The notes beneath the pieces are model-generated. The model was not told the DNA's origin and did no database searches. It saw only the letters and a program-made list of their open reading frames with translations. DNA of 52,865 nucleotides from Fusobacteriota bacterium (GTDB taxonomy: Bacteria; Bacillota; TC1), in contig WTXA01000003.1 of assembly GCA_009773805.1 (NCBI GenBank), forward strand, positions 1-52,865. Reading direction: 5' to 3'. Each line of letters starts with the position of its first letter. Within the stretch, counting starts at the first letter, position 1. The translations under genes were made by a program, and so were the position numbers. Positions 1 to 52,865 of this stretch are shown in pieces.

Positions 1-1
1 A

Positions 2-115
2 TTGTCTGTAGAATTAATCACTCCAATTGCTATTGAAGAAGGTCTAAGATTTGCTATAAGAGAAGGCGGAAGAACAGTTGGAGCCGGAGTTGTTAGTAAA
101 GTTATCCTTGATTAA
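2..115 (+). CDS. tuf: Elongation factor Tu, C-terminal end (partial)
   Basis: The first 37 readable codons end in TAA and match the strongly conserved C-terminus of EF-Tu: [11 protein letters not shown], then [15 protein letters not shown], then SKVILD. EF-Tu is the GTPase that delivers aminoacyl-tRNA to the ribosome. The rest of the gene lies upstream of the window. A tuf gene just before rpsJ is the usual str/S10 arrangement in Firmicutes, which supports the call. The -35 box of the next promoter overlaps the last codons. Confidence 0.95.
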
Positions 116-136
116 TAAAGACTGTTAATGTATAAT
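108..136 (+). promoter_or_regulatory. Promoter of the S10 ribosomal protein operon
   Basis: TTGATT (108-113), a 17-base spacer and a perfect TATAAT (131-136) form a near-consensus vegetative promoter. The -35 box overlaps the tuf stop codon. Transcription would start near 143, giving an untranslated leader of about 140 bases before rpsJ. So the S10 cluster can probably be transcribed independently of tuf. Confidence 0.75.
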
Positions 137-142
137 TAAAAC

Positions 143-283
143 GTTGTATTATGTGCAAAGTCAGTGGTGAAAAACCACTGACATTGTCACGTTTTATAAA
201 GGCGATGAAGCGGAAGGTTGCTTTTAGGAGATTTCTGCGGAGCTATGCTTGTATAAAATACAAACGAAAGGAAGGAAAAGAAA
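143..283 (+). promoter_or_regulatory. Structured leader of the S10 operon
   Basis: This gene-free stretch holds a perfect 9-bp hairpin: GTCAGTGGT (160-168), loop GAAAA, ACCACTGAC (174-182). AAACGT (139-144) and ACGTTT (189-194) could extend it as a closing helix. Purine-rich segments follow at 201-245, and the rpsJ Shine-Dalgarno is near 268-276. No T-run follows the hairpin, so it does not look like a simple terminator. S10 leaders in bacteria are often autoregulated by L4; that role here is inferred from position only. Confidence 0.5.
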
Positions 284-592
284 TTGGCACAAGGAAAAAT
301 TAGAATTCGCTTAAAGGCTTATGATCACAGATTATTGGATCAATCAGCAAAAAAAATTGTTGATACAGCTAAGAGCACAGGAGCGGTAGTTTCCGGACCA
401 ATCCCACTTCCAACAGAAAAAAACATTTACACTATCTTGAGATCTACACATGTTCACAAGGATTCAAGAGAGCAATTTGAGATGAGAACGCATAAGCGTC
501 TTATCGATATCCTCTCAACGAACCCAAAGACTGTGGATGCATTAATGCATATTGATCTACCAGCTGGCGTAGATGTTGAAATCAAATTATAG
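284..592 (+). CDS. rpsJ: 30S ribosomal protein S10 (NusE)
   Basis: S10 sits in the 30S head and also acts as NusE, the partner of NusB in transcription antitermination. The 102-residue product begins [20 protein letters not shown], the family signature, and carries the conserved segments [10 protein letters not shown] and RTHKRLIDI. The start is TTG at 284, with a GGAAGG-type ribosome site upstream; no in-frame ATG fits the family N-terminus. It is the first gene of the cluster, behind its own promoter and leader. Confidence 0.97.
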
Positions 593-624
593 GAAGAAAG
601 ATTGGAAAGGAGATGAATTGTCAA

Positions 625-1266
625 ATGACTAAAGCGATTTTAGGTAAGAAACTTGGTATGACATGCATCTTCCAAAATGGGAAAATGATTCCTGTTACAG
701 TAATACAGGCTGGCCCTTGTTACGTAACTCAAATCAAATCCAAGGAAAATGATGGTTATCAAGGAGTTCAAGTTGGATTCCTACCAAGAAAAAAACAAAG
801 AACAAACAAACCTTTGATGGGACACTTTGCAAAAGCAGGTATCGAAAGCCCATTAAAGATTTTAAAGGAAATCCCAGTTGCAATTCAAGAAGGTAAAGAA
901 TTGTCTATGGGTATGGAAATCAAAGCAGATATTTTTGAAAAAGGTGAAGTTATCGACGTTACTGGAACAAGTAAAGGTAAAGGTTTTGCTGGTTCTATTA
1001 AAAGACATGGTTTTGCTTGTGGTCCTATGGGTCACGGTTCTCACTTCCATAGAGCGAACGGTTCAAACGGTTCAATCGATGGAGCACACGTATTCAAAGG
1101 CAAAAAAATGCCTGGTAGAATGGGTGGCAATAAGGTGACTGTCCAAAATTTAGAAATAGCTGATGTTATTGCTGATATGAATATCATATTGGTTAAAGGT
1201 GCGATTCCAGGATCTAAAAAAAGTATCGTAACTGTTAAATCTGCTATAAAAAAGCAAGGGAGGTAG
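625..1266 (+). CDS. rplC: 50S ribosomal protein L3
   Basis: L3 binds 23S rRNA early in 50S assembly, and its loop reaches towards the peptidyl transferase centre. The product shows [12 protein letters not shown] at the N-terminus, then [21 protein letters not shown] and the late block [10 protein letters not shown] place the start at ATG 625 (213 residues) because AAGGAG at 607-612 directly abuts the earlier in-frame ATG at 613, leaving no spacing. From 625 the protein starts MTKAILG, as in homologues. The 613 start would add four residues (MNCQ). Confidence 0.95.
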
Positions 1267-1271
1267 AGTAA

Positions 1272-1901
1272 ATGGCAAAAGTAGATGTACAAAATATTCA
1301 AGGCCAAGTTGTAGACTCAGTTGAACTTAACGACTTAGTATACGCAATTGAGCCAAGTAAAGCTTCTGTTCATTCTGTTGTTGTTATGCAATTAGCTAAC
1401 AAACGCCAAGGAACTCATTCTACCTTGACTCGTGCAGAAGTTTCAGGTGGAGGAAGAAAACCTTGGAGACAAAAAGGAACAGGTAGAGCTAGAGTAGGTA
1501 GCACAAGAAATCCTGTATGGAGAAGTGGTGGTGTAGCTTTTGGACCAAAACCAAGAGATTACAGTTACACAATGCCTAAAAAAATAAAAAGGTTGGCATT
1601 AAAGTCAGTATTAAGCGATAAATTAGCTAACAAGGATTTAATTCTTTTAGATAAATTAACACTAGATATTCCTAAGACAAAGGACATGAGAAATATCCTA
1701 AGCGCTTTGAATGTATCTAAGACGGCTTTAATTGTAACTTTAAACAAGGAAGATAATGTTGTCATTTCTGCAAACAACTTGCCTGGAGTAACTACTACTT
1801 TCACTGGCAGTGTAAATGTTTATGATTTGATGAGACATCAAACTTTGGTTATGACCAAAGATGCTGCCTTGAAATTAGAGGAGGTGCTTCTTAATGCGTA
1901 A
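1272..1901 (+). CDS. rplD: 50S ribosomal protein L4
   Basis: L4 lines the peptide exit tunnel and in several bacteria represses its own operon by binding the S10 leader. The 209-residue product has the tunnel-loop block RPWRQKGTGRAR-like sequence (here KPWRQKGTGRARVGSTRNP) near residues 64-82, and the typical GGVAFGPKPRDYSY. It follows rplC by five bases and its 3' end overlaps rplW by eight bases, indicating translational coupling. Confidence 0.97.
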   Translation: MAKVDVQNIQGQVVDSVELNDLVYAIEPSKASVHSVVVMQLANKRQGTHSTLTRAEVSGGGRKPWRQKGTGRARVGSTRNPVWRSGGVAFGPKPRDYSYTMPKKIKRLALKSVLSDKLANKDLILLDKLTLDIPKTKDMRNILSALNVSKTALIVTLNKEDNVVISANNLPGVTTTFTGSVNVYDLMRHQTLVMTKDAALKLEEVLLNA

Positions 1902-2178
1902 CCCAGCAGATATTATCATGAGACCTGTGGTTTCTGAAAAAAGCATGGATTTAGCTTCAACTGGAAAATATGTTTTCTATGTTGATAAAAAATCAACTAA
2001 AATTGAAATTAAATATGCGATTGAAGAACACTTTAACGTCAAAGTTGACAAAGTTCATACTATGATGGTAACAGGAAAAATGAAAAAACAAGGTAAAACA
2101 GAAGGTAAGAGACCAGATCGTAAAAAAGCAATAGTTTCTCTTAAATCAGGAACTATACAAATATTTGATGGTATATAA
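1894..2178 (+). CDS. rplW: 50S ribosomal protein L23
   Basis: L23 sits at the exit-tunnel mouth, where trigger factor and SRP dock. The 94-residue product shows the family core IIMRPVVSEKSMDL, then KIEIKYAIEEHFNVKV, ending with a short beta strand. GAGGTG lies just upstream inside the rplD end, and the ATG at 1894 overlaps rplD. The length is normal for bacterial L23. Confidence 0.96.
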   Translation: MRNPADIIMRPVVSEKSMDLASTGKYVFYVDKKSTKIEIKYAIEEHFNVKVDKVHTMMVTGKMKKQGKTEGKRPDRKKAIVSLKSGTIQIFDGI

Positions 2179-2200
2179 ACCAGAATAAGGAGGTATTAAG

Positions 2201-3034
2201 ATGGCATTAAAATCTTTTAAACCAACTTCCCCTGGTTTAAGACAAATGACGGTTTCCACTTTTGAGGAAATCACAACAAATAAACCTGAGAAGGCTTTAA
2301 CAAGCACTTTAAATAAAAAGTCAGGTAGAAACAACCAGGGAAGAATTACTGTTAGACATCGCGGTGGCGGTGCTAAAAGACTATACAGATTAATTGATTT
2401 CAAAAGAAACAAAGATCATATTCCAGCTAAAGTAGCTACAATTGAATACGATCCAAATCGTTCAGCAAATATTGCATTATTGCATTATGTTGACGGTGAA
2501 AAAAGATACATTATTGCACCACAAGGACTAAAAGTAGGCAATATGATAGTATCTGGAGCAGGTGTTGACATCAGCCCAGGTAATGCGTTGCCACTATCAA
2601 GTATCCCAGTTGGTACTATAATTCACAATATTGAGATGAAGCCTGGTAAAGGTGCTCAAATTGTTAGAAGCGCAGGTGGACATGCTCAGCTAATGGCTAA
2701 AGAAGGCCGTTATGCACAAGTAAGAATGCCTTCTGGCGAAGTTAGAATGATTTTAGTAGATTGTCGTGCTACCATCGGTACTATCGGCAATGGAGATCAT
2801 AATAACATTACTGTAGGTAAAGCTGGAAGAAAAAGACACATGGGCATTAGACCAACTGTCAGAGGGGTTGTTATGAACCCTAATGATCACCCACACGGTG
2901 GTGGTGAAGGACGTTCTCCTATTGGTAGAAAACATCCAGTAACACCTTGGGGTAAACCAGCTCTTGGACATAGAACTAGAAAGAAAAACAAACCTTCTGA
3001 CAAGTTCATCGTTCGTAGACGCTATGGTAAATAA
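2201..3034 (+). CDS. rplB: 50S ribosomal protein L2
   Basis: L2 is needed for joining of the subunits and for peptidyl transferase activity. The 277-residue product opens [16 protein letters not shown] and carries [17 protein letters not shown], the RNA-binding centre and the conserved C-terminal [20 protein letters not shown] with the catalytically implicated histidine. The C-terminal [17 protein letters not shown] is typical. AGGAGG precedes the ATG at 2201. Confidence 0.97.
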
Positions 3035-3052
3035 TGAAGGGAGGTAAAAATT

Positions 3053-3322
3053 GTGGCAAGATCAGTTAAAAAAGGACCTTATTGCGAACCTAAACTTTTA
3101 AGAAAAGTTGAAGAAATGAACAAGATTGATGAAAAAAAAGTAGTCAAGACTTGGTCTAGAAGATCTACAATTTTCCCTGAAATGGTAGGGCATACATTTA
3201 ATGTACATAACGGAAAAAAACATATTCCAGTTTATGTATCTGAAGATATGGTTGGACATAAGTTAGGTGAATTTTCACCTACAAGAACTTATAAAGGTCA
3301 TGCTGGAAGTAAATCCAGATAA
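3053..3322 (+). CDS. rpsS: 30S ribosomal protein S19
   Basis: S19 is a 30S head protein near the A site and bridges to L5. The 89-residue product reads [18 protein letters not shown], then [18 protein letters not shown], and ends [17 protein letters not shown], all family hallmarks. The start is GTG at 3053, placed seven bases after GGGAGG. Confidence 0.96.
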
Positions 3323-3342
3323 GAGGAAGGAGGAATAATTAA

Positions 3343-3711
3343 ATGGCGATTAAATACGCAGAAGAAAACAAAGAAGTAGCAAAAGCTGTTATGAAATATA
3401 TCCGTATCTCTCCTCTTAAGGTAAGAAGTGTTGCTAATGAAGTTAGAGGTAAAGGTGTCAGGGAAGCTATGGGGATTTTAAAATTCACTCCTAGAAAAGC
3501 TGCCGGTTTTTTACTTAAAACTCTAAACTCAGCTATGAGCAATGCCGAGACTAATAATAACTTAAATAAAGATGCTCTATATATTTCAGAAATCTATATT
3601 GATGAGGGGCCAACTCTTAAGAGATTTAAACCTAGAGCAAGAGGTAGTGCAGATAGAATTTTAAAAAGAACAAGCCATATTACAGTGGTAGTTAAAACGA
3701 AGGAGGTATAA
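3343..3711 (+). CDS. rplV: 50S ribosomal protein L22
   Basis: L22 contributes, with L4, to the constriction of the exit tunnel. The 122-residue product has [19 protein letters not shown], the hairpin-loop region and the C-terminal block [17 protein letters not shown]. The N-terminus ([18 protein letters not shown]) is a few residues longer than the shortest homologues, but AGGAGG 5' of ATG 3343 supports it. Confidence 0.95.
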
Positions 3712-3713
3712 CT

Positions 3714-4376
3714 GTGGGTCAAAAAGTACATCCAAAGTCCATACGTTTAGGTATCACACAGGACTGGAATGCTAAGTGGTTCGGTAACAATAAAGATTAT
3801 CAAAATTTCTTCCTTGAAGATGTTAAGATAAGAGAATTTGTTAAAAAGAAACTGTACCATGCAGGTATTTCCCATATTGATATCGAACGTGTTGGTAATA
3901 GAATAACAATCATAATTCACACAGGTAAACCTGGTATTGTAATTGGTCGTGGTGGTTCAGAAATAGACAACTTAAGAGTTGCTTTAAAAGGTATCACTAA
4001 GAACCAAGTTAATATAAAAGTTATCGAAGTGAAAAAACCAGAAATCGAAGCTCAATTAGTAGCTGAAAACATTGCTTTACAACTTGAAAAAAGAGTATCT
4101 TTTAGAAAAGCTGTAAAACAATCAGTGCAAAAAGCTATGAAATTTGGTGCTGGTGGAATTAAAGTTGCAGTATCTGGCCGTCTTGGCGGAGCTGAGATTG
4201 CAAGAACTGAATGGTATAGTGAAGGTAAAGTGCCTCTACATACATTACGTGCTAATGTTGTTTATGCTACTGCTGAAGCTGATACTACTTACGGTAAAAT
4301 AGGTGTTAAAACTTGGGTTTACTTAGGTGAAGTTCTTCCTACCAGGAAAAAAAGAGTAGAGAAGGAGGATGAGTAA
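3714..4376 (+). CDS. rpsC: 30S ribosomal protein S3
   Basis: S3 lines the mRNA entry channel and has helicase-like function with S4. The 220-residue product starts [17 protein letters not shown] and contains the KH-domain GXXG loop in [14 protein letters not shown] (about residues 71-84) and the C-terminal block [14 protein letters not shown]. The start is GTG at 3714, only two bases after the rplV stop, with AGGAGG inside the rplV end. Confidence 0.97.
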
Positions 4377-4378
4377 TC

Positions 4379-4819
4379 ATGTTAATGCCGAAAAGAGTAA
4401 AATTCAGAAGACCTCATCGTCCTAGGAAAATGGAAGGTAAATCTAAAGGCGGAACTCAAGTTACTTATGGCGACTTTGGTTTGCAAGCTACATCTCCAGC
4501 ATGGGTTACATCAAGACAAATTGAAGCAGCCCGTATTGCTATGACAAGATACATCAAAAGAGGCGGAAAAGTCTGGATAAAAATATTCCCAGACAGACCA
4601 ATCACTCAAAAACCTGCTGAAACTCGTATGGGTAAAGGTAAAGGATCACCTGAGTATTGGGTAGCGGTTGTTAAACCAGGCCGTGTTCTTTTTGAAATGA
4701 ACGGTGTAACTGAAGCAATTGCTAGAGAAGCAATGAGACTTGCAGCTCATAAGTTACCTTTAAAAACTAAGTTCGTTTTAAGAACTAAAGAAGTTGGTGG
4801 TGACGCAAATGAAAAATAA
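4379..4819 (+). CDS. rplP: 50S ribosomal protein L16
   Basis: L16 lies near the A-site tRNA elbow. The 146-residue product opens [14 protein letters not shown] and carries [20 protein letters not shown] and the functional loop [27 protein letters not shown]-type pairing upstream and the MLMPKR N-terminus agree with homologues. The 3' end overlaps rpmC by 11 bases. Confidence 0.97.
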
Positions 4820-5000
4820 AGATATGCGTAAGTTTTCAAATAATGAACTTGTATCTACGATAAATAATCTTAAAAAGGAGCTGTTGAATCTAAGATTCCA
4901 AGCAGCAACAGCGCAATTAACTAATCCAATGCGCATTAGTGAGGTTAAAAAAGAAATTGCAAGAGCAAAAACGATTTTAACTGAAAACGAAAATCAGTAA
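4809..5000 (+). CDS. rpmC: 50S ribosomal protein L29
   Basis: L29 borders the exit tunnel next to L23. The 63-residue product starts [14 protein letters not shown] and has the two-helix body with [15 protein letters not shown], the L29 signature. I chose ATG 4809 over the upstream TTG at 4794. The 63-residue length fits the family, and GGTGGTGA lies about six bases upstream. Its first codons lie inside the end of rplP. Confidence 0.94.
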
Positions 5001-5015
5001 AAGGAGGAAATACTC

Positions 5016-5279
5016 TTGGAAAGAAATACAAGCCGAAAAACCAGAACTGGTATTGTAGTCAGCGACAAAATGGACAAAACAGTTGTTGTAAAAATTGAAA
5101 CTTTTAAAAAGCACCCTATTTACCACAAGCGTTATAGAGTGTCAACAAAGTTCAAGGCGCATGACGAATTAAATGAATGTTTAGTAGGAGACAAAATTAA
5201 AATAATGGAAACACGTCCTCTTTCAAAAGACAAACGTTTTCGAGTAATTGAAATACTTGAAAAAGGCAAAAGAGTTTAG
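5016..5279 (+). CDS. rpsQ: 30S ribosomal protein S17
   Basis: S17 is an OB-fold primary binder of 16S rRNA. The 87-residue product carries [19 protein letters not shown], then [16 protein letters not shown] and [16 protein letters not shown]. The start is TTG at 5016 with AAGGAGG 9 bases before it; no ATG fits the conserved N-terminus. Confidence 0.96.
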
Positions 5280-5299
5280 TGTTATAAGGAGGGTATAAA

Positions 5300-5668
5300 A
5301 TGATCCAACAAGAAACTAGATTAAAAGTTGGGGATAATACAGGAGCGAAAGAGCTATTGTGCATTCGTGTTCTTGGGGGTTCTAAAAGAAGAAGCGCGTC
5401 TATTGGTGATGTTATTGTTTGCGCAGTCAAACAAGCAACACCAGGAGGAGTTGTAAAAAAAGGTGATGTAGTAAAAGCTGTTGTTGTTAGAACTGTATAC
5501 CAGATACAAAGAGCCGATGGTTCATTTATCAAGTTCAACGAAAATGCTGCTGTATTAATCAAAGACGACGGCACTCCAAAAGGCACACGTATCTTTGGGC
5601 CTGTAGCTAGAGAACTTAGGGAAAAGAACTATATGAAAATAGTTTCTTTAGCCCCAGAAGTTCTGTAG
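5300..5668 (+). CDS. rplN: 50S ribosomal protein L14
   Basis: L14 forms intersubunit bridges with 16S rRNA and binds the silencing factor RsfS. The 122-residue product begins [20 protein letters not shown] and ends [23 protein letters not shown], both diagnostic. The length is exactly typical, and GGAGGG precedes the ATG. Confidence 0.97.
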
Positions 5669-5686
5669 AATAGTGGAGGTGAAATA

Positions 5687-6007
5687 ATGGCATCTAAGTT
5701 ACATGTTAAAAAAGGAGATAAAGTAGAAATAATCTCTGGTAAAGATAAAAAGAAAACAGGTAAGGTTCTTGTAAGTTATCCAACAACTGGAAAAGTTTTA
5801 GTTGAAGGCGTAAATAAAGTCAAGAAACATACTAAAGGCACACAAAAGAATCCACAAGGTGGAATCTTAGAAAAAGAAGCGCCAATTGATGCTTCAAATG
5901 TTCTTCTATATTGCCCAGCTTGCAAAAGGGGCGTTCGTTACGGACAAAAAATAGACGGAGACAAGAAAACTCGTGTTTGTAAAAAATGCGAAAAAGAATT
6001 AGTGTAG
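5687..6007 (+). CDS. rplX: 50S ribosomal protein L24, cysteine-containing form
   Basis: L24 initiates 50S assembly at the 5' end of 23S rRNA. The 106-residue product begins with a KOW segment ([20 protein letters not shown]) and has the central block [19 protein letters not shown]. Its C-terminal third contains two CxxC pairs, CPAC at about residues 73-76 and CKKC at about 98-101, suggesting a bound zinc. Some bacterial L24 proteins lack these cysteines. Confidence 0.95.
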
Positions 6008-6023
6008 GAAGGAGGACCCTATA

Positions 6024-6566
6024 TTGGCTAGATTAAAAGATTTGTACAAAAAAGATATAATACCTGCTATGATGGAACAATTTTCATATAAGAACCTAAA
6101 CATGGTTCCAAAAATGAATAAAATTGTTATTAACGTAGGTGTTGGTGAAGCAGTACATAATTCAAAAGCATTAGAAAGTGTTGTTAGTGAAATAACTCAA
6201 ATTTCAGGACAAAAACCTATAATTACCAAGGCTAAAAAATCAATAGCTACCTTCAAGTTAAGAGAAGGAATGCCTATTGGAGTCAAGGTTACATTAAGAG
6301 GGGAAAGAATGTATGAGTTCTTGGATCGTTTTGTTAACGCTTCCTTGCCAAGGGTTCGTGATTTTAAAGGAATTTCAAACAATGGATTCGATGGTAGAGG
6401 AAACTATACTGTTGGAATCAAAGAACAATTGATTTTTCCTGAAATAGATTATGATAAAGTTGATAAAATGAGAGGTATGAATATAACTTTTATTACAACA
6501 GCTAAAACAGATGAAGAAGCAAAAGAGTTGCTCGTTAAATTCGGCACTCCTTTTGCTAAACAATAA
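6024..6566 (+). CDS. rplE: 50S ribosomal protein L5
   Basis: L5 binds 5S rRNA and contacts S13 and P-site tRNA. The 180-residue product has [18 protein letters not shown], the block [31 protein letters not shown] and the C-terminal [20 protein letters not shown]. The start is TTG at 6024, nine bases after AGGAGG. Confidence 0.96.
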
Positions 6567-6577
6567 GGAGGATAATA

Positions 6578-6763
6578 ATGGCTAAAACATCGTTAAAAGT
6601 AAGTCAAAAGAGAACTCCTAAATTTCAAGTACAAGCATACAATCGTTGTAAAATCTGCGGAAGACCACATGCTTATATGAGAAAATTTGGTATCTGCAGA
6701 ATATGTTTCAGAAAACATGCAAGCCAAGGAGAATTACCAGGAGTAAGAAAAGCTAGTTGGTAA
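6578..6763 (+). CDS. rpsZ: 30S ribosomal protein S14, type Z (zinc-binding)
   Basis: S14 is a late-assembling 30S head protein. At 61 residues this is the short zinc form: CKIC (about 24-27) and CRIC (about 40-43) provide four cysteine ligands, followed by [18 protein letters not shown] at the C-terminus. AAGGAGG precedes ATG 6578. No second, zinc-free S14 is visible in this window. Confidence 0.97.
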
Positions 6764-6790
6764 GCATAAACTTTGAAAGGAGGTTTTTAA

Positions 6791-7192
6791 ATGGTAATGA
6801 CAGATCCTATAGCGGATTTTTTAACAAGAGTGCGTAATGCGAATACAGCAATGAAGAAGTCAGTGGATATTCCAGCTTCAAACATCAAACTTTCTTTAAC
6901 ACAAATATTGAAAGATGAAGGATTCATCAAAGATTTTGAAGTAATCAAGGAAGAAGAAACTATTAAGAAAAATATTCGTGTTTATTTAAAATATGATCAA
7001 AAAACTAGAGTAATATCTGGTTTAAAGAGAATAAGCAAACCGAGCCTTAGAGTTTATGTAGGCAAGGAAGATATACCAAAGGTTCTTGGAGGTTTAGGAG
7101 TAGCAGTACTTTCAACATCTCAAGGAATAATGACTGATAAAAAAGCTAGAAGAGAAGGCATGGGCGGAGAAGTTCTCTGTTATGTCTGGTAA
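6791..7192 (+). CDS. rpsH: 30S ribosomal protein S8
   Basis: S8 is a primary 16S rRNA binder and, in E. coli, the repressor of the spc operon. The 133-residue product has [24 protein letters not shown] and the C-terminal [28 protein letters not shown] at 6776-6783 sits seven bases from ATG 6791; the family start MTDPIADF would be ATG 6797, so two extra residues are uncertain. Confidence 0.96.
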
Positions 7193-7211
7193 ACCATAAG
7201 GAGGAAAAGAT

Positions 7212-7751
7212 ATGTCAAGAATAGGAAATGCTCCAGTGGTTGTACCAGAAGGTGTCGAAGTTAAAATTGACGGCACATTTGTATCAGTTAAAGGACCACA
7301 TGGACAATTGGAATACACTTTCAACAGCAATATGATCATCACTTTAGAAGATGGCATATTAAAAGTTGCAAGACCTAACAACAGTAAAGATAATAGAGCA
7401 TTACACGGCTTAACTAGAGCTTTAATAGCTAACATGGTTAGTGGTGTAAGCACTAAATTTACTAAAGAATTAGAAATGATTGGTGTTGGTTATAAATCAA
7501 GCTTGTCTGATGGCAATTTAGTCATTAATGCAGGATATTCTCACCCAGTCGTTATGGAAATACCAAAAGATCTTAATGTCGAGGTTCCACAACCTACGAA
7601 GATTATTATCTCAGGTATAGATAAGCAAGTTGTCGGAGCTTTCGCTGCAAACGTACGTAAAGTAAGACCACCAGAGCCTTACAAAGGTAAAGGTATCAAG
7701 TACAGTACTGAGCAGGTTAAGAGAAAAGTCGGTAAAACTGGCTCCAAATAG
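7212..7751 (+). CDS. rplF: 50S ribosomal protein L6
   Basis: L6 lies near the factor-binding site of the 50S subunit. The 179-residue product starts [18 protein letters not shown] and contains two repeated beta-alpha domains. The late signature [20 protein letters not shown] and PYKGKGIKY is complete. AAGGAGG precedes ATG 7212. Confidence 0.97.
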
Positions 7752-7771
7752 ATAAGAAAGGAGTAAGTGTT

Positions 7772-8125
7772 TTGATTAAAAATATTGATAGAAAAGAAAT
7801 TCGTTCAAAGAAACATAGAAGAATAAGAAATAAAATCAGTGGAACAGCTGAATATCCAAGACTTTGTGTTTTTAGAAGCTTAAGACATATCCATGCTCAA
7901 ATCATCGATGATGTTGCACAAAATACTTTGGTTGCTGCTACATCTTTAGAAATTAAAGATGGAACTTCAAACAAGGAAACTGCTAATAGAGTTGGAAAAC
8001 TTATAGCAGAAAAAGCAATAGCAGCAGGTGTTAAAGCTGTAGTCTTCGACAGAAGCGGTTATATTTACCACGGAAGAGTACAAGCCTTGGCTGATGGAGC
8101 AAGAGAAGGCGGATTAGAATTTTAA
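7772..8125 (+). CDS. rplR: 50S ribosomal protein L18
   Basis: L18 binds 5S rRNA and brings it to the 50S subunit with L5. The 117-residue product has the basic N-terminus [18 protein letters not shown], then [19 protein letters not shown] and the ending [26 protein letters not shown]. The start is TTG at 7772 after AAAGGAG. Confidence 0.96.
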
Positions 8126-8142
8126 CCAAAGGAGGGAAAAAC

Positions 8143-8640
8143 GTGCACGCTGAAGATAAAAAACAAGAATTTACTGAAAAAGTAGTAAATATTAATAGAG
8201 TAGCTAAAGTTGTTAAAGGTGGACGCCGCTTTAGCTTTAGTGCTTTAGTAGTTATCGGCGACGGCGAAGGAAGAGTTGGCGTAGGACATGGCAAAGCCCA
8301 AGAAGTTCCTACAGCTATTAAGAAAGCCGTTGAAGACGCTAAAAAGAACATTATTCATGTGCCTATTGTTAATACAACAATTCCTCATGAAGTTGTTGGC
8401 AAATTTGGTGCTGGAGCAGTTTGGATGAAACCTGCTGCAGGTGGTACTGGAGTAATTGCAGGCGGACCTGCCCGTTCAGTTTTAGAATTAGCAGGAATAA
8501 AAAATATTTTAACAAAATCACAAGGTTCTTCAAATAAAAACAACATGGTTTATGCAACAATCGCAGGGCTTGCTTCATTGAAGAGAGCTGGAGAAGTTGC
8601 AAGACTACGTGGTAAAACTATTGAAGAACTGTGGAAATAG
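8143..8640 (+). CDS. rpsE: 30S ribosomal protein S5
   Basis: S5 acts in decoding fidelity together with S4. The 165-residue product includes [21 protein letters not shown] (an accuracy-relevant loop), [18 protein letters not shown], and the C-terminal domain with [16 protein letters not shown]. The start is GTG at 8143, nine bases after AAGGAGGG. Confidence 0.97.
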
Positions 8641-8650
8641 GAGGTCGGAC

Positions 8651-8830
8651 ATGAAAGAAGTGAAAATAACTTTAGTTAAAAGTGTCATCGGCCAAACACA
8701 AAGACAAAAAGATACAGTAAAAGCACTAGGCTTAGGTAAGATTAGTAGCACTGTAATACAAAAGATGACACCAGATATTGAAGGTAAAATTAACAAAGTA
8801 GCCCATTTGGTGAAAACAGAAGAAATATAG
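8651..8830 (+). CDS. rpmD: 50S ribosomal protein L30
   Basis: L30 is a small 50S protein. The 59-residue product begins [20 protein letters not shown] and continues [16 protein letters not shown], matching the family. I chose ATG 8651 because AGGAGG lies directly upstream (8640-8645); an open frame extends to 8597 but runs inside rpsE. The size is exactly that of bacterial L30. Confidence 0.95.
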
Positions 8831-8840
8831 GAGGGTCAGC

Positions 8841-9281
8841 ATGAAACTTCATGAATTAAGCCCTGGAATAGGAGCCAAGAAAGTTTCTAAAAGAGTCGGT
8901 AGAGGTATCGGTTCAGGAACTGGAGGGCGTTCAGGCAGAGGACAAGATGGTCAAAAGTCAAGATCTGGATATAGTCGCAGAGTCGGCTTTGAAGGTGGAC
9001 AAATGCCTTTGATTAGAAGAGTTCCTAAAAGAGGTTTTACAAATATATTCGCAAAGAATTATGCGATAGTAAATGTAGGTGCATTAAATGCATTTGAAAA
9101 TGGCTCAGTTGTAACAACTGAAGACATTCTCAGCAAAAGATTAGTAAATAAAACTTTAAGTGGAATAAAAATTCTAGGCAACGGAGAACTTACTAAAGCA
9201 CTAACTGTACAATGCGCTATTGTTAGTGAATCAGCAAAAGCTAAAATTGAAGCTGCCGGAGGAAAAGTAGAGGTAATCTAA
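8841..9281 (+). CDS. rplO: 50S ribosomal protein L15
   Basis: L15 joins the 50S subunit during assembly. The 146-residue product starts [20 protein letters not shown], with the Gly/Arg-rich segment [19 protein letters not shown], then [18 protein letters not shown] and the C-terminal [15 protein letters not shown]. It ends one base before the secY start codon. Confidence 0.97.
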
Positions 9282-9282
9282 C

Positions 9283-10560
9283 ATGTTGGAAACTGTTGTA
9301 AATGCTTTGAAAGTAAAAGAAATCAGAAGTAAGATTATCTTTACTTTATTGATACTTTTACTTGTTCGTTTCGGATCATACATACCAGTACCAGGAGTAA
9401 ACCCTGAAATATTAAGCAAAGTATTCAGTAACAATGGAATACTAAGCATTATAGATACATTTTCAGGTGGATCATTAAGCAGATTTACAATATTTGCTTT
9501 ATCTATTACTCCTTACATCAATGCTTCTATCATCATGACATTATTGACAGCAGCATTTGAAAAATTAAAAGAAATTTCCAAGGATGACCAAAACAAGATA
9601 AAACAATGGACTAGATACATGACCGTAATGTTAGCTTTAGTACAAGCTGTAGGTATTACAATTTTTATTAATTCCTACAACGCTTTCCTTGTTCCTTCTG
9701 CTTATACTTGGATTGTTAGTATCGCCACTTTGACAGCAGGAACAATGTTGTTGATGTGGTTAGGCGAACAAATAAATGAAAGAGGAATTGGAAATGGAAT
9801 ATCCTTGATAATCTTCATTGGTATTATAGCGAAGATTCCATCAAGTATTAGTACTGTGCTAGGAACTTTTGTGGGTACAGGAGATGTATTCTATAAGGAC
9901 TTGCAATTCTATTTATCTATTCTATTACCTATTACATTATTGCTAGCTGTTGTCGGAATAATTATCGTTACACAAGGTGAACGTAAAGTGCCAATACATT
10001 ATGCAAAAAAAGTAGTCGGTAGAAAAATTTATGGTGGACAAAGTAGTTTCATTCCAATGAAACTAAACCAAGCTGGAGTAATTCCAATTATCTTTGCTTC
10101 ATCAATTTTAGTACTTCCAGGAACAATAATATCAATGTTTTTTAGTGGTAGTAACGTTGCAACCTTCTTTCAGAAATGGTTAGGCGTCAACACTCCAATC
10201 TACACATTGTTTTATATCCTATTTATTATAGCCTTTACATTCTTCTATTCAATTATCGCTTTTAACATCAATGATGTAGCAGACAACTTGAAGAAAAATG
10301 GAGGTTTTATTCCAGGAATTAGACCGGGTAAACCTACAGCGGAAGCTTTTGGAAAGATATTAAACAGAATTACTCTGTTCGGTGCCTTCTTCTTAGCTCT
10401 TGTTGCAGTAATACCCAATATCCTAGGAGGCTTGGTCGGTGGAGCTTCTCTGCAATTTGGAGGAACAAGTTTATTGATTGCAGTTGGAGTTGCTTTGGAC
10501 ACTATGAAACAAATGGAGTCACAATTACTGATCAGACACTATCAAGGATTCATGAAATAA
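9283..10560 (+). CDS. secY: Protein translocase channel subunit SecY
   Basis: SecY forms the protein-conducting channel of the cytoplasmic membrane and works with SecA (encoded here at 25939). The 425-residue product has the expected ten hydrophobic segments, the plug-region sequence FSGGSLSRFTIFALSITPYI, the cytosolic loop GERKVPIHYAKKVVGRKIYGG and the ending MKQMESQLLIRHYQGFMK. Its TAA overlaps the adk ATG (TAATG at 10558-10562), so secY and adk are translationally coupled. Confidence 0.98.
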   Translation: MLETVVNALKVKEIRSKIIFTLLILLLVRFGSYIPVPGVNPEILSKVFSNNGILSIIDTFSGGSLSRFTIFALSITPYINASIIMTLLTAAFEKLKEISKDDQNKIKQWTRYMTVMLALVQAVGITIFINSYNAFLVPSAYTWIVSIATLTAGTMLLMWLGEQINERGIGNGISLIIFIGIIAKIPSSISTVLGTFVGTGDVFYKDLQFYLSILLPITLLLAVVGIIIVTQGERKVPIHYAKKVVGRKIYGGQSSFIPMKLNQAGVIPIIFASSILVLPGTIISMFFSGSNVATFFQKWLGVNTPIYTLFYILFIIAFTFFYSIIAFNINDVADNLKKNGGFIPGIRPGKPTAEAFGKILNRITLFGAFFLALVAVIPNILGGLVGGASLQFGGTSLLIAVGVALDTMKQMESQLLIRHYQGFMK

Positions 10561-11204
10561 TGTTCCTTTTAATTATGGGACCTCCTGGCTCAGGAAAAGG
10601 AACTCAGGCTAAAATATTAGCTAGAGAGTTCCAAATACCACATATTTCTTCTGGAGATATTTTCAGACAAGCCATGGAGATCAATGATGAATTAGGTGAC
10701 GAGCTGCAGCTAGCAATTAATAAAGGTCAGCTGGTACCAGATGATTTAACAAATAGAATTGTTGCGAGAAGACTAAGAAAAGACGATTGCAAAAAAGGTT
10801 TCATTCTTGATGGTTATCCAAGAACAATAGGGCAAGGCGATGCTTTGGAGATATTGTTGGATAGTTTAGGGTGCAAGCTCGAAAAAGTAATCAATCTAGA
10901 TGTCGACTCAAATGTTATTATCGGCAGACTGAGTAAAAGACTGTTATGTAAGAACTGCGGTGCTTCTTTTAACCTTATAACTAATCCTCCAAAGAATAAG
11001 GGCGTGTGTGATTACTGTAATTGCACATTAAGTGTTAGAGAAGATGACAACGACAAGACAGTAGTTAATAGACTTAAAATATATGAAGAAAAAACAAAAC
11101 CCTTAATTAAATATTACGATGATAAGAAACTATTGTGTAATATAAAAGGTGATGTTGAAGTAACAGAAGCAACCAAAGCTATATTAGCTTGTTTGAAGGG
11201 GTAA
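10560..11204 (+). CDS. adk: Adenylate kinase, zinc-lid type
   Basis: Catalyses AMP + ATP to 2 ADP. The P-loop GPPGSGKGTQ is at residues 7-16, followed by the AMP-binding HISSGDIFRQ and the DGYPRT block. The long lid contains CKNC and CDYC, a Cys4 zinc site as in many Gram-positive adenylate kinases, and the RxxDN segment VREDDNDKTVVNRL. The 214-residue length is normal. It shares a TAATG junction with secY. Confidence 0.97.
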   Translation: MFLLIMGPPGSGKGTQAKILAREFQIPHISSGDIFRQAMEINDELGDELQLAINKGQLVPDDLTNRIVARRLRKDDCKKGFILDGYPRTIGQGDALEILLDSLGCKLEKVINLDVDSNVIIGRLSKRLLCKNCGASFNLITNPPKNKGVCDYCNCTLSVREDDNDKTVVNRLKIYEEKTKPLIKYYDDKKLLCNIKGDVEVTEATKAILACLKG

Positions 11205-11209
11205 TTATA

Positions 11210-11968
11210 TTGATAACAATTAAGAATTCCGAAAGCATTTTAAAAATGAAAGAAGCAGGCAAAATAGTGGGTTTGGTTCATGATAAATTAAAGGGACTTA
11301 TTGAACCTGGTATCTCCCTAATAGAACTTGATAATCAAGCTGAGCAACTAATCAGAAAGTTAGGCGCCACGCCAAGCTTTAAAGGTTACGGAGGTTTCCC
11401 GCGTACAATATGTGCCTCGGTTGATGAACAAGTTATTCACGGCATTCCAAACAAAAGAAAGCTAAGGGAGGGAGAGATAGTCAGCATTGATGTTGGTGCA
11501 TACTATCTTGGATATCATGGAGATGCAGCTTTTACCGCGGCAGTTGGAACCATTTCAGAAGAGAAAGCAAGGTTGATTGAAATCACCGAGAAAAGCTTTT
11601 TTGAAGGTTTTAAAATGGCAAAAGCAGGAAATCGTTTAGGTGATATTTCTCATAGCATTGAAAAAGTAGTTCTTGAGGCAGGTTTTTTTATAGTAAGAGA
11701 ATTTGTTGGTCATGGGATTGGAGCTGAGCTTCATGAAGATCCAGCAATTCCAAACTATGGACCTCCTGGAAGAGGACCACTACTTGAACCTGGTATGACC
11801 TTAGCTATAGAGCCTATGGTTAACATGGGTACTGAGTCAATTATCATCCTTGATGATGGATGGACAGTAGTAACAAAAGATAATAAACCTTCTGCACATT
11901 ATGAACATACTATACTAATAACAGAATCTGAACCGGTTATTCTAACTAAGGGTAAAGAAATTGAATAG
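11210..11968 (+). CDS. map: Type I methionyl aminopeptidase
   Basis: Removes the initiator methionine from nascent proteins. The dinuclear metal site is complete: SIDVGAYYLGYHGDAAFT holds the two aspartates, EFVGHGIGAELHEDPAIP the histidine, and LAIEPMV plus YEHTILIT the two glutamates. I chose TTG 11210 (MITIKNSESILKMKEAG, 252 residues), with GAAGGGG about eight bases upstream. An open frame to 11189 would add residues unlike the family. Its 3' end overlaps the next gene. Confidence 0.95.
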   Translation: MITIKNSESILKMKEAGKIVGLVHDKLKGLIEPGISLIELDNQAEQLIRKLGATPSFKGYGGFPRTICASVDEQVIHGIPNKRKLREGEIVSIDVGAYYLGYHGDAAFTAAVGTISEEKARLIEITEKSFFEGFKMAKAGNRLGDISHSIEKVVLEAGFFIVREFVGHGIGAELHEDPAIPNYGPPGRGPLLEPGMTLAIEPMVNMGTESIIILDDGWTVVTKDNKPSAHYEHTILITESEPVILTKGKEIE

Positions 11969-12245
11969 TACAGGCATGGTAATAAATAGTATTAAAGGTA
12001 AGAAAGTTCTTAAAATTGAAGAAAATCAGCGTTTTAACCATGTTGTGGAAGGTGTGTATAGGTTTTTAGCCAATCCTATTAAAAAAAATATCAAACATAT
12101 CGAAATAAGTGTTATAATTAAAGATGTGTTACGTGATAAGCTACAACGAGGGAAAATGCTTCAAAACAGTGAAATAGCCCGTCACATAAGGGAGTTTCAG
12201 GAAAAGAATGAAAAGGAGATGATTAAGTGTCCAAACAAGATGTAA
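11961..12245 (+). CDS. Divergent KOW-like small protein between map and infA
   Basis: Most clostridial genomes have a KOW-domain (L14e-like) RNA-binding protein between map and infA. This 94-residue product occupies that slot. Its residues [13 protein letters not shown] resemble the usual GxVVxSxxGRDxG opening, and [36 protein letters not shown] resemble the usual KPKKKKIKHL and GEKVTNxEIRKALKEF. The middle of the KOW strand region looks shortened, and the GRD motif is lost. TTG 11961 overlaps map by eight bases; ATG 11976 is a possible alternative start but would cut the motif. The assignment rests on remembered family patterns plus context, not a database search. Confidence 0.65.
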
Positions 12246-12445
12246 TTGAAGTTGAAGGTGTTATATTAGATTCACTTCCAAACGCAATGTTTAAAGTTGA
12301 ATTGGATAATGGTCATCAAGTCTTAGCGCATATCTCTGGTAAGATTAGAGTTAATTTTATTAGAATACTGCCTGGAGACAGAGTTAAATTGGAACTGTCT
12401 CCCTATGATTTGACAAAGGGACGTATCACTTATAGGTATAAATAA
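12227..12445 (+). CDS. infA: Translation initiation factor IF-1
   Basis: IF-1 occupies the 30S A site during initiation. The 72-residue OB-fold protein reads [20 protein letters not shown], then [20 protein letters not shown] and ends [16 protein letters not shown]. The start is GTG at 12227, with AAGGAGATG upstream inside the preceding gene, overlapping it by 19 bases. Confidence 0.97.
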
Positions 12446-12462
12446 GAAAAGGAGGGTTTATA

Positions 12463-12576
12463 ATGAAAGTTAGAGCATCTGTTAAGCCCATTTGTGAAAA
12501 GTGTAAAGTGATTAAGAGAAAAGGCAAAGTAATGGTAATTTGCGAAAACCTTAAACATAAGCAGGTACAAGGGTAA
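12463..12576 (+). CDS. rpmJ: 50S ribosomal protein L36 (zinc form)
   Basis: This very short gene encodes 37 residues, the standard L36 size: [20 protein letters not shown] followed by [17 protein letters not shown]. Cys11, Cys14, Cys27 and His32 form the zinc site of the C+ type. AAGGAGGG lies just upstream. L36 is one of the last proteins added to the 50S subunit. The infA-rpmJ-rpsM order is the classic one. Confidence 0.97.
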
Positions 12577-12596
12577 AAAATATTGGAGGTGTAAAA

Positions 12597-12965
12597 ATGG
12601 CACGTATTGCTGGTGTTGATATTCCAAAAGACAAAAGAGTTGAGGTTTCCTTAACTTACGTTTTCGGAATTGGACGTGTTACAGCTAATAAGATCTTAGC
12701 TGCTACTGGAATTAATCCAGACACAAGAGTTAAAGATCTTTCAGAAGAAGAAGTTAATAGTTTGCGTGATGAAATTGGTAAAAATGTTAACGTTGAAGGT
12801 GATTTAAGAAGAGAAGTATCACTGAATATTAAACGTTTAATCGAAATTAATTCGTATAGAGGTATCCGTCATAGAAGAGGTCTTCCTGTTCGTGGACAAA
12901 ATACTAAGAATAATGCAAGAACAAGAAAAGGCCCTAATAGAGGGGCTGTCGCTAAAAAGAAGTAA
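12597..12965 (+). CDS. rpsM: 30S ribosomal protein S13
   Basis: S13 is at the top of the 30S head and forms bridges to L5. The 122-residue product starts [20 protein letters not shown], contains [16 protein letters not shown] and the conserved C-terminal [20 protein letters not shown], ending in a basic tail. GGAGG precedes ATG 12597. Confidence 0.97.
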
Positions 12966-12980
12966 AGGAGGTAATGTCTA

Positions 12981-13373
12981 ATGGCAGGTAAAACAAAGGC
13001 ACGTACTAAAAAAAGAGATAAAAGAAAAGTTGACTTTGGCGTAGCTCACATTCAGTCTACATTTAACAATACTATTGTGACTATTACCGATAAAGAAGGT
13101 AACACTATATCTTGGGCAAGTGCTGGAGCTCTTGGCTTTAAAGGTTCAAGGAAAAGCACACCTTTTGCTGCGCAAATGGCTGCTGAAAAAGCTGCTGAAG
13201 CTGCATTGGAACATGGTCTAAAAGAAGTTGATTGTTATGTTAAAGGACCTGGTTCAGGTAGAGAAACAGCTATACGTGCTCTACAAGTAGCAGGTATTGA
13301 AGTAGCGATGATTAAAGACGTTACCCCAATTCCTCATAATGGTTGCAGACCACCAAAACGTAGAAGAGTATAA
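12981..13373 (+). CDS. rpsK: 30S ribosomal protein S11
   Basis: S11 lies on the platform near the mRNA exit and E site. The 130-residue product contains [16 protein letters not shown], then [18 protein letters not shown] and the C-terminal [26 protein letters not shown] precedes ATG 12981. Confidence 0.97.
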
Positions 13374-13389
13374 GGGAGGAAAATAAAAC

Positions 13390-14007
13390 ATGGCAAGATA
13401 TAATGGCCCTGTATGTCGTCTCTGTCGTAGAGAAGGCACAAAGCTATATTTAAAATCTGACCGTTGTTATTCCCCTAAATGTGCTATGGAGAAAAGACCA
13501 TTTGCACCAGGGCAACACGGACAAGGAAGAAAAAAACTATCTGAATACGGAGTTCAGTTAAGAGCTAAACAATCTGTAAGAAGAATTTATGGCGTTTTAG
13601 AAAGACCATTTAGAAACTACTTTAAAGAAGCTGATCGCTTAAAAGGCATTACAGGTGAAAACTTGTTAGTTCTTTTAGAAAGACGTCTAGACAATGTAGT
13701 TTACAGACTAGGCCTTGCTTCATCAAGAGCAGAAGCTAGACAACTAGTTCGTCACGGTCACTTTAGATTAAATGGACATAAAATGAATATACCTTCATAC
13801 CTAGTATTGGTAGGAGATGAAATTGCTGTAAGAGATAAAAGTAAAGAAAGTGTTAAATTTAAAGATTTAAGTGAAAACACTTCTATACCAGAATGGTTAT
13901 CTTCAAATATCAAGGAATTATCCGGAAGAGTTGAAGGAATGCCAAGCAGAGAAAACATAACAATTCCTGTAGATGAACAGCTAATCGTAGAACTATATTC
14001 TAGATAA
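13390..14007 (+). CDS. rpsD: 30S ribosomal protein S4 (zinc form)
   Basis: S4 nucleates 30S assembly and often represses the alpha operon. The 205-residue product has an N-terminal zinc site with CRLC at residues 9-12 and further cysteines at 26 and 31, then the S4 RNA-binding domain [20 protein letters not shown] and [27 protein letters not shown] precedes ATG 13390. It lies inside the ribosomal cluster, between rpsK and rpoA. Confidence 0.97.
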
Positions 14008-14034
14008 TAAAGCTAAAAGATAGGAGTAAATAAT

Positions 14035-14985
14035 ATGTTAGAAATTGAGAAAGCACAAGTTTCAATTCTTGAAACTGATGGCAAGGGAACTTATAGTAAA
14101 ATAGCATTAGAACCTCTAGAAAGAGGCTTTGGCATAACTATAGGCAACGCATTAAGAAGAACATTATTATCTTCATTACCTGGAATGGCTGTAACAACCA
14201 TCCGTATTGAAGGTGTTCAGCATGAATTTGCTGCAATACCAGGAGTAATGGAGGATACTACAGACTTAATTTTAGCTATTAAGTCCTTAAGATTGAAAAG
14301 CAATTCTAAGGAAAACAAAGTTCTGCGAATTGAAAAAGAAGGAGAAGGTGTTATTACAGCTGCTGATATCATTCATGATAGTGAAGTGGAAATTCTAAAT
14401 CCAGACTTACATATTGCTAACTTAAGCAAAGACGGAAGACTGTATATGGAAATCAATGCCAAACTAGATAGAGGATATAAGAACGCTGAAAGTAACAAAT
14501 ATGAAGGAATGGCTATTGGTGAAATACCTGTAGACTCCCTGTTTTCTCCTGTTATCAAGGTGAATTACGATGTTAAAGATAAAAGAGTTGGCAAGGAAGC
14601 AGACCATGATTATCTTCTTTTAGAAGTATGGACTAATGGTAGTCTTACTCCTGAAGAAGCAATTACTGGTGCAGCTAGACTTGTGAACAATCATATCAAT
14701 TACTTTACTAACTTAAGTGATAGTGGTATCATCGATGTTCCAATAACTGAAACAGAAGGTGAGAAAAAAGACCAACTTCTAGAAAAACCATTAGAAGAAC
14801 TAGACTTATCAGTCAGACCATATAACTGTTTGAAAAGAGCAGGTATCAATGCTGTTGGAGATTTAGTGAATCTAACTGAATTAGAAGTAATGCGTGTTCG
14901 TAATCTAGGAAAAAAATCATTAGATGAAATTCATGCAAAAGTAATTGAATTAGGACTTAAATTTAGAAATGAAGATGAAGATTAA
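14035..14985 (+). CDS. rpoA: DNA-directed RNA polymerase alpha subunit
   Basis: Alpha dimerises to start RNA polymerase assembly and contacts UP elements and activators. The 316-residue product has the assembly domain with EPLERGFGITIGNALRRTLL and GVQHEFAAIPGVMEDTTD. The linker around residues 225-245 leads to a C-terminal domain with LDLSVRPYNCLKRAGINAVG and RNLGKKSLDEIHAKV. The ribosome site is weak-to-moderate (TAGGAG). Confidence 0.98.
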   Translation: MLEIEKAQVSILETDGKGTYSKIALEPLERGFGITIGNALRRTLLSSLPGMAVTTIRIEGVQHEFAAIPGVMEDTTDLILAIKSLRLKSNSKENKVLRIEKEGEGVITAADIIHDSEVEILNPDLHIANLSKDGRLYMEINAKLDRGYKNAESNKYEGMAIGEIPVDSLFSPVIKVNYDVKDKRVGKEADHDYLLLEVWTNGSLTPEEAITGAARLVNNHINYFTNLSDSGIIDVPITETEGEKKDQLLEKPLEELDLSVRPYNCLKRAGINAVGDLVNLTELEVMRVRNLGKKSLDEIHAKVIELGLKFRNEDED

Positions 14986-15004
14986 TTAAGAAGGAGGAAA
15001 TATA

Positions 15005-15355
15005 ATGGGTTATCGTAGACTTGGAGTTCGTTCAAGCCATAGAAAATCAATGCTAAGAAATATGACTACTTCACTATTGTTAAGTGGCAAAATAGAAACT
15101 ACTGAAACAAGAGCAAAAGAAGTTAAAAGAATAGCAGAAAAAATGATTACTCTAGGTAAAAGAGGAAAGTCAGACCTCCATGCTGTGCGTCAAGCTTTAG
15201 CCTACCTTACTAGTGAAGATGTAGTAATTAAAAAGGTATTTGGTGAATATGCAGAAAGATATGCAACAAGAAAAGGTGGTTACACTAGAATAATCAAAAC
15301 AAGATGTCGTAGAGGTGATGCTTCACCAATGGCAATACTTGAACTTGTAGAGTAA
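15005..15355 (+). CDS. rplQ: 50S ribosomal protein L17
   Basis: L17 is a 50S surface protein near the exit tunnel. The 116-residue product starts [20 protein letters not shown] and ends [21 protein letters not shown] plus a short tail, the usual family limits. AAGGAGG precedes ATG 15005. It closes the S10-spc-alpha cluster and is followed by a terminator. Confidence 0.97.
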
Positions 15356-15373
15356 CATAGATTAAACAAGAAG

Positions 15374-15403
15374 ACTCATTAGATACATCTAATGAGTTTT
15401 TTT
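15374..15403 (+). terminator. Intrinsic terminator of the ribosomal protein cluster
   Basis: ACTCATTAGAT (15374-15384) can pair with ATCTAATGAGT (15387-15397); the innermost bases open into the loop. The hairpin runs directly into seven T residues (15397-15403). It stands 18 bases after the rplQ stop and should end transcription of the cluster. Confidence 0.85.
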
Positions 15404-15404
15404 A

Positions 15405-15413
15405 TGGTATAAT
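15405..15413 (+). promoter_or_regulatory. Candidate extended -10 promoter for the ECF genes
   Basis: TGGTATAAT combines an extended -10 (TGn) with a perfect TATAAT right after the terminator. The -35 region at 17 bases upstream (15385-15390) is poor, which an extended -10 can tolerate. Transcription would start near 15420, about 25 bases before ecfA1. Confidence 0.45.
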
Positions 15414-15443
15414 TACAAGAGGTAGAAACAAGGGAGAGGAATT

Positions 15444-16274
15444 ATGATTAAAATTATTGACTTAGATCACGAATATAGAAAAGATAATAACACTTCAATA
15501 AAGACCTTGAACAAAGTTAATATTGAAATTAAAAAAGGTGAATTCGTCTCAATTATCGGTCATAATGGCTCTGGTAAATCTACCTTAGCAAAACATCTTA
15601 ATGGTTTGATTATACCTCAAAAAGGTGAAGTTCTTATAGATGATATTAAGGTATCGGAAGACCATAATATTTGGGAAATAAGAAGAAAAGTAGGTATGGT
15701 TTTTCAAAACCCAGATAATCAGTTTGTAGGCGGAACAATTGAAGAAGATATGGCCTTTGGTCTAGAGAATATAGGATTCCCATCAAAAGACATGATGGGG
15801 CGAATTGAATATGCAGCTAATAAAGTAGGAATGGGTAATTTTTTGAAAAGACCACCTCATAAACTTTCAGGTGGGCAAAAACAAAGAAGTGCAATTGGCT
15901 CGGTATTAGCAATGGAACCTGACTATTTAGTTTTAGATGAACCAACCTCAATGTTAGATCCTAAAGGTAGAAAAGAAGTAATAGAAGTCTTAAGAGAGCT
16001 TAACAAAAAAGATAAAATGACTATCATCCTTATAACTCACTTTATGGATGAAGTTGTCTATAGTGATAAAGTAATTGTTATGGATATGGGGAATATAGTA
16101 CTTCAAGGTACACCTAAGGAAGTATTTCATAATAAAGAAATGCTTGCACAAATAAATCTAGAATTGCCTAAAGCAGCAATTTTACAAGAGCTATTAAAGG
16201 CAAAAGGTATTAACTTCAAGGATGAAGTATTAACAAAAGAGGATTTGGTAGAAGAAATATGGCAGTTATTTTAG
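15444..16274 (+). CDS. ecfA1: ECF transporter ATPase EcfA1
   Basis: One of two ATPases of the energy-coupling-factor module that drives vitamin and trace-metal uptake with exchangeable substrate-binding S components. The 276-residue product has Walker A GHNGSGKST (about residues 38-46), the Q-loop FQNPDNQFVGGTIEED, signature LSGGQKQR and Walker B YLVLDEPTSMLDP. The 3' end overlaps ecfA2 by 16 bases. The position right after rplQ is the usual Firmicutes arrangement. The transported substrate cannot be told from this gene. Confidence 0.95.
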   Translation: MIKIIDLDHEYRKDNNTSIKTLNKVNIEIKKGEFVSIIGHNGSGKSTLAKHLNGLIIPQKGEVLIDDIKVSEDHNIWEIRRKVGMVFQNPDNQFVGGTIEEDMAFGLENIGFPSKDMMGRIEYAANKVGMGNFLKRPPHKLSGGQKQRSAIGSVLAMEPDYLVLDEPTSMLDPKGRKEVIEVLRELNKKDKMTIILITHFMDEVVYSDKVIVMDMGNIVLQGTPKEVFHNKEMLAQINLELPKAAILQELLKAKGINFKDEVLTKEDLVEEIWQLF

Positions 16275-17125
16275 AAAATGTCTATTATAAATATGATGTA
16301 GATGATAACACTAGTGAAGAATATGGCATATTCAACATTTCCATGAAGGTTGAACAAGGAACCACTGTAGGTATTATTGGTAAGACAGGTTCTGGGAAAT
16401 CAACCTTGATGCAACATTTGAATGCATTGTATCTTCCTCAAAAAGGTAAATTAATTGTTGGTGATTTTGTTATAGATAAGAAATCCAAGGATTTAAAAAA
16501 TTTAAGAAAAAAAGTTGGCATGGTATTTCAATATCCTGAAGATCAACTTTTTGAAGAAACCATATATAATGATTTAGCATTTGGACCTAAAAACTTAGGC
16601 TTATCAGGTGATGAACTAAATAGTGCCATTAAAGGTGCTATGGAAGATATGGAACTTGATTTTGAAGCTATGAAGGATAGATCACCTTATGAATTATCAG
16701 GTGGACAAAAAAGGAAAGTTGCAATAGCATCAGTATTAGCCATGAATCCTGAAATACTTGTTCTTGATGAACCAACAGCAGGACTCGATCCTAAAAGCAA
16801 AAATGACTTATTGAATTTACTAATCAGTATAAAAAACAAGAGAAATCTAACAGTGTTTTTTGTTTCTCATAATATGGATGATGTATTTTGGTTGACAGAA
16901 TATGTTTATGTTATGTGTGATGGTAGAATTGTCTTAGAGGGAGAAGTTAATGAGGTATTCAAGGAAAATCAAACTTTGAAAGATTTAGACCTTGGAGTAC
17001 CATTTAGCGTGGAAGTCCTTGAACATCTTAAAAATAGAGGTATTTATGAAGGACCTCTTCATCCAATGCGTTTAGAATCTTTAGCTGCATTAATAGCTGA
17101 TATATTAAGAGGTAAAAATGATTAA
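16259..17125 (+). CDS. ecfA2: ECF transporter ATPase EcfA2
   Basis: The second ECF ATPase, expected to heterodimerise with EcfA1. Of its 288 residues, Walker A is GKTGSGKST, the Q-loop FQYPEDQLFEETIYNDLAFG, the signature LSGGQKRKVAIASV and Walker B ILVLDEPTAGLDP. The C-terminal extension (GIYEGPLHPM and after) is typical of CbiO-type subunits. It overlaps ecfA1 upstream and ecfT downstream by eight bases, so the three are translationally coupled. Confidence 0.95.
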   Translation: MAVILENVYYKYDVDDNTSEEYGIFNISMKVEQGTTVGIIGKTGSGKSTLMQHLNALYLPQKGKLIVGDFVIDKKSKDLKNLRKKVGMVFQYPEDQLFEETIYNDLAFGPKNLGLSGDELNSAIKGAMEDMELDFEAMKDRSPYELSGGQKRKVAIASVLAMNPEILVLDEPTAGLDPKSKNDLLNLLISIKNKRNLTVFFVSHNMDDVFWLTEYVYVMCDGRIVLEGEVNEVFKENQTLKDLDLGVPFSVEVLEHLKNRGIYEGPLHPMRLESLAALIADILRGKND

Positions 17126-17918
17126 AGATATAACTATTGGACAATATATATATAAAGATTCCTTTGTGCATAAATTGGATCCTAGAACTAAGATTCTTAT
17201 ATCCATGTTCTTTATGTTTGGAATTTTTTTGATAAATAATATAACTGAATATGTTTATGTATTATTACTTACTGCAATGACAATATATATGTCTCAAATA
17301 CCATTGATGAAAATTATTAAAGGTTTAAAACCTATACTACCATTAATGATCTTAACTGTAATTATGAATGCATTTTTCACAAGTGGAACAACTCTTTTTA
17401 GTTGGGCCTTTATTAGGATAACTAGAGAAGGCTTGTATTTAGCAGGCTTCATGGGTATAAGGATTTTCTTCCTGATTATATTTACTTCTCTTTTAACCTT
17501 AACAACATCACCTATTACTTTAACTAATGGTATAGAAGGTTTATTAACACCATTGAAGAAATTCAAGGTGCCTGCTCATGAAATTGCTATGATGATGAGT
17601 ATCGCCCTAAGATTTATCCCAACCCTAATAGATGAAACTGACAAAATAATGAAAGCACAAAAAGCTAGAGGTGCAGATTTTGAATCAGGTAATATAATTA
17701 AAAAGACAAAGTCACTAGTTCCTATTTTAATACCATTATTTATAAGTGCCTTTACTAGAGCTGATGAGCTAGCTATGGCTATGGAAGCTAGGGGTTACCG
17801 AGGTGACGAAGGTAGAACTAAATTTAAAGAGTTGAAATATAGACTAGCAGATAAAGTGATTCTATTTCTATTTGCAGTTTTATTAGTATTTTTAATCATC
17901 CGAAAAATTGCCCTCTAG
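17118..17918 (+). CDS. ecfT: ECF transporter transmembrane subunit EcfT
   Basis: EcfT is the membrane scaffold that links the two ATPases to the S component. The 266-residue product starts with the family motif YIYKDSFVHKLDPRTKIL and has about five to six hydrophobic segments. The two coupling-helix Ala-Arg-Gly motifs are at residues 183-185 (KARGAD) and 224-226 (EARGYRG). No S-component gene is adjacent, which fits a shared group II ECF module. Confidence 0.95.
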   Translation: MIKDITIGQYIYKDSFVHKLDPRTKILISMFFMFGIFLINNITEYVYVLLLTAMTIYMSQIPLMKIIKGLKPILPLMILTVIMNAFFTSGTTLFSWAFIRITREGLYLAGFMGIRIFFLIIFTSLLTLTTSPITLTNGIEGLLTPLKKFKVPAHEIAMMMSIALRFIPTLIDETDKIMKAQKARGADFESGNIIKKTKSLVPILIPLFISAFTRADELAMAMEARGYRGDEGRTKFKELKYRLADKVILFLFAVLLVFLIIRKIAL

Positions 17919-18020
17919 AATTAAATATATTAGAGGTACATATAAAGGCAAGAAAATCCTGAGAGTGGCACAGATGATAAAATTAAGGCTTTTAAGGGCA
18001 CTCACAGGAATATAAGGAGG
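17912..18020 (+). other. Intergenic region with two hairpins before the DJ-1/queH genes
   Basis: CCTCTA (17912-17917, at the ecfT stop) can pair with TAGAGG (17931-17936). A longer imperfect stem joins CCTGAGAGTGGC (17958-17969) with GGCACTCACAGG (17997-18008), with two mismatches in 12 positions and a 27-base loop. Neither hairpin is followed by a T-run, and the ribosome site AAGGAGGGG (18014-18022) lies just after the second. It could be a structured leader; I recognise no known riboswitch class in it. Confidence 0.5.
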
Positions 18021-18027
18021 GGTTTTA

Positions 18028-18585
18028 ATGATAAGTATTTTATTAGGCTCAGGTTTTGAAGAAATTGAAGCTATTACAGTATTTGATATTCTTAAAAGAG
18101 CTGGAGCAGATGTATTGTTAGTTTCAGTTACTGGAACATTAGAGGTAAGTAGTGCAAGGAACCTAGTTCTAAAAGCTGATTACTTAATAGATGATATAAA
18201 GGACAAAAAACATCAGATGATAGTTATACCTGGTGGAATGGGTGGAGTAAGAAGGATAATTAACTCACCTTCAGCCAAGATATTTTTGCAAAAAATATAT
18301 ATGGATAAAGCAAAAATAGCTGCAATTTGTGCTGGTCCTCTTGTACTTGATAAATTTGGCTTATTCTCAAATGAAACAAAATATACATGTTACCCTGGAG
18401 TTGAACAAGAGATTACAGCTGGTAATTACATAAAAGAAGATGTTGTTGTTGATGGACAATTTATCACTTCAGTGGCACCAGGAACTGCTGCTGAATTTGC
18501 ATTTAAACTTGTAGAAATACTTTATGATAAAAAGACAACTATGAATTTAAGGAAATCCTGGTTTGGACAAAAGGATGAAGATTAA
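18028..18585 (+). CDS. DJ-1/PfpI family protein
   Basis: The 185-residue product opens ISILLGSGFEEIEAITVFDI and has VIPGGMGGVRRI and AAICAGPLVLDKFGLF. The nucleophile-elbow cysteine is at about residue 101. This matches the DJ-1 (YajL/ThiJ) branch of the class I glutamine amidotransferase-like fold. Suggested activities in the family include deglycase or glyoxalase-like chemistry and redox-linked chaperoning, so no substrate is assigned. It overlaps queH by 11 bases at its 3' end. Confidence 0.88.
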   Translation: MISILLGSGFEEIEAITVFDILKRAGADVLLVSVTGTLEVSSARNLVLKADYLIDDIKDKKHQMIVIPGGMGGVRRIINSPSAKIFLQKIYMDKAKIAAICAGPLVLDKFGLFSNETKYTCYPGVEQEITAGNYIKEDVVVDGQFITSVAPGTAAEFAFKLVEILYDKKTTMNLRKSWFGQKDED

Positions 18586-19192
18586 CTATAACTTTGAAAT
18601 GATGAATATAATTAAGGGATTTAATGGTAGAAGACCAAGTCTTTTACTACACAGTTGTTGTGGCCCTTGTAGTACAAGTGTTATTTTAAGGTTAAAGGAT
18701 TATTTTGAAATAACAGTTTACTACTATAATCCTAATATTTATCCAAAAGAAGAATATTTGCGTAGAGAAGAAGAACAAAGGTTATACCTAGATTCACTTG
18801 GAATCAAATATATCCAAGGTGATTATGAAAATGATAAATATGAGTCAGCTATTAGTGGTTTGGAAATGGAGCCAGAAGGTGGATTGAGATGCAGTGTATG
18901 TTTTAAGATGCGACTTGAAAATACTGCCACAATTGCTGATAAATTAAATGCAGAATATTTTACAACTACCTTGACCGTCAGTACTCATAAAAATAGTAAA
19001 GTGATTAACGAAATTGGGTTGGAGATTGCTAAAGATATTAAGGTGAAATACCTAAGTAGTGACTTCAAGAAGGATGATGGATATAAGAAGTCAGTCCAGA
19101 TGAGCCAAGAATTGGGTATGTATCGCCAAGATTACTGTGGTTGTTTTTATAGCAAGAAAGAAAGAGAGAAAAAAATTGAAGAAAATGTTTGA
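18575..19192 (+). CDS. queH: Epoxyqueuosine reductase QueH
   Basis: QueH reduces epoxyqueuosine to queuosine in the wobble position of GUN tRNAs and replaces the cobalamin-dependent QueG in many anaerobes. The 205-residue product has LLLHSCCGPCSTSV with cysteines at 28, 29 and 32, then GGLRCSVCFKMRL and the C-terminal DYCGCFYSKKER, which together supply iron-sulfur and active-site cysteines. I chose ATG 18575 (MKINYNFEMM, as in homologues); TTG 18563 is possible. It overlaps the genes on both sides. No other queuosine gene is in the window. Confidence 0.9.
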   Translation: MKINYNFEMMNIIKGFNGRRPSLLLHSCCGPCSTSVILRLKDYFEITVYYYNPNIYPKEEYLRREEEQRLYLDSLGIKYIQGDYENDKYESAISGLEMEPEGGLRCSVCFKMRLENTATIADKLNAEYFTTTLTVSTHKNSKVINEIGLEIAKDIKVKYLSSDFKKDDGYKKSVQMSQELGMYRQDYCGCFYSKKEREKKIEENV

Positions 19193-19838
19193 CAAAATTC
19201 TGTTCGACTTAGATGGTACAATTACAGATTCAAAAGAAGGTATTTTAAAATCAATTAGATATGCTTATGAAAAAATGGGCTTAGAACAACCAGAAGATGA
19301 TTACCTTATAGATTTTCTTGGACCTCCTTTATGGGAATCTTTTGTACATAAAGTAGGTTTAAGCAAAAAAGATGCAGAAAAAGGTGTAGCATTTTTTAGA
19401 GAGAGATTCCAACCATTAGGTATTTATGAAAATAAATTATTTCCAGGAATGTCAGAATTGTTACATCTTTTGAGTCAAAGAAATGACTTGAAAATATATA
19501 TAGCAACAGCAAAACCATTACCAAGTGCAATTAGAGTATTAGAATATTTCAAAATTATCAAATATTTTGATGACATTAGTGGAGCTACCTTTGATGGTAC
19601 AATAAATGGTAAGTCACAAGTGATTGCTAATTTAATCAGTAAGTTTGAACCTGATTTCAATCGTGAAAGAACACTCATGATTGGTGATAGAGATCATGAT
19701 ATATTCGGAGCTAAGGAACATGGACTGAAGTCACTAGGCGTACTTTATGGTTATGGTAGTATGGAAGAAATCAAAAACGCTGATTTCTTGGTAGAATCAG
19801 TGCCTGAATTACAAAAGTTCTTATTGGGAGGTAAATAA
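19185..19838 (+). CDS. HAD-family phosphatase (phosphoglycolate phosphatase-like)
   Basis: A haloacid-dehalogenase hydrolase of 217 residues. The nucleophile motif KILFDLDGTITDS lies at residues 3-15, a helical cap follows, motif II is about YIATAK, and motif IV is MIGDRDHDIFGAKEHGL. The family includes Gph and PpaX-like pyrophosphatases; the substrate cannot be settled from sequence. I chose ATG 19185, overlapping queH by eight bases, because residues before it are unlike the family. Its stop overlaps the next start (19838). Confidence 0.85.
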   Translation: MFDKILFDLDGTITDSKEGILKSIRYAYEKMGLEQPEDDYLIDFLGPPLWESFVHKVGLSKKDAEKGVAFFRERFQPLGIYENKLFPGMSELLHLLSQRNDLKIYIATAKPLPSAIRVLEYFKIIKYFDDISGATFDGTINGKSQVIANLISKFEPDFNRERTLMIGDRDHDIFGAKEHGLKSLGVLYGYGSMEEIKNADFLVESVPELQKFLLGGK

Positions 19839-20965
19839 TGGAATTTGATATTAAAAAATCCCTGCTGGACCAATTAGAAAAGCAAGGTTATGGTAAGTTG
19901 TTAGATGTACAAGAAAAGGTCATACCATACATGTTAGACAAGGAAAATATTGTGGTGGAAGCACCAACTGGCTCAGGTAAGACATTGGCCTATGCTATTC
20001 CTATACTTAATATGTTGACTGATGATAAAAACGTTAAGTTTATAATTATGGTTCCTACAAAGGAATTAGGAGCTCAAATAACCAATGAGTTTAAAAAATT
20101 TACAGATAAAGTTTTATTTCTACCAGACCAGGTAGGTAAAGAACGACAATTGGATAGTCTTAAAAAAATCAGACCAGAAATCTTGGTGGGAATGCCCAAC
20201 AGGCTATTTGAACTAATAGTTCTTGGAAAGATAAAGTTAAACCATCTTGAATACCTGATAATTGATGAAGGTGATAAGGTGCTAAAGCGTGAGAATCAAC
20301 AATATGTGGAAGAAATACTTAAGAGTTCATTAAAAACAACACCTTTAGCCTTTTTTTCAGCAACTTTTAGACCAATTGATCAAGAGACTATAAATCAATA
20401 TAGAAAAGATATTGTTTATATTGATTCAAAGGTAATTGTAGGAGATGTTAAACACTACTATCTAATGTCTGACGAGAAAAGAAAAATTGAGAATATGTTT
20501 AAGGTTCTTAAAGGTTTAGATGCAAAAAAAAGCATTATTTTCATAAATAGATCTGTTGGTGTAGAAGGTTTAGTAGCTAGATTTAATCAACAAACTAGAG
20601 AAGTTTTTAAACTACACACTGACATGGATATGCAACAGCGTAAAACGGTCTTGGAAAGATTTAGAAAGTCTAGTTATTCAATATTGATAACTACAGATGT
20701 TTTCTCTAGAGGATTGGATATTCCTGATACTGATTGTGTGATTCACTATGATCTGCCAAAAACGGGAAATATATATATACATAGAAGCGGTCGGACTGGT
20801 AGAGGCTTTAGAAAAGGCTCTGTGGTTTCTCTTGTTGCTGAGGGTGAGAAACAGTTATTCTATGATGTGCGTAGTATGTCAAGGTTACATATTGGACAAA
20901 TAGGCCTTAGAAAAGATGGTAGTATATTCTTTATGACTAAAGGTGTAAATAATAGTCAAAAATAG
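19838..20965 (+). CDS. DEAD-box RNA helicase family protein
   Basis: A 375-residue superfamily 2 helicase core with little extra sequence. Seen are a Q-motif-like LDVQEKVIPYM, motif I APTGSGKT, Ia PTKELGAQ, motif II as DEGD rather than DEAD, SATF for motif III, VFSRGLDIPDTDCVIHYDLP, and motif VI HRSGRTGRG. RNA unwinding or ribosome assembly is plausible but unproven. The first base overlaps the HAD stop. A terminator hairpin follows within one base of the stop. Confidence 0.88.
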   Translation: MEFDIKKSLLDQLEKQGYGKLLDVQEKVIPYMLDKENIVVEAPTGSGKTLAYAIPILNMLTDDKNVKFIIMVPTKELGAQITNEFKKFTDKVLFLPDQVGKERQLDSLKKIRPEILVGMPNRLFELIVLGKIKLNHLEYLIIDEGDKVLKRENQQYVEEILKSSLKTTPLAFFSATFRPIDQETINQYRKDIVYIDSKVIVGDVKHYYLMSDEKRKIENMFKVLKGLDAKKSIIFINRSVGVEGLVARFNQQTREVFKLHTDMDMQQRKTVLERFRKSSYSILITTDVFSRGLDIPDTDCVIHYDLPKTGNIYIHRSGRTGRGFRKGSVVSLVAEGEKQLFYDVRSMSRLHIGQIGLRKDGSIFFMTKGVNNSQK

Positions 20966-21803
20966 GAGGTTGGGGTGCAAAAACCCTGACCTCTTTATTA
21001 TCTCTAAAGTGATTAAAGATATATAAATGGGAATGGAGGAAAAGCCTAGGAGCATTTTCTTCACCATATAGAAAATCGCCAACAAGTGGGTGGCCAATAT
21101 GAGACATATGGACTCTAATTTGGTGCGTTCTACCTGAATGGAGAATTATTCTCAAGAGGCTATACTTATCACTCCTAGACAAAGTCAAGTATTCTGTCTT
21201 AGAATCCTTTCCATTATCCGTTACTATCCTTCTTATGGAAGGTGCGTCAATCTTAGCTATTGGTTCATCAATAACTTCATGATCCTTTTCAACCACTCCT
21301 TCGACTAATGCTATATACTCCTTATATGGTCGATTTATTGTTAGTGCATGCTGGGCAATAGGATGTTTGGCAAAGATAATGACACCAGATGTTGTCTTAT
21401 CAAGTCGATTAATTGGATGTAAGGACATAAAGCCATCTTTTTGGATATGATAAATAACGCCATTGGCAATGGTATTATCCATATGACCTGATGTTGGATG
21501 AGTAGCCATATTATATTCTTTATATAAGGCTATATAATCATAATCTTCATATAGGATATTTAACTCCATCTTAACAGGTAAAACTCTAGACGGATCATCT
21601 AAATATGGGTTTATGGTGACTTGATCACCAACAGCTAAAGGATGCCAAAATTTTTGGATTTTATCATTAACTAGAACCTTGTCGTTATTTCTTAGCTTTA
21701 TTAAATAATGACTAGAAAGTTCCTTTTTCTTTAAAAAATCCTTTAAGGACAAACCTTGTTCTTCTGTATTTATAATATAATTAATAAATCCTGCTTTGTT
21801 CAT
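20937..21803 (-). CDS. RluA-family pseudouridine synthase
   Basis: Converts uridine to pseudouridine in rRNA or tRNA. The 288-residue product has an N-terminal S4-like segment (SLKDFLKKKELSSHYLIKLR, then VLVNDKIQ) and the catalytic block HPINRLDKTTSGVIIFAKH with the active-site Asp. GRTHQIRVHMSHIGHPLVGD and the final GEENAPRLFLHSHLYIF complete the fold. RluC, RluD and RluA subtypes cannot be separated here. I chose the ATG at 21803, preceded by GGGAGG, over an ATG 12 bases earlier. Its 3' end overlaps the convergent helicase gene by 29 bases. Confidence 0.92.
   Translation of the reverse strand: MNKAGFINYIINTEEQGLSLKDFLKKKELSSHYLIKLRNNDKVLVNDKIQKFWHPLAVGDQVTINPYLDDPSRVLPVKMELNILYEDYDYIALYKEYNMATHPTSGHMDNTIANGVIYHIQKDGFMSLHPINRLDKTTSGVIIFAKHPIAQHALTINRPYKEYIALVEGVVEKDHEVIDEPIAKIDAPSIRRIVTDNGKDSKTEYLTLSRSDKYSLLRIILHSGRTHQIRVHMSHIGHPLVGDFLYGEENAPRLFLHSHLYIFNHFRDNKEVRVFAPQPPIFDYYLHL
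20966..20996. terminator. Intrinsic terminator hairpin inside the opposing rlu gene
   Basis: GAGGTTGGGGT (20966-20976) pairs with ACCCTGACCTC (20983-20993), including two G-T pairs, around the loop GCAAAA; TTTA follows on the + strand. It begins one base after the helicase stop. Read on the minus strand, the hairpin is followed by an ATTTTT stretch, but it lies inside the last codons of the pseudouridine synthase gene, so it most likely serves the helicase transcript. Confidence 0.75.
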
Positions 21804-21829
21804 GTTGCCTCCCATAAAATCTAATTGTC

Positions 21830-21858
21830 ATTATACTATAGACTATAAACTTTGTCAT
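21830..21858 (-). promoter_or_regulatory. Promoter of the pseudouridine synthase gene
   Basis: On the minus strand, ATGACA (21853-21858) is followed by a 17-base spacer and a perfect TATAAT (21830-21835). The predicted start is about 20 bases before the ribosome site. One mismatch in the -35 box makes this a good vegetative promoter. Confidence 0.7.
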
Positions 21859-21863
21859 TTTAC

Positions 21864-21892
21864 TTTCATATGCTTAAGTAAGATTATATAAT
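21864..21892 (+). promoter_or_regulatory. Weak candidate promoter of the YitT-family gene
   Basis: TATAAT at 21887-21892 with TTTCAT 17 bases upstream (21864-21869). The -35 box is poor. The region is the divergent intergenic space shared with the pseudouridine synthase promoter, which makes a promoter here necessary but not exactly located. Confidence 0.35.
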
Positions 21893-21913
21893 TAAGGATG
21901 AGGTGATTAATTA

Positions 21914-22771
21914 ATGATAAAAAAAATAATAGATATCAAGTTTTTAGAAAAAGTACTCTTCATAACATTAGGTGCTTTTCTGGCAGCCTTTTCCATTGAA
22001 GTTTTTTTTCTGCCAAATCAAATAATAGATGGTGGTATTGTCGGTATTTCGATGATTCTTCATGTAGTATCGGGATTACCTTTAGCGATATTCACATTCT
22101 TATTTAATATAGTATTCCTAGTATTTGGATATAACCAGATCGGAAGGAACTTTGCTATAACATCTATTTTTTCAATTAGTATGTTTTCATTTTTTCTTTC
22201 AGTATTAACATTTATGCCGGTAGTTACTGATGATGTAATATTAGGAAGTGTATTCGGGGGTATAGTTCTTGGCCTTGGGGTAGGACTTATCTTAAGATAT
22301 GGTGGCTATATTGATGGTACAGAAGTAGTAGCCATGATTCTAAATGAAAAAACAATTTTTTCAGTCGGACAAATACTAATGATTTTTAATTTGTTTATTT
22401 TAAGTGGAGCTGCCTGGATCTTTGGTTGGGACAGAGCCTTTTATTCCATATTGGCTTTCTTTATAGTCCAAAAGACCATAGATGTTGTGTTAGAAGGCCT
22501 AGACCAAGAAAAATCAGCAATGATTATATCGGACGAAGCTGAGGAAATTGCTTCAGCCATAGAATGCAGACTTGGTAGAATGGTTACCTATATTGATAGT
22601 CACGTTGGAGAAGTTAAAGATAAAAAAACACTTCTATATACAACTGTAACTAGGTTGGAAATGCCTAAACTACTGTTAATAGTTCATGAAAAAGATGCAG
22701 AGGCCTTTGTTGCCATTTCAGATGTAGCAGATGTAATGGATGGAAAGTATAAGAAAAAATCTATTCACTAG
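21914..22771 (+). CDS. YitT-family membrane protein (DUF161 and DUF2179)
   Basis: The 285-residue product has an N-terminal membrane part with about five or six hydrophobic segments, containing the family-typical LGAFLAAFSIEVFFLPNQII and the GGYIDGTEVVAMILN motif (around residues 135-149). A soluble C-terminal domain follows from about residue 195 with SAMIISDEAEEIASAIECRL and HEKDAEAFVAISDVADVMDG. The transport or signalling role of this family is not known. AGGTGA precedes ATG 21914. Confidence 0.9.
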   Translation: MIKKIIDIKFLEKVLFITLGAFLAAFSIEVFFLPNQIIDGGIVGISMILHVVSGLPLAIFTFLFNIVFLVFGYNQIGRNFAITSIFSISMFSFFLSVLTFMPVVTDDVILGSVFGGIVLGLGVGLILRYGGYIDGTEVVAMILNEKTIFSVGQILMIFNLFILSGAAWIFGWDRAFYSILAFFIVQKTIDVVLEGLDQEKSAMIISDEAEEIASAIECRLGRMVTYIDSHVGEVKDKKTLLYTTVTRLEMPKLLLIVHEKDAEAFVAISDVADVMDGKYKKKSIH

Positions 22772-22779
22772 GAGGAAGC

Positions 22780-24429
22780 ATGAAAGATTTTATAATAAAA
22801 AAAGAAGATGTCGGTATGTCGGTCTATGACTTCTTCAAGAAACAGGAATTAGACTTTGTTCCTATAGCTTTTAGTATTAATAACCGACTAGTAACACATG
22901 ATACTTTAGTTGAGTTAAATGATTTAGTTGTGTCATATTCAATGACCCATAAAATCGGCTACAATGTCTACAAAGAAAGCTTGGGGTTTCTATTAACTTA
23001 TGTGGTTAAAAGTTTGCTGCCGGCAGGTAATTTCGAATTGTCACATACAATATCTAAGAGTACTTATGGATGTTTTAGAGATGGATTGCTAATCACAAGT
23101 GATGACGCTGTTAGGATAAAGTCCAAGATGAAAGAAATTATCAAGAGTGACTTGCCATTCAAGGTTAAACACATGACTAGAGATGAGGCTTTGAAAGTTT
23201 TTGAAAATTATTCAAATTTCAATGAAAAACACCAATATGGAGATAAATTTCCAGAGGAAATACCTATGTATAGCATAGGAGATGATGAAAGTTTCATGGA
23301 CAATTATTATGGACCTTTAGTACCATCGGCTAAATATTTAGAAATGTTTGATGTTCAACATTTTATGCCAGGAGTACTTCTTAGACTAGCCAAAAGAAAT
23401 AATCCTAATAAGCTATTCTTATTTGAGGAACAACCTAAAATATTTGATATGATTGAAGAAACTAATCGAATTGTTAATATATTAGAACTATCCTATATTA
23501 CTTCTTTAAATAGACAGATTATAGAAGGTCGTGGCAAGGAAATGATACTAATCGGCGAAGCCTTGCAAGAACAAAAGATTGCACAGATTGCGAAACATAT
23601 TTCTAATAATAGCTACAAGTATCAATTAATTATGATTTCTGGTCCATCTTCTTCAGGAAAAACAACTTTTTCTAAAAAAATGAAAGTATCATTAATGGCT
23701 CATGGACATAAACCTATATTAATGTCACTTGATGACTTCTATTTAAATAGAGACAGTACGCCTTTAGATGAAGATGGAAAACCAGACTTTGAAAATATTC
23801 ATTCAATAGATATTGAATTATTCCAGGATACATTAACTAAATTAATAAATGGTGAAGAAGTAGAAACACCTGTTTTCAATTTTAAAACTGGAATGCGAGA
23901 ACATACTGGCAACAAGATCAAAAAGGATAAGGAGAGCCCAATAATAATAGAGGGCATTCATGGGATGAATCCAATTCTAACAAGCAAAGTACCAAGGCAT
24001 ATGAAATATATTGTCTATGTTACTGCCTTGACTCCTTTAAACCTAGATCCTTCAAATCATATAAAAACTGCTGACGGAAGAATAATTAGAAGAATGGTCA
24101 GAGATAATAGATTTAGATCACTAGATACAGAAAAAACTTTTAGTATATGGCCAAGTGTTAGAAAAGGTGAAGAAAACAATATATTCAAGTATCAGGAGTT
24201 AGCAGATATTCACTTTAATTCTAGTCTCCCACATGAACTTAATGTTTTAAAAGTCTATGCGGAACCATTATTAAAAACAGTAACAGCTGATTCTATATAC
24301 TATATTGAAGCTCAACATTTATTGAATATCTTAAGGTTTTGTGAACCATTAGATGCCATGTGGGTACCTTCGAACTCTATTCTAAGAGAATTTATAGGGC
24401 AAGGTATCATGGGTGGATTAGATGTTTAA
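22780..24429 (+). CDS. Nucleoside kinase with TGS and ThrRS-like N-terminal domains
   Basis: The first 60 residues resemble a TGS domain, and the next part up to about 200 resembles the second additional domain of threonyl-tRNA synthetase (ELSHTISKST, then FMPGVLLRLAKR). A P-loop uridine-kinase domain follows: MISGPSSSGKTTFSKKM, SLDDFYLNRD and IIIEGIHGMNPIL. This fusion is common in Clostridia and annotated as nucleoside or uridine kinase; its exact substrate is uncertain. At 549 residues it is full length. The stop overlaps the nfo start by eight bases. Confidence 0.88.
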   Translation: MKDFIIKKEDVGMSVYDFFKKQELDFVPIAFSINNRLVTHDTLVELNDLVVSYSMTHKIGYNVYKESLGFLLTYVVKSLLPAGNFELSHTISKSTYGCFRDGLLITSDDAVRIKSKMKEIIKSDLPFKVKHMTRDEALKVFENYSNFNEKHQYGDKFPEEIPMYSIGDDESFMDNYYGPLVPSAKYLEMFDVQHFMPGVLLRLAKRNNPNKLFLFEEQPKIFDMIEETNRIVNILELSYITSLNRQIIEGRGKEMILIGEALQEQKIAQIAKHISNNSYKYQLIMISGPSSSGKTTFSKKMKVSLMAHGHKPILMSLDDFYLNRDSTPLDEDGKPDFENIHSIDIELFQDTLTKLINGEEVETPVFNFKTGMREHTGNKIKKDKESPIIIEGIHGMNPILTSKVPRHMKYIVYVTALTPLNLDPSNHIKTADGRIIRRMVRDNRFRSLDTEKTFSIWPSVRKGEENNIFKYQELADIHFNSSLPHELNVLKVYAEPLLKTVTADSIYYIEAQHLLNILRFCEPLDAMWVPSNSILREFIGQGIMGGLDV

Positions 24430-25264
24430 TATTGGATGTCATATGTCTGTTTCCAAAGGTTATAAATATATGGGTAGTAGAATATTGGAACTTGGAGGTA
24501 ATACATTTCAATATTTTTCCAGAAATCCTAGAGGCGGTAGTGTCAAAGCGATAGATAAAGCTGATGCACAAGCTCTATCTGAATTGATGATAGCTAATAG
24601 TTTCGCTCCAATATTGACCCATGCACCCTATACAATGAATATGGCGGCAGCCAAGGACGATACCTATGATTTTGCCAAAAGAGTATTTAGAGAAGACTTG
24701 GAGAGATTGGAAGAACTTCCCAGCACACTCTATAATTTTCATCCAGGTAGTCACACAGGCATGGGCATTGACTGGGGTTTAGAAAGAATTATAAAAGGCT
24801 TGAATGAAGTTGTCTTTAAGGAATCTACATCAACTATACTATTTGAAGTAATGGCGGGTAAAGGAAGCGAAATTGGTAGTAACTTTGAAGAAATAAAGAT
24901 ATTGTTGGACAATGTTAACTTCAGAGATAAGTTTGGTGTTTGTCTTGATACCTGTCATCTATATGAAAGTGGCTATGATATAGTTAATGATCTTGATGGG
25001 GTATTGGATGAGATGGAAAAATCCTTTAATTTAGATAAAATAAAAGCAATTCATTTAAATGATAGTAAAAACTCACTTGGTGCGAGAAAAGATAGACATG
25101 AAAAATTAGGTGAGGGTTCCCTAGGAATTGGAACAATAATGAATATTGTGACAAATCCAAGACTAAAGGATAAACCGTTCTTTTTAGAAACACCAAATGA
25201 AGAAGAAGGCTATGCTAGGGAAATAAAAATGATTAAGGAAATGCTTGAAAATGAGAGCAACTAA
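24422..25264 (+). CDS. nfo: Deoxyribonuclease IV (AP endonuclease)
   Basis: Cleaves DNA 5' to abasic sites and trims blocked 3' ends. The 280-residue TIM-barrel product shows IGCHMSVSKGY, LTHAPYTMNMAAAKD, YNFHPGSHTGMG, the metal-binding FEVMAGKGSEIG and CLDTCHLYESGYD, then IHLNDSKNSLGARKDRHEKL. The three-zinc ligand set seems present. It overlaps the genes on both sides; nth begins 14 bases before its stop, so both repair enzymes are likely made together. Confidence 0.95.
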   Translation: MFNIGCHMSVSKGYKYMGSRILELGGNTFQYFSRNPRGGSVKAIDKADAQALSELMIANSFAPILTHAPYTMNMAAAKDDTYDFAKRVFREDLERLEELPSTLYNFHPGSHTGMGIDWGLERIIKGLNEVVFKESTSTILFEVMAGKGSEIGSNFEEIKILLDNVNFRDKFGVCLDTCHLYESGYDIVNDLDGVLDEMEKSFNLDKIKAIHLNDSKNSLGARKDRHEKLGEGSLGIGTIMNIVTNPRLKDKPFFLETPNEEEGYAREIKMIKEMLENESN

Positions 25265-25895
25265 AAAAAGAAAAGAAATCATCGAGTTACTAAAAAAAGA
25301 ATACTGGGATGCCAAAGCAGAACTAGATTTTACAACACCATTTGAATTATTAGTAGCTACAATACTTTCTGCTCAAGCAACGGATGTTCAGGTGAATAAA
25401 GTTACCAAGGAATTATTCAAGATTGCAGGTACACCGGAGACCATGGCTTTAATGAGTGTTAATGATATGGAAAACAGTATAAAGAGTATCGGACTATATA
25501 AGAATAAGGCAAAGAATCTACTAGCTATGAGCAAGATTTTGATTGAAGATTATAATAGCCTGGTTCCAGACTCAATTGAAGAGTTGATTAAATTACCAGG
25601 AGTTGGTAGAAAGACAGCAAATGTTGTAGTAAGTAATGCTTTTGGTGTCCCAGCGATTGCAGTTGATACTCATGTTTTTCGAGTATCCAATAGATTGGGG
25701 TTAGCTGATGCAAATAATGTATTTGAGACAGAAAAACAATTGATGCAGGTGATAGAAAGACCAGACTGGACTATGATGCATCATTGTTTAATATTCCATG
25801 GTAGAAGAATTTGCAAGGCTAGAAATCCATTGTGTGATATTTGTGCTTTTAAAGAATATTGCAAATATCTGAAAATACTTTCAAAAAAAATATAA
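25251..25895 (+). CDS. nth: Endonuclease III
   Basis: A bifunctional DNA glycosylase and AP lyase for oxidised pyrimidines. The 214-residue product has ATILSAQATDVQVNKV, the helix-hairpin-helix LPGVGRKTANVV with the catalytic Lys, the catalytic Asp in AVDTHVFRVSNRLGL, and a C-terminal iron-sulfur site C-x6-C-x2-C-x5-C (CKARNPLCDICAFKEYC). I chose ATG 25251 over TTG 25245. The pairing with nfo gives an AP-site processing unit. Confidence 0.95.
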   Translation: MRATKKRKEIIELLKKEYWDAKAELDFTTPFELLVATILSAQATDVQVNKVTKELFKIAGTPETMALMSVNDMENSIKSIGLYKNKAKNLLAMSKILIEDYNSLVPDSIEELIKLPGVGRKTANVVVSNAFGVPAIAVDTHVFRVSNRLGLADANNVFETEKQLMQVIERPDWTMMHHCLIFHGRRICKARNPLCDICAFKEYCKYLKILSKKI

Positions 25896-25907
25896 TAGTG
25901 ATAAAAT
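25879..25907 (+). promoter_or_regulatory. Weak candidate promoter for secA
   Basis: TTTCAA (25879-25884), 17 bases and TAAAAT (25902-25907) precede secA. A TATAAT at 25891-25896 overlaps the nth stop but lacks a good -35 box. The AT-rich 43-base gap makes chance matches likely. Confidence 0.3.
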
Positions 25908-25938
25908 ATAAGATAGATTTTTTTATAAGGAGAAGTAC

Positions 25939-28425
25939 ATGTTAAAATTCTTAGACAATTTAGTAAATGACAGTAAAAAGACAATTAAAAAAATAAGGCC
26001 ATTAGTTGATAGAATAAATACTTTGGAAGACAGCATCTCTAAGTTAAGTGATGCTGATTTATTAGCCCAAACTGCTATGTTCAAACAGCAACTGGCAAAT
26101 GGTGCAACTGTTGATGATATTATGGCTGAAGCTTTTGCTACAGCAAGAGAGGCTTCTATCCGCACCTTAGGTATGAGACATTTCGATGTGCAATTAATTG
26201 GTGGTGTAGTATTACATCAAGGTAGAATAGCCGAGATGAAAACGGGCGAAGGTAAAACACTGGTTGCTACACTTCCTGTTTATTTAAATGCACTAACTGG
26301 TAAAGGTGTTCATGTAATAACAGTGAACGATTACCTAGCCAAGAGGGACAGTGAATGGATGGGGCAAATATATAAATTCCTAGGAATGGATGTTGGTCTT
26401 ATTGTTCATGATATTCACCCAATGGCGAGACAAACTGAATATGCTAAAGATATTGTTTATGGAACGAATAATGAATTTGGATTTGACTATCTAAGAGACA
26501 ATATGGCAGTAAGCAAGGAAGCTATGGTTCAAAGAGAACTTAACTACGCTATTGTTGACGAAGTTGATAGTATTTTAATCGATGAAGCCAGAACACCACT
26601 TATTATATCTGGTGAAGCTGACAAACCAACTGAAATGTATGAAACGGTTGCTAAGATTATGCCAGTATTAAAGAAGGTAACTGACTTTACAACTGATGAA
26701 AAGCAAAGAATTGCAACCTTGACTGATGATGGTTTAGTTAAAGTTGAAAAAATGCTAGGAGTTAAAGGCGTATATGAAGACAATAATGCTGAACTAGGAC
26801 ATCATATAAATCAAGCATTAGTTGCTCAAGCTGTAATGAAAAAAGATGTTGACTATATTGTTAAAGAGGGAGAGATTGTTATAGTAGATAGCTTTACTGG
26901 ACGTCTTATGTACGGTAGAAGATATAGCAATGGATTACATCAAGCTATTGAAGCCAAAGAAAGAGTGAGAATACAAAAAGAATCACAAACTTTAGCAACA
27001 ATCACTTTCCAAAACTATTTCAGAATGTACAATAAAATTTCCGGTATGACAGGAACTGCAAAAACTGAAGAAAATGAATTTAGAGAGATATATGGTATGG
27101 ACGTTGTTGTTATACCAACCAACGTTGATGTTAATAGAAAAGATGAAGATGATAAAATATACAAAACTGAATTTGGCAAATTCAATGCAATTGCTGATGA
27201 AGTTGCAGAGCGTTACAAGACTGGACAACCAGTTCTAGTAGGTACTATAAGCATAGAAAAATCAGAAGCATTAAGTGGCTTGTTAAAAAGAAGAGGGATA
27301 CCTCATCAGGTGCTAAATGCCAAATATCATGAAAAAGAAGCTGAAATAATTGCTATGGCAGGCCAAAAGGGTGCAGTAACGATTGCCACCAACATGGCTG
27401 GACGTGGTACAGACATAGTTTTAGGTGAAGGAGTCAAGGAAACTGGTGGCTTATGTGTTTTCGGATCTGAAAGACATGAATCTAGAAGAATTGACAATCA
27501 ATTAAGAGGACGTTCAGGACGTCAGGGTGACCCTGGTATAAGTAGATTCTTTATTTCAAGTGAAGATGACCTTTTAAGAGTATATGGTGGAGAAAGAATG
27601 CAGAATCTATTAAAAATGGGTACTGATGATGACTTGCCAGTTGATAATCCAATAATTTCAAAGGGTATAGAAAGAGCTCAAAAAGCTGTAGAAAATCGCC
27701 ACTTTGAAGCTAGAAAACACGTTCTTGAATATGATAACATTATGAATCAACAAAGAGAAATAATATATAGTCAAAGAAAAGATGTTCTATTTAGAGATGA
27801 CCTTAAAACAAATGTTATTTCAATGATTGAAGATGTTATTGATAATTCTGTCTACAGGTTCTCTGAAGGTAAAGAGAAAATTGCTGAATGGGACTTGGAT
27901 GGGCTGTTAATTTATGGCGGGCAAACATACCTGCCGCATGGTGGTATAACTAAGGAAGATTTGTTGAAAATATCCGAAGAAGAAATAAGAAGGCAATTCA
28001 GAGATATAGCTGTTGCTGCCTATGAAAAGAATGAAGAACAAGTTGGACCAGAAATAATGAGATTCTTAGAAAAACAAGTTGTATTAAGATCAGTAGACAA
28101 ATTCTGGATGGCCCACATTGACAATATGGATGAATTGCGCCAAGGTGTTAATTTAAGAGCCTATGGTCAAAAAAACCCATTAACTGAATATAAGTTTGAA
28201 AGTTATGATATATTCCAAGTAATGGTCGAAGATATTAAAGAAGAAGTTGCCAGACTTATATATAGGGTCAAAGTTGTTGAGCCACAAGAACGTATTAGAA
28301 ACATCAAGGAGAATCGTTCTGATGAAGATGGTGGGCAAACTGCTAAGAACTCTGATAAGATTGGTAGAAATGATCCTTGTCCATGTGGAAGTGGTAAGAA
28401 ATATAAGCAATGTTGTGGGAGATAA
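25939..28425 (+). CDS. secA: Protein translocase ATPase SecA
   Basis: The motor that drives preproteins through SecYEG. The 828-residue product has Walker [12 protein letters not shown] (about residues 100-110), [14 protein letters not shown], the [19 protein letters not shown] block, [16 protein letters not shown] and [11 protein letters not shown]. The C-terminus carries the zinc-binding SEC-C motif [17 protein letters not shown], which helps bind SecB or ribosomes. Length and motif order are normal. AAGGAGAAG precedes ATG 25939; prfB starts three bases after the stop. Confidence 0.98.
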
Positions 28426-28427
28426 AA

Positions 28428-29544
28428 ATGTTACCTGAAGATTTACTTGAACAATTTAATGAGTTAAAAAAAATATTCAGCGATATCAAGGAGTCTCTTT
28501 GACTTAGATAGTAAGTCAAAAAAAATTGAAATCCTAAATCAGAAAAGACTTGACCAAGATTTTTGGCAAGATCAAAAAAATGCTAGTCAAGTGAATAAGG
28601 AAATCAATACATTGGAAAATGAATTATCTGAAATTGAAAATATGGAAGGCTATATTGGAAACATAGAAGCATCAATAGAACTCCTTGGTTTTGATGAAGA
28701 CAAGGAAATGCTTAAAGAGCTAAAGATATCAATTATTGACTTAGAATCTAAGATAAGTAATTTAGAAATAAGAAAATTGTTTAAAGATAAAGTTGACTAT
28801 AAAAATGCCATCTTGACTTTACATCCTGGAGCAGGTGGAACAGAAGCTCAGGATTGGGTAGAAATGTTATATCGAATGTACTTAAGATGGTGTGAGAAAA
28901 AAAACTTCCAAGTTAATATTCTTGATTATCTTGCTGGTGATGAAGCAGGTATAAAGAGTATATCTTTTGAAGTTGTTGGTGAACATGCATATGGTTATTT
29001 GAAATCTGAAAACGGAGTTCATCGACTAATTAGAATTTCTCCTTTTGATACAAACAAGAAAAGACATACAACCTTTGCATCGGTAGATGTAATTCCTGAA
29101 ATAGATGATGAAGAAATTATCGATATAAAAGATGAAGATTTGCGGATAGATACCTATAGAGCCAGTGGAGCGGGTGGTCAACATGTAAATAAGAAGGACT
29201 CAGCGGTAAGAATTACTCATTTGCCAAGTGGTATTGTTGTACAATGTCAAAGCGAAAGAAGTCAACTAACTAATAAACTTGCAGCCATGAAAATATTGAA
29301 AAGCAAGTTATTAGAGTTTAACAGGTTGCAAGAGGAAAATAATCTGAAGAGTTTAAGAAGTGATCAAAAAGAAATTGCTTGGGGCCATCAAATCAGGTCT
29401 TATGTATTTCAACCTTATCAATTAGTAAAGGACCACAGAACTAACATTGAAGTTGGGTCGGTAGAAGCAGTTTTAGACGGAGAATTAGATCAATTTATTA
29501 AGGGCTTTCTTTATGGGGGGAATAATAATGAGAATAACAGGTAA
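28428..29544 (+). CDS. prfB: Peptide chain release factor 2 (programmed +1 frameshift)
   Basis: RF2 reads UAA and UGA. Translation starts at ATG 28428 and runs in frame for 24 codons to a TGA at 28500-28502. The slippery CTT TGA C is preceded by the Shine-Dalgarno-like AAGGAG three bases upstream (28488-28493), the classic autoregulatory frameshift. A +1 shift continues at GAC 28501 and yields about 371 residues, normal for RF2. The second part has ISPFDTNKKRHTTFASVDV, the peptidyl-hydrolysis GGQ in ASGAGGQHVNKKDSAVR, and the anticodon-like SPF. Confidence 0.96.
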
Positions 29545-32500
29545 TGAAGAACTAGAATTAGCGGAAGGTCATGACATAGTATTTTTTCTTGGTCAGGATT
29601 TCTCCTTGGAGGGAACCAACCTATTTAAAATAATTCCAAATTTGAAATCAAAAAGCTATATTATAAATGAAAGTGGGTATGATTTAGAAAAATTATGTCC
29701 ATTTTACAATATTGAGACAGTCATTCTTAAAGTTGATCATCAACCAATAGAGGAGGCTGTCTATTTATTCATTCAAGTGAATAATAATGATCTTACTAAT
29801 GTTAGGAAAATCGTTGGAAATAGATCAACCAAGGAAAAAAATCATATATTATTAAATAATCCTGAACTTTACTACTATTACCTAGAAAATCTTAAAAATT
29901 TCAATGTTGGCTTACATGTACCAAAACTTCCAGGACATAATCCTATTAGGATTGACGGTGTAGAAAAAGTTGAGAATCCTTTCTACTATAGTAATCTCTT
30001 TGGTATAAAAAATTACATTGATCTCTACTGGGGTGATCTTCTTGAAGAAATTCTAGATGTTAAAGGTACAAAAGGCAATTTATATAAATATTTTGACAAT
30101 GTGTATAAAGATCAGAAAAATCAACTAGAAACTTTATTGAAATATAAGATTCCTAGTAAAACCTTAGATTTAACCATTGAAAAATTCAAGGCTAGACCAC
30201 TTACCATAAAGGAAAATATAGAAAAATCCATTATGGAAGGCGATTATGAACATCTACCAGAATTGACTGAGAATCTGATAAAGGGAGACAACAGCCAATT
30301 TAGCAATATTTACGATTGGGTGAAATACTTAGAGTGTAAAGCTCCAAATAAAGTTATTCAAGGTATATTAGAGTCAATATTGAAATCCGATGATGTAATA
30401 ATTGATAACAGTTTTTTACCTTTGGTTTATGAAAAACTAGCAATTACCTTCCAAAAAGAAGGAGATTTCAAATCTGCTGCTAAAGCCTATAGAAAATTTT
30501 CAGATTTGGAAAATATAAATGGTGAATTAAAAAATGTAAGCAGTGACTTCTTAAGAAAAGAGATAGAATTGCTTTATCTTGCAGGGGATTATAATGAAGT
30601 TATTAATCTTTGTATTGAAGAAAAACTATCATTACTTGCAGGCACCGATGCCCCAACTGTAGCTCTTTGTCTTGCCTTGGCTCATAATGAACTTGGTAAT
30701 TATGAAAAAGCACTTCAAGCTCTTAAGGGTGATGGTGAAGAAAAAGAGTTTCTTAGAAATATTTTCAAATTAAATAAAGGTGAATTGGGTTCTAACTTCA
30801 CTGTTAAAACTGGTGGTTTTTCAAAAATCGCCTTGTATAATGAAATGTTAACAGCTATGGCTTTAATGAAGGACAATCAGTATCTTGATACTATAAAAGT
30901 TTTTAATAGAATGAAGGAAATTCTTGGCAAACCGCAAAATCTCATAGGCAGAAGAGCTTTGCTCCTAGTTTCACTCTTTAAAGCCAGAGCATTGAAAAGA
31001 ATTGGCAATGTTAGAGAAAGCTTGAATGAATATTACAAAAACCTAGAAAATCATAAAAATGAATTAATAAGAGAAAATCGTAGTGTAATCTTAGAAATAT
31101 TGTATGAAATAGCAGAATTAGAAAAATCAATGAATAACCTTAATAAAAGTCTGGAATTCATAGAAAAAGGACTGAGTTACAATATTGATGTTGAAGAAGA
31201 CTATGATATAAAAGCACGAGTTAATCTTCTTTTGCTTAAATTAGAGATAATAAATAGTTTAGGTGAAGATGATAAAGAAATAGTTTCAATTCTAGAGGGC
31301 ATTTTAAAAGATAGAAGTTCATTAAAGGAATTTAAACCATTACAAGTTAAAATGAATGCCATTCTTGTTAAAGCTTATATTAACAATTCTCGTATTGGTG
31401 ATGCACTTGAATTAGTAGAAAGTACCTATGAAAAATACCAATACGAAACAGAGCAAGCTATAGAATTAGATCTTCTTGACATGCTTGAATTATCCAAAGA
31501 GCAATATATGAATACAGAAGCTAAAGTCAAAGGAAGTTTACAACTTAAAAGAATTATTGACAAATATTCTGATAATAAAAACACTGATATTCGTATAAGA
31601 ACAGGATTTGCACTAAAAGAAATTGCGGACTATAAGTTAAGTCTGGGTGATGATGATGGTGCAATGGAAAGTTATAAGCAGTTAACAGATGTATATGGTC
31701 CGAATAAATATAAAAAATTAGAAAGCATTCTACAAGAAACTATTATTAAACAAGGAGAAGTGCTATTTAAAAAAGGTGAATATTTCACAGCTAGAGTATT
31801 AATAATGGAAATTGATGGAAAACTCGATTCTGATGTTGATGCAGCTAGAGAGCTATTGCTCGCTAAATGTAATGAAAAACTTGGCAATATTGACCTAGCA
31901 ATAGGTGGTTATGAGGAATATTTACAAAAGACAGAAGATAAAAATATTTCTGATGAAGAAAAAATCAAGGTATACAAGACTTTGAGTATTCTAATAGCAA
32001 GCTTAAAAAGAAACAGCAAAGCTATTGCATATCTAGATAAAATTCTTGATTTGGAGACACAAGAATTAGCTCGTTTAGAGATATCCTTAACTAAAGGATG
32101 TCTGCTTTACGACCTTGATAAAGAGAAGGGCTATATGGTCTATAAGAATATTATTAGTGATTTCGGTTCCCATAATGATAATAAAATGATTGAGAAGACT
32201 ATTAATGGTTGTTCGAAAGTGATGGCAGAACTTACTAACAAGGATATGCCACTATATTTGGATATTCTAAACAAGGCACTTGATAAGTTCAATAAACTTT
32301 CAAATGATTCTAAGCTGAACATTTTCGAATCGTTACGTCTTGCTGCAGATAAATTACAAGAGTCTTTGAATATTAAAGAAGAAGAGCTTCTACGAAAAAA
32401 AATAATAAGATATTTTGGTGATGTAGAGACATCTGATTATAAGATTGAATCAGCCTATAATTATTTGAGGATTCTTGAAATCAACTTAAAACAAGATAGT

Positions 32501-33088
32501 ATCACTGATTTAGAGAGTAGTTCTGCTCAATTTAAAAGTTACTTCATTGGGAAGACAGAGGATTATGTTAAAGATTGCTACTACAAAGGGTTATTACTTT
32601 ACGGTAAAGAGTTCTTCAAAAGAGGTGAATATAAACATGCCAAAAAGATTCTTGCTGAGCTTATATCTTTAAATGATGAAATTTATATTGGTAAACTTTA
32701 TTATGGCAAATCCTTAAATGCTTTAGGTGAAAGACGAAAAGCCCTAAAAGAATTCAAGGAAATTGTTGATCATGATATATCTGGTGAATTATTTGAAGCT
32801 GTAATAGAAAAAATAAAATTAGTAAAAAGAGAAAAATCTCTATTTGGTGGAAATATTAAGAAACTTATACAAGAAATAGAAGAAAGAATAATTCCTATCA
32901 TCAACACAAGCGGCAGCAATGCAAATAAAATTACTATTGGTTTTGAGTTAGCCTTGCTATATAAAGAAATAAAGAATTTCGTAAAGTATCAAGAAATATT
33001 AACAAACTTGATAGAAAAATATTCAAAGTATGGAGATGCAGCATTACTTGATAGTCTGGAGATAGTCTACAAGGAACTAGAACAGTAG
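29528..33088 (+). CDS. Large TPR-repeat protein of unknown function
   Basis: I do not recognise an orthologue. The 1186-residue product has no signal peptide or membrane segment and looks cytosolic. The first ~230 residues are non-repetitive. From about residue 230 to the end it is almost entirely helical, with TPR-like units such as YEKLAITFQKEGDFKSAAKAY, LALAHNELGNYEKALQAL and KSLNALGERRKALKEFKEIV. It is rich in Lys and Glu. ATG 29528 has GGGGGG seven bases upstream; ATG 29513 is unlikely. It overlaps prfB by 17 bases. TPR arrays bind proteins, so a scaffold role is possible but not shown. Confidence 0.75.
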   Translation: MRITGNEELELAEGHDIVFFLGQDFSLEGTNLFKIIPNLKSKSYIINESGYDLEKLCPFYNIETVILKVDHQPIEEAVYLFIQVNNNDLTNVRKIVGNRSTKEKNHILLNNPELYYYYLENLKNFNVGLHVPKLPGHNPIRIDGVEKVENPFYYSNLFGIKNYIDLYWGDLLEEILDVKGTKGNLYKYFDNVYKDQKNQLETLLKYKIPSKTLDLTIEKFKARPLTIKENIEKSIMEGDYEHLPELTENLIKGDNSQFSNIYDWVKYLECKAPNKVIQGILESILKSDDVIIDNSFLPLVYEKLAITFQKEGDFKSAAKAYRKFSDLENINGELKNVSSDFLRKEIELLYLAGDYNEVINLCIEEKLSLLAGTDAPTVALCLALAHNELGNYEKALQALKGDGEEKEFLRNIFKLNKGELGSNFTVKTGGFSKIALYNEMLTAMALMKDNQYLDTIKVFNRMKEILGKPQNLIGRRALLLVSLFKARALKRIGNVRESLNEYYKNLENHKNELIRENRSVILEILYEIAELEKSMNNLNKSLEFIEKGLSYNIDVEEDYDIKARVNLLLLKLEIINSLGEDDKEIVSILEGILKDRSSLKEFKPLQVKMNAILVKAYINNSRIGDALELVESTYEKYQYETEQAIELDLLDMLELSKEQYMNTEAKVKGSLQLKRIIDKYSDNKNTDIRIRTGFALKEIADYKLSLGDDDGAMESYKQLTDVYGPNKYKKLESILQETIIKQGEVLFKKGEYFTARVLIMEIDGKLDSDVDAARELLLAKCNEKLGNIDLAIGGYEEYLQKTEDKNISDEEKIKVYKTLSILIASLKRNSKAIAYLDKILDLETQELARLEISLTKGCLLYDLDKEKGYMVYKNIISDFGSHNDNKMIEKTINGCSKVMAELTNKDMPLYLDILNKALDKFNKLSNDSKLNIFESLRLAADKLQESLNIKEEELLRKKIIRYFGDVETSDYKIESAYNYLRILEINLKQDSITDLESSSAQFKSYFIGKTEDYVKDCYYKGLLLYGKEFFKRGEYKHAKKILAELISLNDEIYIGKLYYGKSLNALGERRKALKEFKEIVDHDISGELFEAVIEKIKLVKREKSLFGGNIKKLIQEIEERIIPIINTSGSNANKITIGFELALLYKEIKNFVKYQEILTNLIEKYSKYGDAALLDSLEIVYKELEQ

Positions 33089-33092
33089 GAAT

Positions 33093-33121
33093 TTGATTAA
33101 TCTAAATACTTTTGTTATAAT
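33093..33121 (+). promoter_or_regulatory. Promoter of the transketolase genes
   Basis: TTGATT (33093-33098), a 17-base spacer and a perfect TATAAT (33116-33121), the same hexamers as at the S10 promoter. The start would be near 33128, about 33 bases before the first ATG. Confidence 0.7.
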
Positions 33122-33160
33122 ACTAAAAGGGATTTTATACACAATTAGGTTGGGAGACAC

Positions 33161-33970
33161 ATGAATAATATATTAATTGAAGAAAAAGCTAAAGAGATAA
33201 GAAGAGAAATAATTAAAATGTTAGGAGAAGCCAAGTCAGGTCATCCAGGAGGATCATTATCTGGAGCTGATATAATTGCAGCACTCTATTATAAGGAAAT
33301 GAAGATAGACCCTGCAAGACCAGATTGGGAAGACAGGGACAGATTTATTTTATCAAAGGGACATGCTGCGCCTTTACTTTACAGTGTATTGGCTTTAAAA
33401 GGTTACTTTGACATTGATATTTTAAAAACTTTAAGAAAAACAGGAAGCATATTACAAGGCCATCCTGATATGAGAAAGGTGCCTGGGGTTGAAATGTCAA
33501 CAGGATCATTAGGACAAGGTTTTTCTGCTGCTGTAGGAATGGCTTTAAGTTTCAAATTGTACAATAAGTCAAATAGGGTGTATGCTTTACTTGGTGATGG
33601 AGAATGCCAGGAAGGTATAATCTGGGAAGCGGCTATGGCTGCAGCTCACTATGACCTAGATAACCTTGTAGCAATTTTAGATAATAACGGATTGCAAATA
33701 GATGGTAAATGTTCTGAAGTTATGTGCCTAGGTTCATTAGCTAATAAATGGCATGCCTTCGGATTTCATGTAATTAGTATTGATGGACATAATGTAGAAG
33801 AGATTGTCAATGCCTTGGAAGAAGCTAAGACTGTCAAAGGCAGACCTACATTAATATTAGCAAAAACAATCAAAGGCAAAGGTGTATCCTTTATGGAAGA
33901 TAAAGCAGAATGGCATGGATCTGCACCTAATATGGAACAGGTTGAACAAGCATTAGAAGAATTGAAGTAG
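33161..33970 (+). CDS. Transketolase, N-terminal subunit
   Basis: Transfers two-carbon units in the pentose phosphate pathway. The 269-residue protein is the thiamine-diphosphate half: [21 protein letters not shown] (here shortened to [16 protein letters not shown]), [30 protein letters not shown], and the TPP motif [13 protein letters not shown] with NNGLQIDG. The C-terminal half is the next gene, nine bases on. Splitting into two proteins is common in Clostridia and is not a broken gene. Confidence 0.93.
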
Positions 33971-33979
33971 GGGGATATA

Positions 33980-34915
33980 ATGGATCAAATAGCAACTAGA
34001 GACGCCTATGGAAAGGCTCTAAAAGAATTAGGTATGACTAATGAAGATATTATTGTATTAGATGCGGATTTATCAAAATCTACTAAAACAGCAGATTTTC
34101 AAAAAGTAAAGCCAAATCATTTTATTAATGTAGGTATAGCTGAACAAAACCTTATGGGAATTGCAGCTGGAATAGCGGCAACAGGTAAGATACCTTTTGC
34201 AAGTACTTTTGCAATGTTTGCAACTGGAAGAGCCTTTGAAATAATAAGAAATTCAATTGCTTATCCTAAGCTTAATGTAAAAATAGTTGCTACTCACTCA
34301 GGTATTACAGTTGGAGAAGATGGAGGCAGTCATGCAGCTATTGAAGATATTAGCTTAATGAGAAGTGTGCCGAATATGACGGTGATAGTGCCAGCAGATG
34401 GAGTTGAAACTGAAAAAGTAATTAAGAAAATAGTGGAATATAACGGACCTGTCTATGTTAGATTAGGTAGATCAAAGGTTCCTGTAATATATGATGATTC
34501 TTATGAATTTGAAATAGGAAAATTCAGTATTTTAAGAGAAGGTACAGATGTATCAATTATTGCTTGTGGTATAATGGTTTCAAAAGCTCTCGAAGCTGCA
34601 GAAAAATTAGCGCAAAATGGTATTATGGCAGAAGTTATAAATGCCTCAACTATAAAGCCATTCGATGCAAAGACAGTTTTAGACTCAGTTCAAAAAACCA
34701 AGTGTGTTGTTACTGTAGAAGAACACAACATTTATGGTGGGCTTGGGTCTGCAGTTTCTGAAGTTCTTTGTTGTAATTATCCAGCTCCTTTGGAGATGGT
34801 AGGAGTTATGGATGTATTTGGAGAATCTGGATCACCAGATGAATTATTGGAAAAATTTAAATTAACATCAACTGAAATTATAAATAAAGTTGATATTGTA
34901 ATAAAAAGAAAATAG
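33980..34915 (+). CDS. Transketolase, C-terminal subunit
   Basis: The pyrimidine-binding and C-terminal domains of transketolase in a 311-residue protein. It has the catalytic-glutamate motif VGIAEQNLMGIAAGIA, PFASTFAMFATGRAFE, THSGITVGEDGGSHAAIED and the C-terminal GLGSAVSEVL. It should form an alpha2-beta2 enzyme with the N-terminal half. It is followed by ftsE after 16 bases, in the same direction. Confidence 0.93.
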   Translation: MDQIATRDAYGKALKELGMTNEDIIVLDADLSKSTKTADFQKVKPNHFINVGIAEQNLMGIAAGIAATGKIPFASTFAMFATGRAFEIIRNSIAYPKLNVKIVATHSGITVGEDGGSHAAIEDISLMRSVPNMTVIVPADGVETEKVIKKIVEYNGPVYVRLGRSKVPVIYDDSYEFEIGKFSILREGTDVSIIACGIMVSKALEAAEKLAQNGIMAEVINASTIKPFDAKTVLDSVQKTKCVVTVEEHNIYGGLGSAVSEVLCCNYPAPLEMVGVMDVFGESGSPDELLEKFKLTSTEIINKVDIVIKRK

Positions 34916-34931
34916 ATTAAAGGGGCAGGTA

Positions 34932-35633
34932 ATGAATCAACCAGCAATTGTGCGTTTAGAGAATGTAACAAAAGTATACGGGAATAAGACTATTGGCTTA
35001 GATCACGTATCTACTAATATACATAAAGGGGAATTTGTATTTCTTGTCGGTGCTAGTGGTGCTGGTAAGTCAACATTTCTAAAATTGTTATTTAGAGAAG
35101 AAAAACCAACATCAGGAAAGTTGTATGTTGGAAATAAGAATATTTCTTTATTGAAAACTAAAGAATTAAACATTTTAAGGAAAAACATAGGAGTTGTCTT
35201 CCAGGATTTTAGACTATTAGAAGATAGGACAGCTTATGAAAATATAGCATATGCTATGGAAGTATTGGGATATGCAAAAAAAGATATCATGGATAGAGTA
35301 CCTAAGATTTTAAAAAAGGTAGGTATGCAACATAGACAAGAACATTATCCACAACAACTTTCAGGTGGAGAACAACAAAGAATTGCCATCGGAAGGGCTA
35401 TAATCAATTCTCCGAAAATACTTTTGGCAGATGAGCCATCAGGTAACGTTGACCCGAGTACAGCAGTTGAGATAATGGATATATTCAAAGAAATAAACAG
35501 TGTAGGCACTACTATAATTATGGCTACACATGATAGATTTATTGTTGACCAATTGGCAAAAAGAGTAATAGAACTCAAGAAGGGTCAAATAACTAGAGAC
35601 CAAGAGGGAGGAAGATATACCTATGAATCTTAA
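34932..35633 (+). CDS. ftsE: Cell division ATP-binding protein FtsE
   Basis: The ATPase of FtsEX, which controls peptidoglycan hydrolases at the division site. The 233-residue product has Walker A GASGAGKST, LLEDRTAYENIAYAMEVLG, the signature QLSGGEQQRIAIGRAI and Walker B ILLADEPSGNVDP, the family-specific form. It overlaps ftsX by 11 bases. Peptidase genes likely under its control follow directly. Confidence 0.96.
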   Translation: MNQPAIVRLENVTKVYGNKTIGLDHVSTNIHKGEFVFLVGASGAGKSTFLKLLFREEKPTSGKLYVGNKNISLLKTKELNILRKNIGVVFQDFRLLEDRTAYENIAYAMEVLGYAKKDIMDRVPKILKKVGMQHRQEHYPQQLSGGEQQRIAIGRAIINSPKILLADEPSGNVDPSTAVEIMDIFKEINSVGTTIIMATHDRFIVDQLAKRVIELKKGQITRDQEGGRYTYES

Positions 35634-36507
35634 GCAAATAGGTTATTTTTTAAAACAAGCTTTAAAAAATATGGCTAGAAACAAGGTGATGAGTTTTTCT
35701 ACAATATTAACGGTAGCGATATCATTGTTAATTGTAGGATCATTTGTTGTATTTATAGTAAATGCGGGCATGTTCATTGAAAATCAAAGTGACAAGACTC
35801 AATTATCAGTCTTTGTTGACACAACATATACACAAGAACAGGCTAAAGCTGTAGAAACCAAATTAACAGAAATTGATGGAGTAGATACTTTACTTTATAA
35901 ATCTAAAGATGAAGCATTAAAGGAAATGATTGACAAACAAGGCGGAGAATCTGGCTTGCAGGCAATTTTAGGTGAAGAAAACCCTATGCCTCATACTTTC
36001 ATCATAACAGGTACGGATAATACTAAGCTTGAAGGTATAAGTACAGTAGCAAAAACCATTGAAGGTGTATATAAGGTTGATTACGCTAAGGATTTAGCTG
36101 ATAGGTTAACAAGTATAGTTAATGCTGTTAGAGTTGGTGGTATGGTGGCTGTAGGAATATTATTTTTAATAGCAGTATTCCTTATATCTACAACAATCAA
36201 ATTAGCACTATATGCTAAAAGAAAAGAGATACAAGTTATGAAGTATGTTGGTTCATCCAATAGCTTCATTCGAGGTCCTTTCCTAGCTTCAGGAATGTTG
36301 CTAGGCTTTTTAGGTGCTTTTTTATCGTCAGTAATATTATTTGTTACCTATAAGTTTTTAATGGACTGGGCAAAAAATGTGGAATTCTTGAACTTGAGTT
36401 TCCAAAGTAGTCAAATAGCTATGATAATAGCAGGGTTGTTATTATCAGGTATACTAGTTGGTGCGGTGGGTAGTTTTATATCACTGCGCAAATATCTTGA
36501 AGTTTAA
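35623..36507 (+). CDS. ftsX: Cell division protein FtsX
   Basis: The membrane partner of FtsE. The 294-residue product starts with a cytosolic region containing ALKNMARNKVMSFSTILTVA and a first membrane segment. An extracellular domain follows at about residues 55-165 (DKTQLSVFVDTTYTQEQAKA, then EENPMPHTFIITGT), then three more membrane segments with IKLALYAKRKEIQVMKYVGS. The outer domain is the site that binds PcsB/EnvC-like coiled-coil hydrolases in other bacteria. Confidence 0.95.
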   Translation: MNLKQIGYFLKQALKNMARNKVMSFSTILTVAISLLIVGSFVVFIVNAGMFIENQSDKTQLSVFVDTTYTQEQAKAVETKLTEIDGVDTLLYKSKDEALKEMIDKQGGESGLQAILGEENPMPHTFIITGTDNTKLEGISTVAKTIEGVYKVDYAKDLADRLTSIVNAVRVGGMVAVGILFLIAVFLISTTIKLALYAKRKEIQVMKYVGSSNSFIRGPFLASGMLLGFLGAFLSSVILFVTYKFLMDWAKNVEFLNLSFQSSQIAMIIAGLLLSGILVGAVGSFISLRKYLEV

Positions 36508-36533
36508 TATTTCAAGATAAAGGGGGGAATCTT

Positions 36534-37700
36534 ATGAAGAAAATATTTAGGTTATTATTTGGAGTCTTGGTGTTAAGCGTAATTATATTGGCACCATCCA
36601 CAATGGTACAAGCTGGTTTATCTGATGAAAAGGCAGCAACTGAAAAACAAATAGAGGAATTTAAGAAAAATATTACTGAAGCCAATGGTAATCTTGAAAA
36701 AATTTTGGCACAGGTTAATATTGTTGAAAATACAATTCGTGAGATTGATGCGAAACTAGTTCAAATTAATCAAGAAATTACAGTGATTGAAGGCAATATT
36801 GTAGTTAAACAAACTGAAATAGAAAATGCAACTATTGAATATAATAAAAAGAAAGCTGTATTTTTCGATAATTTAAGAAGTAACTATGAAAAAGGTGGAG
36901 TGGATTATACTGCGGTAATTTTAGATTCTACAGATTTAACTGATTTCATAAACTATAATGAATATTTTAGAATTATCAAAGAAAAAGAAGAAGAAAAAAT
37001 TAGAGAAATTGTTGCAGCAAAACAAGCACTTGAAGTTCAAAAACAGGAGCTTATTCAAATCCAAGAAACATTAGCTGTAAAGAAGGCCGATATTGTTGCA
37101 CAGAAGAAACAACAAAGTATAGAACAACAGAAGCTTGCTTCACAGAAGGCATATTTTGCCTCACTTGCAAGTAAGTATAAGGCGGAATTAGCTAAAGAAC
37201 AAGCAGCTCTTGCAGAGATTGATAAAAAGATCCAAGAAGCCCTGGAAGCCCAGAAAAATAGTGGTGGAGGTAATGTTGTCTATACAGGCAATGGTGTATT
37301 TGCATGGCCAGTACCATCATCAAATAGAATAACAAGCCAGTATGGCTGGAGATCCAGTCCGATTTTTGGTGGTAGCGAGTTCCATAAAGGTATTGATATT
37401 AGTGCAAGTGGTGGAGCATCAATTGTCTCAGCTGAAAGCGGAGTAGTTTTAATATCATATTATTCAAGCTCATTTGGTAATACTGTAGTAGTCAACCATG
37501 GTAGCGGAATTATGACCCTTTACGCACATATGAGCTCTCGCTCAGTATCTGCTGGCCAATCTGTTTCAAAAGGCCAACATCTAGGCGGTGTGGGTAGTAC
37601 TGGTTGGAGTACAGGAAATCATCTACACTTTCAAGTTACAAACAAGAGTGATATATATAATGGGGCAGTAGACCCTAATATATATCTAAATTATAGATAA
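36534..37700 (+). CDS. Secreted coiled-coil M23 peptidase, PcsB/EnvC-like (first copy)
   Basis: A 388-residue secreted protein. The signal peptide runs to VQA at about residue 27, then a long Lys/Glu-rich coiled coil spans roughly 30-245. A C-terminal M23 (LytM) domain has the zinc ligands in FHKGIDISASGG and NHLHFQV, both intact. M23 domains cleave peptidoglycan crosslinks. Its place right after ftsX suggests activation by FtsEX through the coiled coil, as for EnvC or PcsB. It resembles the next gene over its whole length. Confidence 0.9.
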   Translation: MKKIFRLLFGVLVLSVIILAPSTMVQAGLSDEKAATEKQIEEFKKNITEANGNLEKILAQVNIVENTIREIDAKLVQINQEITVIEGNIVVKQTEIENATIEYNKKKAVFFDNLRSNYEKGGVDYTAVILDSTDLTDFINYNEYFRIIKEKEEEKIREIVAAKQALEVQKQELIQIQETLAVKKADIVAQKKQQSIEQQKLASQKAYFASLASKYKAELAKEQAALAEIDKKIQEALEAQKNSGGGNVVYTGNGVFAWPVPSSNRITSQYGWRSSPIFGGSEFHKGIDISASGGASIVSAESGVVLISYYSSSFGNTVVVNHGSGIMTLYAHMSSRSVSAGQSVSKGQHLGGVGSTGWSTGNHLHFQVTNKSDIYNGAVDPNIYLNYR

Positions 37701-37717
37701 ATTTTAAGGAGAATTGT

Positions 37718-38806
37718 ATGAAGAAAATAGTAAAGGCACTTTTAGCAGTAGTACTACTGTCATTAGTTTTCACCTTGACTACAAATAGCAAAATTGATGC
37801 TTCTTTAGCTAGTAAGAAAAAAGAAGCCGAACAAAACATTGCTAATTTTAAAAAAGAACTTGATGAATTAGAAAATCAAAGATTTGAGGTTGTTGCAAAA
37901 CTTGAAGCTGTTGAGGATGCTATTGTAAAAACTGAGAAAGAAATTCTAGAACTTGAAAAAGATCTTTTGGCCAAGGAAAAGGAATTTGAAACCGTAACAA
38001 ATAATTATAACAAACAAAAATCTCAATTCTATGAGCATCTTAGAAACAAGTATGAACAAGGTGATATTGAATATGTTTCAGTTGTTTTAGATGCAACTAA
38101 TTTAACTGAAGTTATAAACTATAATGAGTATTATAGAATTATGAAAGAAAAAGAAGCTGAGAAAATCAGTGCTATTCAAGTTATAAAAGCAAATTTAGAA
38201 GAACAGAAAAAAGCTATTGAAAACAATAAACAGATAACAATAGAACAAAAAAATAGTTTGGCAGTTGAAAGTGGAAAATTAAAGGCTGTTAAAGCAACTT
38301 ATGATGCTAGTATGGCTAATGTCAGGAAAGAACTTGCAGCTGAAGAAGCTGATAAGATTGCAATAACAAAAGAGATAGCTGCGTTAAACAGACCTGTGTC
38401 AGGTAACTATACTGGAAATGGTCGTTTACAGTGGCCAGTTCCTTCAATACCTCCTTCAACTACAAATGTTTCCGGATTCAGAACACCAAGTAGACCGACT
38501 CATAATGGATTCGATATAGGAGGTTATGGAGTTACTGGAAGACAAATTGTTGCTGCTGATGGTGGTGAAGTAATATTAGCTAAAAGTTATTCAGGTTATG
38601 GCAATGCTGTAATCATCGACCATAATAATGGAATGATGACACTTTATGGACACTTAGCAAGCGATAGTGTGAGTGTAGGACAAACAGTAAGCCGTGGACA
38701 AGTTATTGGAATAATGGGGAATACTGGACAAAGTTCAGGTATACACTTACATATTGAGGTTATTATTAATGGGGTTCATGTTAATCCAGCCCCATATATT
38801 AGATAG
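37718..38806 (+). CDS. Secreted coiled-coil M23 peptidase, PcsB/EnvC-like (second copy)
   Basis: A 362-residue paralogue of the previous protein: signal peptide to about IDA at residue 29, coiled coil to about 225, then an M23 domain with THNGFDIGGYG and GIHLHIEV. The shared coiled-coil landmark is INYNEYYRIMKEKEAEKI here and INYNEYFRIIKEKEEEKI in the first copy, so a tandem duplication is likely. Zinc ligands are intact, and both may work under FtsEX. Confidence 0.9.
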   Translation: MKKIVKALLAVVLLSLVFTLTTNSKIDASLASKKKEAEQNIANFKKELDELENQRFEVVAKLEAVEDAIVKTEKEILELEKDLLAKEKEFETVTNNYNKQKSQFYEHLRNKYEQGDIEYVSVVLDATNLTEVINYNEYYRIMKEKEAEKISAIQVIKANLEEQKKAIENNKQITIEQKNSLAVESGKLKAVKATYDASMANVRKELAAEEADKIAITKEIAALNRPVSGNYTGNGRLQWPVPSIPPSTTNVSGFRTPSRPTHNGFDIGGYGVTGRQIVAADGGEVILAKSYSGYGNAVIIDHNNGMMTLYGHLASDSVSVGQTVSRGQVIGIMGNTGQSSGIHLHIEVIINGVHVNPAPYIR

Positions 38807-38815
38807 GAGAATTAT

Positions 38816-39577
38816 TTGAGTAAGATTAAGATAGTGAGTATTGTATTTTTGCTTTTTATTTTCAGTTTAGGAATAGGTTTTACTGGCTTAAATTCAAACA
38901 GTATACAAGCAGATGAGCTTAAGAACAAACAAGTGAAATTGGCAGAAGAGATTATTAAATCAATAAAATTCCAAAAAGAAATACAAAATGAATTGGAAAC
39001 TATTAAAAACAAACAACAGGGAAATCCTGATGATTTGAATATTGATTTAACGCTAGAAAAAACTTTTCAAAAGACTTTGGAAAATCTACAAATACAATTA
39101 CTGAAGGACAAGATGGAGTTCCAACTTGTCAATCAACAACTATTGAGCGTTGGACAAACAGCAGCGTTACCTTATTTGGGTGATGGTTCTTATGTATGGC
39201 CTGTTGATGGTTATTTCAATGTTTCACAAGGATATAGTGGTAGACATAAAGGTGTTGATATTAACACCTTGGGTGCACACCCTAGTGTTTTTGCTGTGCA
39301 AACTGGAATAGTTACTAAAGCAATGGACGAAGGTGACGGTTTCGGAAACAAGGTAGTAATTTATCATGGTGAAAATAAATATACATTATATGCACATCTG
39401 GACACCATAAAAGCTAAAGTTGGTCAATATATTGATGAAGGAACCGTGCTTGGAACTGTAGGAAATACAGGAAATAGTGATGGGGATCATCTACATATAC
39501 AACTTACTTTTAGTGGTGATGTAGAAAATAACACAATTAACCCATGGGATTATATTAAATCAGCGGAGAAGAAATAG
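38816..39577 (+). CDS. Secreted M23 peptidase, short form (third copy)
   Basis: A 253-residue secreted protein with a signal peptide ending near IQA (about residue 32), a short helical stretch of roughly 80 residues, and an M23 domain with RHKGVDINTLG and GDHLHIQL. All zinc ligands are present. It lacks the long coiled coil of its two neighbours, so direct FtsX control is less certain. The start is TTG 38816 after TAGGAG. Confidence 0.87.
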   Translation: MSKIKIVSIVFLLFIFSLGIGFTGLNSNSIQADELKNKQVKLAEEIIKSIKFQKEIQNELETIKNKQQGNPDDLNIDLTLEKTFQKTLENLQIQLLKDKMEFQLVNQQLLSVGQTAALPYLGDGSYVWPVDGYFNVSQGYSGRHKGVDINTLGAHPSVFAVQTGIVTKAMDEGDGFGNKVVIYHGENKYTLYAHLDTIKAKVGQYIDEGTVLGTVGNTGNSDGDHLHIQLTFSGDVENNTINPWDYIKSAEKK

Positions 39578-39578
39578 A

Positions 39579-40757
39579 TTGAATAAATTAAAAAAAGTTG
39601 CCAAAATTATATTTAAGATAGTGATAGTGATATTTGCATTAATTGGAATAACTTCTACAGTATTAATTTCTAATCTAATTAAAACACCAAAGGAATTATT
39701 AACAGCTATAAGTACTTATCAATTAATAGTTTCTCGTTTCTATATGAATGTCAATAATAATGACTTAATAGAAGGCATTTCTAAAGGGATGGCTTCTTCA
39801 TTGAACGATCCATATTCTATATATTATACGAAAGAAGAAATGATTGAGTTCAATACACAATTGAATGGTATCTATGCTGGTATAGGTATGGTACTTGGAT
39901 TGGACAAAGATACTAATCTAATAAAAGGTATTAGAATATTCAAGGGATCTCCAGCAGAAAAAGCAGGTCTGTTACCAGGTGATATAATTATAGAAATTGA
40001 TGGAAAGTCTGCTGAAGGTATGGACACAGAAACTGTAGCAGTAAATGTAAAAGGACTAGAGGGTACGAAAGTAAAACTAGTAATATTTAGAGGAAATGAG
40101 TACTTAGATTTTGAAATTACTAGGGAAGTAATACAAGTGCCTTCTGTAACTAGCAAGTTTATAAATGAAGAGACCTTATATATTGAAATAACATCATTTA
40201 ATGAAAATACCACTAAGGAATTTAGGAATATGTTAAGTGGTCTTGAAAAAGAACCTCAAAACATAATTTTAGATTTAAGAAACAATGGTGGAGGTCTTTT
40301 AGATCAAGCTATTGAATTGGCTCGATACTTTACACCAGGTGGTGTGGTCTTATATGAAACAGGTCGTAATCAGAAGGATTTACTGCCTTTTGTAGTAGAT
40401 AGTAGCCTCTTTTTAAATAAGCCATTAGTAGTATTAGTTAATGAAAATTCAGCTAGTGCCTCTGAGGTCTTAGCCGGAGCAATTCAGGACTATAAGTCAG
40501 GAACCTTGATTGGTGACAATACTTTTGGTAAAGCTGTGGTACAATCTATATATTCCTTACCTACAGGGGGAGCACTTAAATTAACTACAGAAAGATACTT
40601 AACACCAAATAAAAGGGACCTAAGTAAGGAAGGGCTAACACCTGACGTAAAAATATTAATGACCGAAGAAGATTATATGAAAATTGATTATACAGCTTTA
40701 CCAGATATTAAAAATGATCTGCAGTTGATAGAAGCTATTAATTACTTTAACAAATAG
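39579..40757 (+). CDS. CtpA-type S41 carboxy-terminal processing protease
   Basis: A 392-residue membrane-anchored serine protease. One N-terminal hydrophobic segment is followed by a PDZ domain with FKGSPAEKAGLLPGDIIIEI (about residues 124-143), then the S41 domain with DLRNNGGGLLDQAIELA. The catalytic serine is likely S293 in SASASE, paired with K318 in GKAVVQ. Such proteases trim envelope proteins and can regulate hydrolases, in line with its neighbours. The start is TTG 39579, one base after the previous stop. Confidence 0.92.
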   Translation: MNKLKKVAKIIFKIVIVIFALIGITSTVLISNLIKTPKELLTAISTYQLIVSRFYMNVNNNDLIEGISKGMASSLNDPYSIYYTKEEMIEFNTQLNGIYAGIGMVLGLDKDTNLIKGIRIFKGSPAEKAGLLPGDIIIEIDGKSAEGMDTETVAVNVKGLEGTKVKLVIFRGNEYLDFEITREVIQVPSVTSKFINEETLYIEITSFNENTTKEFRNMLSGLEKEPQNIILDLRNNGGGLLDQAIELARYFTPGGVVLYETGRNQKDLLPFVVDSSLFLNKPLVVLVNENSASASEVLAGAIQDYKSGTLIGDNTFGKAVVQSIYSLPTGGALKLTTERYLTPNKRDLSKEGLTPDVKILMTEEDYMKIDYTALPDIKNDLQLIEAINYFNK

Positions 40758-40765
40758 AGATTATC

Positions 40766-40789
40766 AAAACTGGCTTCGGCCAGTTTTTT
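40766..40789 (+). terminator. UUCG-loop intrinsic terminator after ctpA
   Basis: A perfect 9-bp stem, AAAACTGGC (40766-40774) and GCCAGTTTT (40779-40787), closes on the very stable tetraloop TTCG, and the T-run continues to 40789. It ends the ftsEX-peptidase-protease transcript. Confidence 0.9.
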
Positions 40790-40805
40790 GTAAATAGGAG
40801 GTAAT

Positions 40806-42779
40806 TTGGAACAATTAGATAAATTTGATTTAGTATCAGACTTTAAACCAGCAGGTGATCAACCTGAAGCAATAAAATCCTTAGTAAAGGGACTATTAGA
40901 AGGTCATGTGCATCAGACTTTACTTGGTGTAACAGGTAGCGGAAAGACTTTTACCATGGCAAATATTATTGCTGAAGTTAATAAACCAACTTTAATAATG
41001 GCCCCAAATAAAACTTTAGCAGCTCAATTATGTAGTGAATTTAAAGAATTTTTTCCTAACAATGCTGTTGAATTTTTTGTAAGTTACTATGACTATTATC
41101 AACCTGAAGCCTACATACCGAATTCTGATACCTACATTTCAAAGGACAGCGCAATAAATGACGAAATAGATAAATTAAGACACTCGGCAACATCTGCTCT
41201 ATTTGAAAGAAGGGATGTTATTATTGTTGCTAGTGTATCCTGCATATATGGACTTGGATCACCAGATGATTATAAGACTATGCTTTTATCGATTAGAGAA
41301 GGACAAAATATCTCTAGAGATGAAATAGTTAGTAAACTTGTTGACATACAATATACAAGAAATGATATAAATTTCATAAGAAACACCTTTAGACTTAGAG
41401 GTGATGTGATTGAAATAATTCCAGCAAGCCTATCAGAACAAGGCTATAGAATTGAGTTGTTTGGCGATGAGATAGAAAAAATTCTAGAATTTGATATCTT
41501 GACTGGTGAGGTCTTAGGTAATCTCAAACATTTGGCTGTTTTTCCAGCTAGCCACTATATTGTTTCTGAAGAAAAGCTTAATAGAGCAATAGATAATATT
41601 AGGATAGAATTAGTCGATAGATTGAAATATTTTAAAGAAAACAACAAATTAGTTGAAGCACAAAGACTTGAAGAAAGAACTATGCATGATTTAGAGATGA
41701 TACAAGAAATTGGACATTGTTCTGGCATAGAAAATTACTCAAGACATTTAACAGGCAAAGAAGATGGTGAGATGCCAAATACCTTAATTGACTATTTCCC
41801 TGATGATTTCTTAATTTTTGCTGATGAGTCTCATGTAACCATTCCTCAAGTTGGTGGCATGTATGCAGGAGACAGATCGAGAAAACAAGTATTAGTTGAT
41901 TATGGGTTTAGACTTCCTTCAGCACTTGATAACAGACCTTTGTCATTTCAAGAATTTGAAGGAAAAATAAATCAGATAATTTACACTTCTGCAACACCTG
42001 GCAAATATGAACTTGAACATAGTAGTAACTTCGTGCAACAAATTATCCGACCAACAGGTCTTTTAGACCCAGAATTAGAAGTTAGACCAACTAAACATCA
42101 AGTGGATGATTTGCAGGAAGAGATTAACAAGAGGATAATAAAAAAGGAGAGGGTACTTGTTACAACCCTTACTATAAAAATGGCAGAAGATTTAACTGCT
42201 TATTTTGAAAATACAGGATTAAAAGTCAGATATTTACATAGCGAAGTAAAAACCTTGGAACGCATGGAAATAATCAGGGATTTAAGACTTGGAGTTTTTG
42301 ACGTGCTAATAGGTATCAATCTCTTAAGGGAAGGCCTAGACTTACCAGAAGTATCATTAGTAGCAATACTTGATGCAGACAAGGAAGGTTTCTTAAGATC
42401 AGAAAGGTCTTTAATTCAGACCATAGGTCGTGCAGCAAGAAACAGTTCAGGAAAGGTTATCCTTTATGGTGACAAAATTACAGATTCAATGGCAAAAGCT
42501 ATTGAAGAAACAAATCGCAGAAGAAAGATTCAAGATGAATTCAATCAAAAAAATAACATAGTGCCAAAAACAATTATCAAGAATGTTAGAGATATTTTAG
42601 AGATAACTTACAAAGGGGATCAAGCTGATAGAAAACCAGCAGCTAAATTGAAGAAAAAAGAAATGTTAGCTATGATCAAGAATCTTGAAAAGGAAATGGC
42701 TATTAAAGCTAAGGATATGAAGTTTGAAGAAGCCGCAGAACTAAGAGATTTAATATTTGAATTAAAAACTAATTTATAG
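40806..42779 (+). CDS. uvrB: Excinuclease ABC subunit B
   Basis: The damage-verifying helicase of nucleotide excision repair. The 657-residue product has [14 protein letters not shown], Walker A GVTGSGKT (residues 41-48), the beta-hairpin [12 protein letters not shown] that locks onto the damaged strand, DESHVTIPQ, and GRAARN. The UvrC-binding UVR motif is at the end ([15 protein letters not shown]). It starts with TTG 40806 after AGGAGG. No uvrA or uvrC is nearby, and no promoter is visible between the preceding terminator and the start. Confidence 0.97.
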
Positions 42780-42801
42780 TAGAAGAGATATCTGATATAA
42801 T
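42773..42801 (+). promoter_or_regulatory. Extended -10 promoter before the LtaS-like gene
   Basis: TGATATAAT (42793-42801) is an extended -10 with a perfect TATAAT; TTTATA lies 17 bases upstream (42773-42778), overlapping the uvrB stop. Transcription would start about 12 bases before the ATG at 42821, leaving a very short leader. Confidence 0.5.
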
Positions 42802-42820
42802 TTAGGATATAGGTGTAAAA

Positions 42821-44578
42821 ATGAGAAAAAATATAGGATATGTAAAAAAAACGAGATTAAAAACTAAAGCAGGTAGTAAGCGTAGAGTGAACGGAAATTT
42901 ACCAAAAGCACTTTGGTTTATTTATCCTGCATTATATATTTTTGTCATCCAGTTTCTTGCTTTTGGTAGTGTTATAAAAGGTTTTCTTAATACGGTTATG
43001 AATCCATATACTTTCTTACTATCCTATTTGATAATTACTGGCTTTTCTTTAGTCCTTTGGTTATTTTTTGAAAATAGATGGGTTAGTTTTTCTGTGCTAA
43101 ATTTATTCGGAATAATTATTGCACTAGGAAATAGGTTTACTATACCCCAAGGAGAAACAGGTCTTGCTTTTAACAATCTTGGAATATTCAATGAACTAGG
43201 ATTGATACAGAATGCAAATATAAGTGCTTTCATTCCCTTTATAATTATGCTTGTTATATTTATGCCTATACTATATATTTGTATATATTTTATGCATCAG
43301 TGGAAAGTAGGATTAAAGTATAGAAAAACTGTAGCAGCTGTTGCATTTATAGTATTTATGATATTTTCTCAATTAATTGTACCCTTTATATCTACCTCAA
43401 GGACAACCTTAGTAAATATAGATAAATTAGGAGTAATAGTATTTTTCAATAACGGCTTTTTCGGTAAGGATAATATTAAATATCCTGATAAAAGTGAAAT
43501 AGATGCAATAATGAAAAAAGTTGAGATCAAAAAAGATCAACCTATAACCAAACCAAATATTATAATGTTACAACTTACTAATTTTGTAGATATAGAAAGG
43601 GTTATGAATATAAAAGTCGATGCATTGAATAATTATAACAATACATTTACAGAAGCATCAAGATTTATATTAGATTTATCTGCAAAACAAAGTGATAATC
43701 TAAATACTGAATTTGAAGTGCTTGCAGGTTTACCAATTGAATTTCACCCGAATGAGTTTCAAGTAAGAGCCGGCAATACTAGTGAGGGAACTATAAGTTT
43801 AGGCGGTATATTGTCAAAGCAAGGTTATGACAGTTTAAGCATATTACCTTATGCGAAAAATGATCGCAATGATTTCTATAAGAAACTTAGTTTTGACAAA
43901 TTTATCAGTGAAGAGGATTTAGGTAAAGGAACTTCAAATGAAGTTCTATCAGAAATCAAAAAGCAATTAACAAATTCAACAGAAAAGAATAAACCTGTTT
44001 TCATTTATTCACACTTGAATGTTCTAGAAAGCAAGTATGAAGAGAATACAATTGATAAATATTTGCAAGATTTAAAATCTTTAGATGATCAATTAGCGGT
44101 TTTATATCAAATAGTATTAGATACTAAGGAACCTACAATTGTACTTTTATATAGTGACAATATACCAACATTAGGCGTTGAGAATAAATTGTATTACGAT
44201 TCTGGGTATTTGGGAACTCAAGATTCTAATATGGAGTTGAAACAAAAGGTTAATAGTGGAGATATGATGATTTGGGATAACTACAATCAAGGCTCAAATT
44301 ATGCAAATGGAGAAACATTTGATTTATGTAGTATTCCATATCTGTTATTAAGTGAAGTCGATTATCCAATGCCAAATTATCTTCAGTATTTCCAATATTT
44401 AAAAGATAATATGAGATTGTCTCGTATAAGTTCTGATTATTTAGAATTAAGCAATGTGTTATTTGATAAGGATACTGATGAGTATAAAAGTTTGACTAAA
44501 GAGCTTTCGGTAATTGTCAAAGATATATTGGGGCCCTATAAACATGTAGAGGAGAACTTAAAGCTATGGTCCAAGTAA
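42821..44578 (+). CDS. LtaS-like membrane sulfatase-fold protein, probably catalytically inactive
   Basis: The 585-residue product has a basic N-terminus, five hydrophobic segments up to about residue 195, then a soluble domain arranged like lipoteichoic acid synthase. The positions that hold metal and catalysis in that family seem replaced. The glutamate of the NESF/LES motif is Thr253 (LQLTNFVD). The nucleophile threonine, four residues before EFE, is Asn293 (SDNLNTEFEVLAG). The GDH motif reads SDN, with Asn447 for His. Only Asp446 remains. Family conclusion is from motif order; inactivity is inferred. It overlaps ispE by 13 bases. Confidence 0.75.
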   Translation: MRKNIGYVKKTRLKTKAGSKRRVNGNLPKALWFIYPALYIFVIQFLAFGSVIKGFLNTVMNPYTFLLSYLIITGFSLVLWLFFENRWVSFSVLNLFGIIIALGNRFTIPQGETGLAFNNLGIFNELGLIQNANISAFIPFIIMLVIFMPILYICIYFMHQWKVGLKYRKTVAAVAFIVFMIFSQLIVPFISTSRTTLVNIDKLGVIVFFNNGFFGKDNIKYPDKSEIDAIMKKVEIKKDQPITKPNIIMLQLTNFVDIERVMNIKVDALNNYNNTFTEASRFILDLSAKQSDNLNTEFEVLAGLPIEFHPNEFQVRAGNTSEGTISLGGILSKQGYDSLSILPYAKNDRNDFYKKLSFDKFISEEDLGKGTSNEVLSEIKKQLTNSTEKNKPVFIYSHLNVLESKYEENTIDKYLQDLKSLDDQLAVLYQIVLDTKEPTIVLLYSDNIPTLGVENKLYYDSGYLGTQDSNMELKQKVNSGDMMIWDNYNQGSNYANGETFDLCSIPYLLLSEVDYPMPNYLQYFQYLKDNMRLSRISSDYLELSNVLFDKDTDEYKSLTKELSVIVKDILGPYKHVEENLKLWSK

Positions 44579-45408
44579 AAGCTTATGGAAAAATCAATCT
44601 AACACTTGAGGTTTTAGGACTCCGAGATGATAGCTATCATGAAATAAGAAGTATAATGCAAAATATTGAACTTCATGATATTTTAAGCTTTGAAAGTAGC
44701 CGTGATGAATTCATTCACCTTTCCGGTAATAATAATAAATTAAAATATGATAAGAACAATCTAATATACAAAGCTGCGATAGCTTTAAAAAGCCATACAA
44801 AAACTGCGTTTGGAGCCAATATCTATTTAGAGAAAAATATACCAATAGAAGCTGGTTTGGCTGGAGGTAGTGCAGATGCTGCTGCTACATTAAAAGGTTT
44901 GAATAATTTATGGAAGCTAGATTTACCAATGGCTGAATTATTAGTTATAGGAGCTAGGATTGGTTCTGATGTACCTTTTTGCTTGCTTGGAGATACAGCT
45001 TTAGTTGAAGGCAGGGGAGAAAAAGTAACTGATTTGAAATCACCAGTCATGGAAAAGTTACTGGTAGTTAAGCCTGATTTTGGTGCAAGCACAAAATTGA
45101 TATATCAAAAATTCGACGAAATATTTATGGGGAATGCCCCCAATTATACAGATCAGATGATTAAATCGATAGAAAATCATGGTGACTATAAAAAATATTT
45201 ATACAATGATTTGGAAATGATAACTACAAAGCTCTATCCAGAGGTGCAGTCGATACTCGATACGATGGGTGAAAAGTGTGAATTTGTTATGATGAGTGGT
45301 AGTGGGCCGACCTGTTTTGCTTTTGGTAACGATGATTCAATAAATTCACTTTATGATACTTTCAAGGCAAAATATGTTGATGTGTATATTACATCCTTTA
45401 AACAGTAG
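44566..45408 (+). CDS. ispE: 4-diphosphocytidyl-2-C-methyl-D-erythritol kinase
   Basis: The GHMP kinase step of the non-mevalonate isoprenoid pathway. The 280-residue product has AYGKINLTLEVLGLRDDSYH, the ATP-binding IPIEAGLAGGSADAAATLKG, RIGSDVPFCL and the C-terminal MMSGSGPTCFAFG. Its first codons lie inside the end of the preceding gene. No other pathway gene is in the window. Confidence 0.95.
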   Translation: MVQVKAYGKINLTLEVLGLRDDSYHEIRSIMQNIELHDILSFESSRDEFIHLSGNNNKLKYDKNNLIYKAAIALKSHTKTAFGANIYLEKNIPIEAGLAGGSADAAATLKGLNNLWKLDLPMAELLVIGARIGSDVPFCLLGDTALVEGRGEKVTDLKSPVMEKLLVVKPDFGASTKLIYQKFDEIFMGNAPNYTDQMIKSIENHGDYKKYLYNDLEMITTKLYPEVQSILDTMGEKCEFVMMSGSGPTCFAFGNDDSINSLYDTFKAKYVDVYITSFKQ

Positions 45409-45577
45409 CGTTTAGCGATATTTGTAATATAAAATTATTTTATGATATATTAACGATATTATTGTTTATTTTTCTCAATTTTAAGTTATTATAGACATGT
45501 ACTTAATATACATGTTTGTATATTTGTGATTAATGTTTTATAACTTGTAATAATTAATCAGAGAAAAGGAGAAATAA
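45409..45577 (+). promoter_or_regulatory. Upstream regulatory region of spoVG with a palindrome
   Basis: This very AT-rich 169-base gap holds a perfect inverted repeat ACATGTA-N7-TACATGT (45495-45515), which looks like an operator for a dimeric regulator. An AT-rich inverted repeat ATAAAAT/ATTTTAT sits at 45429-45443. A candidate promoter is TTGTAA (45422-45427), 18 bases, TGATATATT (45443-45451). The sigma-H promoter known for spoVG in Bacillus is not evident here: there is no clear GAAT -10 box. Site use is inferred. Confidence 0.5.
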
Positions 45578-45865
45578 ATGGCTAAAGTTACAGATGTTAG
45601 AATTCGCAAAGGCTACGAGGAAGAAAGTAAGGTTAGAGCTGTAGTTTCAGTTACCTTGGATGATGCTTATGTAATCCATGGAATTAAAGTCCTAAAAAGT
45701 GAAGAAGGGTACTTCATAGCAATGCCTTCTAAAAAGTTAAAAGAGGGTGACTACAAGGATATTTTCCACCCTATTAGTACTGAAGCGCGCCAGACATTAC
45801 AAAAGGAAGTTTTAGAATTATTTGAAATCGAATTAGAAAAATTGAAACAACAAGAAGAGGAATAA
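45578..45865 (+). CDS. spoVG: Septation/RNA-binding regulator SpoVG
   Basis: SpoVG is a small conserved nucleic-acid-binding regulator. The 95-residue product reads AKVTDVRIRKGYEEESKVRA, then VVSVTLDDAYVIHGIKVLKS, YFIAMPSKKLKEGDYKDIFH and PISTEARQTLQKEVLELFEI. It matches the family over its full length. SpoVG also occurs in non-sporulating bacteria, so it does not prove sporulation. It stands as its own transcription unit with a terminator after it. Confidence 0.96.
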   Translation: MAKVTDVRIRKGYEEESKVRAVVSVTLDDAYVIHGIKVLKSEEGYFIAMPSKKLKEGDYKDIFHPISTEARQTLQKEVLELFEIELEKLKQQEEE

Positions 45866-45884
45866 TATTTAAATTAAATCAAGT

Positions 45885-45917
45885 AAAGGGGATAGTTGTT
45901 TATAACTATCCCCTTTT
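45885..45917 (+). terminator. Intrinsic terminator after spoVG
   Basis: AAAGGGGATAGTT (45885-45897) pairs perfectly with AACTATCCCCTTT (45904-45916) around the loop GTTTAT. The T-tract is short (TTTT), so read-through is possible, but the 13-bp stem is strong. Confidence 0.8.
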
Positions 45918-45921
45918 ATGT

Positions 45922-45941
45922 TATAATTTTAACTGTATAAT
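45922..45941 (+). promoter_or_regulatory. Candidate promoter of the ybaB-recR unit
   Basis: Two TATAAT hexamers lie just after the terminator (45922-45927 and 45936-45941). No good -35 box is at 17 bases for either (TTTATA at 45899-45904 is the best). A promoter is expected here because the upstream unit ends in a terminator, but which hexamer is used is unclear. Confidence 0.4.
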
Positions 45942-45961
45942 CAAGTAGGAGTGTGAATGAA

Positions 45962-46276
45962 ATGGGTTTTGGAAATATGCAAAAAATAATGCAACAAGCA
46001 AAAAAAATGCAACAGGATATGTTGAAAAAACAAGATGAACTAAAAGAAAGAACAATAGAAGTAACAAGTGGTGGCGGGGCTGTAAAGGTCGTCATAGCTC
46101 TAGATCTATCTGTAAAATCTGTAACAATAGATAAGGACGTTGTGGATCCAGATGATGTTGAGTTACTGGAAAACCTTGTTTTAGCTGCTATGCGTGAGAG
46201 TATAGAAAAAGCTAAAAGCATACAAGAAAAAGAAATGAGTTCTGTTACTGGAGGCCTAGGTCTCCCAGGTATGTAG
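45962..46276 (+). CDS. YbaB/EbfC family nucleoid-associated protein
   Basis: A small DNA-binding dimer family. The 104-residue product begins MGFGNMQKIMQQAKKMQQDM, has a first helix rich in Lys/Gln, then the beta-strand block VTSGGGAVKVVIALDLSVKSV and a Gly-rich C-terminus. I chose ATG 45962, about ten bases after TAGGAG; GTG 45953 is too close to it. The location just before recR is the usual one, linking it to DNA repair or recombination. Confidence 0.93.
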   Translation: MGFGNMQKIMQQAKKMQQDMLKKQDELKERTIEVTSGGGAVKVVIALDLSVKSVTIDKDVVDPDDVELLENLVLAAMRESIEKAKSIQEKEMSSVTGGLGLPGM

Positions 46277-46283
46277 GTCTAGT

Positions 46284-46883
46284 ATGATTGGACATATTAA
46301 ACCCTTGCTTAATTTAATAGGAGAACTTAAAAGACTTCCTGGCATAGGTCCAAGAAGTGCGGAAAGAATTGCCTATTCAATATTAGACATGGATGAAGAA
46401 GCGGTTGCAAGTATAGGAAAGGCCCTGATAGATGCTAAGTCAAATATCAAACGTTGTCCTATTTGTTTTAGTATTACAGATGATATTCCTTGTAGAATAT
46501 GCCAAGACTCTACAAGGAACAAAAGTATTATTTGTGTAGTGGAAACAGCTAAAGACGTAATTGCTTTAGAAAAAGCAGGCAACTTTAAAGGTTATTACCA
46601 TGTGCTTGAAGGTTCTTTATCCCCTGGAAGAAATATTGGACCTGACAACTTAAGAATTAAGGAGCTGTTAGAACGCTTGGACAAAGGCAGTTTTGAAGAA
46701 GTTATTCTAGCCCTCAATTCAAATGTTGAAGGTGAGGCTACAGCTATGTATTTAGGAAGACTTCTAAAACCTTTCTCGATTAAAGCAACAAGAATAGCCC
46801 ATGGTCTACCTATCGGTGGGGAATTAGAATTTGCCGATGAGATGACATTAATGTATGCATTTGAAGATAGAAAAGAACTATAA
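46284..46883 (+). CDS. recR: Recombination protein RecR
   Basis: RecR works with RecO and RecF in loading RecA at gaps. The 199-residue product has a helix-hairpin-helix LPGIGPRSAERIAY, the zinc-binding CPIC and CRIC pairs (about residues 54-72), and the Toprim domain with ICVVETAKDVIALEKAG and the C-terminal RIAHGLPIGGELEFADE. It starts seven bases after the YbaB/EbfC gene. Confidence 0.97.
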   Translation: MIGHIKPLLNLIGELKRLPGIGPRSAERIAYSILDMDEEAVASIGKALIDAKSNIKRCPICFSITDDIPCRICQDSTRNKSIICVVETAKDVIALEKAGNFKGYYHVLEGSLSPGRNIGPDNLRIKELLERLDKGSFEEVILALNSNVEGEATAMYLGRLLKPFSIKATRIAHGLPIGGELEFADEMTLMYAFEDRKEL

Positions 46884-46895
46884 AAGGAGTAGAAA

Positions 46896-48098
46896 ATGAG
46901 CAAAATTAAAATGATTAATCCTATAGTTGAAATGGATGGGGATGAAATGACCAGAGTAATCTGGAATGGAATCAAGGAAGAACTAATTAAACCTTTCATA
47001 GAATTAAATACAGAATATTATGACTTAGGTCTAAAAAATAGAGACGAAACAAATGATCAGGTTACAGTTGATGCTGCTATTGCTACAAAAAGACATAAAG
47101 TAGCAGTAAAGTGTGCAACTATAACTCCTAATGCACAAAGGGTTAAGGAATATGATTTAAAGGAAATGTGGAAAAGTCCTAATGGAACTATCAGAGCATT
47201 ACTAGATGGAACTGTGTTTAGAACACCAATAGTTGTAAAAGGTATTGAACCTTTTGTTAGAACCTGGAAAAAACCAATTACTATTGCTCGTCATGCCTAT
47301 GGAGATATATATAAGGATGTTGAGTTAATTGCTGATGGAGCTGGCGAGGCATTTTTAAGTTTTGTGGGGGTTGATGGTAAAGAAGACAAGATACTAGTCC
47401 ATAATTTTAAAGGTAATGGTGTTCTTTTAGGAATGCATAATCTTGACTCATCAATTGAAAGTTTTGCTAGAAGTTGTTTTAATTATGCTCTAGATGTTCA
47501 AGAAGATTTGTGGTTTGGCACAAAGGATACAATTTCAAAAAAATATGATCATCACTTCAAAGATTTATTTCAAGAAATTTTCGATAAGGAATACAAAGAA
47601 AAATTTAAAGATGCAGGAATTGAATATTTCTACACCTTAATTGACGATATAGTAGCAAGAGTTATACGCTCAGAAGGTGGTATGATTTGGGCCTGCAAAA
47701 ATTATGATGGTGATGTAATGAGTGACATGGTAGCTTCAGCTTTTGGTAGCTTAGCTATGATGACATCAGTTTTAGTATCCCCTGATGGCTACTATGAGTA
47801 TGAAGCAGCGCATGGTACTGTAACAAAACACTATTACCAACATTTGAAAGGTGAAACAACTTCAACTAATTCTATGGCTACAATTTTCGCCTGGTCAGGT
47901 GCAATAAGAAAAAGAGGACAAATTGATAGTGACATAGAATTAGTAAAGTTTGCTGATAAACTAGAAACTGCTGCGATAAAAACAATTGAAGAAGGGTCAA
48001 TGACAAAGGATCTTGGTCTAATGTCTACTTTAGAGAATGTAAAGATAATGGATACTTTCGAATTTTTAAGGGCAATTAGAAAGAACATGGAAAACTAA
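46896..48098 (+). CDS. icd: NADP-dependent isocitrate dehydrogenase
   Basis: Converts isocitrate to 2-oxoglutarate with NADPH formation. The 400-residue product starts [20 protein letters not shown], with [53 protein letters not shown] and [20 protein letters not shown]. These features are of the homodimeric type II family, more like eukaryotic cytosolic enzymes than the E. coli type. AAAGGAG precedes ATG 46896. No other citrate-cycle gene is adjacent. Confidence 0.95.
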
Positions 48099-48192
48099 GG
48101 GAATAAATCGATATATATTTTAAGAGGATTTAAGAGGGTATGATTACTAAGGGCTAATAAAATGGACGAGTATGTCGTACAGGAGGAAAGAA

Positions 48193-51100
48193 ATGGGAAA
48201 AATCAAAATAACAACTGACGGCAATGGTGCTGCGGCACATGTTGCTTATCATTACACTGATGTAGCGGCTATCTATCCAATTACGCCATCATCAAACATG
48301 GCTGAAAATGTAGATGAATGGGCTGCAAAGGGTCGGAAGAATATTTTCGGACAAGTTGTTAGAGTTACTGAAATGCAATCTGAAGGTGGAGCGGCAGGCG
48401 CAGTTCATGGTTCATTGTCTGCTGGTGCTTTAACTACTACATTTACAGCATCACAAGGCTTATTGCTTATGATACCAAATATGTATAAAATAGCTGGTGA
48501 ATTATTGCCAGCAGTTTTTCATGTAACAGCTAGAAGTTTAGCAACACATGCATTGTCAATATTTGGAGATCACTCTGATGTGATGGCATGTAGACAAACA
48601 GGATTTGCCATGTTGTGTTCTAGCAGTGTTCAGGAAGTTGCAGATCTTTCTATAGTTGCTCATATGTCAGCAATAAAAGGTAGCCTTCCGTTTGTCAATT
48701 TTTTTGACGGATTTAGAACATCACATGAGATACAAAAGGTAGAGGTTATGGAGGAAGAAGAATATAGAAGTTTCTTGCCTTATGATGAATATATTGGTTT
48801 CAAAAGCAGGGGCTTAAACCCTGAAAGACCAGTAGTTAAAGGAACTGCTCAAAATCCAGATATATTTTTTCAAAATAGAGAAGCAGCTAATCCTTTTTAT
48901 GAAAAGCTCCCAGGAATTATTGTGGAATATATGGATAAAGTAACTGAAGTTACAGGTAGAAAATATAGTCCCTTTGTATACTATGGTCATCCTGAAGCTA
49001 CTGATATTGTAATAGCCATGGGTTCAGTGACACAAGCACTAGAAGAGACTGTAGACTATTTAAACAAACAAGGAAAGAAAACAGGTGTTCTTAAAGTACA
49101 CCTATTTAGACCTTTTGTTAAGGAATTTCTATTGGAGGCGATACCTGCGTCAGTAGAAAGAATTGCAGTATTAGATAGAACTAAGGAACCAGGAGCCTTA
49201 GGTGAACCTTTATATCAAGAGGTCAGATCTATATTTTATGGTATGGAAAAGACACCTGATATTATTGGTGGTAGATATGGCTTAGGTTCAAAAGACGTAA
49301 ATCCTTCAGATTTAAAAGCTGTTTATGATAACTTGGCAGGAGATATGAAGAATGATTTTACAATTAGCATTATTGATGATGTTACATTTAAATCTTTGGA
49401 TTCTTTAGAAAAGATATACACAATGCCTGAAAGTACTATTAATTGTAAGTTTTGGGGATTGGGATCAGATGGAACTGTTGGAGCTAACAAGTCGGCTGTA
49501 AAGATTATAGGTGACAATACAGATCTTTTTGTACAGGCCTATTTTTCATATGATAGTAAAAAATCAGGTGGAGTGACAGTATCACATTTGAGATTTGGTG
49601 TAGAACCAATAAAATCAACTTATTTAATTGATTCTGCTGACTTCATTTCATGCTCACAAAGATCATACTTAAGACAGTATGATGTCTTGGAAGGCCTTAA
49701 AGAGGGTGGGGTTTTCTTGCTTAACACCCCTTGGACTAAGGAGGAAATTGACAGTAAATTACCAGCTAATATTAAAAAACAAATTTATGATAAGAAGATT
49801 AAATTTTATATAATTAATGCTTTAGGTATTGCTGAGGATGTTGGTCTTGGAAATAGAACTAACATGATTATGCAAGCTGCATTCTTCAAGTTATCAAATG
49901 TTCTACCAATTGATGAAGCGATTAGACTTTTGAAGGATTCGATTGCAAAGACCTATATTAAAAAAGGCGATAGCATAGTAAGAATTAATAAGGAAGCAGT
50001 TGATTTAAGTTTAAGCTCCTTAATTGAAGTGGAAGTAAGGGATAGCTGGAAAGACGCAATCGATGTTGCTACTTTGATTGCAGAGACCCCGAGTTTTATA
50101 AAAAATATCTGTGCGCCTATGAATGCACAAAAAGGTGATGATATACCTGTTAGCGCCTTTATTGGAAGAGAAGATGGACATTTTCCTTTAGGAACAACTG
50201 CTTATGAAAAAAGAGGTATTGCCAATAAGGTGCCTAAATGGTTAGCTGAAAAATGCATACAATGCAATCAGTGTTCATTTGTTTGTCCTCATTCAGTTAT
50301 AAGACCATTTCTTTTGGATGATGAAGAAAGAAAAGCGTTTACAGGAATCTTGCTAGAACCAAAAGGCAAGGAACTTAATGGTTTGAAATACAAGATACAA
50401 ATCAGTCCTCTTGATTGTACTGGATGTGAAAACTGTGTTCATACATGCCCAACTGAAGCTTTAGAAATGAGTCTTTTAAAAGACGAACTTCATGAACAAG
50501 TTAATTGGGACTATATGATAAAGGAAGTAAGTATTAAAAGAGACAGAGTTGATAAAGATACAGTTAAGGGAAGTCAATTTTTACAGCCGTATCTTGAGTT
50601 TTCCGGTGCTTGTGCAGGATGTGGTGAAACTCCATATATTAAAGTTGCAACTCAACTTTATGGGGATCAGATGATTATTGCCAATGCAACGGGTTGTTCT
50701 TCTATTTGGGGTGCATCAGCACCTTCAACACCTTATTGTACTAATAGTGAGGGTAAGGGTCCGGCTTGGGCTAATTCTTTATTTGAAGATAATGCCGAGT
50801 TTGGCCTTGGTATATTGATGGGAATAACTCAAAGAAGACGTAAAATCAAACAACTTCTAAAGAGGCTTAAAGATATGAAAGTAAATAGAGAAACTAAATT
50901 TGCTATTGAGAACTGGTTGGAAAGTTATAAAGATACAAAAGATTCAAGACACGCTTCCAAGAAATTAGCCTTAGCTTTAGAGGAAGGCGGATTTCCTCCA
51001 GAAGAAAAGGTGTTGGTAGATAACATTTTAGCTTGTGATTATTTGATGTCTAAGAAATCCATTTGGATAGTTGGTGGAGATGGTTGGGCTTACGATATTG

Positions 51101-51714
51101 GTTTTGGTGGACTTGATCATGTTTTAGCATCAGGTAAGGATGTAAATGTATTAGTTTTTGATACTGAAATATATTCAAATACAGGTGGGCAATCTTCTAA
51201 GGCAACACCTTTAGGAGCAACTGCCAAGTTTGCAGCTGGTGGTAAGGCGATTAGGAAGAAGGACCTAGGACTAATGCAGATGACTTATGGTCATATCTAT
51301 GTAGCGCAAGTTGCTATTGGTGCAAATAAAAATCATTTTATGAAGGTGTTACAAGAGGCTGAAAGTTATAAAGGACCTTCATTGATAATAGCCTATGCTC
51401 CATGTATTAGTCATGGAATCAAAGGTGGTATGGTGGATACTATGAAAAGAGAAAAGGATGCTGTTGAAGCAGGTTATTGGCATTTATATCGCTATAATCC
51501 TGACCGTAAGTTAACTGGAGAAAATCCGTTTACTTTAGATTCTCCAAAACCTACCAAACCTTTCAAGGAATTCTTAAGTCATGAAACTAGATATACTTCT
51601 TTAATAGGTGTTAATAAAGAATTAGCAGAACATCTATTTGATGCTGCTGAGAAAAATGCCAAGGAAAAATATCATATGTACAAGACATTAGCTGATGGTA
51701 ATTTTCACTTTTAG
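48193..51714 (+). CDS. nifJ: Pyruvate:ferredoxin oxidoreductase (single-chain)
   Basis: Oxidises pyruvate with CoA to acetyl-CoA, CO2 and reduced ferredoxin. The 1173-residue chain runs: N-terminal domain with AIYPITPSSNMAENVDEWA and TASQGLLLMIPNMYKIAGE, then two ferredoxin 4Fe-4S sites (CIQCNQCSFVCPHS and CTGCENCVHTCPTEAL). The third site includes CAGCGETPYIKV, and the TPP block has GGDGWAYDIGFGGLDHV and NTGGQSSKATPLGA. I chose ATG 48193 after AGGAGGAAAG; an in-frame extension begins at 48172. It is typical of obligate anaerobes. Confidence 0.97.
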   Translation: MGKIKITTDGNGAAAHVAYHYTDVAAIYPITPSSNMAENVDEWAAKGRKNIFGQVVRVTEMQSEGGAAGAVHGSLSAGALTTTFTASQGLLLMIPNMYKIAGELLPAVFHVTARSLATHALSIFGDHSDVMACRQTGFAMLCSSSVQEVADLSIVAHMSAIKGSLPFVNFFDGFRTSHEIQKVEVMEEEEYRSFLPYDEYIGFKSRGLNPERPVVKGTAQNPDIFFQNREAANPFYEKLPGIIVEYMDKVTEVTGRKYSPFVYYGHPEATDIVIAMGSVTQALEETVDYLNKQGKKTGVLKVHLFRPFVKEFLLEAIPASVERIAVLDRTKEPGALGEPLYQEVRSIFYGMEKTPDIIGGRYGLGSKDVNPSDLKAVYDNLAGDMKNDFTISIIDDVTFKSLDSLEKIYTMPESTINCKFWGLGSDGTVGANKSAVKIIGDNTDLFVQAYFSYDSKKSGGVTVSHLRFGVEPIKSTYLIDSADFISCSQRSYLRQYDVLEGLKEGGVFLLNTPWTKEEIDSKLPANIKKQIYDKKIKFYIINALGIAEDVGLGNRTNMIMQAAFFKLSNVLPIDEAIRLLKDSIAKTYIKKGDSIVRINKEAVDLSLSSLIEVEVRDSWKDAIDVATLIAETPSFIKNICAPMNAQKGDDIPVSAFIGREDGHFPLGTTAYEKRGIANKVPKWLAEKCIQCNQCSFVCPHSVIRPFLLDDEERKAFTGILLEPKGKELNGLKYKIQISPLDCTGCENCVHTCPTEALEMSLLKDELHEQVNWDYMIKEVSIKRDRVDKDTVKGSQFLQPYLEFSGACAGCGETPYIKVATQLYGDQMIIANATGCSSIWGASAPSTPYCTNSEGKGPAWANSLFEDNAEFGLGILMGITQRRRKIKQLLKRLKDMKVNRETKFAIENWLESYKDTKDSRHASKKLALALEEGGFPPEEKVLVDNILACDYLMSKKSIWIVGGDGWAYDIGFGGLDHVLASGKDVNVLVFDTEIYSNTGGQSSKATPLGATAKFAAGGKAIRKKDLGLMQMTYGHIYVAQVAIGANKNHFMKVLQEAESYKGPSLIIAYAPCISHGIKGGMVDTMKREKDAVEAGYWHLYRYNPDRKLTGENPFTLDSPKPTKPFKEFLSHETRYTSLIGVNKELAEHLFDAAEKNAKEKYHMYKTLADGNFHF

Positions 51715-51722
51715 GAGATAAT

Positions 51723-52643
51723 ATGAAAAAAAGAACTTTTAGTTTAGTTATTGCTATCTTTGTTTTTATGTTGTTTGCAACAGGTTGTGGGATGATTAGT
51801 AAAAAAGATGAAGGTCCAATTAAGGTGGGCCTTCTTCTTATGAGTTCACCTGATGACAAGGATACAGAAGGATATTATGGTTATAATGCATTAAAGGCAT
51901 TAGAGAATAAATATGGTGTTGAAATAGCCTACAATGACAATATTAGAAATGAGGATAATGCAGGATTTCTTTTAAATAGTTATGGTAAAAAAGAATATGA
52001 TCTAGTTATTGGTATAGGTAGTATGTTCCAGGAGCCGATGCTTGATGTAGCTCCTTCCTATGTAAATACTAAATTTGTATATATTGGTGGTGAAGTAAGC
52101 GAGAATAATGTTTTATCTTATACGCTACCTGTTGACGATATTGGTTATATTGCAGGTGTTTTAGCAGCAGGTTTTAATGAAAATAAATCTGATAACATTG
52201 CCTATATCCAAAATGAAATGGGAACCAACTATTATGATGGATTTTTAAAGGGAGTTAGGGAGGTTAATAGTCAAACTTCTGTGATAGAGTTTCTTCTGAA
52301 AAATGATGATACATTTACTGGGGTGGTTGATAAATTTAAAGGTAATAATATAGGTATAGCTGGTTTAATGTTTTACTCTTCATCATTTGAAAAAGTCTTA
52401 GGTGAGCGAGCATATCTTTTTAGTGCTCTTGGTGGAGGTGTTGATGGCACCTCGGTGCCAAGAATTATAATCAATTACGATTTGCTTTTAGAATTAGTTT
52501 ATCTTGAGTTCTTAAAAGGTGCTAATGGTGGAGAAAATATTAGTTTGAGTCTAGAGGACGATATATTGAATGTTTATGGACTCGATCTTGTAGATACGCC
52601 ATATAGAGCTAGAGTTGAAGCGATTTTACCTACTGGTAATTAG
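51723..52643 (+). CDS. BMP-family substrate-binding lipoprotein
   Basis: A 306-residue protein with a lipoprotein signal peptide ending in LFATGC, lipidated Cys at about residue 22. The mature part resembles BMP/Med/PnrA substrate-binding proteins: KVGLLLMSSPDDKD, YDLVIGIGSMFQEPMLDVA, FVYIGGEVSENNVLSY, DDIGYIAGVLAAGF and IAYIQNEMGTNYYDGFLKGV. Homologues often bind nucleosides. No permease or ATPase gene adjoins, and the next unit is an rRNA operon, so the ligand is unknown. It starts nine bases after nifJ. Confidence 0.85.
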   Translation: MKKRTFSLVIAIFVFMLFATGCGMISKKDEGPIKVGLLLMSSPDDKDTEGYYGYNALKALENKYGVEIAYNDNIRNEDNAGFLLNSYGKKEYDLVIGIGSMFQEPMLDVAPSYVNTKFVYIGGEVSENNVLSYTLPVDDIGYIAGVLAAGFNENKSDNIAYIQNEMGTNYYDGFLKGVREVNSQTSVIEFLLKNDDTFTGVVDKFKGNNIGIAGLMFYSSSFEKVLGERAYLFSALGGGVDGTSVPRIIINYDLLLELVYLEFLKGANGGENISLSLEDDILNVYGLDLVDTPYRARVEAILPTGN

Positions 52644-52658
52644 TGTTTTTGGTATTTT

Positions 52659-52688
52659 ATGGAGAATCATTTTGATTCTCCATTTTTA
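52659..52688 (+). terminator. Intrinsic terminator after the BMP-family gene
   Basis: ATGGAGAATCA (52659-52669) and TGATTCTCCAT (52673-52683) form a perfect 11-bp stem with a TTT loop, followed by TTTTA. It ends the preceding unit before the rRNA promoter. Confidence 0.9.
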
Positions 52689-52733
52689 TTTCAAAATAAT
52701 GTCAAAAAAAAGAAAATAATTTGCCAAATAGGG

Positions 52734-52762
52734 TTGACCTTGAAGTGGTAAAAGGCTATACT
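52734..52762 (+). promoter_or_regulatory. Strong promoter, likely of an rRNA operon
   Basis: TTGACC (52734-52739), 17 bases and TATACT (52757-52762) match the consensus with one mismatch per box. The upstream stretch 52689-52729 is AT-rich with A-tracts, like an UP element. Transcription would start near 52769. The downstream leader supports an rRNA identity. Confidence 0.8.
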
Positions 52763-52865
52763 ATTAAAGCGACCAAATGAAGACGGTAGCAAGGTCATTG
52801 AAAACTGAACAATAGAAGAAGAAGAATTAAAGAAACAACGTCAATGTAAAGTAAAGAGTCAGATC
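52763..52865 (+). other. Leader upstream of a 16S rRNA gene (partial, beyond window)
   Basis: The segment contains CATTGAAAACTGAACAA (52798-52814) and ends AAAGAGTCAGATC. In many Firmicutes such sequences stand in the rRNA leader or spacer just before the 16S or 23S gene. No rRNA gene body is visible, so the operon itself is inferred, and 16S rRNA is expected shortly after base 52865. Confidence 0.65.

Follow-up and report, generated by a model that had tools for sequence, protein, structure and literature searches.

The gene at 42821-44578 on the forward strand of the window (the whole stretch of 52,865 nucleotides analyzed) encodes a relative of the lipoteichoic acid synthase LtaS and of GacH in which the fold is the same, the catalytic site is destroyed and the gene is retained. 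Alignment, six orthologs, a tree, selection estimates and a structure model support this reading, and the protein is, judging by its sequence, very probably devoid of catalytic activity. It appears to be a family-specific pseudoenzyme that may act as a non-catalytic partner or ligand-binding regulator of active transferases, a role to which we give about even chances. The ORF lies between uvrB and ispE, starts with ATG, includes its stop codon within these coordinates and is read through without a single internal stop, and the frame of 585 residues is thus intact, as the preliminary description had it.

The catalytic site of Listeria LtaS comprises Glu263, Thr307, His353, Trp360, Arg362, His422, Asp481 and His482 (PMC4192460). 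Six of these eight residues are gone in the alignment, where the counterparts are, in the same order, T253, N293, L342, a deletion, R349, a non-His residue in the old QNH motif, D446 and N447. Only D446 is left of the Thr nucleophile and Glu/Asp/His metal ligands that mark a catalytic LtaS, and only R349 of the phosphate-binding His/Trp/Arg/His set. A destroyed active site had been proposed in the preliminary description from the substitutions at positions 253, 293 and 447. These substitutions and their numbering are right by alignment to the active paralogs, in which Q251-L-T253-N-F corresponds to QSESF, S291-D-N293-L-N-T-E-F-E to GGTANTEFE and Y444-S-D446-N447 to YGDH. The loss is wider than proposed, with H342L, the deletion of the Trp/Tyr two residues before R349 and the loss of the QNH His to be added, L342 and the Trp position being mapped less surely than the others because both adjoin an alignment gap.

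Among the orthologs, the former Glu metal ligand (T253, 43577-43579, forward strand, as for the other sites and domains and for ispE, uvrB and the promoter element below) is T, P or S, the former Thr nucleophile (N293, 43697-43699) is N or S and the former phosphate-binding His (L342, 43844-43846, Listeria His-353) is L, T or M. In the former GDH motif (S445-D446-N447, 44153-44161), D446 is kept in four of the six proteins and becomes S and E in the two most distant ones, which leaves R349 (43865-43867) as the sole catalytic-site residue kept in all six. Neither the former nucleophile loop (residues 288-293) nor the GDH motif has a fixed replacement, both differing from ortholog to ortholog, and the flanks of the loop (L294-N295-x-E297-x-E299) are fixed; structural residues are also kept (F255, D257, E297, E299, G303, F358, D422, P449, W485, N487). 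Variable catalytic loops together with conserved structural residues are the pattern expected if catalysis was lost and the fold remained under selection. Sequencing error is rejected as the cause, since the same losses occur in six separate assemblies.

Could the protein still be an enzyme, with other residues of the old pocket or its surroundings carrying out an altered chemistry? R349 is invariant, D446 persists in four proteins and new residues (L252, N254, D285, L294, E307, Q314, S340) are fixed in all six, which would fit such a pocket. Altered ligands need not mean zero activity either, to judge from the analogy of YejM, which is reported to keep Thr at the nucleophile position and to have Mg phosphatase activity despite its altered site (PMC7576196). 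However, no Thr, His or Cys is invariant anywhere among the six ortholog proteins, and there is therefore no conserved substitute catalytic set; with the drift of the nucleophile loop and GDH motif, this makes a surviving enzyme distinctly improbable.

The pseudoenzyme has orthologs in four other genomes of the genus and in the one other genus of the same family in the genome set (genome G005), giving six proteins, all from one small family, with an intact frame down to about 32% identity. In a 41-sequence tree the six, which share the residue loss, form a single clade (100/100), and this clade is grouped with two active tandem clades (100/99). The corresponding active-type paralogs of the same genome are found on another contig (C4; L033:6114-7835 and 7849-9702), where they keep the SES, GGT, QNH and GDH motifs. 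A penicillin-binding-protein gene directly precedes the two transferases (L033:3737-9702) and a gatB-like gene lies on their other side, and the pair is present in all five genus genomes. The metal and nucleophile residues are kept in 14 active-type homologs and in 24 of 24 loci from outside the family, the latter being the best profile matches in a 398-genome sample of the phylum (three of them repeat the 14). No pseudo copy from outside the family occurs among these best-match loci, and the other family of the class (ten genomes in total in the set) yielded no ortholog. The genome set searched represents about half of known prokaryote species; a scan of the collection turned up only three members of the genus, and three relatives are metagenome assemblies. 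A distant LtaS-type relative in genome G009 (L100:1240-3279) carries LSSDHFP, with SDH replacing GDH, possibly another altered site.

The simplest history on these sequences would be a duplication within the family of a phosphoglycerol transferase of the LtaS/GacH type, after which catalysis was lost once, at the root of the clade and earlier than the split between the family's two genera. Two acidic residues shared by all active proteins are changed in the genus proteins only (E44 to Q, D119 to N) and are both kept in the G005 ortholog, which suggests that the loss may have been stepwise.

In each of the six genomes the pseudoenzyme gene is followed by ispE and then by a spoVG-like gene. The ispE ORF (44566-45408), the downstream neighbor in each of them, overlaps that of the pseudoenzyme by 13 bp (44566-44578), and the junction ranges from this 13-bp overlap to a 17-bp gap. 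On the other side, uvrB (40806-42779) is the upstream neighbor in the five genus genomes and not in G005. The gene had been described as having its own extended -10 promoter, and TGATATAAT is indeed found at 42793-42801, in the 41-bp gap after uvrB; TGNTATA(A/C)T recurs at about the same spot, within the short gap after uvrB, in four species of the genus (G000, G003, G001, G004). A general promoter scan gave 10 sites against 12.0 in shuffles, which is not above chance, and the argument for a promoter hence rests on the conservation of TGNTATA(A/C)T in the four species.

Is the gene a functionless relic on its way to loss? Its evolution is faster than that of active paralog B, which would suit such a relic. 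Across four close species, NG86 dN/dS values, rough because dS is near or above 1, are 0.13-0.22 for the pseudoenzyme, 0.09-0.16 for ispE, 0.11-0.22 for active paralog A and 0.07-0.10 for paralog B. The gene is thus well below 1 and similar to its neighbor ispE. The intact frame in six genomes of two genera and the largely conserved -10 element and ispE junction likewise speak against decay. A true relic is available for comparison in G005, where an active-type LtaS-like copy (contig C1, about 155,700-157,100; L040:7717-9095; VVFYGDHQP) is broken into short frame-shifted pieces, next to an intact pseudoenzyme and an intact active gene elsewhere in the genome; unneeded copies in this family do decay. 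The relic reading is thereby largely contradicted already and very improbable, and a recent pseudogene is ruled out by the retention of frame and gene order in six genomes, the dN/dS values and the contrast with the broken copy. The suggestion that the gene is retained rather than decaying therefore holds, and, as defines a pseudoenzyme, the loss of catalytic residues is common to orthologs under purifying selection.

The layout anticipated for the protein, a membrane domain followed by a sulfatase fold as in LtaS, is borne out. An AlphaFold model (AF2) built on a 20-sequence alignment (pLDDT 82.4, pTM 0.75) has five long helices in the membrane and, after them, an alpha/beta ectodomain. According to the AF2 helices and hydropathy, the membrane domain covers residues 27-191 (42899-43393), with long helices at 27-48, 62-83, 86-107, 134-156 and 168-191 and a short extra helix at 51-60. 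It is preceded by a basic N-terminal tail, predicted to be cytoplasmic (residues 1-26, 42821-42898), in which Y7-V8-K9-K10 and K16 are invariant in all six orthologs; the YVKK motif is absent from the active paralogs. The only Pfam match above the cut-off, PF00884 (Sulfatase), covers just the C-terminal part (residues 295-488, E 3.9e-9). In Foldseek searches of the PDB the top matches are B. subtilis LtaS (2w8d, 1.6e-11), GacH (4.2e-11) and Listeria LtaS (4.2e-11), ruling out a different fold. As a control, an active paralog was modeled too (pLDDT 84.4), and its matches fall in the same families at better E-values (GacH 3.4e-18, LtaS 1.1e-16, PbgA 4.5e-11), which indicates that the fold assignment is right and that the pseudoenzyme has diverged further from the fold. 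A single-sequence search of the PDB returned only chance matches (chloramphenicol acetyltransferases), so that profiles are needed. There is no sign of a viral origin, the Foldseek matches among viral proteins being confined to weak ones with giant-virus sulfatases and phosphatases.

The LtaS proteins of S. aureus, B. subtilis and L. monocytogenes (PDB 2w5q, 2w8d, 4uor) share with the pseudoenzyme the five-helix membrane domain and the sulfatase-fold ectodomain, at about 16% identity in structural alignment. By sequence profile, however, the nearest solved structure is S. pyogenes GacH rather than LtaS (7.5e-5; PDB 5u9z, 6dgm), a phosphoglycerol transferase that, unlike the pseudoenzyme, has SES, GGT, QNH and GDH intact in the alignment. 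The pseudoenzyme has no NCBIfam match, the LtaS equivalog model NF053595 included. "LtaS-like" is thus to be understood as the wider LtaS/GacH phosphoglycerol-transferase type.

A second family with this fold is PbgA/YejM (PDB 6xlp, 6v8q, 6vat), likewise with a five-helix membrane domain and a pseudo-hydrolase domain of the sulfatase type, described as a regulatory lipid sensor (PMC13125744), although it is disputed whether it is itself an enzyme (PMC7576196). The pseudoenzyme could be the Gram-positive-type counterpart of PbgA/YejM, sensing a membrane glycolipid or a phosphatidylglycerol-derived lipid and signaling across the membrane to an early surface-polymer enzyme. The common layout and a Foldseek match to full-length PbgA (5.7e-9) agree with this. 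That match reaches a TM-score of only about 0.39, however, and the E-value of PbgA with the active paralog is no worse, which points to a shared fold and not to a shared function. Identity is about 11%, and the Thr reported at the nucleophile position of YejM (PMC7576196) has no equivalent in the pseudoenzyme. DUF3413 has no match in the pseudoenzyme or in three orthologs, and LpxC (PF03331) is absent from ten genomes of the order, with a positive E. coli control; these two results rule out membership of PbgA itself, and a functional counterpart is improbable. Decidedly unlikely as well is that a PbgA-like principle arose separately in Bacillota, in which a dead phosphoglycerol transferase would sense a surface-polymer lipid or product and control active transferases or an early envelope step, with the YVKK tail as output.

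Upstream of uvrB, positions 34932-40757 of the window hold a row of ftsE, ftsX, three M23 peptidases and a CtpB-type S41 protease, which is likely a cell-wall hydrolase control cluster; the first M23 peptidase has a weak PcsB-type coiled-coil match. The main rival to a role beside active transferases, though an unlikely one, is a membrane scaffold or division-associated protein that would be unrelated to glycerophosphate polymers and reuse only the fold. The genus locus comes after this row, the basic tail is conserved and the old pocket is degenerate, all of which would suit such a protein. In G005, by contrast, uvrB and the genes before it do not adjoin the gene, which yet retains ispE and the spoVG-like gene, so that proximity to the division cluster is not required.

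What, then, may a catalytically dead transferase do? For the pseudoenzyme, a binding or regulatory role may reasonably be proposed. The idea of a partner or regulator of active transferases follows from the loss of the site with both domains kept, from a basic N-terminal tail specific to the clade and from co-occurrence, since the active tandem-B transferase is also carried by all six of the related genomes that encode the pseudoenzyme. The location of the active paralogs on another contig means that there is no operon link. The protein keeps both its five membrane helices and a folded domain outside the cell, and the Thr-nucleophile, Mn/Mg-dependent mechanism is very probably closed to it. 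In the proposed mode of action, the extracellular pseudo-domain would bind the active enzymes or else the lipid or polymer that they produce, and the conserved basic YVKK tail would dock or report on the cytoplasmic side. DltD was not found in the order, and D-alanylated LTA is thus unsupported.

LtaS-type enzymes make important surface polymers in many Gram-positive bacteria. We found no Gram-positive pseudo-LtaS described in the open-access literature. A conserved, catalytically dead relative of LtaS is a specific candidate for a control element that works without catalysis, for which the same superfamily offers a precedent in the Gram-negative PbgA/YejM, a pseudo-hydrolase acting as a lipid sensor. 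If this is true, the fold would have given rise to a non-catalytic component on more than one occasion.
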